Below are positions 1 through 64,000 of a DNA stretch of 64,000 nucleotides, one piece after another. The DNA comes from Maricaulis sp. (GTDB lineage: Bacteria > Pseudomonadota > Alphaproteobacteria > Caulobacterales > Maricaulaceae): positions 186,001 through 250,000 of the forward strand of contig NZ_JAEPNI010000001.1 in NCBI RefSeq assembly GCF_017643475.1. Direction: 5' to 3'. How positions within the stretch are numbered: position 1 is the stretch's first letter; the number at the start of each line of letters is the position of its first letter. The translations under genes were made by a program, and so were the position numbers. The notes beneath the pieces are model-generated. The model did not search any database and was not told where the DNA came from. It saw nothing but the letters and a program-made list of their open reading frames with translations.

Positions 1-307
1 ACGCCAGCTCGGCATGGGCGGGCACTGCGGACTGGGCGAAAATCGCACTCTTTGACGGGTCCACTCCGGACGCGATGTAGGCCGCGGCGGCAGAGCGCAC
101 AGCGTCCGGCAGGGTGGCCGGGTCGTGCGGCATGGTGACGGCGTGCAAGTCAACAACGCAATAGAAACAGTCCCAGTTTCCATCCTCCTGCAACGACACC
201 CAGTTCTTCAGGGCACCCAGATAATTGCCAAGGTGCAGGGAACCGGTCGGCTGCATGCCGGAAAGCACGCGTTGCGGGCCAGTGTAATCGGTCGGAGTAG
301 CACTCAT
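1..307 (-). CDS. trpS: Tryptophan--tRNA ligase, N-terminal part (runs off window)
   Basis: Charges tRNA-Trp with tryptophan in the cytoplasm. I translated the minus strand from the ATG at 307. The protein begins MSATPTDYTGPQRVLSGMQP and continues TGSLHLGNYLGALKNW, which is the class I HIGH-type signature (HLGN) in the context typical of TrpS. About 102 codons are present and the frame is open to the window edge, so the C-terminal part with the KMSKS loop lies outside. It is the last gene seen of the mutS-glnD-murJ-trpS series. A candidate terminator or attenuator sits between murJ and this gene, so trpS may be partly uncoupled from murJ. Confidence 0.93.
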   Translation of the reverse strand, partial: MSATPTDYTGPQRVLSGMQPTGSLHLGNYLGALKNWVSLQEDGNWDCFYCVVDLHAVTMPHDPATLPDAVRSAAAAYIASGVDPSKSAIFAQSAVPAHAELA

Positions 308-330
308 CGGATAGCCTCGTGTGGACGGAG

Positions 331-366
331 GAAAACAGGAGCCGCGGTCTTAGCCTTGCGGGCTCC
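331..366 (-). terminator. Candidate intrinsic terminator or attenuator between murJ and trpS
   Basis: On the minus strand GGAGCC(C)GC at 366-358 pairs with GCGGCTCC at 345-338, with one bulged base. It is followed by a short U-rich run (TGTTTTCC, 337-330). It lies just after murJ and only about 25 nt before trpS. The T tract is weak, so partial termination is as likely as full. Confidence 0.4.
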
Positions 367-386
367 GGGTCTCAAGCGTGTTTGTG

Positions 387-1931
387 TCAAGAACGCTTCA
401 GGGAAGAGGTCACATCGGAAATGCGCAGGGCACCGGTAACGATCGCGGCGATTCCATAAACAACCGCTCCCGCAGCGCTGACAGCGATAACGGCCAGTAG
501 CGGAACGCCGAAAAAGAGCTGCGTAAGTTCCAGGCTGTAATACTGCGCCGCCCTGAGAGCTAGGCCCATGATGATGGCTGCCGCCAGAATACGCGGAAAG
601 CGCGACATCAAACGTGCGTCCGGCTTAAACACATCGCGCCTGTGCAACGTCCAAGCCAGCAGCAGCGTATTCACCCAGCCGGCGATCGCAGTGGCGATTG
701 CCAGGCCGACATAACGCAACGGCGTGCTAAACAGCGCCAGACCCAACGCCAAATTGACGACAACGGAGACGGTCGCGAATTTCATCGGGGTCATCGTGTC
801 CTGGCGGGCAAAAAAGCCCGGTGCGAGCACCTTTACCAGAACAAACGCGGGCAGTCCGAGCGCAAACGGAACCAGCGCTCTGGCCACCATGATGGTATCG
901 TTTGAATCAAACCGGGCCCGCTCAAAGAGCGCCCCGACCAAGAATTCCGGCATGGCGAGCAGCGCGGCGGCAGCTGGCAGGGTCAGCGCCATGGAAATCT
1001 CTACCGCCCGGTTCATCGCATTGGACGCACCCTCGTCATCGCCATTACGCAGGCGGGCACTCAGCGTCGGCAACAACACGACACCCATGGCAATACCAAC
1101 CACACCAAGCGGCAACTGGTAGAGACGGTCCGCGAAATAGAGCCAGGATCGGGCGCTAGCCTGGTTAGTCGCGATCGCCGAGGTCACCAGGATATTGATC
1201 TGCGTGACACCTGCCGCCACCGCGCCAGGAATCCCCAGCACAATCAGTTTTCTTACCCCAGGTGTCAGGCGCGGCAGGCGTAGCGCCAACCCGATGCCCA
1301 GCCGCTGCATGGCAGCATAGATCCAGGCCAGCTGGATGACGCCGGAAAGCGTGATGCCCCAGGTCAGATAGTAGGAAAGTTCTCGCCCACGCAGCTCACT
1401 GAAGAACATGATCCCGATCAGTGTCAGGTTCAGCAGAACCGGCGCGGCCGCAGCAACGGCAAACTTGCCGTGCGCATTCAATACCCCGGAAAACATCGCG
1501 CTGAGCGACATCATCAACAGATACGGCATGGTAATCTGCGTAAAGAGCACCGCCGTTTCGAAAATCTCCGGCTGGCCGACAAAACCCGGACCGAGGAAGA
1601 CCATCAGCCACGGCATCGCCAGTTGCGCCGCGACAACAAGGACCAGCATGGCGGTAAACAGGACGGAAGCGACCTGTCGGGCGAACTCCCTCGCCTCATC
1701 CTGGCCATCGCCCTCGAGGCGCTCGGTATAAAGCGGCACGAAGGCCGAGTTGAACGCCCCCTCAGCGAATATCCGCCGGAAGAGATTGGGAAACTGAAAG
1801 GCCTGCAGGAAGGCATCGAGCACCGAACCCGGACCGATAAAGGCCGCGAACATGATCTCGCGGACAAAACCGAGGATCCGGCTGACCATTGTGAAAAGGC
1901 CAACAACTGCAGAGGAGCGCAATAATCTCAT
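387..1931 (-). CDS. murJ: Lipid II flippase MurJ (MviN)
   Basis: Inner-membrane flippase that moves lipid II across the membrane for peptidoglycan synthesis. The 514-residue product is hydrophobic throughout, with the usual number of membrane spans for the MATE-like MOP superfamily. The N-terminus (SRILGFVREIMFA, about residues 18-30) and the following F..A...PNLFRR stretch (about 46-54) are the family signatures. The ATG at 1931 lies 4 nt after the glnD stop, so the two are co-transcribed and probably translationally coupled. Length is normal. Nothing is broken. Confidence 0.95.
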   Translation of the reverse strand: MRLLRSSAVVGLFTMVSRILGFVREIMFAAFIGPGSVLDAFLQAFQFPNLFRRIFAEGAFNSAFVPLYTERLEGDGQDEAREFARQVASVLFTAMLVLVVAAQLAMPWLMVFLGPGFVGQPEIFETAVLFTQITMPYLLMMSLSAMFSGVLNAHGKFAVAAAAPVLLNLTLIGIMFFSELRGRELSYYLTWGITLSGVIQLAWIYAAMQRLGIGLALRLPRLTPGVRKLIVLGIPGAVAAGVTQINILVTSAIATNQASARSWLYFADRLYQLPLGVVGIAMGVVLLPTLSARLRNGDDEGASNAMNRAVEISMALTLPAAAALLAMPEFLVGALFERARFDSNDTIMVARALVPFALGLPAFVLVKVLAPGFFARQDTMTPMKFATVSVVVNLALGLALFSTPLRYVGLAIATAIAGWVNTLLLAWTLHRRDVFKPDARLMSRFPRILAAAIIMGLALRAAQYYSLELTQLFFGVPLLAVIAVSAAGAVVYGIAAIVTGALRISDVTSSLKRS

Positions 1932-1935
1932 AGGC

Positions 1936-4746
1936 TTACCGCAAGAGACTCGCCGGAGCGCGCGCGATGCCGCGCTGGGCCGCCTGCGCTTCGAGTTGCG
2001 CCTCTCCCTCGCTCAGGACATTCATCAGCGCTTCTTCCACCTCGGCCTTGAGCGCCTCATCCGTCAGCTGGGCGCCTTCCAGGGTGACATAGAACACATC
2101 CGTCGCCCGTTCGCCATATCCATCAATCCGCGCTGAGTGCAGGGACAGCCCCTGTTTGGCGATCATGTCGGAAAGGTCCGCAAGCAAGCCCGGACGGTCA
2201 CGACCGGAGGCTTCGATGACCGTGGCGCTGTCCGAGAGGTCGTTGGAAAAGTTGAGATAAGGCGTCACCTTGAACGCCGCACCTGACCGTTTCAGCGCCG
2301 TTTCGCGCGAACGTTCTACCTCACGGGCACCTGAAACTATCTCGCGCACATAGGCCACAAGCTCATCCATCAGATAGGGGTCATCCCAGCCGAACGGCTG
2401 GCTGCCCGCATCCTGGATATAGAAAATGTCCAGCACCTTGCCGGACCGGGTCGTATTGATGGTCGCGCCAACAATATCCGCGCCACGCCGGGCGAGCGCA
2501 GAGACGAGATCCGCGAACAGGCCAAACCGGTCCTCGGTCCAGATCATCAATTCCGTCGCCTTGCGTCGGCGGTCGACCCGAATGGCGGTCGCGGCCTCAT
2601 CATCACCGCGCGCGCGGGCCTGACGAGCAAAGGCGGCATGGCGGAACCGGTCCTCCTCCGTCGAGGTCACCCAATAGGTGTCGTCCAGTTCCTCACGCCA
2701 GAAATCTGCAAACTCCGGATAGGAGCGCTGGAGCCGGTCACAGACACGGCTGCGTCCCGCATCCGCCTTTTCGGCCAGTGCCTCACGAGCGAGCTCGACC
2801 GCATCACCGGAGCGCTGGAGCACCGGCTCCACCGCGGCATAGAGATCGCGCATCAGCTGGGCTTTCCAGCCATTCCAGACACCTGGCCCGACCGAGCGTA
2901 TGTCAACAACTGTCAGGACTGTCAAAAGACGCAATCGCTCAACACTGCCAACCACTTGAGCAAAATCGGCAATGGTTCTTGGATCACCGATATCGCGGCG
3001 CTGGGCCGTGTCGCTCATCAGGAGATGGTTCTCGATCAGCCAGGCGACCAGTTCGCTTTCCTCGGCATCCAGCCCCAATCGCTCACATGCTGTCAGCGCC
3101 CGTGCAGCGCCCTCGATACACTGATCCCCATTGCCCTTGCCTGTATCGTGCAACAGCACCGCGAGATGCAGGGCGCGGCGGTTCTTGATCTCGCTGATAA
3201 TTCCTGTCGACAACGGGTGTTCGTCGACATGCAGCCCCTGCTCGATCTCCCGTAACAAACCGATCGCCTGCAGGGTGTGCTCGTCGACCGTGTATCGATG
3301 ATACATGTTGAACTGCGTACGCGCGACGATATCGCCATACTCCGGGATGTAGCGCCCCAGAAGCCCCGCCTCGGTCATCAGGCGCAGCACGGCCATCGGG
3401 GCCGGAGCATCCAGCAAGACCGCAAAGAAGGCCCGTGCGACACGGGGATCGCGGCGATAGTCATCATCCACATGCGACAATGTCCGGCCGATGCGCGCAA
3501 CGGCTTCCGGGTGTAAATCAAACTGGCGGGATGCGGCCACATGGAAGAACTGCATCAGCTTGGCCGGGTCGTCGGCAATCTGGGTGGGATTGGCGAAATC
3601 CAGCCGGCCATCACGCAGGATGAAGGAACCGGTATCCGCCGTTTCCAGCGTCAACATATTGGGCAGGAAACGCGCCAGGTTTTTCGGCTTGGCCTTGCGA
3701 GAATCCGCTTCCAGCTTGGAACAAACCAGACGGGTCAGCGACCCCACATGCATGGCTGTGAAAAAATAGCGCCGCATAAAGCGCTCGACACCGCTCTCGG
3801 TCTCGGTGTCCTCGAACCCCATACGTTTGGCGATTTCCGGCTGCAGCTCGAAGCTCAACCGTTCATCCTTGCCACCGGCCAGCTGATGCAAATGGAACCG
3901 CACCGTCCAGAGAAAATCATCGGCTGCCACATAACGCTCGACATCATCAACCGAGAGCAGGCGATCACCCACCCAGCGTTCAAACGCATCGGCGCCGTAG
4001 AGAAACAGCGCCAGCCAGCGCATCAGCTGCAGGTCCCGCAGCCCGCCCTTGCCCGCTTTCAGGTGCGGCTCAACGGTATAACGCGACCGCCCGGCCTTCT
4101 CGATGCGCGCGTCGCGTTCGCGCAGCTTGGCCTCGACAAAGGCGATCTCGTCACCGGAAACGACTTCATCGCGAAACCGCTTGGCCAGTTTTGTGACCCG
4201 GTTCTGATTACCGGCGATGTATCGCAGGGAAAGGAGGGCCGTGCGCTCGGATGCATCTTCACGCGCCAGCTCGAGCGTTTCCTCGATCGTCCGACAGGCG
4301 CCGCCACCGACATCGATTTTCAGATCCCAGAGCGCGTAGAGCACACGCTGCAGGAATTCATCCGTCTTCCCGTTCGCACTGCCGGGTTTGAGCAGCATCA
4401 GGTCGACGTCGGAATAGGGCGCCAGCTCGCCTGCACCAAATCCACCCTGGGCACACAGGGCCACGCCACGCGCGCCTTCCGGATCCTCGGCCGCCAGGCT
4501 GTCAAAAAGCGCGCCCAGGCACACGGAAACGCCGTCAGCCAGGGCATGGGCAGCAGCCGCGCCCCCATGATCACCGGCCAGCAATGTGTTGGCAGATTTC
4601 CGGAATATCTCCAACGACGCCCGCAGGGTCGCCAGGCCGGCCATACGCGCCGAGGGTGAGTCCCAGCCATCCTGCGACATAGCCGACGCCAGTCGGGCGC
4701 GCAGTTTCAGGGATTCCAGTGAGGCAGGCAGGAAAGACGCGGTCAT
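1936..4746 (-). CDS. glnD: Bifunctional [protein-PII] uridylyltransferase / uridylyl-removing enzyme
   Basis: Nitrogen-status sensor that adds or removes UMP on PII proteins depending on glutamine. The 936-residue protein shows the full domain set. The nucleotidyltransferase motif GGFGAGELAPYSDVDL (around 120-136) carries the catalytic GS-type loop and Asp pair. An HD hydrolase domain has LLHDTGKG (around 536-543). Two C-terminal ACT domains (about 735-815 and 850-925, with GRDRPGLLADL) bind glutamine. It starts at ATG 4746, 31 nt after mutS, and is followed by murJ with a 4-nt gap. This order is common in Alphaproteobacteria. Confidence 0.96.
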   Translation of the reverse strand: MTASFLPASLESLKLRARLASAMSQDGWDSPSARMAGLATLRASLEIFRKSANTLLAGDHGGAAAAHALADGVSVCLGALFDSLAAEDPEGARGVALCAQGGFGAGELAPYSDVDLMLLKPGSANGKTDEFLQRVLYALWDLKIDVGGGACRTIEETLELAREDASERTALLSLRYIAGNQNRVTKLAKRFRDEVVSGDEIAFVEAKLRERDARIEKAGRSRYTVEPHLKAGKGGLRDLQLMRWLALFLYGADAFERWVGDRLLSVDDVERYVAADDFLWTVRFHLHQLAGGKDERLSFELQPEIAKRMGFEDTETESGVERFMRRYFFTAMHVGSLTRLVCSKLEADSRKAKPKNLARFLPNMLTLETADTGSFILRDGRLDFANPTQIADDPAKLMQFFHVAASRQFDLHPEAVARIGRTLSHVDDDYRRDPRVARAFFAVLLDAPAPMAVLRLMTEAGLLGRYIPEYGDIVARTQFNMYHRYTVDEHTLQAIGLLREIEQGLHVDEHPLSTGIISEIKNRRALHLAVLLHDTGKGNGDQCIEGAARALTACERLGLDAEESELVAWLIENHLLMSDTAQRRDIGDPRTIADFAQVVGSVERLRLLTVLTVVDIRSVGPGVWNGWKAQLMRDLYAAVEPVLQRSGDAVELAREALAEKADAGRSRVCDRLQRSYPEFADFWREELDDTYWVTSTEEDRFRHAAFARQARARGDDEAATAIRVDRRRKATELMIWTEDRFGLFADLVSALARRGADIVGATINTTRSGKVLDIFYIQDAGSQPFGWDDPYLMDELVAYVREIVSGAREVERSRETALKRSGAAFKVTPYLNFSNDLSDSATVIEASGRDRPGLLADLSDMIAKQGLSLHSARIDGYGERATDVFYVTLEGAQLTDEALKAEVEEALMNVLSEGEAQLEAQAAQRGIARAPASLLR

Positions 4747-4777
4747 GACCTTGTTTTAGATCCGGGCGCCGCCTGCG

Positions 4778-7468
4778 TCACCTGTCTTTGGCGAGTTGTT
4801 TGAGCGCATAGACCAGGTCCAGCGCTTCACGCGGGGTCAGACTGTCCGGATCAACCTCGGCCAGGCGTTCATCCACCGGGGATGGTCCCGCGGGTTCGGC
4901 AACTTCCACCGCTGCAAAGAGCGGCAGATCCGCCAGCGCGGCCGCCGGTGCCCCCTCCGCCTCGAGACGATCCAGAATGGTCTGGGCACGCTTGATGGCC
5001 AGTTTGGGCAGACCCGCCCGGCGCGCAACCTCGATACCGTAGGACCGATCCGCGGCCCCCGGCCCGACCTCGTGAAGAAAGACCAGCTCGCCTTTCCACT
5101 CGCGCGCCTTGAGCGAACAATTACCCGCCGCTTCCAGCTCGTCTGCCAGCCGGGTCAGCTCGTGATAATGTGTGGCAAACAGCGCCCGACAGCCATTGAC
5201 GCCGTGCAGATGCTCCGCGGCAGACCAGGCGATGGACAAACCATCAAATGTCGCCGTGCCGCGCCCGATCTCATCGAGAATGACAAAACTGCGTTCGGTC
5301 GCCTGGTTGAGAATGGCTGCCGTCTCGATCATCTCCGCCATGAAGGTGGAGCGGCCGCGGGCCAGGTCATCCGCCGCGCCCACACGTGAATACAGCCGGT
5401 CCGCAATACCGATCCGGGCCTTGCGGGCTGGCACGTAACATCCGGCCTGGGCCAACATCAGGATTAGCGCATTCTGCCGGAGGTAGGTCGACTTACCGGC
5501 CATGTTCGGGCCGGTCACCAGCATCAGGCGCGGGCCTTCACCGCCCTCACCATCAAGCTGGCAATCATTCGGGGTGAAACGGCCCTCGCCCGTGCGCGCC
5601 AACGACTGCTCGACCACCGGGTGGCGACCGCCAACAACCGTGAACACCGTGCCTGTCTCGATTTCCGGTCGGCAGGCATCCGTATCGCTCGCCCACTCGG
5701 CCAGGGCAGAGGCGACATCGATATCCGCCAGCGCCCGTGCGCAATCACGGATCACCGGTCCCAGCACTTCGACCCGGTCACGCAGGGCGTTGAAGACTTC
5801 CAGCTCCATCGCCAGCGTCCGCTCGCCGGCACTGGCGATCTTGGCTTCCAGCTCGGCCAGCTCGGTTGTGGTGAAACGCACCGCATTGGCCATGGTCTGG
5901 CGGTGGATGTAGAGCTCCTCTCCCATCAGGGCATCGGCATTCTTGGCCGTTACCTCGATGAAATAGCCCAGCACGTTATTGTGTTTGACCTTGAGCGTGG
6001 AAACGCCGGTCGCCTCGGCATAGGTCTGCTGCAGACCCGCCACGATGCGGCGACTTTCATCGCGCAGGCCGCGCGTCTCATCCAGTTCCGGACGCCAGCC
6101 CTCGGCGACAAATCCACCATCACGCGCCATCAGCGGCGGTTCATCGCGGATCGCACGCTCGAGATCATTGACCAGTTCAGCGAGCTCGGACTTGTCGGAC
6201 ATGACAAGCGCGGCGGTGCAGGTGGAGACTTCCGCCGGCATCTGCCCCAACGGATCACCGGTCAAACGAGCGGCAAGAGCCTCGCCTTCCGACAGCGTCG
6301 CCGACAGCGCCTTGAGGTCTCGCGGACCACCCCGGCCCAGCAGCAGGCGTGACAGCGCCCGCTCTGCATCACCTGCAGCCTTGAGACGCTCGCGCACATC
6401 CCGGCGCAGATTTTCCTGGGCGAGGAAGAAACCGACCGCATCCAGACGCGCCTCGATAACGCCGGCATCCGTCAGGGGGCGGGAAAGCCGCTCTGCCAGG
6501 CAACGCGCACCCGGCGCCGTGACGGTTTCGTCGATCGCATCCAGCAAGGAACCCGCGCGAGACCCTGACAATGTCCTGTCAATTTCGAGCGAGGCACGGG
6601 TCGCTGGATCGACCGCGAGAACACTGCCCTGCTTGCCCTGGCGCGGGGGTACCAGCTTGGCCGGCGCCCCGGCCTGGGACAGCGCGAGATAATCCAGCAA
6701 GGCCCCCAGCGCGGACAGCTCTGCCCTGGAGAAATCCCCGAACCCGTCGAGGTCCTGCACGCCGAATTGCGCCTTCAGCTGACGTTGTGCCGAGCCTGTA
6801 TCGTATTTGGCCCGAGGCAGGGGCGTAACGGTGGCACGCGAGGCGATCTCGACCGTCTCGGAATAACGTGCTTCATCGACCAGCAATTCCGCCGGGGCCA
6901 TGGCCGCGATCTCGGCCGGTACATTGGCGGGATCAACCGCAGACACCACAAACTCGCCCGTGGAGACTTCCGCCCACGCGATAGCCGCCTCACCACTGCC
7001 GGTGCGCGCCAGGGCCGCAATCCGGTTGGAGCGACGCGGGTCGAGCAGGCTGTCCTCGGTCAAGGTGCCCGGCGTGACGACCCGCGTGATATCCCGCCGC
7101 ACAACGGCTTTTGAGCCGCGGGCCTTGGCAGCCTTGGGGTCTTCCATCTGCTCGCCGACAGCGACCTTGAACCCGGCCTTGATCAGGCGCGCTAGATACG
7201 CCTCGGCCGTCGCTGCCGGTACGCCACACATCGGGATTGGCTCGCCCTGGTGCTCGCCGCGCTTGGTCAGGGCAATGTCCAGGGCTGCCGCAGCACGCAC
7301 GGCATCGTCGAAGAACAGTTCGTAGAAATCACCCATCCGATAGAAGAGCAGGGCGTCCGCCGGAGCCCGGGCGCGCAATTCAAGGAATTGCACCATCATC
7401 GGCGTCGCGCCCTCTGCAGAAGGGAATGTCCGGTCTGTCGGAACGGGTATTGTCGTCAGTGCGTTCAT
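4778..7468 (-). CDS. mutS: DNA mismatch repair protein MutS
   Basis: Recognises mismatches and starts methyl-independent or nick-directed repair with MutL. I chose the ATG at 7468 (MNALTTIPVPTD, 896 aa). The open frame extends 34 codons further upstream, but that part has no family similarity and overlaps the maeB leader. The N-terminal mismatch-reading motif FYELFFDDA (Phe-x-Glu) follows MVQFLELRA. The ATPase has Walker A GPNMAGKSTYLRQ, Walker B VILDEIGRGTATFDGLS and the FATHYHELT switch. It is divergent from maeB (about 100 nt between starts) and heads the mutS-glnD-murJ-trpS cluster. Confidence 0.96.
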   Translation of the reverse strand: MNALTTIPVPTDRTFPSAEGATPMMVQFLELRARAPADALLFYRMGDFYELFFDDAVRAAAALDIALTKRGEHQGEPIPMCGVPAATAEAYLARLIKAGFKVAVGEQMEDPKAAKARGSKAVVRRDITRVVTPGTLTEDSLLDPRRSNRIAALARTGSGEAAIAWAEVSTGEFVVSAVDPANVPAEIAAMAPAELLVDEARYSETVEIASRATVTPLPRAKYDTGSAQRQLKAQFGVQDLDGFGDFSRAELSALGALLDYLALSQAGAPAKLVPPRQGKQGSVLAVDPATRASLEIDRTLSGSRAGSLLDAIDETVTAPGARCLAERLSRPLTDAGVIEARLDAVGFFLAQENLRRDVRERLKAAGDAERALSRLLLGRGGPRDLKALSATLSEGEALAARLTGDPLGQMPAEVSTCTAALVMSDKSELAELVNDLERAIRDEPPLMARDGGFVAEGWRPELDETRGLRDESRRIVAGLQQTYAEATGVSTLKVKHNNVLGYFIEVTAKNADALMGEELYIHRQTMANAVRFTTTELAELEAKIASAGERTLAMELEVFNALRDRVEVLGPVIRDCARALADIDVASALAEWASDTDACRPEIETGTVFTVVGGRHPVVEQSLARTGEGRFTPNDCQLDGEGGEGPRLMLVTGPNMAGKSTYLRQNALILMLAQAGCYVPARKARIGIADRLYSRVGAADDLARGRSTFMAEMIETAAILNQATERSFVILDEIGRGTATFDGLSIAWSAAEHLHGVNGCRALFATHYHELTRLADELEAAGNCSLKAREWKGELVFLHEVGPGAADRSYGIEVARRAGLPKLAIKRAQTILDRLEAEGAPAAALADLPLFAAVEVAEPAGPSPVDERLAEVDPDSLTPREALDLVYALKQLAKDR

Positions 7469-7568
7469 TGCGGCAGACACTTGCGAGGTTTCGGCTTGCG
7501 CGCAAGGGTGCGAAGCGGCTAGAGCGGCTATAGCAGTGGGAAAACCCCCGATCATCAAGGACATCGCC

Positions 7569-9854
7569 ATGAATGACAGAACCAGCCCGGTTGAAGACGA
7601 AGAGGCCCTGGCCTTTCACCGTGAACCTGTCCCCGGCAAGCTGGCTCTGCAGCCGACCAAGCCCATGGCAACCCAGCGCGACCTCTCGCTGGCCTACAGT
7701 CCGGGCGTCGCTGTTCCGGTCAAGGCGATCGCAGAGAATCCGGACGCGGTCTACGACTACACCTCCAAGGGCAATATGGTCGCGGTGATCTCCAACGGCA
7801 CGGCCATTCTGGGCCTGGGCAATCTGGGCGCCATGGCTTCCAAGCCGGTGATGGAAGGCAAGGCGGTCCTGTTCAAGCGGTTCGCCGATCTCGACGCCAT
7901 CGACATCGAGGTCGAGGAAGAAGATGCCGACGCCTTCATCGAATGCGTCAAGCGCTTCGGCAATACGTTTGGCGGCATCAACCTGGAAGACATCAAGGCA
8001 CCGGAAAGCTTCATCGTCGAACAGCGCCTGCGCGAACTGCTCGATGTCCCGGTCTTCCACGATGACCAGCACGGCACTGCCATCATTTCCGCCGCTGGCA
8101 TGATCAATGCCTGCCAGATCACCGGTCGCCGCATGGAAGACCTGAAAGTCGTCGTCAACGGCGCTGGCGCCGCGGGCATCGCGGTGCTGGAACTGATCAA
8201 GGCGATGGGCGTGAAGTCCGACAACGCGCTGCTGTGCGACAGCAAGGGCGTCATCCATACCGGTCGCGAAAACCTCAACCAGTGGAAGGCCGCCCACGCC
8301 GTCGAAACGGACAAGCGCACGCTGGCCGAAGCCCTGGACGGTGCAGACTGCTTCCTCGGCCTCTCGGTCGCCGGCGCCCTGACCAAGGAGATGGTCGCGT
8401 CCATGGCGGATGAGCCGATCATCTTTGCCATGGCCAATCCGGATCCGGAAATCCTGCCGGAAGACGTTCGCGCCGTCCGTGACGACGCCATCGTCGCCAC
8501 TGGTCGTTCCGACTATCCCAACCAGGTCAACAACGTCCTGGGTTTCCCCTACATCTTCCGCGGTGCGCTGGATGTGCGCGCCCGGACCATCAATGAAGAG
8601 ATGAAGATCGCCGCCGCCCAGGCGCTGGCGGCCCTGGCCAAGGAAGACGTCCCCGACGAGGTCGCCGCCGCCTATCACGGCGCCCGTCCGAGCTTTGGCA
8701 AGGACTACGTGATCCCGTCACCCTTCGATCCGCGTCTCATCTCCTATGTCCCGCCCTATGTGGCCCAGGCCGCCATGGACACGGGCGTCGCGCGCAAGCC
8801 GATCCCGGACATGAGCGCCTATCGCGCCTCGCTGGCCCGTCGTCTCGACCCGACCGCCTCCTTCCTGCAGCGCATCCAGGGAGCGGTGATGGGACATGGT
8901 CGCCGCATCGTCTTTGCCGAGGGTGAGGAACCGGCCGTCATCCGCGCCGCCTATGCCTTCCAGAACCAGGAACTGGGCAAGGCCGTGCTCGTCGGCCGGG
9001 AAGAGATCTGCCGCGCCAATATGCGCTTGGTCGGGGTGCCGGAGGATTCTATCGAGATCGTCAATGCGCGCCTCTCCGACCGCAATGCCGACTATGCCGA
9101 ATTCCTCTACAATCGTGTGCAGCGCAAGGGCTATCTGCGTCGTGACGTGCAGCGCATGGTCAATAATGACCGCAATGTCTTCTCGGCCTGTATGGTCAAG
9201 CTGGGTGATGCGGACGGCATGGTGACGGGTACCACCCGCGCCTATGATGCTGCCCTGCGCGATGTTCAGCTGGTGCTGGACCCGGCCGAGGGCCAGCGGG
9301 TGATGGGCATGTCGATTGCCTTGGCCAAGGAACGCACGCTCTTCATCGCCGACACCAATGTCACCGAGTTCCCAGACAGCGAGGCCCTGGCCGATATCGC
9401 CACGGAAGCGGCCGAGGCTGCGCAAGGCTTTGGCTTCACGCCCCGTGTCGCCTTCCTGTCCTATTCCACCTTCGGCAATCCGGCCGGCCAGCGCTCGGAG
9501 AAACTCCAGCGTGCGGTCGAGATCCTGGATGAGCGCGGCGTGGAATTCGAATACGAGGGCGAGATGAGCGTGGATGTCGCCTTGGACAAGTCACACCGTT
9601 TCCTCTACCCGTTCTCGCGCCTGAAAGGTCCGGCGAACGTGCTGGTCATGCCGGCCATTCACTCCGCCTCGATCGCCACCAAGCTGTTGCGCGCGGGCGG
9701 TGGCGCGACGGTGCTGGGACCGATGCTGCTGGGCTTTGAACGTCCGGTCCAGATCGCCCGCCTGGGCGCCTCGGTCAGCGAGATCACCCACCTGGCAACC
9801 CTGGCGGCCTACGACCCGGACGCCCACGAGGTTGAGGAAGCCGCCGGGGAGTAA
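7569..9854 (+). CDS. maeB: NADP-dependent malic enzyme with C-terminal phosphotransacetylase-like domain
   Basis: Decarboxylates malate to pyruvate and makes NADPH. The start is the ATG at 7569 ([11 protein letters not shown], 761 aa), preceded by AAGGA at about 8 nt spacing. An in-frame upstream start at 7536 has no RBS. The N-terminal half is the malic enzyme: [21 protein letters not shown] and the NAD(P)-binding [15 protein letters not shown]. The C-terminal half (from about residue 435, [16 protein letters not shown]) is a phosphotransacetylase-like domain. In MaeB proteins this domain usually has an allosteric (acetyl-CoA sensing) rather than catalytic role. The stop abuts the stop of the convergent permease gene with no gap. 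Confidence 0.95.
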
Positions 9855-11204
9855 TCAGGCTTCGACAGGCTTTTTGCCTTCCTTTTCGGACCAGTCGATC
9901 TCGCCCTTGGCGGCGGCGGGTCCGAACATGATCAGGACAATCACCAAAACCCCGGCCGGAACCGCATAACTCGCGGTGATCAGGAAGAAGTGGAAATACC
10001 CGACGGCGTCCGCCAGAACGCCTGAGAAACCGGCGATGATCTTGTTCACGAAGGCGTAGGCCGAGGACAGGAGCGCGTACTGTGTCGCTGCATTCGCGGG
10101 ATCCGTCAGTGATGACAGATAGGCGATGAAGACCGTACCGACAAAGCCACCGGCGATATTGTCACCGACGATAGAGATGGCGATGCGCCAGGTATCTTCC
10201 GGGGTTCCGGTCAGGGCCAGCCAGGCATAGGCACCATTGGTCGCAAGTGTGATCAGCGCCCCAACCACCATCGCCTTGAGTACACCCATCCGGTACGCGA
10301 CCACGCCGCCGAGGAAACCGCCCGCGATTGTCGCGATAATGCCGGGTCCACTCTGGATTCCACCCACGACCGTGCCGGAATACCCAAGATCCGCGTATAG
10401 AGGGCTGGCCATGATGCCCATGGTGAAATCGCTCATCCGGTAAATCGTGATGAGGATGAAGACCGGCACTATCCAGTAACCCATGCGGGAGAAGAATTGC
10501 TTGAACGGATCGATAATGGCCGTCGTCACCCGCATGCCGAGGCTTTGCTCGGGCGGTGTCACCACCAATTCCTTGTTCGGTTCCTTCATGAACAGGATGA
10601 GGAAGGCACAAACGCCCATGGTTCCGGACATCACCGCAAACGAGATCGGCCAGGAGGTCTGATCCGCAATCGCGAGGCCGAAACCGGCAAACATGATCGC
10701 GCCGCGATAACCCATGACATAGGCCGCGGCCATGTTCGCCTGCTGCTCCGATTCCGCGGACTCGATGCGCCATGCATCGATCGCAATATCCAGTGTCGCT
10801 CCCGAATAGGCCAGGATCGCGGCGCCCGCGAGCGTGATCAGGAGCCCCTCGGACGGGCGCGAGAAACCGATGACAAGCAAGCCGATCATCGTCCCCGCTA
10901 TGGCGAGGACCATCCAGGAACGGCGGCGACCAAGCGACTTTGTCAGGAAGGGGATCGGCAGTTTATCGACCACCGGAGACCAGATCCATTTCAGCGTATA
11001 AGCGCCGGTGACCCAGTACATGAAACCGATCGTTGTCCGATCAATTCCCTCTGCTCGAAGCCAGAAGCTCAACTTCTGGAACACCATCATCAGCGGAAGA
11101 CCGGAGGCGAAGCCCAGGATCAGCATGGAGAGCATGATCGGCTTGCCATAGAGCTCGACGGTTTGCCGCCAAGACTTGCGCTGGGCAGTTACGGCATCGG
11201 ACAT
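9855..11204 (-). CDS. AmpG-family MFS permease (muropeptide-type transporter)
   Basis: A 449-residue major-facilitator protein with about 12 membrane spans. The N-terminal region LGFASGLPLMMVFQKLSFWL, then TIGFMYWVTGAYTLKWIWSP and the loop GRRRSW, is the arrangement of AmpG permeases. These import anhydro-muropeptides for cell-wall recycling. Substrate assignment is by family only: many Alphaproteobacteria have several AmpG paralogues and not all are shown to carry muropeptides. It starts at ATG 11204, 28 nt after the histidine kinase stop, so the two could share a transcript. Its stop directly abuts the maeB stop. Confidence 0.8.
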   Translation of the reverse strand: MSDAVTAQRKSWRQTVELYGKPIMLSMLILGFASGLPLMMVFQKLSFWLRAEGIDRTTIGFMYWVTGAYTLKWIWSPVVDKLPIPFLTKSLGRRRSWMVLAIAGTMIGLLVIGFSRPSEGLLITLAGAAILAYSGATLDIAIDAWRIESAESEQQANMAAAYVMGYRGAIMFAGFGLAIADQTSWPISFAVMSGTMGVCAFLILFMKEPNKELVVTPPEQSLGMRVTTAIIDPFKQFFSRMGYWIVPVFILITIYRMSDFTMGIMASPLYADLGYSGTVVGGIQSGPGIIATIAGGFLGGVVAYRMGVLKAMVVGALITLATNGAYAWLALTGTPEDTWRIAISIVGDNIAGGFVGTVFIAYLSSLTDPANAATQYALLSSAYAFVNKIIAGFSGVLADAVGYFHFFLITASYAVPAGVLVIVLIMFGPAAAKGEIDWSEKEGKKPVEA

Positions 11205-11231
11205 GTCCTTGAAACTCCGGTCGTCTGAAAT

Positions 11232-13091
11232 CTAACCCAAACTGGACCGTTTTTCCTTGTTGCACAAGCGCTTGAGGGTGTCGCCGAGGATTACCGGGTC
11301 GACAGGTTTGGTGAGGAATTCATCCATTCCCGCGTCCAGGCAGACCTTGCGATCCGCTTCAGTAGAATTGGCCGTCAGGGCGATCAGCGGGATGTCCCAG
11401 CCATTGGCGCGGGCCATGCGCGCGAGTTCCGGACCATCCATGCCGGGCATGCGCTGGTCCAGCAGGGCGGCGTCAAAGGACAGTTGTTCCAGCGCCTTGA
11501 GGGCAGCGGTGCCGCTCTCGACGACCTCGACCTCGGCGCCGAGCCGTTCCAGTGTCTTGCGCGCAATAAGGGCGTTGACCGGATCGTCCTCGGCGACCAG
11601 CACACGAAGCCTGTCCAGCTCGACCAGTTCCGGCTGAACCTGTGTCTTCACAATCCTGTCAGGGCGTCCGGTGATCTGTGCAATCAGGGTGGAGCGACGC
11701 AGGGGTTTGACGAACCAGCCGTCAATCGCTTCCGGCAATCCTTCAGCGATCCTGGATTTTTCCGCCGGCGTGACGAGCACCCAGGAATGCGCGGCGCTGG
11801 CCTCCACGACCCGGTCGAACCAGGCCCAGTCGATGAGCAGTTCGCGGCCCGAGGCCGCAGCAAGCCGGTTGGGATTATCAATGGCGAAACAATGCCCGCC
11901 CAGGGCTTCGATCTGGTCGACCAGAATGGACCGCATGGTCGGATCGGCCACAGCGACAGCCAGTTCACGGCCCGTGAGCGGTTGATCGGACACACAGCGC
12001 TCGACCGGCAATTCAAACGTGATCCAGAAGCGCGAGCCCTGACCCAGCTCGCTTTCCAGGCCCATGGCGGACCCCATGGCTTCAACCAGGCGGCGCACCA
12101 TGGCCAGGCCCAGGCCAGCGCCATCCTCCTTGCCCTCACGCTCGGCCGCACCGCGTTCGAATTCCTCGAAGAGCGCGGCCTGGTCATTCTCGGAAATGCC
12201 CGGGCCGGTATCACTGACGGCGATGGACAGGCGCGGCTTGCCGTCCGGGCAGGGCGCATTGGAGATGTCCAGGCGAACCCCACCCGTCTCGGTGAATTTC
12301 ACGGCATTGCCGATCAGGTTGAACAGGACCTGTTTGAGCCGCGCAGCGTCTCCCGTGATCTGCGCCGGCGCGTCGCGGGTGAAGACCGCGCCGATCTCCA
12401 GGCCCTTTTCATGAGCCTTGGGCGCCGCCAGCTCGATGATTTCGCGGACAAGATCCGCAACATCAATACTCTCGGGGCGCAGGTTCAGCTTGCCGGCCTC
12501 AAGGCGCGAGAGATCAAGAATGTCGTCGATCATCTCCAGCGCGTGTTCCGCCGAGGCGGAGAGCGAGCGCACATAATCTGCCTGGTCCGGCTGGAGCGGC
12601 GTTGTTTGCAGCAGGCGCGCAACACCGAGCGTCCCGGCCAGCGGCGTCCGCAGCTCGTGCGTAACGGCAGCAAAGAACATGTTCTTGGCGCGCTGGGAGG
12701 CTTCCAGATTGTCGTGGTGTTCGCGGCGGGCGGTGATATCGCGTCCGACCGAGATCACGCCGATACCGCCATCCATCTGGCGCTCATCCCACTCGATCCA
12801 CAAGGGACCGGTGCGCGTGCGCATCAACATTTCATAACGACGGGAGCCGTCTTCCTTGAGCGGCGGTGCGACGGAGAACCAGCGTCCGACCCAGTCGCCC
12901 GCATCGCCTCCGAAAGCCTCCAGGAAGGGCCGGTTCACGTGCAGGACCCGGCCATTGGAGCCGCGCATGAGCACCAGCTCGCCCATCGAGTCGAAGGCGG
13001 TCATCAGGAATGTGGTCAGCCCTGTCTCCACGCCGGATTTGGGGCGCGAAAACGGGGACCTTCCGGAATTGTCGGACGGTTTTTTTGTCAT
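11232..13091 (-). CDS. Soluble hybrid sensor histidine kinase (PAS-HisKA-HATPase-pseudoREC-REC)
   Basis: 619 residues with no membrane span. An N-terminal PAS region (about 30-130) precedes the HisKA box FFAAVTHELRTPLAGTL, whose His is the phospho-acceptor. The HATPase_c domain follows with NLIGNAVKFT (N box), SDTGPGIS (G1) and GAGLGLAMV (G2). Residues about 370-470 look like a receiver (VAVADPTMRSILVDQIE ... GWFVKPLRR) but lack the acidic pair and phospho-Asp, so I read it as a pseudo-receiver. The C-terminal receiver is intact: VLVAEDDPVN, LLDQRMPGMDG with the phospho-Asp in LLD, and FLTKP. No cognate regulator is adjacent, so partners are unknown. Confidence 0.9.
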   Translation of the reverse strand: MTKKPSDNSGRSPFSRPKSGVETGLTTFLMTAFDSMGELVLMRGSNGRVLHVNRPFLEAFGGDAGDWVGRWFSVAPPLKEDGSRRYEMLMRTRTGPLWIEWDERQMDGGIGVISVGRDITARREHHDNLEASQRAKNMFFAAVTHELRTPLAGTLGVARLLQTTPLQPDQADYVRSLSASAEHALEMIDDILDLSRLEAGKLNLRPESIDVADLVREIIELAAPKAHEKGLEIGAVFTRDAPAQITGDAARLKQVLFNLIGNAVKFTETGGVRLDISNAPCPDGKPRLSIAVSDTGPGISENDQAALFEEFERGAAEREGKEDGAGLGLAMVRRLVEAMGSAMGLESELGQGSRFWITFELPVERCVSDQPLTGRELAVAVADPTMRSILVDQIEALGGHCFAIDNPNRLAAASGRELLIDWAWFDRVVEASAAHSWVLVTPAEKSRIAEGLPEAIDGWFVKPLRRSTLIAQITGRPDRIVKTQVQPELVELDRLRVLVAEDDPVNALIARKTLERLGAEVEVVESGTAALKALEQLSFDAALLDQRMPGMDGPELARMARANGWDIPLIALTANSTEADRKVCLDAGMDEFLTKPVDPVILGDTLKRLCNKEKRSSLG

Positions 13092-13108
13092 GACCCATCC
13101 GGCCTAAC

Positions 13109-13174
13109 CTGTTTCGGGTTAACGAAGCGTCGTCAGCATCATGATTTCAGGTGCTTGCGGTGGAGGCGTTGGCC
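13109..13174. repeat. Diverged direct copy of the comM 3' end (left copy)
   Basis: These 66 bp align without gaps to 14212-14277, the end of comM plus its downstream flank, with 47 of 66 positions identical by my count. The best-kept blocks are TGCGGTGG, TTGGCC, TAACG and TCGTCA. This copy is no longer coding and sits between the histidine kinase start and the two-gene insert (13237-14177). Confidence 0.65.
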
Positions 13175-13236
13175 GGGTTTTTAATCTGGGTATGAGCAGC
13201 CAGGCCCCCAACGATCCACACTTAAGGCGAGATTCC

Positions 13237-13920
13237 TCAGACACTCGCTTCATCGGTTTCAAGCAATCGAACGTTGGAGGCGCCGAACCTCGATCCGAGT
13301 AGAGCGGCAAGTGCAGCGACTGGAACAGCGGAATCATCAACATCAAATTCGATACAAGTCGCCGAAACCTCAAACCCGACCACCTGTCCGCCATGCTTCT
13401 CCAAAAGGTCTTGAATCCTGTGTCCCAGCTCGAGATTCCCCGCCGGATCAGCTGACCCCGACAGATCGACCTCAATGCGTTTCACGGGCCGTTCGTACAC
13501 AGGGTTGATCGGAACGACGTCAGAGGACAGATGCTCCGGAACGATGTGCGCTCGCAACGCCTCCGCTAACCGTCCCAAAACTGGGTGCGCTTCCGACAGT
13601 TCAACACAGGCCTTGTGAAGCGCTCCTATAACAAGCCCCGCTCGTCGGCCCTCATCAGCCGCCATGAAATCGTTGAAATCAATTCTCTTGGATACACCAA
13701 GGTCTCGATCTTTTCGCTTCCAGTCGACAACCTCTTCATATTGCGGACTGTCTGCGGGAAACAGAATGATCGTCAAACTGAAGTAGTTAAGGGTCGGCTC
13801 TGTGAAGGAGGTTTGGGTGTCGTTCGTCGCGCGGGCAACCAAAGCCTCAGCTTCCTCAAAAGCTCGCTTCAAAGGCTCCCGGTGCTCAAACCGCGTTAGA
13901 GGAAAAAAGATGACACGCAT
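13237..13920 (-). CDS. Uncharacterised protein
   Basis: I do not recognise this protein. From the ATG at 13920 (MRVIFFPLTRFEHREPL) it has 227 residues. An upstream in-frame start at 13977 would add a Cys-rich tail of 19 residues that looks unlikely. No signal peptide or membrane span is visible. The C-terminal third (VKRIEVDLSGSADPAGNLELGHRIQDLL ... CIEFDVDD) has alternating beta/alpha character. Base composition is visibly less GC-rich than the flanking genes. Together with the next small gene it forms an insert between direct repeats derived from comM, which suggests horizontal gain. The function is unknown. Confidence 0.6.
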   Translation of the reverse strand: MRVIFFPLTRFEHREPLKRAFEEAEALVARATNDTQTSFTEPTLNYFSLTIILFPADSPQYEEVVDWKRKDRDLGVSKRIDFNDFMAADEGRRAGLVIGALHKACVELSEAHPVLGRLAEALRAHIVPEHLSSDVVPINPVYERPVKRIEVDLSGSADPAGNLELGHRIQDLLEKHGGQVVGFEVSATCIEFDVDDSAVPVAALAALLGSRFGASNVRLLETDEASV

Positions 13921-13994
13921 CAGCAAAGAACACTCATCGGGGCAAGCCTGTGAGTTACGGCGAAATACGCAAAACACATCTGTCTTTCACCGTG

Positions 13995-14177
13995 TTAGCG
14001 GCCGCTACGGGATGATCCTCTGGTCGCGGGCTTTTTAAACGTCAAATAGGCCGCCAATGGAGTAACAACCAATCCAGCAACAAGCCACCTCGCATCCGTT
14101 AGAATGCCCGCTCTTATTAGAAACACCGAACCAAACAATGGCGCAGCAACCAAGCACAGAATGAGAACACGCCTCAT
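13995..14177 (-). CDS. Small two-span membrane protein
   Basis: A 60-residue protein with two hydrophobic segments (VLILCLVAAPLFGSVFLI, about 4-21, and WLVAGLVVTPLAAYLTF, about 31-47) and a basic tail. The start at 14177 is supported by a very strong purine-rich ribosome binding site on the minus strand (GGAGGAGGGG at 14193-14184, 6 nt before ATG). It lies 17-74 nt upstream of the uncharacterised gene in the same direction, so they probably form one transcript. No function can be assigned. Confidence 0.6.
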   Translation of the reverse strand: MRRVLILCLVAAPLFGSVFLIRAGILTDARWLVAGLVVTPLAAYLTFKKPATRGSSRSGR

Positions 14178-14211
14178 TTTGGTTCCCCTCCTCCACTCAC
14201 TACACGTCTGA

Positions 14212-14277
14212 CGGTTTCAGGCTAACGTAGCATCGTCAAAGCCGATATTTCAAACATTTGCGGTGGCGGCATTGGCC
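14212..14277. repeat. comM 3' end, right copy of direct repeat
   Basis: Covers the last codons and stop of comM and about 38 bp downstream. It is 47/66 identical to 13109-13174. The two copies bracket about 1.04 kb that holds two genes. This copy is the functional one because it carries the real comM terminus. Confidence 0.65.
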
Positions 14278-15764
14278 AGAGCCCGGCGGCAGGCCAGCGC
14301 TTCGGCGATATGCACACGCCGCACGGCTTCCGATCCATCAAGATCGGCCACGGTCCGGGCGACCCTAAGGACACGGTGATAACTGCGCGCCGTCAGGCCC
14401 TGCATGGCGGCGGCCTGGTTGAGCAGATCCTGACCGGCCCGGTCCGGCTCGGCGACATGGTCGAGGCGGTCGGTTGGCAGCTGCGCATTTAGAAAACCGC
14501 GCTCAAGCTGGGCCTCACGGGCCTTGAGCACCCGGGCCGCAGCCTGCTGCGTTCCCTCCTCCGGCGGTGGCAGGGCCAGATCGGCCGGAGTGACCGGAGG
14601 AACGGTGATCTGGAGATCGATCCGGTCCAGCATCGGACCGGAAATCCGGGCCTGGTAGTCGATCGCGCAGCGCGGCCCGCGCTTGCAGGCCACACCATCC
14701 TCGCCACCCCCTCCGCACCGGCAGGGATTCATTGCTGCGATCAGCTGGAAACGGGCCGGATAGTTCACATGGGCATTGGCCCGCGCGACCGTGATGGCAC
14801 CGGTTTCCAGCGGCTGGCGCAGGCTGTCGAGCACCTGCGGATGAAACTCTGGCAATTCATCCAGGAACAGCACGCCGCGATGGGCGAGTGACGCTTCTCC
14901 CGGCTTGGCCTTGGTGCCACCACCCACCATCGCAGCCATCGAGGCGGAGTGGTGCGGCGACCGGAAGGGGCGATGCCGCGTCAGACTGCCCCGTTCGATC
15001 AACCCGGCAACGGAATGGATCATGGAGACGTCGAGCAATTCGTCCGCAGCCAAAGGCGGCAAAAGTCCCGGCAAGCGCTCCGCCATCATGGACTTTCCCG
15101 ACCCGGGCGGCCCAACCATCAACAGGTTGTGCCCGCCCGCTGCAGCGATTTCGAGGGCTCGTTTGGCGCTTTCCTGGCCTTTCACCTGACGCAGGTCCGG
15201 CTGATCCGTCGGTTCCAGCAATTCGCCCGGCGCCGGTCGCGCCAGCATCTGCGTGCCTTTGAAATGATTGATCAGCTGGATGATCGACGCGGGCGCCAGA
15301 ATGGCCAGCTCACCGCCCGCCCAGGCTGCTTCCGGGCCGCTGGCCTCGGGACAGATGAGTGCACGCCCCGCACTGCTGGCGGCCATCGCGGCCGGCAGGG
15401 CTCCCGGGGTCGGATTGATACTGGCGTCCACACCCAGCTCACCAAAGGCGAGATGTTCCTCCGCCACATCCTTGGGCACCACGCCGATCTCGGCGAGGAT
15501 GGCGATCGCAATCGGCAGGTCGAAATGCGAGCCTTCCTTGGGGCGGTCAGCGGGGGCGAGGTTCACGATCAGGCGCCGTGACGGCATGGACAGCCCCAGC
15601 GCGGAAAAGGCTGCGCGCACCCGCTCCCGGCTCTCGGCCACGGTTTTGTCACCCAGTCCAACAACAGAGAAAATGGGTTGAGAGCCACCGGCCAGCTGGA
15701 CCTGGACATCCACCAGCCGGGCTTCGGCACCTTCGAACGCGACTGTAAAGGTTCTGGACGCCAT
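14250..15764 (-). CDS. comM: YifB/ComM-family Mg-chelatase-like AAA+ ATPase
   Basis: 504 residues. ComM in naturally transformable bacteria is a hexameric helicase that promotes branch migration of incoming DNA. In other bacteria the role is less clear. Seen here: an N-terminal Lon-like fold (VGLGDKTVAESRERVRAA), Walker A MVGPPGSGKSMMAERL, Walker B VLFLDELPEF, the sensor region MNPCRCG with its Cys cluster, and the C-terminal Mg_chelatase_C domain ending RRALANAATANV. Length is normal. The 3' end is duplicated about 1.1 kb downstream (13109-13174), flanking an insert. Confidence 0.93.
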   Translation of the reverse strand: MASRTFTVAFEGAEARLVDVQVQLAGGSQPIFSVVGLGDKTVAESRERVRAAFSALGLSMPSRRLIVNLAPADRPKEGSHFDLPIAIAILAEIGVVPKDVAEEHLAFGELGVDASINPTPGALPAAMAASSAGRALICPEASGPEAAWAGGELAILAPASIIQLINHFKGTQMLARPAPGELLEPTDQPDLRQVKGQESAKRALEIAAAGGHNLLMVGPPGSGKSMMAERLPGLLPPLAADELLDVSMIHSVAGLIERGSLTRHRPFRSPHHSASMAAMVGGGTKAKPGEASLAHRGVLFLDELPEFHPQVLDSLRQPLETGAITVARANAHVNYPARFQLIAAMNPCRCGGGGEDGVACKRGPRCAIDYQARISGPMLDRIDLQITVPPVTPADLALPPPEEGTQQAAARVLKAREAQLERGFLNAQLPTDRLDHVAEPDRAGQDLLNQAAAMQGLTARSYHRVLRVARTVADLDGSEAVRRVHIAEALACRRALANAATANV

Positions 15765-15839
15765 GCCTTTCCTCCAGCCCTGTCGAGCCAGAGGAGTGCA
15801 TCACAATCACAGGTTACACGTCAAGCGTGTTTAAATCCG

Positions 15840-16784
15840 TCAGGACACTTTTTCGGAGACGACATCCCAGAAACGCGCGCAGGTATCGATACCGGAAAAG
15901 CGCTTGAGTTCCTGGACACCGGTCGGGGAGGTCACATTGATCTCGGTCAGCTTGCCGCCGATGACATCAATGCCGACCAGCACCAGGCCGCGCTCCTTCA
16001 GCATCGGACCAATCGCCGCGCAAATACGCAGATCATGCTCATCCAGATCGGACTGCTCGGCAACGCCGCCCACATGCATGTTCGATCGGGTCTCGCCCTT
16101 TTGCGGCACGCGATTGATCGCGCCAACCGGCTCGCCATCGATGAGCAGGACACGTTTGTCACCTGCAGACACGGCTGGCAGGAAGGCCTGCGTCACCAAG
16201 GGCTCGCGGGACTGCGCAAAGAACATTTCCAGCAGCGAGGCCAGATTGCCGTCACCCGGCTTGAGCCGGAACACGCCAGCACCACCGTTGCCATAGAGTG
16301 GCTTGATGATGATGTCCTCATACTTTTCCCGGAAAGCACGAATGGCTTTCTCGTCGCGACTGATCAGCGTCGGCGGGATAAGCTCGGGATAGTCCAGCGG
16401 AATGATCTTTTCCGGGCTGGACCGCACCCAGGCCGGATCGTTGAGCACAAGCGTCTTGCCCTTGAGGCCTTCAAGAATGTGCGCAGCTGTCTGGTAGGCC
16501 ATGTCGAAGGGCGGGTCCTGGCGCATCAGGATGACGTCTACATCCTCGGCCAGATCAAGCTCCAGCTCCTCACCCAGATCCGCATGGTCGCCTTGCACGT
16601 GTTTCACCGTGACCGGGCGGGCGCGGGCAACAATCCTGCCCTCGCGCCAGGACAGGTGGTCAGGCTGATAGACCCAGAGCGCCATGTCGCGCGCCTGGGC
16701 TTCTTCCATCAGGGCAAAGGTCGTGTCGGCATCAACATCAACCGTTTCAATCGGGTCCATCTGGACCGCTACGCGCAGGCTCAT
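15840..16784 (-). CDS. gshB: Glutathione synthetase
   Basis: Joins glycine to gamma-glutamylcysteine with ATP, the second step of glutathione synthesis. The product is 314 residues with the N-terminus MSLRVAVQMDPIETV, the region VLNDPAWVRSSPEK, the ATP-grasp motif IIKPLYGNGGAGVFRL and the Mg/ATP-binding VTSPTGVQEL near the end, all typical of bacterial GshB. I prefer the ATG at 16784, whose A is shared with the TGA of the upstream lipoprotein gene (TGATG). A TTG one codon earlier is possible. Coupling to the BON lipoprotein gene is therefore likely. Confidence 0.95.
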   Translation of the reverse strand: MSLRVAVQMDPIETVDVDADTTFALMEEAQARDMALWVYQPDHLSWREGRIVARARPVTVKHVQGDHADLGEELELDLAEDVDVILMRQDPPFDMAYQTAAHILEGLKGKTLVLNDPAWVRSSPEKIIPLDYPELIPPTLISRDEKAIRAFREKYEDIIIKPLYGNGGAGVFRLKPGDGNLASLLEMFFAQSREPLVTQAFLPAVSAGDKRVLLIDGEPVGAINRVPQKGETRSNMHVGGVAEQSDLDEHDLRICAAIGPMLKERGLVLVGIDVIGGKLTEINVTSPTGVQELKRFSGIDTCARFWDVVSEKVS

Positions 16785-17458
16785 CAATTACTCTCCGGTC
16801 CGCCGAGAAGTTCCGGCCCGGAGTTAGGATCGATTGCGTCCGGATCAAGGCTGGGATTGGGTTCACCCGCACATGCCGCCGCCCGGCGTTCACCACGCGC
16901 CGGCAGGCTGGAAGGCGTACCGGCGACCTGCACAAAGCTGATCACATCGGTGACGCCATCCACCAGGGCCGCATGCGAGCTCGCCCGCTCCAGCTCGGCC
17001 TGGGACCGGGCCAGGCCCAGCAGATAGACGGTGTGGCCATAGGTTTCGACGTTGAAATTGACGCTGCGGATATTCCGATCGGAAAGCAGTCGCGCCCGAA
17101 CCCGCTGGGTGATCCAGGCATCGCGTGTGCGATCGCGAAAACCCGCCGCCTGGCCGACATTGATCTCATTGGCGACCGCACGCACGGCCACAGACGACCA
17201 GGTCAGGCATTCCGCCATGCGCTTGTCATCCTCACGCGGCACGGTGCCGGTCAGAAGGGCGATCCCTTCGGTGACCTCGACATCCACGCCTTCCAGCGCG
17301 AAACCCTCGGTACGCAGCATCGCTGACTTGATCGACAGGGACGCATTGGCGTCATCGAGCTCGCGGCCGATGGATCGCTCCGGCTGGATCGTGGAACAGG
17401 CCGCAAGCAGCGACGTGGCCAGAATAAGCATGCTGGTCAGGCCTCGGCGAAGGCTCAT
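16784..17458 (-). CDS. BON-domain outer-envelope lipoprotein
   Basis: 224 residues. A signal peptide ends in a lipobox (LLAAC, Cys about 21), so it is a predicted lipoprotein. Two BON domains follow: about 43-110 (LEGVDVEVTEGIALLTGTVP) and about 120-190 (SVNFNVETYGHTVYLLGLA). The layout matches DolP/YraP- and OsmY-like proteins that act in outer-membrane integrity. The start is supported by AGGAGAG about 7 nt before ATG 17458. Upstream are yraN and rsmI, the neighbours often found with yraP-type genes. The C-terminal tail of about 35 residues is low complexity and Pro/Asp rich. Confidence 0.85.
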   Translation of the reverse strand: MSLRRGLTSMLILATSLLAACSTIQPERSIGRELDDANASLSIKSAMLRTEGFALEGVDVEVTEGIALLTGTVPREDDKRMAECLTWSSVAVRAVANEINVGQAAGFRDRTRDAWITQRVRARLLSDRNIRSVNFNVETYGHTVYLLGLARSQAELERASSHAALVDGVTDVISFVQVAGTPSSLPARGERRAAACAGEPNPSLDPDAIDPNSGPELLGGPESN

Positions 17459-17548
17459 GGGAGGTCTCTCCTGTCAATCTCGTGCGCCCCGAATCACATC
17501 AATACACCACGCATTCCCAAGCATCACCTTACACGCCGGAAATTCCTG

Positions 17549-17935
17549 TCACAGGAGATCGCGGGCGATATGCTCCTCCGGCTCCCAGGCCGCGCGTTCA
17601 TGACGGGGCCATTGCCAGGGCGCGACCAGGACCAGGTCATACCGCATGGCCAGGTGATGCAGGCTGGGACGACCAGACCGCCAGATCGTCGCCGCCCGGG
17701 TCAGACGCCGGGTCTGGTGAAAACTCAGCGCCTGGCGCGCCTCGTCCAGGCTCGCTCGTGCCTTCACCTCGATGAAGGCCAGCACATCGCCCCGACGCGC
17801 AACGAGGTCGATTTCACCGGCTGCGGTGCGGGCACGGTGGTCCAGCAGACGATAGCCCTTAAGGAACAGCACCAGCATGGCGAAATATTCGGCCCAGCGA
17901 CCGAAAGCCTCCGCGCGCTGGCGCCGCGCACTCAC
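17549..17935 (-). CDS. yraN: UPF0102 YraN-family putative endonuclease-fold protein
   Basis: 128 residues of the YraN family, which has a PD-(D/E)xK nuclease fold and no firmly assigned role. The conserved core is visible: AGEIDLVARRGDVLAFIEVKAR (E-I-D ... E-V-K), preceded by GRWAEYFAMLVLFLKGYRLL. The start is a GTG at 17935 whose GTGA overlaps the rsmI stop by 3-4 nt, so translation is coupled to rsmI. This rsmI-yraN pairing is widely conserved. Confidence 0.88.
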   Translation of the reverse strand: MSARRQRAEAFGRWAEYFAMLVLFLKGYRLLDHRARTAAGEIDLVARRGDVLAFIEVKARASLDEARQALSFHQTRRLTRAATIWRSGRPSLHHLAMRYDLVLVAPWQWPRHERAAWEPEEHIARDLL

Positions 17936-18828
17936 CGGCTCGCGTCTTTCAGCGCCAGCGCCCGGGCATAGACATCCCGGCGCGGCCAGCCGGATTGTTC
18001 GGCGACCAGGGCGGACGCGTCCTTGATCCGCATTTCGGCCAGGGCGATGGCCAGTGCCTTGTCGATCCGGTCCTGGTCCCAGCTGTCATCACTGGGCGGA
18101 CCGATGACGATGACGACTTCACCGCGTGGAGCGCCACTTTGCGCGAACTCGGCGGCAAGCTCAGCCAGCGTACCCCGGCGCGCTTCTTCATGCAGCTTGG
18201 TCAGTTCCCGGCAGACGGCACCCTGACGATCCCCGAAAATCCGGGCGGCACTGGCCAGACAGTCGGGCACCCGGGAAGCACCTTCATAGAAGACCAGGGT
18301 CGATTTCGCCGTGGCAAACCCCTCCATCCAGCTCTCGCGAGCGGATGTCTTGGGTGGCGGGAAGCCGGCGAAGGTGAAACTGTCCGTCGGCAGGCCAGCG
18401 ATGCACAGGGCGGACAAGACCGCCGAGGCCCCGGGGATTGCTATGACCTCATATCCGGCCTCGATCACATCGCGTGCGAGTTTGAAACCCGGATCGGAAA
18501 TCAGCGGAGTACCCGCATCCGAGACGAGGGCAATGCGCGCGCCTTCTTCCAGCCGCTCAAGAACGATCGGCCTTATCTTTTCCCCGTTATGGTCATGATA
18601 TGACTGCAGTCTGGCATCAATCTCATAGGCATCGAGAAGGCGCCGGGTAACCCGCGTATCCTCTGCCAGGACCAGGTCGGCGCCCGCCAGCACGTCCAGC
18701 GCGCGCAGGGTTATGTCACGCAGATTGCCGATCGGCGTCGAAACCACATAAAGCCCGGGCTCAAATGCTTGCCCGCTCGGGCCAGTCCGGCTAGCTTCGG
18801 GCTGTAATTTCCGGGGTGATCCAGTCAT
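17932..18828 (-). CDS. rsmI: 16S rRNA (cytidine(1402)-2'-O)-methyltransferase
   Basis: SAM-dependent methylation of C1402 in 16S rRNA at the ribosomal P site. The tetrapyrrole-methylase fold is clear: YVVSTPIGNLRDITLRAL, LVLAEDTRVTRRLL, YHDHNGE, ALVSDAGTPLISDPG and IPGASAVLSAL. I choose the ATG at 18828 (MTGSPRKLQPE, 298 aa). The frame runs on to 18969, but that stretch has no similarity to the family and lies inside the lpoA-like gene on the other strand. With this start the rsmI ATG and the lpoA-like ATG overlap in one palindromic CATG. Confidence 0.93.
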   Translation of the reverse strand: MTGSPRKLQPEASRTGPSGQAFEPGLYVVSTPIGNLRDITLRALDVLAGADLVLAEDTRVTRRLLDAYEIDARLQSYHDHNGEKIRPIVLERLEEGARIALVSDAGTPLISDPGFKLARDVIEAGYEVIAIPGASAVLSALCIAGLPTDSFTFAGFPPPKTSARESWMEGFATAKSTLVFYEGASRVPDCLASAARIFGDRQGAVCRELTKLHEEARRGTLAELAAEFAQSGAPRGEVVIVIGPPSDDSWDQDRIDKALAIALAEMRIKDASALVAEQSGWPRRDVYARALALKDASR

Positions 18829-20503
18829 GTTCTCAGATATCGTTTCGCGAGTTCTCGACGCAGGCCTGCGTCTGCCATCAGCCGCACGCCCAGGCTCGCT
18901 GATCCTGACCGCGTCGCTGACACTTGCCGCCTGCGGTACTACATCCACCCCGCCTCCGCCACCCGTCATCGTTGACCAGCCGCCGGTTCAGGAACCGGTG
19001 GAAGAGCCGAAACCGGAACCGGTCGACGAAATCGAGGAACTGACCGGACTGATCCCTCCGCACATGGCTGATCGTGACCTCGCCCGTGTCGCCGTCCTCC
19101 TGCCCTTCTCCGCGGAGAATGGCGGCGCCCGCGCAGAAGCCATCCGCCTGCTGCGCGCTGCCGAGCTGGCGCTGTTCGAGCGCGGCGGTGGCAATCTGGT
19201 GCTGATCCCGAAAGACACGCAGGGCACGGCGGATGGTGCCCGAGACGCCGCTCGCGCCGCCATCGAGGATGGCGCCGACATGATCATCGGTCCGCTCTTC
19301 GCCCCTGCGGTAAGCGCCGCTGGTGAAGTCGCCCGCCAGTCCGACGTTCCCGTTGTCGCCTTTTCTACCGATACCACGACGGCCGGAGACGGCGTCTACC
19401 TGCTGAGCTTCCCGCCGGAGATCGAGGTCGAACGCATCGTCGAATACGCCGCTCGCCAGGGCGTGTGGAAATACGCCTATCTAGGTTCGCAGAACCGCTA
19501 TGGCATGGCGGTTTACAATGCGCTGCAGAACTCTGCGGCGGACACGATGGGTCACGTCTCGGCTGAAGCCTTCTACACTGGCGATGTCGAAGCCATGTCA
19601 CGCGCCTCTGCACGGCTGGCCGAAGGCGTTTTCCCGCCGCTTCGTCCGGAACAGGCTGACGAGCTGCGCCGCCGTCAGTGGATCCCAGACCCGGAAGCTG
19701 CATTCCAGGCCGTCATCCTGCCGGAAGGCGGAACCCGCCTGCGCGCACTCGGCCCGCTGCTCATTTCCCAGCAGGTCGACCCGCTGGTTGTGCGTTTCCT
19801 GGGCACGGGCCTGTGGAATGACGAGGACCTGCTGCGCGAGCCGGCGCTCAATGGTGGCTGGTTCGCCGGCCCTGACCTGGACATGCGCGCGCGTTTCGAC
19901 GCCTCCTATGAAGAGACTTATGGCAGCGAGGCTTCCCGCATTGCCAGCCTCGCCTATGACGCCATGGCACTGGCGGCTCACCTGGATGGCGGCGAGCTGG
20001 GATACAGCCGCGAGGCGCTTGAGGACCCACAGGGTTTCCAGGGCGCCGATGGCCTGTTCCGTTTCGGTGAGAACGGTGTGATCGAACGTGGACTGGCCAT
20101 TTACGAGGTTCGTTCCCGCGGTTTCCGCGAAATCGAGCCGGCACCGCTCAGCTTTGACCAGCCTCGCGTTGATCCGCTGTTGATCGAACAGCTGCAACGC
20201 GAGCGTTATGCCCGTGAAGTCGAAGCTGCTATCGAACTTGGCCTCCCCATCCCGACGGATCCGTTTGCCAATCTCGATGACGAGGCCGAAGAGCCGCAGC
20301 TGCGTGTCATCATTGGTGACGAGGATGCGGGTGTCATCGAGGAAGAAGCGACCGAAAAACCGGTGGACTACACCCTCTTCCGCCTGGAAATGCCGGAAGA
20401 CTATCCGCGTCCGGGTGACGAGGAGATCTTCTATGATGAAGACGGCAATCCGGTCGATGCGGACGGCAATCCCATCGAGCTTGATGAAGAGGTTGAGGGC
20501 TAG
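18827..20503 (+). CDS. LpoA-like penicillin-binding protein activator lipoprotein
   Basis: 558 residues. An N-terminal region ends in the lipobox TLAAC (Cys about 36), so it is a predicted outer-membrane lipoprotein. It is followed by a Pro/Glu-rich linker (about 42-65) and a periplasmic-binding-protein fold (RVAVLLPFSAENGGARAEAIRL, DMIIGPLFAPAVSAAG). This is the arrangement of LpoA/LppC-type activators of class A penicillin-binding proteins. The tail is strikingly acidic (DEEIFYDEDGNPVDADGNP). It is divergent from rsmI with overlapping start codons. Its TAG overlaps the hemW stop in a CTAG. Confidence 0.85.
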   Translation: MFSDIVSRVLDAGLRLPSAARPGSLILTASLTLAACGTTSTPPPPPVIVDQPPVQEPVEEPKPEPVDEIEELTGLIPPHMADRDLARVAVLLPFSAENGGARAEAIRLLRAAELALFERGGGNLVLIPKDTQGTADGARDAARAAIEDGADMIIGPLFAPAVSAAGEVARQSDVPVVAFSTDTTTAGDGVYLLSFPPEIEVERIVEYAARQGVWKYAYLGSQNRYGMAVYNALQNSAADTMGHVSAEAFYTGDVEAMSRASARLAEGVFPPLRPEQADELRRRQWIPDPEAAFQAVILPEGGTRLRALGPLLISQQVDPLVVRFLGTGLWNDEDLLREPALNGGWFAGPDLDMRARFDASYEETYGSEASRIASLAYDAMALAAHLDGGELGYSREALEDPQGFQGADGLFRFGENGVIERGLAIYEVRSRGFREIEPAPLSFDQPRVDPLLIEQLQRERYAREVEAAIELGLPIPTDPFANLDDEAEEPQLRVIIGDEDAGVIEEEATEKPVDYTLFRLEMPEDYPRPGDEEIFYDEDGNPVDADGNPIELDEEVEG

Positions 20504-21645
20504 GGAATAAGCGCCATCGAAACCGCGTCGCCCAGCACCTGACCCTCCCGGGTCAGGGACAGGTGCTCGCCATCCCTGACGAGATATCCCAACTCGCTCA
20601 TGCGCTGACATTCCGCTTCGTCAATGCCAAGGCCGGTGAACCCCGCAACCTCTGCCAGGTCGAGGCCTGAAGCGATCCTCATGCCCATCAACACACGCTC
20701 GGTACGTTCATCATCAGCACTGAGCGTCTCAAGGGATTTCACCCCCCAGCCGGTCGACATCACCTGGTCGATATAGTCCTGCGGGCGCCGCGCGGCCTCT
20801 GTCGCTATACGGCCAGCCTTGCTGTAGGCCCCCAGACGGCCGTGCGCCCCCGGACCAGCGCCGATCCAGTCTCCGCCTTCCCAGTAAAGCCGGTTATGCC
20901 TGGATTGTGCGGCCAGGTCCTGCGCATGATTGGAAATCTCATAGCGCTCGAACCCCGCCTCGCCGAGCACTTCTTCGGTCAGGCTGTAGAAATCCGCGGC
21001 ATCGTCTGGCTCCAGTGCGAGCTTGTCGCCGCGCGCCACGCGTTTTCCAAACGCCGTCCCGCTCTCGATTGTCAGCTGATAGGGTGAAACATGCCCCACT
21101 CCCAGTGCGGCGGCTTGCCCCAGCTCGCCGCGCCAGTGCTCGAGGGTCTGGCCATGCCAGGCGTAAATCAGATCGAGAGAAACCTGGTCGACAGCCTTTT
21201 GCGCCGCCTCAACGGCACGGACAGCTTCATCGGCGGAATGATCCCGCCCCAGCCGGGCGAGGGCATCCGCATCGAAACTCTGCACACCAATCGACAAACG
21301 ATTGATGCCGATCGACGCGTAGTCCGCGAAACTCGCCAGGTCGTTAGGGTTGGCTTCCAGCCCGATCTCGGGCACCGCATCAAATCCCCAAATCTCCGCC
21401 GCCGCACTGATAATACGTTCCAGAGCAACAGGTGAGAGCAATGATGGCGTACCGCCCCCCAGGTGAAGGCTGGTCAACCGCCGCGCACCGGTTCGCTCCC
21501 GCCAGCCGCGCATATCCGCCAGGATCGCATCCAGCAGCGCGCCCTCGGACCCCTTGAGCCGATAGACGTTGAAATCACAATAGGGGCAGATGCGCGCACA
21601 GTAGGGCCAGTGGACATAAAGCCCCAGTGCGCCGGAGAGGCTCAC
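20500..21645 (-). CDS. hemW: Radical SAM heme chaperone HemW
   Basis: 381 residues. The radical SAM cluster motif CARICPYCDF (C-x3-C-x2-C, about 16-23) is followed by HLGGGTPSLL and the HemN C-terminal domain. The start context YVHWPYC and the absence of the HemN-specific N-terminal extension point to the heme chaperone HemW rather than coproporphyrinogen dehydrogenase. The start is GTG 21645, overlapping the rdgB TGA by 2 nt (GTGA). It forms an operon with rdgB and is convergent with the lpoA-like gene, sharing CTAG at 20500-20503. Confidence 0.92.
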   Translation of the reverse strand: MSLSGALGLYVHWPYCARICPYCDFNVYRLKGSEGALLDAILADMRGWRERTGARRLTSLHLGGGTPSLLSPVALERIISAAAEIWGFDAVPEIGLEANPNDLASFADYASIGINRLSIGVQSFDADALARLGRDHSADEAVRAVEAAQKAVDQVSLDLIYAWHGQTLEHWRGELGQAAALGVGHVSPYQLTIESGTAFGKRVARGDKLALEPDDAADFYSLTEEVLGEAGFERYEISNHAQDLAAQSRHNRLYWEGGDWIGAGPGAHGRLGAYSKAGRIATEAARRPQDYIDQVMSTGWGVKSLETLSADDERTERVLMGMRIASGLDLAEVAGFTGLGIDEAECQRMSELGYLVRDGEHLSLTREGQVLGDAVSMALIP

Positions 21646-22247
21646 GCCTTGAACTCCGCCGCGATCATCGCCTCCAGGGCCCGGCCCCGATGGCTCATGG
21701 ATTTCTTCTCCTCGGACGTCATCTGTGCGAACGTCCGGTCATGCCCCATCGGCTGGAAGATCGGATCGTATCCGAAACCGGCATCCCCGCGCGGCGGCCA
21801 GACGATCTCCCCTTCGACCTCGCCCCGATAGACGCGCGTTTCCTGACCGGGTTCCGAGACAGTAATCACACAGACAAACCGCGCTGTACGATCCGCAGCG
21901 CCCAAAGCCTCCAGCTTTTCATGCACCCGTTTCATGGCACGGCCGAAATCACGTGGCTCACCGGCCCAGCGCGCAGAGTAAATACCCGGATCCCCGTCCA
22001 GCGCATCCACGGAAAGCCCGGAATCATCTGCGAGACAGACGAGGCCTGTAGCGGCGCGGGCCGCCTCGGATTTGAGCGCCGCATTCCCCTCGAAGGTGGA
22101 TTCCGTCTCTTCCGGCTCATCGAGGTTAATATCAGCAGCGGATTTCAACTCCAGCCCGCGGGGCGCAAGAATATCCTCTAATTCCCTGATTTTACCGCGA
22201 TTATGGCTCGCCAACACCCAGGCTTTCGGCGTCTTTTGCTGCTTCAT
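21642..22247 (-). CDS. rdgB: dITP/XTP pyrophosphatase (non-canonical purine NTPase)
   Basis: Cleaves dITP, XTP and ITP to monophosphates and keeps them out of DNA. With the ATG at 22247 (MKQQKTPKAWVLASHN) it has 201 residues, the family norm, and AAGGTGG precedes it at about 6 nt. The longer open frame has no family similarity. Motifs: SHNRGKIREL, ESTFEGNAALK, CLADDSGLSVDALDG, PGIYSARWAG, FGYDPIF and MSHRGRAL. In related bacteria rph, rdgB and hemW often form one operon. Here rph is 1.3 kb away across an insert, so rdgB must have its own promoter. Confidence 0.95.
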   Translation of the reverse strand: MKQQKTPKAWVLASHNRGKIRELEDILAPRGLELKSAADINLDEPEETESTFEGNAALKSEAARAATGLVCLADDSGLSVDALDGDPGIYSARWAGEPRDFGRAMKRVHEKLEALGAADRTARFVCVITVSEPGQETRVYRGEVEGEIVWPPRGDAGFGYDPIFQPMGHDRTFAQMTSEEKKSMSHRGRALEAMIAAEFKA

Positions 22248-22281
22248 TACGACCACCTTCATATCGCATTTCGAAAAATTC

Positions 22282-22338
22282 ATATCGAAAAACGATATTT
22301 TTTGCTTGCACCCGTCAATCATATCATTTATCGATAAA
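22282..22338. promoter_or_regulatory. Palindromic operator-like sites upstream of the DUF2975/XRE module
   Basis: An AT-rich divergent promoter region. ATATCG-5 nt-CGATAT at 22282-22298 is an inverted repeat, TTTATCGATAAA at 22327-22338 is a perfect 12-bp palindrome, and TTCATATCG recurs at 22259-22267 and 22279-22287. Spacing and position between rdgB (minus) and the small membrane gene (plus) fit an operator for the XRE repressor encoded at 23180. That link is inference. Confidence 0.4.
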
Positions 22339-22418
22339 CAACAAGGACGGGAGACACTGTCCTGAAAACACGAATGACAACGGTAATTGGTCAGATGCAA
22401 GTAGAAGGAAACAGAAAG

Positions 22419-22535
22419 ATGGTCAGGCCCGAAAACTCTAACAGTCGCAACTTCGCAGCGGCAGTCATCAATGTCGTGCTGCTGGTAACGGTTGCTGCAG
22501 GCGCGTTCTACGCTATCGCTCCGGTGGTTGCATGA
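22419..22535 (+). CDS. 38-residue single-span membrane protein
   Basis: A short open frame, MVRPENSNSRNFAAAVINVV continuing to a TGA at 22533-22535, with one hydrophobic segment of about 25 residues (FAAAVINVVLLVTVAAGAFYAIAPVVA). AAGGAA lies about 8 nt before the ATG. An in-frame ATG at 22374 would give 53 residues but has no better RBS. It ends 83 nt before the DUF2975 gene, in the same direction. No function can be assigned. Being part of the DUF2975/XRE module is the likely context. Confidence 0.5.
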   Translation: MVRPENSNSRNFAAAVINVVLLVTVAAGAFYAIAPVVA

Positions 22536-22617
22536 TTTCGCAAAGCCGATGAGATTGGCCCAGCGGCCAACAGAAGACCGCAGGCCAATCTTCATCGATG
22601 AGTAGGAAGGGAAGGGA

Positions 22618-23166
22618 ATGAAAGCACTTGGACGCGGATCTCTGGCTTCGGCCTTGAAGATCGTGCTCGATGTAGCGTGGTATTTATCCTGGGCCGCCCT
22701 GGTCCTGGCCTCGCTATTTCTCGTCGCGGCCGGCGCTGCATTCATCATGAACTTCCTGGGCTATCAGCCCGGTGTATTGTCAGAGACGCTGACAGCATTA
22801 CGTGATTTCGGGATGTTCTTCCCGCTTCTCGTCGCCGAAATCGTCGCCCTGATGATCGTCATAGACCGGCTCCGCCGGATTTTCGGAACCCTTGTGGCTG
22901 GAGATCCCTTCGTGCCGGAAAATGCAGGCCATCTGCAGGTCATCGCCATCGCGATCGCCGCCTATCAGATCCTGCGCCATGTGTTCCAGGGTTCCGTGGC
23001 CATGCTGCTGACCTTGGTCGACCAGCCGATTGGCGGAGGCGTTGAACTCGACGTCGCTCCGGACATCAATCTCGGAGGCTGGTTCGCAGTGATTGCACTG
23101 CTGGTATTTGCGGAAGTCTTCCGTGAAGGTGCGAGAATGCGCCAAGAACAGAAATATACGATTTAG
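22618..23166 (+). CDS. DUF2975-type membrane protein
   Basis: 182 residues with four predicted membrane spans (about 17-50, 65-85, 105-135 and 152-170). The overall layout, including RLRRIFGTLVAGDPFVPENA between the second and third spans, is that of DUF2975 proteins. These are usually encoded right before a small Cro/CI-type regulator, as here (13-nt gap to the XRE gene). GGAAGGGAAGGGA precedes ATG 22618. The role of DUF2975 proteins is not established. The pairing suggests a membrane partner of the regulator. Confidence 0.75.
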   Translation: MKALGRGSLASALKIVLDVAWYLSWAALVLASLFLVAAGAAFIMNFLGYQPGVLSETLTALRDFGMFFPLLVAEIVALMIVIDRLRRIFGTLVAGDPFVPENAGHLQVIAIAIAAYQILRHVFQGSVAMLLTLVDQPIGGGVELDVAPDINLGGWFAVIALLVFAEVFREGARMRQEQKYTI

Positions 23167-23179
23167 GGAGGCGCCGCTC

Positions 23180-23407
23180 ATGCCAATTCGCGTCACTCTC
23201 GATCGAATGCTCCTGGAGCGCCGCATGTCGCTGACTGAACTGTGCGACCGTGTCGGCATCACCATGGCCAACCTGTCCATCCTCAAGACGGGCAAGGCCA
23301 AGGCAGTCCGCTTCTCGACCCTGGAAGCGCTGTGCAAGGAGCTTGGATGTCAACCGGGGGACTTGTTGTCCTTCGATGAAGACGAGGACGACGACGCAGC
23401 CGACTAG
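23180..23407 (+). CDS. Small XRE-family (Cro/CI-type) transcriptional regulator
   Basis: 75 residues. Residues about 15-62 form a helix-turn-helix (LTELCDRVGITMANLSILKTGKAKAVRFSTLEALCKELG, shown here only as the family pattern T-E-L ... N-L-S ... L-E-A-L). A very acidic C-terminal tail follows (FDEDEDDDAAD). The start at 23180 is set by AGGGAGG 10 nt upstream. It is of the YozG kind that accompanies DUF2975 proteins. It probably controls its own module through the palindromes at 22282-22338. Confidence 0.85.
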   Translation: MPIRVTLDRMLLERRMSLTELCDRVGITMANLSILKTGKAKAVRFSTLEALCKELGCQPGDLLSFDEDEDDDAAD

Positions 23408-23455
23408 GCGCGATGTCCTCGCACACAGAATTCATTCGCCGGTGTGTGAATGATG

Positions 23456-23549
23456 CAGATGGCGGGAGTGGGCCTGCGCGGTACGCCCCTTCCCAAGAGC
23501 CCGGGCAGGCCATTTCCAGCCCCCCAGCGCACTCCCGCCATCTGTCTTT
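23456..23549 (+). ncRNA. Candidate structured small RNA or bidirectional terminator
   Basis: A 15-bp perfect inverted repeat (CAGATGGCGGGAGTG at 23456-23470 and its complement at 23530-23544) encloses a second 7-bp stem (GGCCTGC 23471-23477 with GCAGGCC 23505-23511), then TCTTTT. The first outer and inner strands are adjacent, so the two helices can stack. The 3' side leaves a C-rich single-stranded stretch. It lies between the convergent XRE and rph genes. I looked for 4.5S and 6S signatures and saw neither. Confidence 0.45.
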
Positions 23550-23563
23550 TCCCTCATTCGGGA

Positions 23564-24280
23564 TTATTTTTCCAGTGCAGCGCGCTGAATTTCAGACAAT
23601 TCCGCGACGCCGGCCTTGGCCAGGCTGAAGAGCTCGAGGAAGTCTGCTTCTGCCATCGGACGGTCTTCGGCCGTTGCCTGGACTTCAACGATGCCGCCGT
23701 CGGACGTCAGCACGAAATTGGCATCGGCCTCAGCGGAACTGTCTTCCTCGTATTCCAGGTCGAGACGGGTCTCGCCGTCAATCACACCACAGGAAATCGC
23801 CGCCAGCTGACCGTAGACCGGGTCGCTTTTCAGCACGCCTTCCTCGATCAGATAGGCCGTCGCCATTTTCAGCGCGACCCAGGCACCGGTAATGGCCGCC
23901 GTACGCGTGCCGCCATCGGCCTGGATTACATCACAATCGACCGTGATCTGGCGCTCGCCCAGAGCTTGCAGATCAATGACAGCCCGCAGGGAACGGCCGA
24001 TCAGGCGCTGGATTTCCTGGGTGCGACCGCTCTGCTTGCCCGACGTCGCCTCACGGCGCATGCGTGAGTGCGTGGAACGCGGCAGCATGCCGTATTCCGC
24101 TGTTACCCAGCCCTTGTTGGAGCCACGCATCCACGGCGGCACATTGTTCTCGACACTGGCGGTACACAGGACGTGCGTATTACCGAACTTGGCCAGGCAG
24201 GAGCCTTCGGCGTAACGCGTCACATTGGTTTCCAGGGTGACTTCGCGCATTTGGTCGCGCACACGTCCATCAGGTCTCAT
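23564..24280 (-). CDS. rph: Ribonuclease PH
   Basis: Phosphorolytic 3'-5' exoribonuclease that trims tRNA 3' ends. From the ATG at 24280 ([20 protein letters not shown]) it has 238 residues, the normal size. CTGGAG precedes the start by about 8 nt. The longer frame upstream is noise. Motifs: [51 protein letters not shown] and [15 protein letters not shown]. It is divergent from hrcA with a 117-nt gap. The usual downstream partner rdgB is displaced by the DUF2975/XRE insert. Confidence 0.96.
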
Positions 24281-24397
24281 CGATATCTCCAGAGTGTTGT
24301 TGGGGAGCTGGTAGCGGGCTTTTTCCATCGCATCAAGCAATCGCCGCCTGTACGCATGGGAATTGAAGATCCGGCCGGATTTGCCTAAGTCATCTGT

Positions 24398-25468
24398 ATG
24401 ACCATGACCGGATCGACTTCGCCCCTGGCCTCGCTCGACGAGCGCATGCGCATGATCTTTCGCGAGATCGTGGAGAGCTATCTGACCACGGGTGAGCCGG
24501 TGGGCTCGCGTACCCTGTCCCAGACCGGTCGTGTGACACTTTCGCCCGCCTCCATCCGCAATACGATGGCAGACCTGGCCCAGCTGGGCTTGCTGTCTGC
24601 CCCGCACCAGAGCGCCGGGCGCATGCCCACGCACATGGGCCTGCGCCTGTTTGTGGATGGCCTGCTGCAGGTCGGGGAACTGTCAACACAGGAACGGCGC
24701 AATATCGAGGGCCAGGTCATGAGCTCGGCCCAATCGGTCGAGGATGTGCTCTCGGAAGCTTCCTCCATGCTGTCTGGCCTGGCCGGAGGCGCGGGGCTGG
24801 TGGTTACACCGAAACAGGAAGCGCCGCTGCGCCATATCGAATTTGTGCCGCTGTCGAATGTCGAGACACTCGCCGTGCTCGTCTTCGCCGATGGCACGGT
24901 CGAGAACCGCCTCATGCCGACCCCGGCGGGCACCCTGCCGGCAACGCTGATCGAGGCTGGCAACTACCTGTCCGCACGGCTGAAGGGCCGCACACTGGGC
25001 GAGGCCCGGACCGCCATCGCCGAGGAGCTGGCCCAGCAGAAGACCGCGCTCGATGAAGCCGCGAAATCCCTGGTCACACGCGGCCTGGCGGAATGGGGTG
25101 GCAGCGGCGAGGACCGCGCCCTGATCGTGCGTGGCCAGGCGCGACTGCTGGAAAATGTCGAGGCCAGCGAAGACCTGGAACGTATCCGCCTGCTTTTCGA
25201 CGACCTGGAACGCAAGCAGGAACTGATCGCCCTGATGGACAAGGCCAGGGATGCAGAAGGCGTTCGCCTGTTTATTGGTGCGGAAAATCCGCTCTTCAGC
25301 CTCTCGGGTTCAAGTGTGATCGTGGCTCCCTATATGAATAGCGAACAGCAGATTGTCGGCGCGTTAGGTGTAATTGGCCCCACGCGTTTGAACTATGCCC
25401 GTGTTATCCCCCTCGTCGACTATACCGCCCGAGTGGTCGGACAGATCCTCGACGGGAACCGAAAGTAA
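24398..25468 (+). CDS. hrcA: Heat-inducible transcription repressor HrcA
   Basis: Represses groESL and related operons by binding CIRCE elements, and is kept active by GroEL. 356 residues (or 354 from the second ATG at 24404). The N-terminal winged helix is [19 protein letters not shown] and [18 protein letters not shown], then [19 protein letters not shown]. The C-terminal domain contains [20 protein letters not shown] and [19 protein letters not shown]. It is followed 16 nt later by grpE, the standard hrcA-grpE operon. No CIRCE inverted repeat is visible upstream of hrcA or dnaK in this window. Confidence 0.95.
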
Positions 25469-25484
25469 AAGAGACCACACGAAG

Positions 25485-26105
25485 ATGAGTGACGAAAACA
25501 ACAACATCTCCGATGAGGAACTGACCCCGGAAGCTGCTGCCGGAGAGGCTGTCGCCGCTGAGGAAACGACCGAAGACGGCAAGTCCGTGGAACAGCTGGA
25601 AGCCGAGCTGGATGATCTGCGTGACCGCCTTTTGCGCGCGGTCGCCGAGGAACAGAACACCCGCCGCCGCGCGGAACGGGAAAAAGCCGATACGCGCGAA
25701 TACGCGATCACCAGCTTTGCCCGTGACATGCTGGATGTCGCCGACAATCTCAACCGTGCCGTCAGCGCTGTTGATGAGAGCGCACTGGATGGCGCGTCCG
25801 ACGCGTTCAAGAACCTCATCGAGGGCGTGGCCATGACCGAACGGGCCCTGCTGTCCAAGATGGAAGGCCATGGCATCAAGAAGGTCGACCCGGCACCGGG
25901 CGAGGCCTTTGACCCGAATATCCACCAGGCCGTGGCCCAGATCCCGTCGGATCAGCCCAATGGCACGATCGCCTCGGTCATGCAGATCGGCTATACGATC
26001 GGCAAGCGCACTCTGCGTGCGGCCATGGTTGCGGTATCTGCCGGTGCGCCGGCCGGTGGCGGTGATACACCCCCCGCAGGCGGCAGCGTGGATGTGAAGG
26101 CCTAG
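25485..26105 (+). CDS. grpE: Nucleotide exchange factor GrpE
   Basis: Co-chaperone that releases ADP from DnaK and acts as a thermosensor. 206 residues from ATG 25485 (MSDENNNISDEE), which follows hrcA closely. It has a very acidic N-terminus, a long coiled coil (about 38-95) and the beta-wing domain with MEGHGIKKVDPAPGEAFDPN and VMQIGYTIGKRTLRAAMVAVS. The C-terminal tail is Gly/Pro rich. It is followed at once by a strong intrinsic terminator (26143-26170). Confidence 0.96.
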   Translation: MSDENNNISDEELTPEAAAGEAVAAEETTEDGKSVEQLEAELDDLRDRLLRAVAEEQNTRRRAEREKADTREYAITSFARDMLDVADNLNRAVSAVDESALDGASDAFKNLIEGVAMTERALLSKMEGHGIKKVDPAPGEAFDPNIHQAVAQIPSDQPNGTIASVMQIGYTIGKRTLRAAMVAVSAGAPAGGGDTPPAGGSVDVKA

Positions 26106-26108
26106 ACC

Positions 26109-26171
26109 TCACGCCGCCTCAAAAATTCGCCAGATCCACGAGAAGCGCTCGCCAAACGGCGGGCGCTTTTG
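26109..26171. repeat. 63-bp direct repeat, copy 1 (grpE terminator region)
   Basis: Starts TCACGCCGCCTCAAAAATTC and ends in the terminator hairpin. It is identical to 27987-28049 at 62 of 63 positions (loop AAAC here, AAAT there). The copies bracket 1.8 kb containing only the M61-like lipoprotein gene. Confidence 0.95.
26143..26170 (+). terminator. Intrinsic terminator of hrcA-grpE
   Basis: AAGCGCTCGCC pairs with GGCGGGCGCTT (11 bp with one T-G wobble) around the loop AAAC, then TTTT. It lies 38 nt after the grpE stop. On the minus strand the A-rich flank gives only a weak T tract (AATTTTTGAGG further on), but the hairpin could also serve the convergent lipoprotein gene. Confidence 0.85.
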
Positions 26172-26180
26172 TTTGGGGTC

Positions 26181-27893
26181 TCACTGCAGCATTTCACTCG
26201 TGCTGAGACAACTCGTGCTGGGCGACACCTGGGCCCAGCTGGCGACCGCTTCCACGTCCTGGACATATTGAAAATGCGGCTCCGAGCTGGTGTCACCGCG
26301 AGGCATAACCGAGACAACACCAGTAATACCATCTCGTTCAACCAAAACCTCGATTGGATGATGGATATCCCCATAACCGCCGCTGACATGGCGAATAAGA
26401 GTGTTGCCCGGCGCTAATCCGGCCAGAGCTGCCGGGCCATCAACGCGCACATCAGAAATCAGCCCCGGTTCCTGCTCTGATAGGCTCCATCCGGTGTCAA
26501 ATGTCGGCCAAAGCCCCTCAGCCAGTGTGAATTCGGTGCCGCTAATGGCTATGCGACAGGGCAACAGCTGTTCAAGTGTGGAACCTGCGGCAATTTCCGC
26601 TCTTAACTCATTGCTTTCAACAGCGGACCAGAACCGGTCTTCGGTCAAAACCTCATCCGCTGAGAGCATTAGTGTCCTCACAAATCGGGCAATCCCATCT
26701 CCGTCCAAACCTCCGTCCGAATACACGTGGACGAGAAACGCAGCCAAAACCCCATGATCATAATCAAGAATCTCCGGGGTGCGATCCACTGACCGATTTT
26801 GTAGCGCGGCATTCAATCGCGCGATTATTGCTGAGGAAGGTGAAACACCGTGGCCTACGAACTCATTCCAAGCCAGATACTCCGCAAGCCCCTCACCGAT
26901 CCAAATCGGCGTTGAAGCCGGGTCATACTGCCCCAACCTTCCAGGTACCCAAGTATGGGCTGCCTCATGGAGCAAAAGTAAAGATAACCTCTGCGGGGTT
27001 ATAGAGGCATCAAATAGCGCAATCTGCGCGTTCTCACGGGCCTCTCCTGCATAACTCCCGAATTGCGCGGCGGTCGTGTTAGACTCTAAAACATACGCTT
27101 TGTATCCAGAAACTTGTCCGCCCGCTTCGAATGCCTCGGATAAATTCCTGAGCCCAGCCTCCAGCACGGCAGCCGCGAATCCCTCCGTCGTCGTCGATAT
27201 CGTCGCTCTCTCATCACCAAGATGGTAGATCGCCACCCTGGCAGGGTCAGACGAATGAATGGATGCTTCGACCCAACTACCAACACCGAGCAGAGCAAAT
27301 CTGGCGTCGTCGAACCGTTCGACCAACCATCGCCCCTCACCAAGCTCAGTCCCTGTTGAAAACACGGACGATCGCCCACGAAGGGATTCACCTAGTACAA
27401 TCTCTGTTTCCCCAAATCGAAACGGTTGCCCATTTTCATCAAATGGTCGCATCGCAAGAAACAGCGCTAACCCATCTGCAAAGATGTTGTCGGATGAGGC
27501 CAGGATTGCGCTGCATTCGGACAGCATCGCGGGCGATATTCCTTCGAGCGAGGAGACCGGTGAAACACTGTAGGAGATTTCGATGGAACCCAGCCGGCTT
27601 GGCGTCAGGCGAGTCAGTAGTAGATCGTTGATCTTCTCACTGGAAAGGTTGGCGTTCTCATGCCTAGCGACGGTGTACTCCACCCCAGGACAAGCATCCG
27701 AGCGTCGGCTCATATCCCGTAGCCATAACTCATGAATCCCGGAGCTCGGGATAACCAGATGAACCTCGAAGGATTGTGTGCTCTCATCCAGTTCGACACG
27801 AATAGTTAGCCGGTCGACTGGTGCATCCACCAAATCTTCATGGCAGCCCGCCACAAGTGAGAGGGTGAGCAGCAAATACAAAAATCGCAACAA
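26181..27893 (-). CDS. Lipid-anchored M61-like gluzincin metallopeptidase with C-terminal PDZ domain
   Basis: Start chosen at TTG 27893, because AAGGGGAG (27908-27901) precedes it by 7 nt and it yields an ideal lipoprotein signal (LLLTLSLVAGC). An upstream GTG at 27944 would add 17 residues. Using the longer numbering, the lipobox Cys is 34, the zinc motif HEAAH is 326-330, and WIGEGLAEY (348-356) supplies the third ligand Glu351 in the W-x-x-E-G pattern of M1/M61 enzymes. A PDZ-like segment is near 500-560 (ALAGLAPGNTLIRHV). Substrate is unknown. Base composition is visibly less GC-rich than the neighbours, and the gene sits between 63-bp direct repeats, which suggests acquisition. Confidence 0.75.
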   Translation of the reverse strand: MLRFLYLLLTLSLVAGCHEDLVDAPVDRLTIRVELDESTQSFEVHLVIPSSGIHELWLRDMSRRSDACPGVEYTVARHENANLSSEKINDLLLTRLTPSRLGSIEISYSVSPVSSLEGISPAMLSECSAILASSDNIFADGLALFLAMRPFDENGQPFRFGETEIVLGESLRGRSSVFSTGTELGEGRWLVERFDDARFALLGVGSWVEASIHSSDPARVAIYHLGDERATISTTTEGFAAAVLEAGLRNLSEAFEAGGQVSGYKAYVLESNTTAAQFGSYAGEARENAQIALFDASITPQRLSLLLLHEAAHTWVPGRLGQYDPASTPIWIGEGLAEYLAWNEFVGHGVSPSSAIIARLNAALQNRSVDRTPEILDYDHGVLAAFLVHVYSDGGLDGDGIARFVRTLMLSADEVLTEDRFWSAVESNELRAEIAAGSTLEQLLPCRIAISGTEFTLAEGLWPTFDTGWSLSEQEPGLISDVRVDGPAALAGLAPGNTLIRHVSGGYGDIHHPIEVLVERDGITGVVSVMPRGDTSSEPHFQYVQDVEAVASWAQVSPSTSCLSTSEMLQ

Positions 27894-27986
27894 CGCGCCA
27901 CTCCCCTTGAGATTGTTTTTGACTTTACCGGTGAAGGTAATCACGTCAACGCGTTAGAGTTCACCGCCAATCGCGCCTCCCATCCA

Positions 27987-28049
27987 TCACGCCGCCTCAA
28001 AAATTCGCCAGATCCACGAGAAGCGCTCGCCAAATGGCGGGCGCTTTTG
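27987..28049. repeat. 63-bp direct repeat, copy 2
   Basis: 62/63 identical to 26109-26171. It ends 33 bp before the ATG of the glutamate-synthase-like gene. Confidence 0.95.
28021..28048 (+). terminator. Duplicated intrinsic terminator
   Basis: Same 11-bp stem as at 26143-26170 with loop AAAT and TTTT. It stands on the plus strand with no plus-strand gene upstream except across the insert, so it no longer has an obvious job. It may insulate the following gene. Confidence 0.75.
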
Positions 28050-28082
28050 CATGATACGCCTAGTTCAATTGGGGCTGTAGGT

Positions 28083-29612
28083 ATGATGGGTCTTCCGCAA
28101 TGGGCGATGGATGTGATGAACATCCTCACCCAGCTTTTCATTCTCGCTGTCGGTATTGGCGTCGCGATCGCCATCCTGATGTATGCACGCGACACCACGC
28201 AGACGGCCGATGCCGTGCGCCGCAACTATCCGGTGGTCGGCCGGTTCCGGGGTCTGTTCACAACGCTGGGGGAATTCTTTCGCCAGTATTTCTTTGCCAT
28301 GGACCGTGAGGAATTGCCCTTCAACCGTGCCGAGCGCGACTGGGTCTACCGGTCCTCGCAGGGCAAGGGCGGCACCATCCCCTTCGGCTCGACCAAACCA
28401 CTGACCCCCGTTGGCACCGCCATTTTCGTCAATTGCCCCTTCCCGGTTCTTGATGATGATGGCGCCGCCACCAAGCCCTTGCGGATCGGGCCCTTTGCCC
28501 GCGAACCCTATGATGCGCCGAGCTTCTTCAACATCTCGGGCATGAGTTATGGCGCCCTGTCCAAGCCGGCTGTAAGGGCGCTCTCGCGCGGCGCGGCCAA
28601 GGCGGGCGTCTGGTACAATACGGGAGAGGGCGGCATGTCGCCGATGCACCTGGAGGGCGGCTGCGACATCGTCTTCCAGATCGGCACCGCCAAGTATGGC
28701 GTACGCGATGAACAGGGCAATCTCTCTGACGACAAGCTGCGCGAAGTCGCCGCCACGCCCCAGGTCAAGATGTTCGAACTCAAGCTCTCGCAGGGCGCCA
28801 AGCCGGGCAAGGGCGGTATCCTGCCCGCCGAGAAGGTGAACAAGGAAGTCGCCAGGATCCGCGGCATCCCGGTCGGCAAGGCGTCCATCTCGCCCAATCG
28901 CCACCCTGAGATCGACAGTGTCGAGGACCTGCTGGACATGATTGCCCGCATTCGCGACGTGTCGGGCCTGCCCGTCGGTATCAAGTTTGTTGTCGGCGCC
29001 TATGGCTGGCTGGACGAGCTGGCCGTTGCCATCAAGGGCCGCGGCGAGGACAGCGCGCCCGATTTCATTACCGTGGATAGCGGCGATGGCGGTACCGGCG
29101 CGGCCCCGATGGCCCTGATGGACAATGTCGGCCTGCCGATCCGGGAAAGCCTGCCCATGGTCACGGAAATCCTGCGACGCCATGGCCTTCGCGAACGCAT
29201 CCGCGTCATTGCCTCGGGCAAGCTGATCATTCCCGGTGCCGTCGCCTGGGCGCTCGCCTCCGGCGCTGATTTCGTCCAGTGCGCGCGGGGCTTCATGTTC
29301 TCGCTCGGTTGTATCCAGGCGCTGAAATGCCACGAAAACACCTGTCCAACCGGCGTTACCACGCACAAGAAAAGCCTGCAGCGCGGGCTGGTGGTCAAGG
29401 ACAAGGCCGACCGGGTCGCCGAGTACGCGCATACGGTGGTCAAACATGTCGAGATGATCGCGCATTCCTGCGGGGTATCGGAGCCGCGCGGCCTCAAGCG
29501 CAAACATGTCAGGATCGTTCAGGAGCACGGCCGTTCTGTACCGATGACCGATATGCGCTTCATGCCTGTGATGGACGAACTTGACGACAAGGACCTGCCC
29601 GAGCAGCACTAG
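28083..29612 (+). CDS. Membrane-anchored FMN-binding glutamate synthase-like protein
   Basis: 509 residues from ATG 28083. The frame also opens at a TTG inside the repeat (28047), which I reject. A single N-terminal membrane span (about 16-35) is followed by a GltB-type FMN barrel: FNISGMSYGALSKPAVRALSRG, GEGGMSP, QGAKPGKGGILPAEKV and DFITVDSGDGGTGAAP. The cluster-binding run CIQALKCHENTCPTGV (C-x5-C-x4-C) matches the [3Fe-4S] ligands of glutamate synthases. It lacks the glutamine amidotransferase domain, so the true reaction is unknown. It is followed 4 nt later by a small membrane protein. Confidence 0.85.
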   Translation: MMGLPQWAMDVMNILTQLFILAVGIGVAIAILMYARDTTQTADAVRRNYPVVGRFRGLFTTLGEFFRQYFFAMDREELPFNRAERDWVYRSSQGKGGTIPFGSTKPLTPVGTAIFVNCPFPVLDDDGAATKPLRIGPFAREPYDAPSFFNISGMSYGALSKPAVRALSRGAAKAGVWYNTGEGGMSPMHLEGGCDIVFQIGTAKYGVRDEQGNLSDDKLREVAATPQVKMFELKLSQGAKPGKGGILPAEKVNKEVARIRGIPVGKASISPNRHPEIDSVEDLLDMIARIRDVSGLPVGIKFVVGAYGWLDELAVAIKGRGEDSAPDFITVDSGDGGTGAAPMALMDNVGLPIRESLPMVTEILRRHGLRERIRVIASGKLIIPGAVAWALASGADFVQCARGFMFSLGCIQALKCHENTCPTGVTTHKKSLQRGLVVKDKADRVAEYAHTVVKHVEMIAHSCGVSEPRGLKRKHVRIVQEHGRSVPMTDMRFMPVMDELDDKDLPEQH

Positions 29613-29616
29613 GGGC

Positions 29617-29967
29617 ATGTCGCCGCTTTTCCTGCTCCAGCTTGTTCACACCCTTGTCTTTGCCGTCTGTATAGCGACACTGGGGCCGCTGGGCTGGTAT
29701 GCCCTGAGCGGCCAGGGCCAGACACTGGCCCTGTGGGCGCTGCTGCCGCCGATCGGTATTTTCGTCGGGCTCCAGCTCAATGGCGGACGCTGTATCCTGC
29801 AAACCCTGGCCCGCCGCTGGTCCGGTGTCGCCGAGGATGATCCGCGCTGGGTACGCGACATCCTCTTCCTGCCCGAAAGCTGGGCGGTTCGCGTGGTCAG
29901 GATCATGCTGCCGGTATTTATAGTGACGGTCGGGGCGGCTGGGGTGCGTGCCCTGATCTCGATTTAA
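29617..29967 (+). CDS. Small membrane protein of unknown function
   Basis: 116 residues from ATG 29617, immediately after the glutamate-synthase-like stop with AGGGG upstream. It has three hydrophobic segments (about 3-28, 36-54 and 92-112) and a soluble loop with WSGVAEDDPRW. I do not recognise the family. The tight spacing suggests it is expressed with, and may help anchor or serve, the upstream enzyme. Confidence 0.65.
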   Translation: MSPLFLLQLVHTLVFAVCIATLGPLGWYALSGQGQTLALWALLPPIGIFVGLQLNGGRCILQTLARRWSGVAEDDPRWVRDILFLPESWAVRVVRIMLPVFIVTVGAAGVRALISI

Positions 29968-29999
29968 CCTTCACCGGACCGGATGCACGAGGAAATATT

Positions 30000-30431
30000 A
30001 TGCGGTGGATATTGTTTTGGTTCGCACTGCTGCTCAGTGCGGCGTTTCTGCTGATTGCCTACAAGCCATTCCGATATCAACGCAGCGATCCGCACTATCG
30101 CTGGATCATGCAAAGGGTCGACGAGTCGCGGGCGTCACTCGACCGTGGTGACACGTCCAATTTGTTCATCGACTGGCGACAATTTCCCGGGCCAGCCTGG
30201 TCCCATGTTTGCGTCGTGGGCGGATACGAAAATGTCAGCGACGTCGCCGACCGCCACAACATCGTCATGTCAAAATTGGACCGCATGCGTTATTCCATAC
30301 TGGTTTCGGAGTGGGAGGCTGCGGTGCTGATCGCCTACCCAGACACCACGCACCGAGTTTTCTTGCTGCCATACGGCTACCCGCAAGTCCGGCAAGGCGA
30401 GGCCTACTGCCTAGATCGGGGCAATGTCTAA
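30000..30431 (+). CDS. Hypothetical protein with N-terminal membrane anchor
   Basis: 143 residues. An N-terminal hydrophobic segment (ILFWFALLLSAAFLLIAY, about 4-21) acts as signal or anchor. The rest is soluble and probably periplasmic, with two Cys (in HVCVVGG and EAYCLDRG) that could pair. No family recognised. It is preceded by GAGGAAATATT about 7 nt before ATG 30000. It belongs to a short run of unknown genes (29617-31213) that interrupts otherwise conserved gene order. Confidence 0.6.
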   Translation: MRWILFWFALLLSAAFLLIAYKPFRYQRSDPHYRWIMQRVDESRASLDRGDTSNLFIDWRQFPGPAWSHVCVVGGYENVSDVADRHNIVMSKLDRMRYSILVSEWEAAVLIAYPDTTHRVFLLPYGYPQVRQGEAYCLDRGNV

Positions 30432-30496
30432 GCCGGGCGTTTGATCACATGTGAGAGAGCAGTATACACGTAGAGGACGTGTACTGGGAGGAATAC

Positions 30497-31213
30497 ATGC
30501 GGGTACTTTTGTTTTTGGCGGCTCTGTTCGCCGCAGGTTGCGCATCCACCTTGCCGTCAAGTTACAGCTTCGACCCGACCGGCGACGATGCCCTTGTGCT
30601 GATCGACCGTTCGCTTGCTCGCGGGCACATGCTCATTCTGGAAGGCGTGGACTTGGAAGCCGGCGCCTTTTCCGGGCCGCGCCGGGTCCTGACCGTCGGG
30701 ATGGGCAACGAGCTTAACTACGTCCACATCCGAACGCCGCTCGCGGAGTACCAGACCAGTGCCTACGTGACGCAGCTCCCTCCCGGGGACTACGTAATCG
30801 CGGGCTATCAGACGATTTCATACCCGAATTCCACCACGGTGTGTTACGGTCGGGGAACGCCGGTTTTCCGGGTCGAGCCGGAAGTGGCCAATGTGCTGGC
30901 GATGGGCGGCGTCCGGATCGTCGGGCCGCATGGAATAGGGGATGGCCCGGCTGGGGATAGTATCATTGTCGGCATCCGCGAGGCCTTGTCCGGTTTGTCG
31001 GGCATACCGTCAGATATTCGTGTTGTACGCGCTCAACCGATTGCGGAAGTCCGGTGGGAAAGGGAGATGACCGTCGGATCATTTCTCACTGGGGAAAACT
31101 GCCCAGAAGCGCGCGGGTTTGAAGTCGTTCGCGACACTAACGAGCACCGAAACACTCCGGCGATTACTCGGGAGACGAAGCCGGAATCGTTACCCGTCGC
31201 ATCGTCAGATTGA
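30497..31213 (+). CDS. Predicted lipoprotein of unknown function
   Basis: 238 residues from ATG 30497, preceded by GGGAGGAA at a good distance. The signal peptide MRVLLFLAALFAAGCAST has a clear lipobox (AAGC, Cys 15). The body has beta-rich character (LLIL..., YVTQLPPGDYVIAGYQTI), the kind seen in small surface-exposed lipoproteins with a carbohydrate-binding-like PPGDY turn. No catalytic motif is visible. Its last 50 nt overlap the 3' end of the convergent alkB-like gene. Confidence 0.7.
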   Translation: MRVLLFLAALFAAGCASTLPSSYSFDPTGDDALVLIDRSLARGHMLILEGVDLEAGAFSGPRRVLTVGMGNELNYVHIRTPLAEYQTSAYVTQLPPGDYVIAGYQTISYPNSTTVCYGRGTPVFRVEPEVANVLAMGGVRIVGPHGIGDGPAGDSIIVGIREALSGLSGIPSDIRVVRAQPIAEVRWEREMTVGSFLTGENCPEARGFEVVRDTNEHRNTPAITRETKPESLPVASSD

Positions 31214-31817
31214 TGCGCCCGCCACCCGGGAAGTCTTCTTCGCGGAGCAGTGTCGAGGTGCCCGGATAGATCCGGTCCACACCGTGATAACAGCGGCGTG
31301 CATCACCGCCCAGCACGACCACATCGCCGGAGGAGAGGACCATGGACGCCGTCTTGCCGCCTCGCTTCGGGCCGCCGAGGCGGAAACGCGCCTTGTCCCC
31401 CAGCGAGATCGAGACCACGGCGGCATCCGTTGCCTCCTCGTCCCAGTCGATATGCATGCCCATCTTGCTGGTCGGCGCATACCAGTTAACCAGACACGCT
31501 TCCGGCGGGGCCGGATAATTCGCCACCTCCTGCCACAGGCTCAGAAGCTTTTGCGGCAATGAAGGCCAGGCTGCGCCGGTCTGCGGATGTGACGGCTCAT
31601 AGCGATAGCCCTTCTCCTTGTCGGTCACCCAGCCTAGCGGACCGAAATTGGTCATCAGCACGGACAGGGGTTGCCCGGTTCGCGGCATGGCCGGGCGCCA
31701 GAAAGGCGCGCTGGCGAGCGCACCCAGAACCGCCTGGATCAGCTCGGCCTGGTCGTTCCGACCGAAATATTCGGGCAGGTAGCGAAATCCGGCGGGCATG
31801 GAAAAGGCGTCGGTCAT
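31164..31817 (-). CDS. alkB: AlkB-family Fe(II)/2-oxoglutarate dioxygenase (DNA alkylation repair)
   Basis: Oxidatively removes methyl groups such as 1-methyladenine and 3-methylcytosine from DNA or RNA. From ATG 31817 (MTDAFSMPAGF) it has 217 residues, close to E. coli AlkB. Iron ligands are His122 and Asp124 (MHIDWDE) and His178 (CYHGVDR). The 2-oxoglutarate-binding arginines are Arg201 and Arg207 in RINLTMRR. SKMGMHIDWDE and RFRLGGPKRGGK are typical. It overlaps the convergent lipoprotein gene by 50 nt at its 3' end. Confidence 0.92.
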   Translation of the reverse strand: MTDAFSMPAGFRYLPEYFGRNDQAELIQAVLGALASAPFWRPAMPRTGQPLSVLMTNFGPLGWVTDKEKGYRYEPSHPQTGAAWPSLPQKLLSLWQEVANYPAPPEACLVNWYAPTSKMGMHIDWDEEATDAAVVSISLGDKARFRLGGPKRGGKTASMVLSSGDVVVLGGDARRCYHGVDRIYPGTSTLLREEDFPGGGRINLTMRRVTIPASSPE

Positions 31818-31927
31818 ACCGAAGATATAGGCCGCCACTCCCGCTTTGGTCAGCCCGCTTCCTGCGATCGGCTGGCCCGGTGCATCTCATATGACTGCAC
31901 AGCATTGAAATTGATTCTGTTACAAGG

Positions 31928-31956
31928 CTTGCGCTCTCTGCCTGCACTACCTAAAT
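31928..31956 (+). promoter_or_regulatory. Candidate heat-shock (sigma-32 type) promoter for dnaK
   Basis: CTTG at 31928-31931, 18 nt, then CCTAAAT at 31950-31956. The alphaproteobacterial heat-shock consensus CTTG-N17/18-CYTATNT differs at one core position. The 310-nt stretch 31818-32127 between alkB and dnaK holds no gene. It contains this site, a second CTTGAA at 31990, and the leader hairpins at 32002-32046. Confidence 0.35.
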
Positions 31957-32001
31957 CGCCTATCAACGGCAGGGGTATTCCCCGCCAATCTTGAACCACT
32001 G

Positions 32002-32046
32002 ACCGGTGTCGGCATCACCGGTAGCTAACAGACGATCCCCGCGGGG
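32002..32046 (+). other. Hairpins in the dnaK leader
   Basis: ACCGGTG (32002-32008) pairs with CACCGGT (32016-32022), and CCCCGCGGGG (32037-32046) is self-complementary. They lie 80-125 nt before the dnaK start, inside the transcript predicted from 31928. They may affect mRNA stability or translation. No U-run follows, so they are not simple terminators. Confidence 0.4.
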
Positions 32047-32127
32047 GCTGTCAAACGCGGCGTCTGGCGCTTCGCTCGAAGGTCAGGCCCGGCCGGGACA
32101 GTTCCGCCGAGAATACGGAGAGAAAAT

Positions 32128-34038
<1,911 letters not shown>

Positions 34039-34049
34039 GGTCTGATCAA

Positions 34050-34075
34050 ACCGGCCGGGTGTAAGCCCGGCCGGT
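34050..34075 (+). other. Stable hairpin after dnaK
   Basis: A 10-bp perfect stem, ACCGGCCGGG with CCCGGCCGGT, around the loop TGTAAG, 12 nt after the dnaK stop. No T tract follows, so it may stabilise the dnaK mRNA 3' end or partly attenuate transcription into fkbM-dnaJ rather than terminate fully. Confidence 0.65.
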
Positions 34076-34094
34076 CAGGCTTTAGGGGGCGGTC

Positions 34095-34964
34095 ATGAGC
34101 GAATTCGACCCGGTATCCTCGCCCTACGGGGCGTTTTCTCTTTCTCCTTCGGAGGAATGGCTACGCCGTGCCGCCATGAAACTGCCCGGCGACCGCATGC
34201 GTCGCGCAGCGGAGAGCGTGGTTCGACGCATCCTGATGTCGGGTGGCCGTGATATCGCGGATGTCGAGGTCTTCCCCGGCCAGCATGCGCGTGTCCACAT
34301 GCGCGACAATCGCTGTGAGAAACGCGCCTTTGTCGGCTCTAAAACCTGGGACAGTGGGGAACGCACCGCAATTCGCGACGCCATCCGCAACATCCCGCGC
34401 GAACGCGTTCTGGTCTTTCTCGACGCCGGAGCCAATGCCGGTCTTTACACGCTTTCCGTCCTCGCAGATGCCCGCAAGTTTGATCGCCCTGTGAAGGTAA
34501 TCGCGGTCGAGCCTGACGAAGAAAACCGCCGGCGCTTGAATTTCAATCTTCAGGCATCACATGCAAAGAATGTTCACGTCGCACCTTTCGCGCTTGGCGC
34601 TGAGGAAAAGCTGATCAGCCTGATCCAGGATGATCGCAATCGCGGCGAAGTCCGCATCAATGACACGGATGAAGACGGGACCATCCCGATGAAACCCCTG
34701 TCGATGGTGCTGGAAGACGCCGGTGTCGACCATGTCGACATCATGAAAATGGATATCGAAGGTTTCGAAGAGCCTGTGCTCTCGGCCTTCTTCAAGATGT
34801 GGCCGCGTGAAAAATGGCCACGAACAGTATTGCTCGAGACCTTGCATGCAGGCGCTGCCATTACCGATGGTGCGCCGGGCCTGTGTCTTGAACATGGATA
34901 TGAGGTCGCCCAGCAAATGCGTCAGAACGCGGTGCTGGTGCTGCCCAATGGTGAAAACAGATGA
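34095..34964 (+). CDS. FkbM-family SAM-dependent methyltransferase
   Basis: 289 residues. The SAM-binding loop [15 protein letters not shown] (about 101-115), the acidic strand end [14 protein letters not shown] and the family signature [15 protein letters not shown] (about 216-230) are clear. FkbM enzymes usually O-methylate sugars or small molecules. The target here is unknown. It lies between dnaK and dnaJ, and its TGA overlaps the dnaJ ATG in ATGA (34961-34964), so it is translationally coupled to dnaJ and should be co-induced by heat shock. Base use resembles the neighbours. Confidence 0.88.
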
Positions 34965-36133
34965 GCAAGCGCGATTTCTACGAAATCCTCGGGGTTTCCA
35001 AGGGTGTTGACGAAAAGGAGCTGAAAAGCGCCTACCGCAAGCTCGCGATGAAATACCATCCAGATCGCAATCCGGGCGACGAGGAAGCCGAGGCCAACTT
35101 CAAGGAAGTGGGCGAGGCCTATGCCGTGCTCGCCGATGCAGACAAGCGCGCCGCTTATGACCGCATGGGCCATGCTGCCTTTGAACAGGGCGGAATGGGC
35201 GGTGGCGGCCAGGGTCCTTTCGGCGGTGGCGCCGGCGCGGCCGAGTTCGCCGATATCTTCGAGCAGGTCTTTGGCATGGGTGGAATGGGCGGACGCCGTG
35301 GCGGCGGACGCTCCAATGGTCCGGCCCGTGGCGCAGACCTCCGGTTCGACCTCGAAGTTACCCTGGAAGACGCCTTCAACGGCAAGGAAGCCGAAATCGA
35401 GGTTCCAACGGCGCTGGAGTGCGAACGCTGTGATGGCGAAGGCAATGAGCCCGGCACCGAGATTGAAACCTGCCCGACCTGTCATGGTGCTGGCCGCATT
35501 CGCCGCAGCCAGGGCTTTTTCACCATGGAACAGACTTGTCCGCAATGTGGTGGTCGCGGCAAATACATCGTTACCCCATGTCAGGAATGTGATGGCGTGG
35601 GTCGTGTCCGCAAGAACCGTACGCTCTCCGTCACCATCCCTGCCGGGGTCGAGGATGGAACCCGCATTCGCCTCGCCGGCGAAGGTGAAGCCGGAGCCCG
35701 CGGTGGTCCTCGCGGCGATCTCTACATCTTCATCTCCGTCCGCGCACACGAGATTTTCGAGCGTGACGGCCCTAATCTCTATTGCCGAGCCCCGTCCTCC
35801 ATGGTCCAGGCCGCTCTGGGCTGTTCCATCCAGGTCCCGACGATTGAGGGCGGCAAGGCCGAGATGAAAATCCCGGAAAGCGCCCAGACTGGCCGCCGCA
35901 TGCGCCTGCGCAGCAAGGGCATGCCCCGTCTGCGTGGCGGCACGCGAGGCGACATGATCGTAGAGCTTTTTGTGGAAACTCCGCGCAATCTGTGTGATCG
36001 ACAAAAGGAATTGCTGAAGGAGTTCTGCGATCTTTCCGGCGAGAACTGCAATCCTGACAGCGCCGGTTTCTTCAATCGTGTCAAACAGTTCTGGGACGAC
36101 GTTACCACCGAGGACGGCCGCCCGAGCGCTTAG
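34961..36133 (+). CDS. dnaJ: Co-chaperone DnaJ (Hsp40)
   Basis: Stimulates DnaK ATPase and delivers substrates. 390 residues with the full type I layout. The J domain has the HPD motif in KYHPDRNPG (about 28-36). A Gly/Phe- and Gly/Met-rich linker spans about 75-120. Four zinc-binding CxxCxGxG-type repeats are present ([32 protein letters not shown]). The C-terminal substrate domain contains [21 protein letters not shown]. The start overlaps the FkbM gene by ATGA. Confidence 0.97.
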
Positions 36134-36194
36134 GCCACGACTCGGAAAAATCGCATCGTGACATCGCCACTCGGCTCGGATTAGTTTCGCGCCG

Positions 36195-37265
36195 ATGCCA
36201 CACGCTGAACTCGACCCCAAGTCTGACCGCTATACGCCGATGGAGAACCTTCTCTATCGCCGCTCTCCGTTCGGCTTCTGGGGCACAACCATTGCGATTT
36301 TTGTGATCAGTTTCGGTAGCTTCCTGCTGATCTGCCATATCACGCAACGCCCACCGATCTATGAAGTTGCAGCCGACGGCTCGATCAGCTTTCCGAGTGT
36401 TGTCTGGATCGGTTTTGTCCTGTCCATGATCCTCACCTCGGCACTCTCGCTCAGCGAAAATGGTGTTCGCCTGTGGAGAGCAGTGGAAGAAGATCTGGTT
36501 CGAGCGCTCAAACCCTCGGGTGAAAATGCAGCCCGCGCCTTCGCGGCTGGTGTACCGGTGAGCTGGCGAGGGCGTTATCTGGGCTTTTTCGCGGCAGGGG
36601 CACTTGCCGGGCTTGGCTTCAACGCCTTCATGATCGTTGTAAATGCCGGTACCCTGGAACGCTATCTCTCCTCGATCGGACTGTGGTTTTTGGTCTTTGC
36701 GCCCTTCCTTTACGGTCTTGGCGTGCGCGCTGGTGTAGATGTGGCGCGCGAAAGCAGCGAGCTGAAGACGCTGGTTCGGGATCATCTGCAAGTTGATCTC
36801 TATCATCTCGACAGGCTGCATGTGCTCGGACGCATCGGCCTGCGTGCTGCGCTGTCCTGGCTGTTGATGGCCGCTGTACTCCTGTTGTTCGTCGCCGCCC
36901 CCTCTCAGATGACCGTGGGCCTGATCTCGATCGGTATTTCCATAGCGGGTGGCATGTGGGTCTTCTGGAGCGCTGTCAAACCCGCCCATGAACAGATCCG
37001 CGAAGCCAAATCAGCCGAACTCGAACGCATCCATGAACGCATGGCCTTGCTGCGGGATGCTGCACTGGCGGGCGATGTAGAGGCGGCATCCGCCCTGGCC
37101 GGACTGACGGATTATGAGCAATGGATTGAACAACGTCCCGAATGGCCTTTGTCTCCCTCGGTGACGCAGCGTTTTGCGCTCTATATCCTGATCCCGGTAT
37201 TGCCCATCATCGCTTCCTACCTCTTCGAGAAAGTCGCTGATCTCGTGCTTGGAGCCACCTCATGA
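36195..37265 (+). CDS. Polytopic membrane protein of unknown function
   Basis: 356 residues with about six hydrophobic segments (about 30-50, 73-92, 124-145, 157-178, 218-238, 242-262) plus one near the C-terminus (328-350). Between the last two lies a long soluble helical stretch with REAKSAELERIHERMALLRDAA that may form a coiled coil. I do not recognise the family. It overlaps dapB by ATGA (37262-37265), so the two are coupled, but no link to lysine synthesis is evident. Confidence 0.75.
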   Translation: MPHAELDPKSDRYTPMENLLYRRSPFGFWGTTIAIFVISFGSFLLICHITQRPPIYEVAADGSISFPSVVWIGFVLSMILTSALSLSENGVRLWRAVEEDLVRALKPSGENAARAFAAGVPVSWRGRYLGFFAAGALAGLGFNAFMIVVNAGTLERYLSSIGLWFLVFAPFLYGLGVRAGVDVARESSELKTLVRDHLQVDLYHLDRLHVLGRIGLRAALSWLLMAAVLLLFVAAPSQMTVGLISIGISIAGGMWVFWSAVKPAHEQIREAKSAELERIHERMALLRDAALAGDVEAASALAGLTDYEQWIEQRPEWPLSPSVTQRFALYILIPVLPIIASYLFEKVADLVLGATS

Positions 37266-38086
37266 CCCGACCGATCCGTATCGCCGTGCTTGGCCCGACA
37301 GGCCGCCTCGGCCGCGCCATCTCCTCCGCCATTCTTGACAGTTCTGATTGTCAGCTCGTCGGTGCGCTGGTGCGCGGGGAATCCCAGTTTGCCGGCCATG
37401 ATATCGGCGAGATACTTGAGCGCCGCCCCATCGGCGTATCAGCGGAAACACATCTGGAAGAAGCCGTTGAAAGTGCCGATCTGGTAATCGATTCCAGCTT
37501 GCCGGGAACCACAGTGTCCGCCGCTCAGCGTCTGGCGGCCCTGGGTGGACCGGCCCTGATATCGGGTGTGACAGGTCTGACCGCTCAACAGGAGGAGATG
37601 CTGAGCGCTGCCGCTCAAAGCATTGCCATTCTGCAAGCGAGCAATTTTTCGCTGGGCGTTGCTGTTGCCGAAGCCCTGGTCGCTCAGGCCGCCGCCTTGC
37701 CAGCACGCGATTGGGATATCGAAATCACGGAAACCCACCACAAGATGAAAGCTGACGCTCCGTCAGGCACCGCCGTCATGCTCGGCAGAGCGGCGGCAAA
37801 GAAGCGGGGCATATTCCTCGAGGAAGCCGCCATCTGGAGCCGGGAAGGCTCGATGGGCCCGCGCGAAACCGGAACGATTGGTTTCGCAACCTCCCGTGGA
37901 GGCTCGATTGTCGGTGAGCATTCCGTCCGCTTCATCGCGGAGTTGGAGGAGATCACCATATCGCACAGGGCGTTTGACCGGCGCATTTTCGCAAATGGTG
38001 CCCTGGAAGCGGCACGGTGGATGTTTGCAGATGGAGAGGGCCGTGAGCCAGCCCTCTATACCATGCAGAACGTTGTCGCCGCCTAG
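37262..38086 (+). CDS. dapB: 4-hydroxy-tetrahydrodipicolinate reductase
   Basis: NAD(P)H-dependent step of lysine and diaminopimelate synthesis. 274 residues. The N-terminal Rossmann motif is VLGPTGRLGRAI (G-x-T-G-x-x-G). The substrate site is ETHHKMKADAPSGTA with the catalytic His and Lys. VGEHSVRFIAELEEITISHRAFDR is the conserved C-terminal half. The stop overlaps the convergent gene at 38083 in CTAG. It is close to nth in many relatives, but here about 4 kb of accessory genes intervene. Confidence 0.95.
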   Translation: MTRPIRIAVLGPTGRLGRAISSAILDSSDCQLVGALVRGESQFAGHDIGEILERRPIGVSAETHLEEAVESADLVIDSSLPGTTVSAAQRLAALGGPALISGVTGLTAQQEEMLSAAAQSIAILQASNFSLGVAVAEALVAQAAALPARDWDIEITETHHKMKADAPSGTAVMLGRAAAKKRGIFLEEAAIWSREGSMGPRETGTIGFATSRGGSIVGEHSVRFIAELEEITISHRAFDRRIFANGALEAARWMFADGEGREPALYTMQNVVAA

Positions 38087-38373
38087 ACCTGCTCCACCAC
38101 ATGAGTCATGGCATGGACCTCTTCGGTCTGGGCCATCAACGCCTGGGCCGCCGGGTCAGCCATGAATTTCTCCTGTGCGGATTGCGCGGAAACAAGGCTG
38201 ACCCATTCGACCTGGTCGACAAATCGGCGATCACTGGTCGCCGAGGCAAACTGCCGCCAGCTGACAAATCCCGGAAAAGCCGACAAAACGGATTTCAGGC
38301 CGCTGCGGACCTTCTGGGCTTCGGCCGGATCTTTGACAGAATAAGTGACGATTTCGAATACGGGTTTGGACAT
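38083..38373 (-). CDS. Small ABM-like (dimeric alpha/beta barrel) protein
   Basis: 96 residues with no signal peptide. The pattern FEIVTYSVKDPAEAQKVRSGL ... FPGFVSWRQFAS ... DQVEWVSLVSAQSAQEKF resembles dimeric ferredoxin-like barrels (antibiotic biosynthesis monooxygenase type). AGGAGA precedes ATG 38373. It is divergent from a YafY-type regulator (138-nt gap), a pairing often seen in which the regulator controls this gene. Activity is unknown. Confidence 0.7.
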   Translation of the reverse strand: MSKPVFEIVTYSVKDPAEAQKVRSGLKSVLSAFPGFVSWRQFASATSDRRFVDQVEWVSLVSAQSAQEKFMADPAAQALMAQTEEVHAMTHVVEQV

Positions 38374-38510
38374 TTCAGATCTCCTGTTGGGGTGAACACC
38401 CCAAGGATTTAGCGCGCCCCTACTGTCAGCCTCCTGTCATGAGGGGTCCGGCTTGCTGTGTTTTGCAAATCTTGACATATTCCCGACATTCGATTTGGTC
38501 AGGAGACGTC

Positions 38511-39206
38511 ATGAGACGCGCCGAACGTTTGATCCGCATTGTCCAGGCTCTTCGGGAGGCCGCACCCGGCGCTGTCACCGCGCAGGAAATGGGCGAGAAG
38601 TTCGAAGTCTCCGAGCGCACTATCTATCGGGACATCGCCCATCTGATCGGCTCCGGCGCCCCCATCGATGGCGAAGCCGGTGTCGGCTACGTATTGCGCC
38701 CGGGCTTTGATCTGCCGCCGATGACCTTCAGCTTTGAACAACTCGATGCGCTGGCCCTGGGCGCGCGTTTTGTTCGGGCGACCGGCGACAAGGACCTCGC
38801 TTCCGCCGCCGCCGAAGCTCTGTCGAAGATCGAACACGCTCTGCCGGATACGCACAGACAGCGTCTTCGCTCCGCACCCCTGTTCGCGACCATGCTGGAT
38901 GAAACCGTGCGCCCCGAGGCCTTTGCCCCGGTGCGCAACGCTATCGCCGATCGCCGCAAGTTGCGCATTCGCTACACAGCGCTGAGTGATGACAACACGA
39001 CACGGATTGTACGTCCGCTGGCGCTGACCTGTTTCGGGCGCGTCTGGCTGCTCTCGGCCTGGTGCGAGATGCGAAATGATTTCAGGCATTTCCGGGCAGA
39101 TCGGATCGAGCGCCTCACGGTTCTGGCCGAGTCTTTCGAGGACGAACCCGGAAAGACGTTTGCCGACATGAAGGCCCGCGATCCCTATGGTGAAAGTTCG
39201 GTCTGA
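38511..39206 (+). CDS. YafY-type HTH/WYL transcriptional regulator
   Basis: 231 residues from ATG 38511 (MRRAERLIRIVQALRE) with AGGAGA 5 nt upstream. An N-terminal DeoR-like helix-turn-helix (VTAQEMGEKFEVSERTIYRDI, about 22-42) is followed by a WYL-type domain (LRIRYTALSDDNTTRIVRPLALTCFGRVWLLSAWCEMRNDFRHFRADRI pattern, where the W-L-x-A-W stretch replaces the canonical WYL). It probably binds a small ligand and controls the divergent ABM-like gene. TTGACA at 38472 is a plausible -35. Confidence 0.85.
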   Translation: MRRAERLIRIVQALREAAPGAVTAQEMGEKFEVSERTIYRDIAHLIGSGAPIDGEAGVGYVLRPGFDLPPMTFSFEQLDALALGARFVRATGDKDLASAAAEALSKIEHALPDTHRQRLRSAPLFATMLDETVRPEAFAPVRNAIADRRKLRIRYTALSDDNTTRIVRPLALTCFGRVWLLSAWCEMRNDFRHFRADRIERLTVLAESFEDEPGKTFADMKARDPYGESSV

Positions 39207-39212
39207 AGCGCC

Positions 39213-39677
39213 TTACCAGCTGCCGGTGTTCTGCATCGACGACCAGGGCTCTTCCGGCGCGAGGCTTTGGCCGCGCTGGAGGAGTTCGACCGAGATGCCG
39301 TCCGGTGAACGCACGAAGGCCATATGACCATCACGCGGCGGACGGTTGATCGTGTATCCCATCGCATCGAGATGGGCGCAGAGCTCGTAGATATTCTCCA
39401 CGCGATAGGCCAGGTGCCCGAAATTGCGGCCACCGCCATACTCTTCCGGATCCCAGTTATGGGTCAGCTCCACGCAGGGCATTCCATCGGGCACCTTGCC
39501 GGAACCCGGCTCGAAACCCGCGCGCGCGATATCCTCGTCCGTCGCCAGGAAAATCAGGGTGAAACGTCCCGGCTCACTGTCAAAACGGGAGCATTCCTTC
39601 AGACCGAGCCCGTCACGGTAGAAACGCAGGCTGTCATCAATGTCCGTCACGCGGACCATGGTGTGGAGATATTGCAT
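39213..39677 (-). CDS. gloA: Lactoylglutathione lyase (glyoxalase I)
   Basis: Converts the methylglyoxal-glutathione hemithioacetal to S-lactoylglutathione. 154 residues. Metal ligands by position are His5, Glu70, His88 and Glu131 (MQYLHTMVRV, PCVELTHNW, GHLAYRV, SVELLQRG), matching the Ni/Co-type bacterial enzyme. GGGAGAA precedes ATG 39677. It is convergent with the YafY-type regulator, with a 6-nt gap. Glutathione needed for the reaction comes from gshB, encoded at 15.8 kb. Confidence 0.93.
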   Translation of the reverse strand: MQYLHTMVRVTDIDDSLRFYRDGLGLKECSRFDSEPGRFTLIFLATDEDIARAGFEPGSGKVPDGMPCVELTHNWDPEEYGGGRNFGHLAYRVENIYELCAHLDAMGYTINRPPRDGHMAFVRSPDGISVELLQRGQSLAPEEPWSSMQNTGSW

Positions 39678-39743
39678 TCGCAGTTCTCCCTTTCTTTCGA
39701 AACAGGTGACGTTGCCGGATATATTCCCTGATCCGACGCAAAC

Positions 39744-40700
39744 CTAACGAACAGGGCGCTCTTCGCGCAGCACATAAAGAACAGACTGAAGTCCTGTGAC
39801 AATAGCTGCGCGCTTGAACCTACCATCGATCAGAACACCTGATGTACCCTCAGTGAGCGTGCGCACTTCATAGGTCAGACCGCCATCGTTCGAGCTAAAC
39901 TCTATAACTACCGGATTGGATGCCTCAGTGATTGATACTGATACATCGGGGACGGCCAGTTCTAGTTCCGAAATTCCCCGGCTCAGACTTGATTTCGAAA
40001 TTTCAAGATCCGGCACTTGGGACAGCTCAGCGCCGTCCCGATCGGTAGTGAAATAGACCACCAACCGGGTTTCCGAATTTTCTCCCTCAACCCATGCTGC
40101 CGAAATCGTAAGGTCTTCTGGGTCGTCCGGGGGCTCGCTCATCATCGCAGCTTGCGCGCCTTCCTTGGCCAACGGTCGCACTTTTTTGGCCCAGGCCGGT
40201 CGTTTGCGAGGGATGACGACCTCGTCCAGCGGTTCTCCGCGGGCACGCATCAGGGCCGCGTTGAAGGGTTCGGGGCGGCGGACATGGTGGAGGCGGGCCA
40301 TGACAAAGGCGACGCCAGCCCAGCTGAAACACATTCCAAAGAACATGTAGAACATCCACGGATAGTAACCGACATCATACCAGGGTCCGCCATCCAGCCC
40401 CAGGACGATGATCGGCCACAGCCACATCAGCCCAACCCCCATGACGGGCGTTGTCAGCAGGGCCACCAGCAAGGTTCCGCCTGCATAAAGTGCCCATCGC
40501 GGTTCATGACCGGATACATAGATGCGCAGGAAGTGCTCCCGGTCGACACCCTTGACCGTCTTGGTCCGTGTCGCCGAGCGTTCTTCCCATTCCTCCCGCG
40601 CTTCCATCGACAATTGCCGATGACGGTGGAACCAGAATCCGAACAGGACAAGCGAAGCAACAATGGCCGACACGGCCGCATAGACATAGGTCGAGTACAT
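39744..40700 (-). CDS. Membrane protein of unknown function
   Basis: 318 residues: one N-terminal span (about 6-24), three further spans (about 73-140, including a Trp/Tyr-rich GGPWYDVGYYPWMFYMFFGM stretch), then a soluble C-terminal half (about 165-318) that looks beta-rich (DLTISAAWVEGENSETRLVVYFTTDRDG). I do not recognise a family. It lies just downstream of the Ada-like gene in the same direction with a gap of 11 nt, so they may share a transcript. Confidence 0.7.
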   Translation of the reverse strand: MYSTYVYAAVSAIVASLVLFGFWFHRHRQLSMEAREEWEERSATRTKTVKGVDREHFLRIYVSGHEPRWALYAGGTLLVALLTTPVMGVGLMWLWPIIVLGLDGGPWYDVGYYPWMFYMFFGMCFSWAGVAFVMARLHHVRRPEPFNAALMRARGEPLDEVVIPRKRPAWAKKVRPLAKEGAQAAMMSEPPDDPEDLTISAAWVEGENSETRLVVYFTTDRDGAELSQVPDLEISKSSLSRGISELELAVPDVSVSITEASNPVVIEFSSNDGGLTYEVRTLTEGTSGVLIDGRFKRAAIVTGLQSVLYVLREERPVR

Positions 40701-40711
40701 GCGACCTATGT

Positions 40712-41560
40712 TTAACGCCTCGCAGCCTCATAAGCGAGCATCGCGCGCTTGCGTTCCACACCCCAATGATACCCGGTCAGCTTGCCATTGCCGGCGAGCA
40801 CGCGGTGACAGGGGATCAGCCAGGAAATCGGATTGGCTCCGACCGCCGCTCCGACAGCACGGGATGCCTTGGCCGTGCAGACAATTTCCGCGATCGCCTT
40901 GTAGCTGGTCGTGGCCCCGGGCGGGATGGTCAGCAGGGCGCGCCAGACCTGGCGCTGCCAGGGTGTTCCGTAAAGCGCGAGCGGGATTTTTTCTTCGCCG
41001 CCTGGAACAAAAATTCGCTCAGCCCACTCCCGTGCCAGCCCGTCATCACGTTCATAGCTGGCTGCGGGATAGCGCGCCTGCAGATCTGCAAATCCTTCCT
41101 CGATATCGGGGTCGGCAAAGGCCAGGGCTGACAGTCCGCGGGGCGCGATCAGCAGGATAGCATCGCCGAACGGGCAAGGTGCGACACCCCAGCGAAAGCT
41201 GAGACCCTTCCCCCGCCGTTTCGCATCGCCCGGGGTGACGGCCTCATGGGCAATGAACAGGTCGTGTAATCGTCCAGGCCCTGACAGCCCCGCCTCGAAA
41301 CTCGCATCCAGCATGCAGGCACCGTCATCGATGGCTTCGCGGGCGGCGCCATGCGCAAGTGCGCCGACATATTTCTTGGGGCTGACACCCACCCAGCGCT
41401 GGAAGACACGCTGGAAATGATGCGGCGACAGGCCCGCCTCGGCCGCGAGCGTGTCCAGGTCCGGATGCTCACGCCAATTCTCGCCGATAAAATCGAGCAC
41501 TTCGGTGATGCGCGGATAATCGCGGCTGGCTTCGTCGAGTGTGTAGATCTGTGCAGTCAT
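40712..41560 (-). CDS. Ada-like AraC/methylated-DNA--cysteine S-methyltransferase
   Basis: 282 residues. The N-terminal AraC-type helix-turn-helix (about 18-110, LSPHHFQRVFQRWVGVSPKKYV) is fused to an alkyltransferase domain with the suicide Cys251 in the PCHRV motif and WQRQVWRALLTIPPGATTSY upstream. The N-terminal Zn-binding methylphosphotriester sensor of full-length Ada is absent, so promoter activation must depend on the remaining domains. It repairs O6-methylguanine directly. AlkB, encoded at 31.2 kb, complements it against alkylation. Confidence 0.92.
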   Translation of the reverse strand: MTAQIYTLDEASRDYPRITEVLDFIGENWREHPDLDTLAAEAGLSPHHFQRVFQRWVGVSPKKYVGALAHGAAREAIDDGACMLDASFEAGLSGPGRLHDLFIAHEAVTPGDAKRRGKGLSFRWGVAPCPFGDAILLIAPRGLSALAFADPDIEEGFADLQARYPAASYERDDGLAREWAERIFVPGGEEKIPLALYGTPWQRQVWRALLTIPPGATTSYKAIAEIVCTAKASRAVGAAVGANPISWLIPCHRVLAGNGKLTGYHWGVERKRAMLAYEAARR

Positions 41561-41578
41561 GCGCCCAGACTAGCGCGC

Positions 41579-42136
41579 TCAGTGCACCACTCCACCCGGT
41601 TCTTGCGCGTGACCTGCATTTCTCGCGCGGCTGATTGCCGACGCCAGCGCGTCGGCAAACTCCCCCCGCTCATCGGGGCTCAGGAAGGACGCCAGGATCA
41701 GAGCCTTGCCATGCGCTCTCAGCGCGACCTGGGAGTGATGCTCCCGGGCATTGATAACATCCAGCTTGACCCAGGCGGTCGGCAGGCGGAACCGACGCAG
41801 ATGCCCAGTGGGATGACGCCGCGTGACCTCGATATCGCGCGCATCCACTCGCACCCATTCCCGCGCCTTGCCATCGCGATAGGAAATGCGAAACGCGATC
41901 CAGACGAGTAGGGCATCCAGGCCGAAAAACGGCATGACCGGCCAGGCACCGATGGTGATGAACAACATGCCGGCGGTGAAGGAAATCAGGGCAATGGCGA
42001 CCATCAAGGCCACAAACGCCGGATTGCGCAGGGACCGGTTGGGTGCGAGTTCAGCATCCATGAAAACGGGCCCGTCATGTCGTTCGACGGTTTCGGCTTC
42101 TGCAGGCCAGGTTTCCACGATGGATCTCATACCCAT
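41579..42136 (-). CDS. DUF2244-type membrane protein
   Basis: 185 residues from ATG 42136, or 183 from 42130. An open frame upstream is not plausible. Two adjacent membrane spans (about 40-60 and 63-80) are followed by a basic region (YRDGKAREWVRVDARDIEVTRRHPTG) and a C-terminal helix. This is the layout of DUF2244 proteins, commonly found next to nth in Alphaproteobacteria as here (divergent, 80 nt). The role is unknown. Confidence 0.75.
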   Translation of the reverse strand: MGMRSIVETWPAEAETVERHDGPVFMDAELAPNRSLRNPAFVALMVAIALISFTAGMLFITIGAWPVMPFFGLDALLVWIAFRISYRDGKAREWVRVDARDIEVTRRHPTGHLRRFRLPTAWVKLDVINAREHHSQVALRAHGKALILASFLSPDERGEFADALASAISRARNAGHAQEPGGVVH

Positions 42137-42216
42137 CAATCTAGGGCGCGCCTCCGCCCGGGCCAATGCGCAACAAACGGGATGACAGCGCCCAAGAGCT
42201 CTGCTTGTTTGCCGCC

Positions 42217-42912
<696 letters not shown>

Positions 42913-42958
42913 CTCGGTCACGCCGCTATCGTCGGCACGCCCTTGCTGTTCCTCGGGT

Positions 42959-43843
42959 CTAGCCCGCGGCGAGCGCCTTGAGTGCCGCCGCGAAATTCGG
43001 GCCGAATTCGGGACCTTGCTCCGGATAGAGATAGGGTTCGATCAGTTCGAGCTCGATCACCGCGAGCTGACCATCCAGACCGCGCAACATGTCCACACGC
43101 GCGTACAACAGGTCACCGTCTACCGAATCCAGCACGGAGCTAGCCAGCGCGAGTTCCTGTTCGCTGGGCGTGTGGATGGTTTCCGAGCCGCCATATTCCG
43201 ACTGGACACGATAATCGCCAGCCGCAGGCCGCTTCAGTGCGCAATGAGAGAAACGGCGGTTGAAGAAGAGGAAGGCATATTCCCCCTCCTGGGAAACCGA
43301 AGGCAGGAAAGGCTGGATCATGCACTCTGCCGGTGGCAGGTCTCCGGCGTCGGGCATTCGCTCACCCTTGCGAATACGCGCCTGTCGCCAGGCACCCGCG
43401 CCCAGGACCGGCTTAACAACAATGTCCTCACACCCCAGGGCTTCGAAAGCCTCGCTGATTGTCTCGGTATTGGCAGCCTCGGCCCATACCGTCGGGATCA
43501 TCGGTGCGCCGCGATCGGCAAGATCCTTGAGATACGTCTTGCGCTTGTTCCAGCGCACGATGTCCAGCGGATTGAGCAAACGACTCTCTCTGGCACAGCG
43601 TGTCAGACAAGCACCAAAAGCCTCGGGTTTCTCCATATAGTCCCAGCACGTGCCGACCACGATGGCGTCATAAAACCCCGGGTCAAAATCAGGACTGTCC
43701 CAGATCCGCGCTTCCAGCTGGATACCATCAGCCGCGCAAGCTGGCTGCAGCGCGCCGAACTCCAGATCGTGTTCCCAGTGGTCCTTGCGAGCATCGGGGC
43801 TGGACTTGAACATGCAACTTGCGGTGAGAAAGGCGACACGCAT
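42959..43843 (-). CDS. ATP-grasp enzyme of unknown substrate
   Basis: 294 residues from ATG 43843 (MRVAFLTASCMF). Residues DIVVKPVLGAGAWRQARI form the ATP-grasp lysine-binding strand. ECMIQPFLPSVSQEGEYAFLFFNRRFSHCALK and the closing AVIELELIEPYLYPEQGPEF give the acidic Mg-binding residues. The N-terminal GTCWDYMEKPEAF and WNKRKTYLKDL are shared with a family of RimK/glutathione-synthetase-like ligases, including the cycloserine-forming enzyme. The real substrate cannot be read from the sequence. It is divergent from the adenosine kinase gene (144 nt). Confidence 0.8.
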   Translation of the reverse strand: MRVAFLTASCMFKSSPDARKDHWEHDLEFGALQPACAADGIQLEARIWDSPDFDPGFYDAIVVGTCWDYMEKPEAFGACLTRCARESRLLNPLDIVRWNKRKTYLKDLADRGAPMIPTVWAEAANTETISEAFEALGCEDIVVKPVLGAGAWRQARIRKGERMPDAGDLPPAECMIQPFLPSVSQEGEYAFLFFNRRFSHCALKRPAAGDYRVQSEYGGSETIHTPSEQELALASSVLDSVDGDLLYARVDMLRGLDGQLAVIELELIEPYLYPEQGPEFGPNFAAALKALAAG

Positions 43844-43987
43844 GGGCTGACCTCGATTGGATCCAATAACAGGCGCTCCGTACGCCTTCATCTTCGTGCC
43901 TGCAAGGCTTGCCCTGATTGCCCGCTGCGATTAACCCTCTCGCACACATGTCCCATCGCGCGCCTGCGCCTGAGTTGGAAGAAACGA

Positions 43988-44995
43988 ATGTCCCAATCCC
44001 GTTATGATGTCCTCGCTGTCGGCAATGCCATCGTCGATGTTCTCTCTCCGGCCACTGACGCCTTTCTGGAAAGCCAGGGAATTCCCAAGGGCGCCATGAA
44101 CCTGATCGATGAGGAACGGGCGACCTCGCTTTATGCGGTAATGGAACCGGGAAAGGAAGCATCTGGCGGATCAGCGGCCAACACAGTGGCCGGGATTGCC
44201 TCGATGGGCGGCAAGGCGGCCTATATTGGCAAGGTCGCGGATGATCAGCTGGGTGAGATCTTCACGCATGACATCCGTGCCATTGGCGTTGATTTCGACA
44301 CTCCGCCACTGAAAGACGGCCCGGCCACGGCGCGCTGCCTGATCAATGTCACCCCGGATGCGCAACGCTCCATGTCGACCTTCCTGGGCGCCGCAGCGCT
44401 TGTCACTGAAGAAGATGTTGCCGCCGACGCAGATAAGCTTCGCGCTTCTTCGATCATCTATCTCGAGGGCTATCTCTTCGACCGCGAAGAAGCCAAACGA
44501 GGTTACGTCCGCGCGGCAGAACTGGCAGCAGCAGCTGGCAAGCGAACGGCGCTGACCCTGTCCGACCTGTTCTGTGTCGACCGTCACCGCGCAGCCTTCC
44601 GCCACCTCGTGGCCAATCACATCGATATTCTGCTGGCCAATGAAGCCGAGATTACTGCGCTTTATGAGACCGAGGATTTTGACGAAGCTGTACGCCTTGT
44701 CGGCCAGGACGTCGAAGTTGCTGCCATCACCCGCAGCGAGAAGGGTGCCGTCATTGTTCGCGGTGAAGAGGTTGTGACCGTCGCTGCTGCGCCTGTCGAC
44801 GAGCTCGTGGACACCACTGGTGCCGGCGATCTGTTTGCGGCCGGCTTCCTGTTAGGACTTGCCCGTGATCTGAGCCTGGAAGAGGCAGGAAAAATGGGCG
44901 TCATCTGCGCGGCGGAGATTATTTCCCACTTCGGAGCGCGTCCGGAGACCGCCCTGAAATCTCTAATTGAGGAAGGCGGAATAGGTCTGGCGTAA
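43988..44995 (+). CDS. PfkB-family kinase, probably adenosine kinase
   Basis: 335 residues. The reading frame is open far upstream, but similarity begins at ATG 43988 (MSQSRYDVLAVGNAIVDV). PfkB signatures: GGSAANTVAGIASMGGKAAYIG (about 58-80) and the active-site DTTGAGDLFAAGFLLGLA with the catalytic Asp (about 276-293). The N-terminus and the region TFLGAAALVTEEDV are closest to adenosine kinases of Alphaproteobacteria, but other sugars or nucleosides are possible. It was probably recruited for purine salvage. Confidence 0.88.
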   Translation: MSQSRYDVLAVGNAIVDVLSPATDAFLESQGIPKGAMNLIDEERATSLYAVMEPGKEASGGSAANTVAGIASMGGKAAYIGKVADDQLGEIFTHDIRAIGVDFDTPPLKDGPATARCLINVTPDAQRSMSTFLGAAALVTEEDVAADADKLRASSIIYLEGYLFDREEAKRGYVRAAELAAAAGKRTALTLSDLFCVDRHRAAFRHLVANHIDILLANEAEITALYETEDFDEAVRLVGQDVEVAAITRSEKGAVIVRGEEVVTVAAAPVDELVDTTGAGDLFAAGFLLGLARDLSLEEAGKMGVICAAEIISHFGARPETALKSLIEEGGIGLA

Positions 44996-45089
44996 AGAAG
45001 ATCTAAATGCGAATTCTCGAATTTATTGAAAAAATCCAGCGCTATTAACCACACCTCAAATGGTTGGTGAGACATTACTCCGTGATAAA

Positions 45090-45150
45090 GGGGCCGATTA
45101 CGAAATCAGCCCCGAATAATGGTGGAGTAAACACGGTCAAAAAGACCGTG
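45090..45150 (+). other. Two tandem hairpins before the GGDEF-EAL gene
   Basis: 45090-45113: GGGGC-c-GATT / AATC-a-GCCCC, with one C-A mismatch. 45132-45150: CACGGTC-AAAAA-GACCGTG, a 7-bp perfect stem. The second ends 4 nt before the GGGG ribosome binding site and 13 nt before the ATG. Neither has a T tract. I saw no GEMM-type c-di-GMP riboswitch core. Confidence 0.5.
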
Positions 45151-45163
45151 GTGTGGGGTAAAA

Positions 45164-47257
45164 ATGGCGCCCATCCGCAAAGCGGTGTCGAGAGTCATGC
45201 GTTCGCTTGTGATGAAGTTCACTCTTCTCACCGGCGCTCTGATTTTCGCGATGACGTTCATGCTGATGACGTTGGAAAGCGTGTCCGCACAGCGCGAGAC
45301 GCGTAACCTTCTGATCGATCGCAATGTCGCTACACTCAGTTCCGCGGCCAGCCGGCTGGCTGATAGTTTCAATTCCCGTGATGTCGAGTTTGTCGGCGCG
45401 TTCCTGACAGAACTGCGCGACAATATGGGTGCAGACGAAATCTACGCGGTGAACAACCGCCGCGAGCTGTTTGTCGAGGCTCTTGCTGATCCGGCCAGCG
45501 CCGAAAACATCCGCACTTCCGCAATAGCCGTTTCCTCACTTGGTGCCGGTGATATCCGTCACGAACTCAACGGCACGATTCTGCAACTCGCAGTGCCGGC
45601 CTATACGAGCCAGCGTCGTCTTTCCGGTGTGATCTACGCCCAGCTTGAACTGACCGAGCTGGTGACCTCGCGCAATGACATGATCAAGCGCCAGGCCCTG
45701 CTGGCATTGTTCGCTCTGGGCATTTTCCTGCCACTGGCCGCGCTTCTCGTGGGACGCGCCCTGCGCCCGATCCAGACGCTGACCGAGGCAGCCCGTCATG
45801 CCTCTTCAAAGACACTTGATACCCGCATCCGCATCAATACAGGCGACGAGCTGGAAGTTCTGGCCAATGCCTTCAACCGCATGTTTGCGCGCCTGGACGG
45901 CAATCTGAAACGCATTCACCGCCTGGCCTATGTCGATATGGTCACCGAGCTGCCGAACCGGGAACGTTTTCGCAAGGAAACTGAACGTGTCGCTCGCCGC
46001 GCCTTGGAAGAAGACCATTCCGGCGCTGTGTTGTTCGTCGATCTCGACCGCTTCAAGCGCGTCAATGATAGTCTGGGTATCGGCGAAGGTGATCGCCTAT
46101 TGGAGATGGTCGGTCGCCGACTGACCGAAGTTGTCCGTGGCTGTGATCTTGCTGCCGACCGCATGGACGATCCATCCATGGTCGCCCGCCTGGGTGGTGA
46201 TGAGTTCACTGCCCTCCTGCCCAAGATCCATGACAGTGCTGACGCTGCGCGTGTCGCCAACAAGCTTGTCGACGCTATCCGTCTGCCGTTTGAAATCGGT
46301 GGCCACCAGGTCTTCCTGGGTGCCAGTATCGGTGTCGCTGTCTTCCCTCAGGATGGCGCTGACCCGGAAACACTGATGCGTCATGCCGACCTGGCCATGG
46401 CGCACGCCAAGCGCGCCGGTGGTGCCTCTGCTCAATTCTTCGAGCCGACCATGAACCAGTCCGCCTTCGAGCGCCTGGTGCTGGAAAACGAACTTCGTGA
46501 CGCCGTACAGAAAGACGAGCTGGTCGTCTTCTATCAGCCGAAAGTCCTGATGAAGGACGGTTCCATCGCCGGCGCTGAAGCGCTAGTACGCTGGCAGCAT
46601 CCGACGGCTGGACTGTTATCTCCGGGCGCTTTTATCGAGGCTGCGGAAGAATGCGGGCTGATTGGTGAAATTGGAGACTGGGTCCTGCGCCGGGCGTGCA
46701 AACAGGCTGCTGCCTGGCGTGCTGCAGGGCTGGAAATCCCGGTCGCCGTCAATGTGTCGGCGATGCAGTTCGACCGCGAAGGCTTCTCGCAGAGTGTACT
46801 TGATGCTCTTGAAGACGCCGAACTGCCTCCGCACCTGCTCGAGCTCGAGCTGACGGAATCGATTGCCATGGAAAATCCGGAGCGGGTGATCGAACAGGTC
46901 CAGCCGCTGCGCGACAAGGGTGTGAATTTCGCCATCGATGATTTTGGCACCGGCCATTCATCACTGGCCTATCTCACCCGCATGCCGTTCGACGTGTTCA
47001 AGATCGATATGAGCTTTGTCCGCAACATGACGACGGATCCGCATGCCCGCATCGTTGTCGAGACGATCCTGGCCATGGCCAAGTCCCTCAAGCTGGAAAC
47101 GGTCGCCGAGGGTGTGGAAACACCCGAACAGATGACCATGCTCAAGGCGATGGGCGCGACCCTTGCCCAGGGTTTCCTGTTCGGCCGTCCGATGCCGTAT
47201 GACCAGTTCATGGAGTATGCCGAGGACGCTTTTGTCCCGCGTGCCGTGGGTGAATAG
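45164..47257 (+). CDS. Membrane-bound GGDEF-EAL protein (c-di-GMP turnover)
   Basis: 697 residues. Two membrane spans (about 18-38 and 178-200) enclose a periplasmic sensor region, then a HAMP domain (about 200-250). The GGDEF domain has the intact motif GGDEF at 344-348 (cyclase). The EAL domain has EAL at 472-474, DDFGTGHSSL and ETVAEGVET, so the phosphodiesterase site also looks complete. The usual inhibitory RxxD five residues before GGDEF is missing, because a short insertion (DRMDDPSMV) occupies the place. It is probably bifunctional, or switched by its sensor. Confidence 0.93.
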   Translation: MAPIRKAVSRVMRSLVMKFTLLTGALIFAMTFMLMTLESVSAQRETRNLLIDRNVATLSSAASRLADSFNSRDVEFVGAFLTELRDNMGADEIYAVNNRRELFVEALADPASAENIRTSAIAVSSLGAGDIRHELNGTILQLAVPAYTSQRRLSGVIYAQLELTELVTSRNDMIKRQALLALFALGIFLPLAALLVGRALRPIQTLTEAARHASSKTLDTRIRINTGDELEVLANAFNRMFARLDGNLKRIHRLAYVDMVTELPNRERFRKETERVARRALEEDHSGAVLFVDLDRFKRVNDSLGIGEGDRLLEMVGRRLTEVVRGCDLAADRMDDPSMVARLGGDEFTALLPKIHDSADAARVANKLVDAIRLPFEIGGHQVFLGASIGVAVFPQDGADPETLMRHADLAMAHAKRAGGASAQFFEPTMNQSAFERLVLENELRDAVQKDELVVFYQPKVLMKDGSIAGAEALVRWQHPTAGLLSPGAFIEAAEECGLIGEIGDWVLRRACKQAAAWRAAGLEIPVAVNVSAMQFDREGFSQSVLDALEDAELPPHLLELELTESIAMENPERVIEQVQPLRDKGVNFAIDDFGTGHSSLAYLTRMPFDVFKIDMSFVRNMTTDPHARIVVETILAMAKSLKLETVAEGVETPEQMTMLKAMGATLAQGFLFGRPMPYDQFMEYAEDAFVPRAVGE

Positions 47258-47324
47258 GGCCTGACAATACACTCCGTTCTGGACCAAGGGGTTGATCCGG
47301 CAGGCCGGATTGGCCAAATGCTTG

Positions 47325-47338
47325 GTTTCACGTGAAAC
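47325..47338. promoter_or_regulatory. parS: parS centromere site (ParB binding)
   Basis: GTTTCACGTGAAAC, a perfect 14-bp palindrome equal to the core of the bacterial parS consensus. Only the outermost bases of the 16-mer differ. It lies 12 nt before hslV and about 9.8 kb from the predicted oriC, the range known in Caulobacter (about 8 kb). No second perfect copy was seen in the window. Confidence 0.85.
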
Positions 47339-47350
47339 GGAGCTGCCAGC

Positions 47351-47911
47351 ATGACCCAGGATTACGCAGACGCCTCTCAATGGCGCGGAACCACGATCTG
47401 CGCGGTTCGCAAGGGTGGTCGGCTGGTCATCGCCGGTGATGGCCAGGTCTCGATCGGGCCCACGGTCATGAAAGGCAATGCCAAAAAGGTCCGCCGCCTG
47501 GCGGGTGGTCGGGTTGTCGCCGGTTTCGCTGGCGCGACCGCCGATGCCTTCGCCCTGTTTGAACGCCTCGAAGCCAAGCTGGAACAACACCCGGCCCAGC
47601 TTGCCAGGGCCTGCGTAGAGCTGGCCAAGGATTGGCGCACGGATCGTTACATGCGGCGCCTTGAAGCGATGCTGATCGTCGCCGACGCCGACGCGACATT
47701 CCTGCTCACGGGTGCTGGTGATGTGCTGGAACCGGAAGACGGTGTTGTCGCAGTCGGATCCGGAGGCAATTACGCCCTCTCCGCGGCGCGCGCCCTGATG
47801 CATTATGAAGACGATCCGGAAGTCATCGCCCGCAAGGCCATGGCCATCGCATCGCGCATCTGCGTCTACACCAATGACAATCTGACGGTCGAGACGATCG
47901 AGGCCGGCTAG
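47351..47911 (+). CDS. hslV: ATP-dependent protease subunit HslV (ClpQ)
   Basis: Proteolytic core of the HslUV protease. 186 residues. The catalytic N-terminal Thr must be Thr14 or Thr15 in [14 protein letters not shown], so a propeptide of about 13-14 residues has to be removed. E. coli HslV only loses Met. Such short propeptides are common in Alphaproteobacteria. Other motifs: [37 protein letters not shown] and [14 protein letters not shown]. The partner hslU is 1.05 kb away, separated by two minus-strand genes. Its TAG overlaps the convergent gene in CTAG. Confidence 0.96.
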
Positions 47912-48414
47912 CGCTTCTTCTTCCAGAACTGATCACGATCCAGCACATCCTCGGCCCAGAGATTGATGATCAGCGTCGTCAGCAAAAGCTGGAAAACGAG
48001 GATCGGACCAAACGTCGGAAACCCGGCTATTCCATTGAACAACACGTTCGTGGACAGGATAAGGCTGTCGACTCGATAAAGTATGAAGGACAGAAGGAAA
48101 GCGGGCACCGTCATCGCGCTGCGCCGGAGCATCAACCAGACACACGCCCACGACAGGACAAGCGAGGAATAGAAGGCGACTTCCTGCTGCCAGTTGAGCG
48201 ATGCGAAAAAGCCATACGCATCCCAGTTCCACAGGCCCTGTGGCCAGACTTGCAGCACAACCAGAAGCTCGATCACCGCCCAGCCGGTCGAGTAGACGTT
48301 CATGATGACGAGCAACCCCATGGCCACGCCATAAAGTCTGCGATGGCGTAGTACCATGACGGGTCTGGTTGCCAGCGTCATGTCTCCGGTTTCGGTGGAA
48401 TCGGCCCCTGTCAT
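47908..48414 (-). CDS. Membrane protein of unknown function
   Basis: 168 residues with about four spans (about 32-52, 75-95, 100-118, 128-155) and a [11 protein letters not shown] loop. The short C-terminal tail is Lys rich (FWKKKR). No family recognised. It lies on the strand opposite to hslV and hslU, between them. Its start at 48414 is 56 nt after the VOC gene stop, so these two may be co-transcribed. Confidence 0.65.
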
Positions 48415-48470
48415 AAGCGAATTCTGGATTTCGCCCGTAACCGTGTCAAAACATTCCAGGCTTTGGATTA

Positions 48471-48890
48471 TTACCTGGCGAACACTTGGTCATCGTTGCG
48501 GAAGCTCTTGAATTCGAGTGCATTCCCTGCGGGGTCACGAACAAAGAATGTTCCCTGTTCTCCAGACTCGCCGGCAAAACGCACATAGGGCTCGATGACA
48601 AACTCTGTGCCTGCGTTTCGAAAACGGTGAGCCAGGGTTTGCCATTCATCCCATTCCAGGATGACACCGAAATGGCGAACAGGAACCTGTTTCCCGTCAA
48701 CATGGCCGGTTTGGGCGGGCGCACACTCCTCGGGCGCCAGATGAGCCACCACCTGATGACCGAACATGTTGAAATCAATCCAGTTGTTCGAAGATCGCCC
48801 CTCAGAACACCCCATCAGACCCGCATAGAAACTGCGCGCCGCCTCAAGATCATTGACAGGAAAGGCGAGGTGGAAACGGGGTCGCGTCAT
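48471..48890 (-). CDS. VOC (glyoxalase/dioxygenase superfamily) protein
   Basis: 139 residues from ATG 48890 ([21 protein letters not shown]). Two beta-alpha-beta-beta-beta repeats are apparent: [22 protein letters not shown] and [19 protein letters not shown], ending [16 protein letters not shown]. Potential metal ligands are His7, His77 and the C-terminal Glu in ALEFKS. Substrate is unknown. It is divergent from hslU with less than 70 nt between starts, so the promoters must overlap. Confidence 0.82.
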
Positions 48891-48957
48891 AACGGATCTC
48901 ACATCAGGACTGGTTTTGCTTCTTCGCTCTGATTACATCCTTATCACCGAACAACAA

Positions 48958-50283
48958 ATGGCTCGCCCGATGACTGACTTCTCGCCCCGCGAAATCGTAT
49001 CCGAACTCGACCGCCACATCGTTGGCCAGGCCGAGGCCAAGAAAGCTGTCGCCATTGCCCTGCGCAATCGCTGGCGCCGTCGGCAGCTGGATGCGGATCT
49101 GGCTGAGGAAGTCACGCCGAAAAATATTCTGATGATCGGCCCCACCGGTGTCGGCAAGACCGAGATTTCTCGCCGTCTGGCCAAACTGGCCCAGGCTCCT
49201 TTCATCAAGATCGAAGCAACGAAATTCACCGAGGTGGGTTATGTCGGCCGCGATGTCGACCAGATCGCGCGCGACCTCGTTGAAATCGCCATAAGCCTGG
49301 TGCGCGAGAAAAAGCGCGAGGAAGTCAAAGCCAAGGCCCATGCCGCAGCGGAGAACCGTGTGCTGGAAGCACTTGTCGGCCCTACCGCCAGCGAGTCCAC
49401 ACGGGACAGTTTCCGCAAACGCCTGCGGACCGGGGAGCTCGACGACAAGGATGTCGAGATCAAGATCTCCGAAACCAGCTCCCCGCTACAGATGCTGGAC
49501 ATTCCCGGCATGCCGGCGGGCGGTGGTGGCGCCGGTGTGCTCAATCTCGGCGACCTCTTGGGCAAGGGTTTCGGCCAGCAGTCCAAGACTGTGCGCATGA
49601 AGGTCAAGGACGCCTATGAGCCACTGATCAACGAGGAAGCCGACAAGCTGATCGACGACGCCCAGATCACCGCAGAAGCGATCAAGCTGGCCGAGAATGA
49701 AGGCATTGTTTTCCTGGACGAAATCGACAAGATCGCCGCCCGTTCCGACGCCCGTGGCGGGGATGTCAGCCGTGAAGGCGTTCAGCGTGACCTTCTGCCC
49801 CTGATCGAAGGAACCACTGTTTCGACCAAGCACGGCGCCGTGAAGACAGACCACATCCTCTTCATCGCCTCGGGCGCATTCCACGTGGCCAAACCCTCCG
49901 ACATGCTGCCCGAGCTGCAGGGTCGCCTGCCAATCCGGGTCGAACTGTCAGCGCTGACCAAGGCAGATTTCCAGCGTATCCTCACGGAACCGGAAGCCAG
50001 CCTCATCCGCCAGTACACGGAATTGCTGAAGACCGAGGGTGTCACCCTGGAATTCGGCGAGGATGCGATCGACGCGATCGCCGAACTGGCGGCCAATGTG
50101 AACTCGACTGTCGAGAATATCGGTGCGCGCCGGCTTCAGACCATCATGGAAAAGCTGGTCGAGGATATTTCCTTCACCGCTTCCGACCGTGATGGCGAGA
50201 CGATCCGGATTGACGCCGATTATGTTCGGGAACAGGTCGGTGAACTGGCCAAGAATGCAGATCTGAGCAAGTTCATTCTCTAG
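48958..50283 (+). CDS. hslU: ATP-dependent protease ATPase subunit HslU (ClpY)
   Basis: AAA+ unfoldase that feeds HslV. 441 residues from ATG 48958, or 437 from ATG 48970 ([14 protein letters not shown]), which aligns better with E. coli HslU. Walker [15 protein letters not shown], Walker [12 protein letters not shown], sensor [16 protein letters not shown], the inserted I domain (about 110-240) with the Gly-rich loop [19 protein letters not shown], and the C-terminus ending SKFIL that docks into HslV. The stop overlaps the convergent smr gene by 11 nt. Confidence 0.96.
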
Positions 50284-50878
50284 GCAGGGCTGATTTCGGG
50301 CTTACCCTCAGAGTGACATAAAACGCCCCGGCGCCGCCGTGCCGCGTATGCGCGGACGAGTACCCTGACACCCACTGACGCAAAGTAGAATTACCAAGCC
50401 ATTCCGGTAATTTACGCCTAAGAACCCCAGGCTTTTCTGGATAATCCCACGGCGCGTCTTCTCGATCTCTCTGGGACAGGCCCTTGCCGGTGATCACCAG
50501 CACATTGCGATAGCCCTCACTCCAGGCCATGCGCAGAAAGTGAGTCAGGGTGGACAATGCCTGGTCCTGGGTCAGCCCGTGCAGATCTATGCGCGCATCC
50601 AGCTCCAGCTTGCCCCGCCGATGGCGACGCTCCGCACTCCGGTCAACCGGCACGGGGACATGATGATGGGGCGGATGCGAATGATTGGGCCGACGCGCAG
50701 GTTTTTTCGCGGGAGATCGGGACTTGGTCTTCGGTTTGGGGTGTTCAGGGCGCGCCGAGGGCGCAGCAATCTCATCCTCAAGCGAGCGCTTCCTGCTCTC
50801 GTCAATCGGGGTCACAGATCGCGCAATCTTGCGCCATTCCGCCTTTTCACCCGGGCTGAGGACACGTTTGCGGATCAT
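50273..50878 (-). CDS. Smr-domain protein
   Basis: 201 residues from ATG 50878. A GTG one codon earlier is possible. The first half is a basic, low-complexity region with Pro/His/Lys runs ([25 protein letters not shown]). The second half is the Smr (MutS2 C-terminal) domain: [35 protein letters not shown] and [16 protein letters not shown]. Smr domains nick or bind nucleic acids, and stand-alone forms act on RNA or DNA in quality control. It is co-directional with mltA and timA, a conserved origin-proximal set. Confidence 0.9.
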
Positions 50879-50887
50879 CACAAAACC

Positions 50888-52138
50888 CTAGGCCGGCGGG
50901 GTGGCATCGATAATACGCTGGGCGACAGCGGTCGGTAAAAGAACGTACCAGCTGGCCTGGGCGCGGGTCGTGCCTGCGCGACGTTCCGCTGTATCGTCCC
51001 AGCCCCAGAAAAAATCACCCCGGATAGGACCATTGATAGCACCGCCGGAATCCTGGGCAACCACCAGGCCCGACCACGTATCCAGCTCCGGCAGATCAGC
51101 ACTCAGCCAGATCGGCACGCCGTGCGCATGCTGCGAGGTATCGACGGCGATAGATGCCATGGGTGTCAGCGCAACGCCGGATGAGCCCGACGGTCCGAGG
51201 TCAGGATCGGTCAATGGCTGGGTCTGGAAAAAGACGTAACGTGGATTGACCGCAAAAAGCTCTGCCGTAGCCTCAGGTCCATTGTCATTGAGCCACCGCT
51301 CAATCCCCTGTTTCGACGCTGCGTGACGCTCGAGCTCACCGCGGCGGATCAATTCACGACCAATAGATCGGTAGGGCAGGCCATTATGCGCGGCAAAAGC
51401 GGCACGCTCCTGCCTCCCGTCAGGATAAACCAGACGGCCAGATCCCTGGATCTGCAGGAAAAACACGTCGATAGGGCGTCCCCAGGCGATGACCTCTCCG
51501 CGATCCTGACGCTCGATTTCATCGCGATCGCGATAGTAAACCAGCTGACCATTTTCGACACGACCGACCAGCCGACGTCCGGCCAATTCCTCATCAAACC
51601 GGCCCAGATCGACCGTCACCAGGTCATCCGGTCTGCGACGAAGCGGTTGGGCGAACTCGACGGAGGATTCCTCGCGCACTTCCACAAAGGGTTCATAATA
51701 TCCAGTCAGCAGGCCCGTTTCGGCTGGCTCAACCGTGTCATCTTCACCCACAGCGATGATGCGGATAGGTGTGAACACAGCTTCCAGCGCTTGGCGACGA
51801 GAGGCCGGATCACTACCTGCCATGGTCGCCGCTGCACAGGCACCGCGCCAGTCACCGACCGTTCCTGCCCATTCCGCTCGTGGATTGAGAGGACGATCCT
51901 CCGCCCGGCCGTGCCATTGCTCGCAAGATCGCAGGAAAGCCGAAATACCTGCTAGAGGGTCGCTGGACTGCCAGTCGCGCAAGGCATCCCAGTGAGCCGG
52001 GACAAGCTGAAGCTGATCGGGCAGAACAACTTCCGGCTCCGGTGTTGCTTCGACCGGTTCTTCGACGGGTTCAGGTTGCTGGCATGCCGCCAGGAAGACC
52101 AGGCTGGAAATCAGGCCGCGCCTAAGCCACGGAGACAC
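50888..52138 (-). CDS. mltA: Membrane-bound lytic murein transglycosylase A
   Basis: Cleaves glycan strands to 1,6-anhydromuropeptides. 416 residues from GTG 52138, chosen because GGGAG lies 7 nt upstream and it gives a clean lipoprotein signal (LISSLVFLAAC, Cys about 19). The start is inside the last codons of timA. MltA motifs: GLLTGYYEPFVEV, FFLQIQGSGRLVYPDG and the catalytic-Asp region VAQDSGGAINGPIRGDFFWGWDD. The AmpG-like permease at 9.9 kb could recycle its products. Confidence 0.93.
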   Translation of the reverse strand: MSPWLRRGLISSLVFLAACQQPEPVEEPVEATPEPEVVLPDQLQLVPAHWDALRDWQSSDPLAGISAFLRSCEQWHGRAEDRPLNPRAEWAGTVGDWRGACAAATMAGSDPASRRQALEAVFTPIRIIAVGEDDTVEPAETGLLTGYYEPFVEVREESSVEFAQPLRRRPDDLVTVDLGRFDEELAGRRLVGRVENGQLVYYRDRDEIERQDRGEVIAWGRPIDVFFLQIQGSGRLVYPDGRQERAAFAAHNGLPYRSIGRELIRRGELERHAASKQGIERWLNDNGPEATAELFAVNPRYVFFQTQPLTDPDLGPSGSSGVALTPMASIAVDTSQHAHGVPIWLSADLPELDTWSGLVVAQDSGGAINGPIRGDFFWGWDDTAERRAGTTRAQASWYVLLPTAVAQRIIDATPPA

Positions 52139-52751
52139 TGGACAGCTCCCAATTGGGATCAGAGCTCGTGGTCTTGCGCTGGAAAGTCCAGTATTCCACC
52201 GTCTTTGCCAGATTGGCGAGATCACCGCTGACAAGTTTGCCCGTTTCATCACGCGTTTCGGTCGCAATCTCTGCCTCGAAACGGATTTTCACCCGGGCCG
52301 TGCCCGAATGGTGTTCCGCCTCGGTAATATCCGCAGATTTGATGCGATCGATTTCGGAATTGACCGTTTCTCCACGTTTATCGCGAGCATCGATTGCCGA
52401 GACATAGCGTTTGAGTACATCCGGCGCGAGCAAGTCTGAGAGCGCGTCGCGATCGCCGGCGGCAAAGGCTTCGACAATCATGCGATAGGCCCGCTTGGCG
52501 CCAACAACAAACTCGTTTGGGTCGAAACGGCTGTCAGCTGCAGCTATCGCTTCCAGGCCGGCCGCGGCCGGACCCTCAAACGCCGGACGCAGTGGGGAAG
52601 TCGATCCCGGCATGCCGATCCCAGCGGGCGAGACATTGTCAGAGCTAGGTGCCTCCATATGGCCTTCATGCCGCCCCAGCACAGTGAACAGCTTGAATCC
52701 AAAAAACACGGCTATGCCGCCGAAAATGAGAATGGTGAGTAGATCGATCAT
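52122..52751 (-). CDS. Tim44/TimA-family protein
   Basis: 209 residues. An N-terminal membrane anchor (LLTILIFGGIAVFFGFKLF, about 4-22), a low-complexity linker, then a Tim44-like domain (about 75-205) with FAAGDRDALSDLLAPDVLKRYVSAI and ARVKIRFEAEI. Relatives of mitochondrial Tim44 are placed beside mltA and secB in many Alphaproteobacteria and are thought to be inner-membrane adaptors. It overlaps the mltA start by 17 nt. It is divergent from secB (187 nt, no gene between). Confidence 0.88.
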   Translation of the reverse strand: MIDLLTILIFGGIAVFFGFKLFTVLGRHEGHMEAPSSDNVSPAGIGMPGSTSPLRPAFEGPAAAGLEAIAAADSRFDPNEFVVGAKRAYRMIVEAFAAGDRDALSDLLAPDVLKRYVSAIDARDKRGETVNSEIDRIKSADITEAEHHSGTARVKIRFEAEIATETRDETGKLVSGDLANLAKTVEYWTFQRKTTSSDPNWELSSVSVA

Positions 52752-52938
52752 TCCGTCAGCGTCCTGATTGGCTGTCCAGTTGGCACCAAATTCAATACTA
52801 GAACATTTTGGCGCTTCGTCAGCTAGTTCAATATCAGGCTTACAGCTTGCCGCCCTATCGCTCGCATGCTAACCGGCCCGCTTCGTATATCTGGCCCCTT
52901 GGGCCTGTTAATCAACGCTGACCCGCCAGGGGACAATT

Positions 52939-53457
52939 ATGGCCGACGCTCCGAACACGCCTGCAGAAGGCGAAATGCCGAAAGCTCCGTCGCTTCGCAT
53001 CCTCACCCAGTTCATCAAGGACCTCTCCTTCGAGAACCCGTCCTACACGGATTCTGCACGCAGCTCGAAGCCGCCGAACATTGATCTGGGAATTGACGTC
53101 CAGGCACGCACCATCAGCCCCGACACGTATGAAGTCACGCTGAACTTCTCGGCGCGTGCGGCTGGCGAAAATGATGACGTCGTCTTCATTGCAGAGCTGG
53201 CCTATGCCGGCCTGTTCCAGATGGCGAACATTGCAGATGCCGACCGTGAGCCTTTCCTGCTGATCGAATGCCCGCGCATGATCTTCCCGTTCGCCCGTCG
53301 TATCCTGGCGGACGTCACGCGTGATGGTGGCTTCCCGCCGCTGATGCTGGACCCGGTCGATTTCGCGAACCTTTACCGTGCTCAGCTGGCCAAACGTGCT
53401 GCAGCTGCCCCGGGCGCCGACACCAATGGCAATGGCGAGCCGGCTGCTGCCAACTAA
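52939..53457 (+). CDS. secB: Protein-export chaperone SecB
   Basis: Tetrameric chaperone that keeps presecretory proteins unfolded and hands them to SecA. 172 residues from ATG 52939 with AGGGGA upstream. Family core: LRILTQFIKDLSFENPS, YEVTLNFSARA, LAYAGLFQMANI, IECPRMIFPFARRILADVTRDGGFPPLMLDPVDFANLY. The Ala/Gly-rich tail is longer than in E. coli. Its stop overlaps that of convergent dnaQ (CTAA). Confidence 0.96.
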   Translation: MADAPNTPAEGEMPKAPSLRILTQFIKDLSFENPSYTDSARSSKPPNIDLGIDVQARTISPDTYEVTLNFSARAAGENDDVVFIAELAYAGLFQMANIADADREPFLLIECPRMIFPFARRILADVTRDGGFPPLMLDPVDFANLYRAQLAKRAAAAPGADTNGNGEPAAAN

Positions 53458-54149
53458 TTCAGCGCTTTAAGCTGTTTCCAGAGCGCGTCTTCGCCCATTT
53501 CGTCGATAAAGGCGGCGTGGGCGGCGCGCTCTGTTTCGTTGACGCGACCTGATAACTCGCGTGACCGCACCGGACGAACAGGGAATTCAACCTTGCCGCC
53601 ACTGGTTTCCGCTTTGCCGGCCAAGTCCAGCGCGCGAGTCCGACCTCCAGTCAGCTCAAGATAAACTTCCGCCAACAATAGGGAGTCAATCAGAGCGCCG
53701 TGTTTCTCTCGTGTTTCCAGCGAGATATCAAAACGCTTACACAAGGCGTCCAGGGATACATAACTGCCCGGGAACATGGCCCGGGCGATGCGCGCTGTAT
53801 CCTTGAACCGGTTTTCGGCATACGGCTGCTTGCCGAGCCGGACCATTTCCATATTGATGAAACCCCGGTCAAACGGCGCATTGTGTGCGACCATGACGGC
53901 ATCACCGACAAAATCGATAAAGTCCTGTGCGACTTCGGCAAATACCGGCTTGTCTGCGAGGAAATCATCCGTAAGGCCGGTAATCTCGACAACTTCCTGG
54001 GGCGTGGAACGTTCTGGATTGATATAGGCGTGAAACGTCTTGCCTGTTGGAATGCAATCGATGACCTCGACACAGCCCAGTTCGGTGATGCGATCACCAC
54101 CATTGGCTTCAAGCCCGGTCGTCTCGGTATCGAATACAATCTCGCGCAT
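53454..54149 (-). CDS. dnaQ: DNA polymerase III epsilon subunit (3'-5' proofreading exonuclease)
   Basis: 231 residues. Exo I FDTETTGLE (Asp7, Glu9), Exo II AHNAPFDRGFINME and Exo III HGALIDSLLLAEVYLEL carry all catalytic acids and the His. The clamp/alpha-binding C-terminal tail is present (ELSGRVNETERAAHAAF). Start ATG 54149 overlaps the coaE stop by one base (TGATG). The dnaQ-coaE-aroE-maf order next to the origin is typical of Caulobacter-like genomes. Confidence 0.95.
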   Translation of the reverse strand: MREIVFDTETTGLEANGGDRITELGCVEVIDCIPTGKTFHAYINPERSTPQEVVEITGLTDDFLADKPVFAEVAQDFIDFVGDAVMVAHNAPFDRGFINMEMVRLGKQPYAENRFKDTARIARAMFPGSYVSLDALCKRFDISLETREKHGALIDSLLLAEVYLELTGGRTRALDLAGKAETSGGKVEFPVRPVRSRELSGRVNETERAAHAAFIDEMGEDALWKQLKALN

Positions 54150-54760
54150 CAGCCCAGTTCGCCCTCTGTCTTGCGTCGCCGAATATCTGCCAGAATATCG
54201 CGCACCTGTTCGCGCGCCAGATCAAGACCCTGAGAGGTCTCAACCGCGTAATCCGACCGTTTGAGCTTTTCCGTTTCTGGCATCTGTCTGGCAAGGATCA
54301 AATCCAGCTTTTCTTCAGTCATGCCTGGCCGATCCAGTACGCGCTTGCGACGAACATTGTCAGGAGCATGACAGACAATGATGACATCGACAGCCTCTTC
54401 ACCGCCAGTTTCAAAGAGAAGCGGAATATCAAAGAGAACGGCCTCGGCCTGGTCATTTCTTGCCGCTTGCAGGAAAGCTTCGCGCGCCGACTCCACGAGC
54501 GGATGAACAATCGCCTCAAGTTGCGCAAAACCTGCCGGATCTACCTTCAGAACCGCGGATAACCGAGCCCGGTCAACCGCACCGTCAGTGATCACATCAC
54601 CGAAGACAGCGGCGATGGGTTCAACAGCCGCGCCGCCAGCAGCGTAAAGTGCGTGGACGGCCGCATCGGAATCGAAAACCGGAACACCTTCGGCCGCGAA
54701 CAGAGCAGCTGTTGCTGACTTACCCATGCCAATCGATCCGGTGAGGCCCATGCGGATCAT
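54149..54760 (-). CDS. coaE: Dephospho-CoA kinase
   Basis: Last step of coenzyme A synthesis. 203 residues. The P loop is GLTGSIGMGKSATAAL (residues 5-20). The substrate-binding VFDSDAAVHALY and IDIPLLFETGGEEAVD-like FDIPLLFETGG follow, then RVLDRPGMTEEKLDLILARQMP, the lid. It overlaps aroE by ATGA and dnaQ by TGATG, so the whole set is translationally coupled. Confidence 0.95.
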   Translation of the reverse strand: MIRMGLTGSIGMGKSATAALFAAEGVPVFDSDAAVHALYAAGGAAVEPIAAVFGDVITDGAVDRARLSAVLKVDPAGFAQLEAIVHPLVESAREAFLQAARNDQAEAVLFDIPLLFETGGEEAVDVIIVCHAPDNVRRKRVLDRPGMTEEKLDLILARQMPETEKLKRSDYAVETSQGLDLAREQVRDILADIRRRKTEGELG

Positions 54761-55602
54761 TTTGCCTCACGCAGCTTTGTTTCCAGCAAGGATCGAATAT
54801 CCGCACCCTGTGGAGCCGCTACGCCGAAAAATGCCTCGAAGCTGGGTTTTCCCTGTTCGATCAACATGCCCAGACCGTCTATGCCTGTCAGATCACGATT
54901 GCGGGCATCCGCGAGAAATTGGGTTTCGAGGGGCGTATATACGGTATCGATAGCGACAAGGCTGTCCCTGGCTTGCCCCCATTCCATTTCCAGCGGAATC
55001 TGCCCCTTCAGCCCCAGCGAAGTCGCGTTCACCACAATATCGACCTGATCCAAAAGACCATTGCGATTATCCCATCCCACTATTTCAGTATCCGGCGCGA
55101 TTTCGCGGGCAATTTCACGGGCTTTTCCAAGACTTCGATTGGCGATTGCAAGCTCTCGAGCGCCGGCATCCTTCAAACCATATGTCACGGCACGAGAAGC
55201 GCCACCTGCGCCCAGCACCAGAACAGACTTGCCTTTAGGGTCCACGCCAGCAATTCGCAAAGATGAAATGAAACCAACAGCATCAGTGTTGTCTGCGTGA
55301 ATTTCCCCATCAACAAATGTCAAGAGATTGGCAGCACCGATCTTGTCCGCTGCGTCCGAAATCCGGTTGGCCAGGGTCAGGGCTTCAGTCTTGTGCGGCA
55401 GGGTAACATTCAGGCCCTTCAACCCAGCGCGATAAAGCGCCATGACAACGGGGGCAAACATGTGCGGTGTGGCGACATATGGTGTGTAAATCGCATCCAG
55501 GCCGGCAGCATCGATCCAGCGTGACATCATCAAAGGTGACAGTGAATGGGCAATCGGCTGACCGATCACACCGGCGGTCATCGCAGCTCCGGTCGGTGTC
55601 AT
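54757..55602 (-). CDS. aroE: Shikimate dehydrogenase
   Basis: NADPH-dependent reduction of 3-dehydroshikimate. 281 residues from ATG 55602, or 274 from ATG 55581. The substrate site is GQPIAHSLSPLMM (Ser-x-Ser type), NVTLPHK contains the catalytic Lys, and the NADP site is VLVLGAGGASRAV. DNTDAVGF is also conserved. It overlaps maf (ATGA at 55599-55602) and coaE. Confidence 0.95.
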   Translation of the reverse strand: MTPTGAAMTAGVIGQPIAHSLSPLMMSRWIDAAGLDAIYTPYVATPHMFAPVVMALYRAGLKGLNVTLPHKTEALTLANRISDAADKIGAANLLTFVDGEIHADNTDAVGFISSLRIAGVDPKGKSVLVLGAGGASRAVTYGLKDAGARELAIANRSLGKAREIAREIAPDTEIVGWDNRNGLLDQVDIVVNATSLGLKGQIPLEMEWGQARDSLVAIDTVYTPLETQFLADARNRDLTGIDGLGMLIEQGKPSFEAFFGVAAPQGADIRSLLETKLREAK

Positions 55603-56192
55603 GTTTCGATCACTCCAAATTCACGCAAAGCTTCCAGCAACGGCAGCAGGGGTAGTCCCAGAATCGCGTAATAGTCGCCCTCGACCGTCTCGAACAATTG
55701 CGCGCCCAGGCCTTCATAGGCATAGGCGCCAACACTGGCTGTCAGGGCATCTCCGGCTTGTTCCAGATAGGTCTCGAGGAATGAGCCTGAAAACTCGCGG
55801 ACATGAATGGTCGATGTGCGTGATAGCGACCAGATCTCCTCACCATCCCGATGTAGAGAGAGACCAGAATGCAGATAATGAGGTTTGCCACGCATGCGTT
55901 TCAGCCGGTCGCGAGCCAGTGCAGCGTCCGGCAATTTGTCGAGCAGCTGACCTTCCAGTTCCATGGTCTGGTCAGCACCCAGAACAATCTCACCCGGCAA
56001 TCTGGCTGATACCTGGCGAGACTTGGCCCGGCCAAGCAGAAGCGCCATTTCCGCCGGGTTCAGATCCGCATGCTTTTCCTTGAGCTCCGTTTCGTCCACA
56101 TCCGATTTGTCGACCCGAAAAGGAATACAGGCCTGTTCAAGCACCAGCCGACGGATCTGACTTCCCGATGCCAGCACCAGGGAACTACTCAT
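55599..56192 (-). CDS. maf: Maf-family nucleoside triphosphate pyrophosphatase
   Basis: 197 residues from ATG 56192 (MSSSLVLASGSQIRRL). The frame extends further upstream inside the DUF299 gene. The Ser-x-x-Arg-Arg substrate loop (ASGSQIRR), ETELKEKHADLNP, VLGADQTMELEG, and the ending ILGLPLLPLLEALREFG are family features. The central DQT triad aligns with YceF/Maf house-cleaning enzymes that hydrolyse modified nucleotides. It overlaps the DUF299 gene by 8 nt. Confidence 0.9.
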   Translation of the reverse strand: MSSSLVLASGSQIRRLVLEQACIPFRVDKSDVDETELKEKHADLNPAEMALLLGRAKSRQVSARLPGEIVLGADQTMELEGQLLDKLPDAALARDRLKRMRGKPHYLHSGLSLHRDGEEIWSLSRTSTIHVREFSGSFLETYLEQAGDALTASVGAYAYEGLGAQLFETVEGDYYAILGLPLLPLLEALREFGVIET

Positions 56193-57027
56193 CTTTGGCT
56201 CTTTTCTCGTTGAGAAGATTAATGATTTTCGCCGCAGTTTCTTCAATCGAACGACGCGTTACATCAATCGAGGGCCAGCCATGTTTCGCATAAAGTCGCT
56301 TGGCGTGAAGGACTTCCTCGCGAACTGTGAAATCATCAATGTAATCCGTATCGCGATCCTCGTTCAGCGACAGAAGGCGATTACGACGGATTTGAACAAT
56401 ACGTTCCGGCGAAGCGGTCAGACCCACGATCAGGGGTTTTTTCAGACTGGCAAGATCGGTTGGAAGCGGCGCGGATTGTACCAGGGGAATGTTTGCCGCC
56501 CGGAAACCACGATGCGCCAGATAGATACTGGTCGGTGTCTTGGACGTCCGGCTGACACCCAGCAAAATAATGTCCGCGGCCTCGAAATTATCACCTTGTC
56601 CGTCATCATGGGACATAGCGTAATTCATGGCTTCAATCCGGTGATAATACTGCGCATCGAGAGATCGCTGTGCACCGGCGCGACTAGCAATAGGTCTTTG
56701 AAGATAGGAACTTAACGTCGCCAACATCGGATCGAGGACGGCAATCGCCGGAACACCGATTTCCATACACCGGGTCTCCAGTTCACGACGCAGGTCCGGA
56801 TTAACGATGGTGTACATGACAACACCGGGATAACCCGCAACTTCTTCAAGCACCCGGTCCAGCTGACGCGATGATCTGACCAGGGCATAGAGATGTTCAA
56901 GCGGATTGGTGTTTTCAAACTGGGCTACGGAAGCACGCATGACCTCCATCAGCGTTTCACCGGTCGAATCCGAGACCATGTGAATGTGAAAACAGGTATC
57001 GATGGGGGGCTGTTCGCTGTCCGTCAT
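56185..57027 (-). CDS. DUF299 kinase/pyrophosphorylase (regulator of PEP synthase or PPDK)
   Basis: 280 residues from ATG 57027. A GTG one codon earlier is also in frame. The family phosphorylates and dephosphorylates pyruvate,phosphate dikinase or PEP synthase. Signatures: HIHMVSDSTGETLMEVMRA, the phosphate-binding loop ILLGVSRTSKTPTSIYLAHRG, and LTASPERIVQIRRNRLL. It is the first gene to the left of the predicted origin, as in Caulobacter, and is transcribed away from it. Confidence 0.93.
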   Translation of the reverse strand: MTDSEQPPIDTCFHIHMVSDSTGETLMEVMRASVAQFENTNPLEHLYALVRSSRQLDRVLEEVAGYPGVVMYTIVNPDLRRELETRCMEIGVPAIAVLDPMLATLSSYLQRPIASRAGAQRSLDAQYYHRIEAMNYAMSHDDGQGDNFEAADIILLGVSRTSKTPTSIYLAHRGFRAANIPLVQSAPLPTDLASLKKPLIVGLTASPERIVQIRRNRLLSLNEDRDTDYIDDFTVREEVLHAKRLYAKHGWPSIDVTRRSIEETAAKIINLLNEKRAKDE

Positions 57028-57030
57028 CAC

Positions 57031-57425
57031 GCGCTCGATCTGTTAACGACTTGTTAATAACTTGGGCCGTTGTCCTCAATCCACCGATCGATGATTTTCG
57101 GCTGTGGGTAATACCCGGTCATACCCCGATAATTTCACAGATTTGTCCACAGTGATGCTGTGTGTTGATAAGCCTGTGAGTGAATTTTCCGGGGATAATA
57201 AGATCACAAGGTTTTACCGGTTTATCAACAACACTTTTGTCTACATGATGTTGTTATAAATAACCTAATTCCGTTTATACCGGATAAGATACTGACGAAA
57301 CTTAGGAGTTATCCAGCTGACAAATATGTCCTCAGCATGCGGATAAACGAGATACCCCCGACACTCACAGTACAACAACTACGACTCCCTAATTCTATTA
57401 TTAAAGGGGAAGTGAAAACGCCGCA
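57031..57425. other. oriC: Predicted chromosomal replication origin (oriC)
   Basis: About 400 bp without a gene, clearly more AT-rich than its surroundings, between the DUF299 gene and hemE, the position of oriC in Caulobacter. DnaA-box-like 9-mers differing at one base from TTATCCACA: 57103-57111 (minus), 57143-57151 (plus), 57163-57171 (minus), 57222-57230 (plus). Weaker ones (two mismatches) are at 57237-57245 and 57309-57317. A perfect CtrA site is at 57043-57057. A CcrM-type GACTC is at 57383-57387. The AT-rich stretch 57222-57300 is a likely unwinding element. Flanking genes diverge from it. Confidence 0.85.
57043..57057. promoter_or_regulatory. CtrA binding site in oriC
   Basis: TTAA-CGACTTG-TTAA, an exact match to the CtrA recognition TTAA-N7-TTAA. 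In Caulobacter CtrA represses initiation by binding such sites in the origin. Here it also lies 16 nt upstream of the DUF299 gene start. Confidence 0.65.
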
Positions 57426-57461
57426 TTGAACCTGTGGACGGAGCGTCCTAAAGCACTCGGT

Positions 57462-58496
57462 ATGACCGATGATGTTTCAAAACCGATCCTCAATGTCCTG
57501 AAAGGTGAGACGCTCTCACCACCTCCCATCTGGATGATGCGCCAGGCTGGCCGTTATTTGGCCGAATACCGGGAAGTTCGCTCCCGGGCGAAGGACTTCA
57601 TTGATTTCTGCTTCTCGCCGGATCTCGCATCAGAAGTGACGCTGCAGCCGATCCGCCGGTTTGGCTTTGATGCAGCGATTATGTTTGCAGACATTCTGCT
57701 TATACCGATCGCCCTGGGCCGACGGGTCTGGTTTGTCACCGGCGAAGGTCCCAAGCTGGACCCGTTCGATGTTGCCAATTTTCAGGAGCTGGCTGACAAA
57801 CGTGACGACAGCGTGCTTGCATCGATTGGTGAGACCCTTCGTCTGACCAAGGCGGATTTGCCACCGGAAACGACGCTGATCGGATTTGCCGGAGCGCCGT
57901 GGACGGTTGCGACCTATATGGTCGAGGGTGGTGGGTCCAAGGATCGTTTCAAAACACGCGTAGCCGCCTACGACAAGGCAGAAGCATTTGACGCGATGAT
58001 GGACATCATTGCCGACGCCACTGCGGATTATCTGGTCATGCAGGCCCATGCGGGTGCTGAAGTCCTGAAAATTTTCGACAGCTGGGCGGAAGGTCTTCCG
58101 GAGCCTTTGTTTGACCGGGTTATCATTCGTCCGACCAAACGAATTGTGGACCGGATCCGGGCGCAGGGCGTTGATCTTCCGATCATTGGCTTTCCGCGTG
58201 GCGCGGGAACGCTCTACCCGAAATATGCCCGCGAGACCGGCGTGACGGCGCTGGCCCTTGATACGGCGGTTGATCCGAAATGGATGGATGAAAACCTGCC
58301 AAAGGGCCTGCCGGTTCAGGGCCATCTCGATCCGGCGGTTCTGCGCACCGGTAGCGCGGTCCTGAAGGCCGAGGTGGATCGTCTTGTGGACGCCTGGTCT
58401 GACCGGCCCCATATCTTCAACCTTGGTCACGGGATCACACCTGACGTGCCTGTTGCCCATGTTGAACAATTGATCCGGTCGGTTCGCGACCGCTAA
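57462..58496 (+). CDS. hemE: Uroporphyrinogen decarboxylase
   Basis: Converts uroporphyrinogen III to coproporphyrinogen III in heme synthesis. 344 residues from ATG 57462 (MTDDVSKPILNVLKGE), where family similarity begins. A TTG at 57426 with AGGGGAAG upstream could extend it by 12 residues. Signatures: PPIWMMRQAGRYLAEYREVR, FGFDAAIMFADILLIPIALG, GFAGAPWTVATYMVEGGGSKD and HNLGHGITPDVPVAHV-like FNLGHGITPDVPVAHVEQL. It is the first gene right of oriC, followed by hemH (16 nt) and hemJ. Confidence 0.95.
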   Translation: MTDDVSKPILNVLKGETLSPPPIWMMRQAGRYLAEYREVRSRAKDFIDFCFSPDLASEVTLQPIRRFGFDAAIMFADILLIPIALGRRVWFVTGEGPKLDPFDVANFQELADKRDDSVLASIGETLRLTKADLPPETTLIGFAGAPWTVATYMVEGGGSKDRFKTRVAAYDKAEAFDAMMDIIADATADYLVMQAHAGAEVLKIFDSWAEGLPEPLFDRVIIRPTKRIVDRIRAQGVDLPIIGFPRGAGTLYPKYARETGVTALALDTAVDPKWMDENLPKGLPVQGHLDPAVLRTGSAVLKAEVDRLVDAWSDRPHIFNLGHGITPDVPVAHVEQLIRSVRDR

Positions 58497-58512
58497 CCGG
58501 CAGGCGAATTCC

Positions 58513-59550
58513 ATGAAGCTAGCAATTGCGGCCTTTAATCTCGGAGGACCGGACAAGCCCGAAGCTGTGCGTCCCTTCCTGCGCAATCTGTTCCGTGATC
58601 CGGCCATTATCCAGGCTCCAGGTCCGATCCGAGAAATGCTGGCCTGGTTGATTTCCACGACGCGAGCAAAATCCGCGCGCGAGAATTACGCGAAGATGGG
58701 TGGCGGATCACCGCTTGTGCCGGAAACCCAGAAACAACTTGATGCGCTGGAGGCTGAACTACGGTCGCGGCATACTGACCTCGAGGTCAGAATCTGGCCG
58801 GCAATGCGGTACTGGCATCCCTTCACCGAGGAAACGGCCAGGGAAATCGAGGCCTGGCAGCCAGACAGGGTCATCTTGCTACCGCTTTACCCACAATTCT
58901 CGACGACAACGACGGCCTCCTCGCTTGATGCCTGGACGTCAGCCACGCCCCTGGAAGCTGAAACGATCTGTTGCTATCCGACAGAAGAGGCATTCGTCGA
59001 CGCCCATGTAGCGCTGTTGCGGGAAACGCTGTCCGGCATCGATGATCTATCCAACACTCGTGTTCTGTTCTCGGCGCATGGACTGCCCAAGAAAATTGTC
59101 GACGAGGGTGATCCCTACCAATGGCAGGTCGAGCAGACGGTGGCGGCGGTGGTCGAGAAAATGCCCGAGATCACCGATCACGAGATCTGTTATCAAAGCC
59201 GTGTCGGTCCGTTGGAATGGATTGGACCGTCCACCGATGATGCTATCGAGCGTGCAGGCAAGGCGTGCAAGAATATCGTTTTAACGCCAATCGCCTTTGT
59301 CTCCGAACATATCGAGACCCTTGTCGAGCTGGATGAGGAATATGCGGAGCTTGCATCAGAGCATGGCGTTCCAATGTATCTGCGTGTACCGGCACTGGGC
59401 ACCCAGCCAGCTTTCATCAAATCATTGGCTGACATGGTCGATACGCGTCTCAACCAGTCCTACGGCTTGGCGCCGGACACGCGGTCTCGTATATGTCCGC
59501 GCGGGTTCGGCAAATGCCGATGTGCGATTTCGGGAAGCCTGGAAGCATGA
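58513..59550 (+). CDS. hemH: Ferrochelatase, probable [2Fe-2S] type
   Basis: Inserts Fe(II) into protoporphyrin IX. 345 residues. Conserved regions: FNLGGPDKPEAVRPFLRNLF, GGGSPL, LFSAHGLPKK with the catalytic His, and VCYQSRVGPLEW-like ICYQSRVGPLEWIGPST. The C-terminus carries C328-x6-C335-x-C337 (ICPRGFGKCRC), and Cys153/Cys154 occur in ICCYPTEE. This is the four-Cys layout known for [2Fe-2S] bacterial ferrochelatases such as that of Caulobacter. It overlaps hemJ by ATGA. Confidence 0.95.
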   Translation: MKLAIAAFNLGGPDKPEAVRPFLRNLFRDPAIIQAPGPIREMLAWLISTTRAKSARENYAKMGGGSPLVPETQKQLDALEAELRSRHTDLEVRIWPAMRYWHPFTEETAREIEAWQPDRVILLPLYPQFSTTTTASSLDAWTSATPLEAETICCYPTEEAFVDAHVALLRETLSGIDDLSNTRVLFSAHGLPKKIVDEGDPYQWQVEQTVAAVVEKMPEITDHEICYQSRVGPLEWIGPSTDDAIERAGKACKNIVLTPIAFVSEHIETLVELDEEYAELASEHGVPMYLRVPALGTQPAFIKSLADMVDTRLNQSYGLAPDTRSRICPRGFGKCRCAISGSLEA

Positions 59551-60002
59551 TCCTTGCAGCGTATGACTGGCTGAGAGCCCTGCATATCCTGGCGGTGATC
59601 GCCTGGATGGCGGGTCTGCTCTATCTGCCGCGCCTCTATGTCTATCATGCACAAGCCGAAGCCGGTGGCGAGTTTGACCAGACTGCCCGCCTGCAGGAAC
59701 GCCGGCTGCTCAAGGTGATCATGAATCCGGCCATGATCGCGACCTGGATCTTTGGTTTGCTTCTGGTGTGGTCAAATGCCGAGCGCGCGGGCGGTTGGGA
59801 GATTTTTCTCGACTGGTCCTGGATCGCAAAATTTGTGCTGATCTCAGCGATGACGGGCATCCACCACGTGTTCGCGGACCGGTTCAAGAAGTTCGAATCT
59901 GGCACAAATGACTGGGAACATAAGCGCTATCGCATCCTGAACGAGATCCCGTTTGTGCTCGCCATCCTGATCGTGTTGATCGCCGTCGTCGCGTTGAAAT
60001 GA
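59547..60002 (+). CDS. hemJ: Protoporphyrinogen IX oxidase HemJ
   Basis: Oxidises protoporphyrinogen IX to protoporphyrin IX, the step before ferrochelatase. 151 residues from ATG 59547, which overlaps the hemH stop (ATGA). The frame opens 18 codons earlier inside hemH. It has four membrane spans. The conserved start YDWLRALHILAVIAWMAGLLYLPRLYVYH contains the functional His residues (split here as LRALHILAV and LYLPRLYVYH). hemE-hemH-hemJ forms one heme operon before rho. Confidence 0.92.
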   Translation: MILAAYDWLRALHILAVIAWMAGLLYLPRLYVYHAQAEAGGEFDQTARLQERRLLKVIMNPAMIATWIFGLLLVWSNAERAGGWEIFLDWSWIAKFVLISAMTGIHHVFADRFKKFESGTNDWEHKRYRILNEIPFVLAILIVLIAVVALK

Positions 60003-60083
60003 CACAAGCACAACCGGGCAATGCTTGACCGTGCAGTCAAGGCGTGGCAAGCAGAATTGAACTCTATGTGAGACCTCTCTTTC

Positions 60084-60123
60084 ATTGACAGATTGGGCAT
60101 CTATCCGAGATGTCAGTGTCAAT
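60084..60123 (+). other. Nested inverted repeats in the rho leader
   Basis: ATTGACA (60084-60090) pairs with TGTCAAT (60117-60123), enclosing CATCT-ATCCG-AGATG (60098-60112). A further CTTGAC/GTCAAG hairpin is at 60024-60041. These lie in the 223-nt gap between hemJ and rho, which holds no gene. rho is autoregulated in several bacteria, so a role in that is possible. Confidence 0.4.
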
Positions 60124-60225
60124 TTCTGACCAATTCGGGTGTTTAGGCGTTTCCGGCACCCTTCTTGCTTCGATTGCACCAACTCCGACCGGAGCTGGCC
60201 TCGACGTTCCCTGTGAAGATCCATC

Positions 60226-61530
60226 ATGACCGAAGAAACCGCTCTGCCTGAATCCCTTGCTGGCCTGGAACGCATGACGCTCCAGGATCTGAAGGAAAAG
60301 AAGCCGACCGAGCTACTCGAATTTGCCGAGGCGCTTGAGATCGAGAATGCATCATCCCTGCGAAAACAGGGCATGATGTTCGCGATCCTCAAGGCGTTGG
60401 CCGAATGCGGGGTGGAAATCCATGGCGGCGGGGTTCTGGAAGTTCTGCAGGACGGCTTTGGCTTCCTCCGCTCTCCGGAATCGAACTATCTCGCCGGACC
60501 GGACGATATCTACGTCTCACCGACCCAGATCCGGAAATTCGGTCTGCGCACGGGCGACACTGTGGTGGGCGAGATCCGCAGCCCGCGCGATGGCGAACGA
60601 TATTTCGCCCTTCTCAAAGTCAGCTCGATCAATTTCGAGGAACCGGAACGCGCGCGCCACAAGGTGCATTTCGACAATCTGACGCCGCTTTATCCCGATA
60701 GCCGCTTTGTTATGGAAACGGTCGATCCGACGGTCAAGGATCGCTCGGGCCGAGTCATTGATATCGTGGCGCCGCTCGGTAAGGGCCAGCGTGGTCTGAT
60801 CGTGGCGCCGCCGCGCACCGGTAAGACCGTCCTGCTCCAGAACATTGCACACGCGATCGAGAGCAATCACCCGGAAAGCTATCTCATGGTGCTGCTCATT
60901 GACGAGCGCCCCGAGGAAGTCACCGACATGCAGCGCACGGTTAAGGGCGAGGTGATTTCCTCGACCTTTGATGAACCGGCGACACGCCACGTCCAGGTGG
61001 CCGAAATGGTGATCGAGAAAGCCAAGCGTCTGGTGGAGCATGGCCGCGATGTGGTCATCCTGCTGGACTCCATTACGCGCCTTGGCCGCGCCTACAACAC
61101 TGTCGTGCCAAGCTCGGGCAAGGTCCTGACCGGTGGTGTGGATGCCAATGCGCTGCAGCGGCCGAAACGCTTCTTCGGTGCCGCTCGAAATATCGAGAAT
61201 GGTGGTTCTCTGACCATCATCGCGACGGCGCTGATCGAAACCGGCTCCAAGATGGATGAAGTCATCTTCGAGGAATTCAAGGGTACGGGTAACTCCGAAG
61301 TCGTGCTGGATCGCAAGGTGGCTGACAAACGCGTCTTCCCGGCGATTGATATTCTCAAGTCCGGCACGCGTAAGGAAGAACTCCTGGTCGATCGCAACCA
61401 CCTGCAGAAGATGTACATCCTGCGCCGCATCCTCAATCCGATGGGTGCCCAGGACGCGATCGAATTCCTGCTCGACAAGCTGCGTCAGACGAAGACCAAT
61501 GATGAATTCTTCGACTCCATGAACACCTGA
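60226..61530 (+). CDS. rho: Transcription termination factor Rho
   Basis: Hexameric RNA helicase. 434 residues. N-terminal domain [18 protein letters not shown], cold-shock-like RNA-binding domain [27 protein letters not shown], Walker [20 protein letters not shown], Walker [17 protein letters not shown], and the Q/R-loop region [38 protein letters not shown] (secondary RNA site). Length is normal, without the large insertions seen in some groups. It is followed by a strong intrinsic terminator. Confidence 0.97.
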
Positions 61531-61557
61531 TCATTGTCTGCAATGATGTCTAAAAGA

Positions 61558-61585
61558 GCCGCATGATCGCCATGCGGCTTTTTTT
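61558..61585 (+). terminator. Intrinsic terminator after rho
   Basis: GCCGCATG-ATCGC-CATGCGGC, an 8-bp perfect stem, followed by TTTTTTT. It starts 28 nt after the rho stop and precedes the GST gene. Confidence 0.9.
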
Positions 61586-61644
61586 GCTTCTGTATTCGGC
61601 CAGGATTGGGTTTGCTATCTCCAGAAAACACAAAGGGGAGACAC

Positions 61645-62280
61645 ATGGTCGATACTACAGGCAAGGAACTCATTCTGCATCATGCGCCGCGCACGCGGTC
61701 TATTCGCTGTCGCTGGCTGCTGGAAGAGATGGGCGTCGCCTACACCCTGAAACAGGCGCCCTACCGAGCAACACCGGAAGAAACCGCGGCCTATCGAGAG
61801 CTGCATCCGCTCGCCAAGATCCCGGCCCTGGAGCATGGGGAAACCACGATGTTCGAGAGTGTCGCGATCATGCAATACATCCTCGCGACCTTCGGGCCGA
61901 GCGAACTTGAGGTCCGTCCGGGCGAGACAGACTATGGCCGTTTCCTGCAATGGCTGCATTTCGGAGAGGGTGGGATGACCTTGCCGGTCACAATGTTGCT
62001 CGCCCACACGGCGCTCTTGCCTGAGGAGCACCGTAATGCCGGCATAGCGGCCTGGGCCAAGTCAGAGACCGACAAACACCTGGAAGCGCTGGAGCACAGC
62101 GGTATCGGCAAGGGAAGCTATTTGGTGGCGGATCGTCTCACGGCGGCCGATATCTCGGTGGGATATATGCTCTACCTGCTCAAGATCATCCGCCAGTTTG
62201 GCGATGCGCCGGACAGCGTGAGAGCCTATTTCCGGCGCATCACGGCCCGTGACAGCTGGAAGATCGCGAGCGCTGACTAG
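61645..62280 (+). CDS. Glutathione S-transferase family protein
   Basis: 211 residues from ATG 61645 with GGGGAG upstream. The thioredoxin-like N-terminal domain has HHAPRTRSIRCRWLLEEMGV (about 12-31; a Ser or Arg near the start could activate glutathione), LGKIPALEHG-like LAKIPALEHGETTMFESVAIMQYI, and the C-terminal helical domain has LTAADISVGYMLYLL. Substrate is unknown. It is separated from rho by a terminator. Its stop overlaps the convergent LytTR gene in CTAG. Confidence 0.88.
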   Translation: MVDTTGKELILHHAPRTRSIRCRWLLEEMGVAYTLKQAPYRATPEETAAYRELHPLAKIPALEHGETTMFESVAIMQYILATFGPSELEVRPGETDYGRFLQWLHFGEGGMTLPVTMLLAHTALLPEEHRNAGIAAWAKSETDKHLEALEHSGIGKGSYLVADRLTAADISVGYMLYLLKIIRQFGDAPDSVRAYFRRITARDSWKIASAD

Positions 62281-63101
62281 TCAAGAACCCGACCGGACAG
62301 CGCGCGATAAGCGTCATCCATGTAACGATCGGACACTGGAATTCGGCTGCCATTACTCAGCTGGACTTCGCGTATTCGGTCGCCGCGTGCCTTGGCACCC
62401 GTGACCAGATTCGGATTGATCAGATGCGAGCGGTGAACGCGGACAAAACCTGCGTCCGAGAGTTTCTCTGACAGGCTGGCCATAGTGGCGCGGTGCAAGA
62501 CTTCTCGCCCATCCATCAAGAGTGCGATGTAATTGCCCTGTGCGGTCGCGCCCTGGATTTGTTTGACCGGAATGAATTCGACACCGGTTGTGGATTTTAC
62601 GGCAATGGCAGGTACTTGTTCCGGTGCTTCGGGCGCGATCTCTGGGCGAGGCCGCATAAGGCGGCCAGCAAGATAGTTGAACATCAACAAAAGCACGTCC
62701 CATAACCAATCGCGCATCTGGAACGTCTGAATGACTTGCAGTGGGGTCGTATCGTGCATGGCCGCCAGAACGACAGCATTGAAGATACCGGAAACGGGCA
62801 AGGCGATCATCGCCGAGGCAAGTGCGGTTATCACGCTTGGCAATAGCGCCTTGTTCACATCGCGAGCGCCGTAAAGGAAGATCACCGGCATCATGAACAG
62901 CCAGGGCGTAAAGCCTATCGCGTAATTACGCAGGACGATCAGGAAGGCAATGTTGCGTCCGGCTCTGGCATGGTCAATGTAAGCCGAGAGCGAGAACAGA
63001 AATACAAGAATGACCCAAATACTGACCGTAGTGAGCACCAAGGTGCGGTCCGCCCGCAAACGCGGCAGATGCGGTTGAAGTGTTGAGTCAAAAATCGCCA
63101 C
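62277..63101 (-). CDS. Membrane-bound LytTR-type transcriptional regulator
   Basis: 274 residues. Four membrane spans in the N-terminal half (about 22-42, 55-75, 84-110, 125-145), then a LytTR DNA-binding domain (about 170-270) with EFIPVKQIQGATAQGNYIALLMDGREVLHRATMASLSEKL and FVRVHRSHLINPNLV. There is no receiver domain, so it probably senses a membrane or lipid signal directly. A perfect TGGCCC/GGGCCA hairpin at 63131-63147 lies in its leader. The target genes are unknown. Confidence 0.88.
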   Translation of the reverse strand: MAIFDSTLQPHLPRLRADRTLVLTTVSIWVILVFLFSLSAYIDHARAGRNIAFLIVLRNYAIGFTPWLFMMPVIFLYGARDVNKALLPSVITALASAMIALPVSGIFNAVVLAAMHDTTPLQVIQTFQMRDWLWDVLLLMFNYLAGRLMRPRPEIAPEAPEQVPAIAVKSTTGVEFIPVKQIQGATAQGNYIALLMDGREVLHRATMASLSEKLSDAGFVRVHRSHLINPNLVTGAKARGDRIREVQLSNGSRIPVSDRYMDDAYRALSGRVLD

Positions 63102-63176
63102 GATACGTCCCTTCAGATCATTCCCGTACCTGGCCCGAGCAGGGCCACTCTAACACATTTGTCGTATCTGCAACCG

Positions 63177-63875
63177 CTAGGACAGATGTTCACGCAGAAA
63201 GGTGATCGTGCGTGAGTTCGCCAGCGCTGCGGCGTCGGTATCAAAGTGCCGCCCGCCAGTTCGTGCGAAAGCATGGTCCTTGCCGGGATAGTCGTGCACG
63301 GTAATGTCATCGCGATGATCGAAGGCCTTGTGGAGCGCGCTCTGTACGGCGGGCGGCACAAATTGGTCTCTCTCGGCGAGGTGCAACATCAGCGGATGAC
63401 TCAGATCGTCTGCCTCGGACAGGGCGCTCTCGATTCCCACGCCATAATATCCAACGCTTGCCTGTGAACTCGTTCGGCAGGCGGTGAGATAGGCCAGATA
63501 TCCGCCGAGACAGAAACCAATCGCGCCGGCCCTACCGGTGCATTCAGGGCGGTCGCGAAGCGTCTCCAGGGCGCGCTGGATATCCGCCATCCCTGCCTCG
63601 ACGTCGTATTCGCTATACAGCTTGAAGGCTTGTTGTAATTCATCATCTGTCTTGTCGGAGATCTGGATGCCCGGCTTGATACGCCAGAAAAGGTCCGGGC
63701 AAAGCGTGACAAACCCGGCGGCCGCAAACTGGTCGCAGATTCCGCGCATCACTGGGTTCACTCCGAAAATCTCCTGCAACACGATCAGTCCGGGGCCGCT
63801 CCCACTGGCTGGCAAAGCGAGATAGGCTGTGAATTCGGGCGTGTGCTCGTCGACAAGGATATCTTGACCCGGCAT
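63177..63875 (-). CDS. Dienelactone hydrolase family protein
   Basis: Alpha/beta hydrolase, 232 residues. The catalytic triad by position is Cys122 (GFCLGGYLAYL), Asp170 (LAERDQFVPP) and His201 (PGKDHAFAR). The oxyanion/helper Glu35 sits in VLQEIFGVNP. All key residues of dienelactone hydrolase are present, but the natural substrate may be another lactone or ester. It is divergent from the DUF6489 gene at the window end (48 nt between starts). Confidence 0.92.
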   Translation of the reverse strand: MPGQDILVDEHTPEFTAYLALPASGSGPGLIVLQEIFGVNPVMRGICDQFAAAGFVTLCPDLFWRIKPGIQISDKTDDELQQAFKLYSEYDVEAGMADIQRALETLRDRPECTGRAGAIGFCLGGYLAYLTACRTSSQASVGYYGVGIESALSEADDLSHPLMLHLAERDQFVPPAVQSALHKAFDHRDDITVHDYPGKDHAFARTGGRHFDTDAAALANSRTITFLREHLS

Positions 63876-63922
63876 GCGACCCTCCTTTTGATGTGGTGCA
63901 GGAAAACGTCTTCGAGGTGCTC

Positions 63923-64000
63923 ATGAAGGTCAATATCAATATCGAGTGTTCACCGGAGGAGGCGCGCACCTTTTTGGGCCTGCCTGATGTCACCCATCTC
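63923..64000 (+). CDS. DUF6489-type small protein, N-terminal part (runs off window)
   Basis: ATG 63923 with GAGGTG upstream. It translates to MKVNINIECSPEEARTFLGL followed by PDVTHL. This start (M-K-V-N-I ... C/T-P-E-E-A-R-x-F-x-G-L-P-D-V) is that of a short alphaproteobacterial family (DUF6489) with no known function. Only 26 codons are in the window. Confidence 0.75.
   Translation, partial: MKVNINIECSPEEARTFLGLPDVTHL

Follow-up and report, generated by a model that had tools for sequence, protein, structure and literature searches.

A chromosomal origin between hemE and the DUF299 gene of a Maricaulis species, with a predicted CtrA site overlapping a degenerate DnaA box

The intergenic gap and its sequence elements

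The window, that is, the whole 64-kb stretch of DNA that was analysed, spans C7:186001-250000 of a 3,256,385-bp Maricaulis genome in nine contigs. Two genes, identified by profile matches, are transcribed divergently from the gap studied here: the DUF299/COG1806 (Kinase-PPPase) gene on the minus strand (56185-57030; PF03618, 298.7 bits) and hemE, encoding uroporphyrinogen decarboxylase (URO-D/HemE), on the plus strand (57462-58496; PF01208, 363.3 bits). The GC fraction of the gap is 0.42 versus 0.60 across the window, and the AT-rich, gene-free interval with genes diverging on both sides that had been noted in a preliminary description is present, both flanking families being matched. That description placed the gap at 57031-57425; its start holds and its end does not, since the TTG at 57426 is unconserved as a hemE start, while ATG 57462 aligns in the genus alignment with the hemE start of the relatives, so that the gap extends to 57461. 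A nearest-neighbour stability scan based on stacking values placed the least stable 50 nucleotides of the window at 57221-57270, inside the gap, and this segment is a candidate DNA unwinding element at which strand opening may begin. A structured RNA search gave no Rfam match at gathering scores in the window or in stretch L204 of the same genome. The single GANTC described earlier does occur in the gap, but with 72 occurrences in the 64 kb its frequency is about that of chance and it is absent in 9 of 19 genus members, on which grounds it was rejected as an origin feature.

Five DnaA boxes with one mismatch lie in the gap: TTACCCACA (57103-57111, minus strand), TTGTCCACA (57143-57151, plus strand), whose CCACA core does not vary across the genus alignment, TTATCAACA twice (57163-57171, minus strand; 57222-57230, plus strand) and TTATCCGCA (57338-57346, minus strand). 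Five further boxes carry two mismatches, and exact boxes are absent from the gap. When 57031-57425 was resampled under a first-order Markov model, a mean of 0.14 one-mismatch boxes was expected and none of 5000 resamplings reached five. Hence the cluster on both strands that the preliminary description reported is real, with five members instead of the four counted there, and its weaker boxes, put at two, also number five. No other place in the 464 kb read is as dense in such boxes at the 400-bp scale: the gap has 5 in 395 bp and the runner-up 2. Across the gaps of the 19 genus members, boxes with at most one mismatch number five in the window, four in G002, the window's nearest relative read, and zero to two in the other 17; common to the genus is the TCCACA core, which occurs 54 times in the 19 gaps against 6.2 expected. 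The segment 57103-57125, TGTGGGTAATACCCGGTCATACC, is well conserved in the genus alignment beyond its DnaA box, and we know of no protein that binds it.

At the DUF299 end, 12 bp from the start codon of that gene, lies TTAACGACTTGTTAA (57043-57057, plus strand), an exact TTAA-N7-TTAA and hence a predicted CtrA site. It is the only copy in the 64 kb, the preliminary description having noted one exact site in the gap, and a search of 57031-57425 for further CtrA sites gave none, even with one mismatch allowed. Its right half-site is overlapped on the minus strand by a degenerate DnaA box with two mismatches, TTATTAACA (57052-57060).

Evidence for the position of the origin

The gap 57031-57461 is the origin (oriC) of the Maricaulis chromosome. 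The earlier prediction to this effect is borne out by GC skew in the DNA sampled, parS, parB and synteny, together with the clustering of the boxes. Skew was sampled over 464 kb, window included, all on C7 and covering part of that contig. It is negative in 14 of 14 segments up to 242000 and positive in 14 of 14 from there to 1,460,000, so that the only sign change among the C7 segments read falls at the gap, where the preliminary description had proposed to look for it. Left of the origin the skew is uneven: 4-kb windows located between 30 and 38 kb and between 44 and 48 kb of the 64-kb stretch have weakly positive values, 0.003 to 0.017. In G015, a single-contig relative of 3,368,780 bp sampled at 20 stretches, the flip from negative to positive occurs between 3.14 and 3.31 Mb, with hemE at 3.256 Mb, and a second flip, from positive to negative, follows at roughly half a chromosome's distance, between 1.44 and 1.61 Mb.

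The segregation elements gather at the same place. The genome holds exactly three matches to GTTNCACGTGNAAC, all of which read GTTTCACGTGAAAC (parS) and lie at -9.9, +8.3 and +10.2 kb relative to the centre of the gap, that is, all within 10.3 kb; the reversed-pattern control gave no match genome-wide. The sole ParB_N match, at C7:255032, is 11.6 kb from the gap. One of the three parS sites, an exact match at 47325-47338, 9.9 kb from the origin, stands just upstream of a 186-aa open reading frame at 47351, which we take to resemble HslV. Synteny was followed in two sets, with genomes lacking a hemE match (2 of 61 in one search and 1 of 120 in another) left out of the counts. In the first set, where a few loci are duplicates, the divergent hemE/DUF299 arrangement was found at 118 of 139 hemE loci, while 21 gave no DUF299 match in the DNA examined; in the order-level set it was found in 132 of the 134 genomes. 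The two exceptions, G046 and G051, gave no DUF299 match in the stretch examined, which in G051 is cut by a contig end.

It would still be conceivable that replication starts elsewhere, at dnaA or at another array of boxes, and that the gap is a mere DnaA-regulated promoter region. Boxes with at most one mismatch show no overall enrichment in the genome (345, equal to the 345 of the reversed control), and outside the 464 kb read close pairs of TTATCMACA were found at C6:194200 and C7:816517. The second position belongs to an array of four DnaA boxes at C7:816332-816567 (L204:816-1051), two of them exact: CTATCCACA is followed by TTATCCACA, TTATCCACA and TTATCCACG, the last three at an exact spacing of 21 bp on one strand. 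No convincing gene occupies this stretch, which is 573 kb away from the origin. A better box cluster elsewhere, which the preliminary description had regarded as counting against its prediction, has in part been found, given two exact boxes there versus zero in the gap. As an origin, however, the array was rejected, because the sampled stretches that flank it share the same positive skew; it is a candidate DnaA titration or regulatory site. An origin at dnaA, which is located at C7:133 kb, the gap being at C7:243 kb, was likewise rejected, the gene having neither a box cluster nor a change of skew, which is negative around it. It is at the gap, and not at dnaA or at 816 kb, that the skew makes its one change of sign in the sampled C7 segments and that the three parS sites and the one ParB match cluster, which makes an origin elsewhere extremely improbable. 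A second DnaA-domain match (32.7 bits) was observed in a 310-aa open frame of a 15-kb contig (L002, C9:1202-4507).

The CtrA element in the genus, the genome and the order

An element TTWA-N7-TTAAYAA is placed toward the DUF299 end of the gap in every one of the 19 genus members read, a number that includes the window's genome. The exact TTAA-N7-TTAA is found only in the window and in G002, the other 17 having TTTA in the first half-site. Thus, of the single perfect site put forward in the preliminary description, the singleness stands, while the perfection is peculiar to the window's species and G002. The right half of the genus element overlaps, on the opposite strand, either TTATTAACA (14/19) or TTGTTAACA (5/19), with two or three mismatches to the DnaA box. 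The position of the element in the extracted gaps ranges from 13 to 92, partly since the DUF299 match starts at differing residues, and the overlap with the box is constant. TTAACGACTTGTTAA is, on sequence grounds, a credible CtrA site.

The spacing of the motif is favoured throughout the genome. Among 39 TTAA pairs at spacings 3 to 11, 14 have spacing 7 and 25 are distributed over the eight others (3.1 each), an excess with a Poisson P of 5e-6. The reversed control, AATT pairs, gave 16 at spacing 7 and 167 over all nine spacings; compared with 14 and 39 for TTAA, this indicates that the excess is in the spacing and not in the raw number. Outside the window there are 13 exact N7 sites, and ten neighbouring proteins were scanned at nine of them. 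Exact sites were found upstream of ftsZ (66 bp), fliX (49 bp) and a flagellin gene (170 bp), and FtsZ, FliX and flagellin are CtrA-linked; the remaining neighbours are TonB-like, PG-binding/Sel1, rhomboid and Mpo1-like proteins and three without a family. The ctrA gene itself is at C3:444066-444737, its product scoring 430 bits as CtrA against a cut-off of 350.

The survey was extended to 132 origin gaps from 37 genera and five families of the order, with genus and family labels partly assigned automatically; these gaps are not independent, and the counts denote presence across groups and not a number of events. Exact TTAA pairs occur 88 times at spacing 7, 21 times at spacing 6 and 1 to 7 times at each of the remaining spacings. 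One or more N7 sites are present in 67 of the 132 gaps, in 25 of the 37 genera and in all five families sampled, and in each of the five families spacing 7 outnumbers every other TTAA pair at the hemE/DUF299 origin when sites are counted. Spacing 6 appears in 18 of the 132 gaps and in 8 genera, mainly in family f4, where it is nearly as common as spacing 7 (11 sites in 10 gaps versus 14 sites in 9 gaps). A second, contig-based set, which overlaps the order-level set, has N7 sites in 29 of 59 gaps outside the genus (39 sites), with zero to two at each of the other spacings. Many of the N7-bearing gaps of this set come from organisms whose names we take to be Caulobacterales; N7 sites were found in none of 15 gaps with names that we take to be Sphingomonadales and in 4 of 8 with names that we take to be Rhizobiales (L049, L059, L098 and L109). 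The fuller element TTWA-N7-TTAAYAA was tried as a marker beyond Maricaulis and rejected, being present in 2 of 25 gaps from other genera of the family and in 0/19, 1/23, 2/22 and 3/24 gaps of the other four families. Four of these eight occurrences are near the DUF299 end (G025, G061, G043 and G126), too few to decide on common descent.

Proposed control of initiation by CtrA

The explanation that best accounts for the whole, and that we hold to be very probably correct, is that of an oriC whose CtrA site overlaps a DnaA box and whose initiation is gated by CtrA. In this model, DnaA would assemble on the cluster of weak and moderate boxes and open the AT-rich stretch around 57221-57270. In the swarmer cell, phosphorylated CtrA (CtrA~P) would occupy 57043-57057 and exclude DnaA from the overlapping degenerate box, lowering initiation, and replication would have to wait for the swarmer-to-stalked transition, when CtrA is removed. 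Gated initiation, as advanced in the preliminary description, gains support from the conservation in 19 of 19 genus members, the genome-wide N7 excess, the presence of ctrA and the other CtrA-type targets. For the window's species, CtrA binding, DnaA exclusion and cell-cycle timing are predictions that we infer from these sequence data.

Two other readings of the site were weighed against this model. If the gap is the origin but TTAA-N7-TTAA serves DUF299, as an operator or promoter element, and not replication, then the 12 bp that separate it from the start codon, its position toward the DUF299 end throughout the genus members read and the promoter location of the other CtrA-type sites of the genome would be readily understood. 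Nevertheless, the site is too near that start for a -35 element, unless the real start is downstream, so that only repression would fit; moreover, among relatives the distance to the gene is variable and the overlap with the DnaA-like box constant. The positions of exact sites also differ between families: in f2 they are central, at 0.44-0.61 of the gap length, and in f5 ten of eleven fall toward hemE, at 0.83-0.92, while f4 shows three groups of positions and the sites are widely scattered in f3 and in the non-Maricaulis genera of the window's family. Repression of DUF299 by the CtrA site is the main alternative to gating, and as the two are compatible both could hold; as a replacement for a role in replication we regard it as unlikely. 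More doubtful still is that the exact match arose by chance, as a TTAA pair in AT-rich DNA, in a species without CtrA control at its origin. A resampled gap of the same composition yields one exact site with P 0.018, and 17 of 19 genus members do without the exact match; but TTWA-N7-TTAAYAA is found in all 19, with a chance of 0.0015 per resampled gap, and spacing 7 is in excess both genome-wide here and in the origin gaps of the order, where no other spacing exceeds 21 pairs.

The anatomy attributed here to the gated origin may already have been tested in a congener, Maricaulis maris MCS10. Work by Shaheen, Ouimet and Marczynski, published in 2009 (Microbiology 155:1215), reportedly describes an origin whose single CtrA site overlaps a critical DnaA box, and in which CtrA-site mutations raised, and DnaA-box mutations lowered, the replication of origin plasmids. 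If so, the window presents the same single CtrA site over a DnaA box in the same genus. G015 likewise has the same flanking genes and, at the same end of the gap, TTTACCAATTGTTAATAA, although its first half-site is TTTA instead of TTAA and it has one one-mismatch DnaA box versus five. By its close resemblance to a relative's studied origin, the window's origin is therefore largely ordinary. With it, one more Maricaulis species has a well-supported origin, and the combination of one CtrA site with one overlapping DnaA-like box offers a simple natural example of the way in which replication could be gated by a developmental regulator.

The origin of Caulobacter crescentus, Cori, lies between hemE and COG1806/DUF299 as well (PMC1914354), and the CtrA motif of that species is given as TTAA-N7-TTAA (PMC4285127); location and motif are thus shared with the window. 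Five CtrA sites, one IHF site and weak DnaA boxes of the G and W types have been described in Cori (PMC4468827 and PMC1914354), whereas the window has one exact CtrA site, and its five one-mismatch boxes all differ from the Cori G-box TGATCCACA (PMC4285127). A looser IHF pattern, WATCAN5WTR, is given in PMC1914354. Steric exclusion of DnaA by CtrA is presented as the simplest mechanism at Cori, and lowering the CtrA affinity of all five sites is stated to perturb replication only mildly under laboratory conditions (both in PMC4468827), from which it follows that gating is a modulation even in Caulobacter. The strict IHF consensus, WATCAANNNNTTR, gave no match in the gap or in the 64-kb window; among the 19 genus gaps it is found in one (G010).

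Hyphomonas neptunium belongs to another family than Maricaulis. In this stalked budding bacterium a CtrA ChIP-seq peak is next to the origin (PMC7200025), comparable with the predicted CtrA site of the window, and this speaks for the gating model. Brucella abortus CtrA is reported as not binding the origin (PMC2877005), so that the presence of CtrA alone does not imply origin control. For Rickettsia and Wolbachia, origins flanked by hemE like that of the window, in Wolbachia with COG1253 in place of COG1806, were predicted from DnaA, CtrA and IHF sites, and the predicted CtrA sites range from zero to seven across the species treated in PMC1914354.

A 2015 review contains the statement that, apart from Caulobacter species, among them marine ones, and possibly Rickettsia, CtrA sites are not seen in origins, and that the use of CtrA by some marine Caulobacter origins probably evolved independently (PMC4468827). 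The distribution of N7 sites described above makes CtrA at the origin look broader than that passage states. We tentatively propose, at somewhat less than even confidence in the two ideas jointly, that the control of the origin by CtrA is ancient and common to the order Caulobacterales, with sites that move, and that the exact CtrA site and DnaA boxes nearer the E. coli consensus appear together in the window's lineage (one lineage, two genomes), as if the affinities of repressor and initiator had risen in step. If true, the former would replace the view of an independent gain of CtrA in marine and freshwater Caulobacter, or would reveal many convergences, and the survey of 132 gaps makes it testable whether CtrA at the origin is ancestral, with turnover, or has been repeatedly gained. 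A TTAA pair at spacing 6 is also present at C3:443964-443977, 88 bp upstream of the ctrA match, and is possibly a variant CtrA site.
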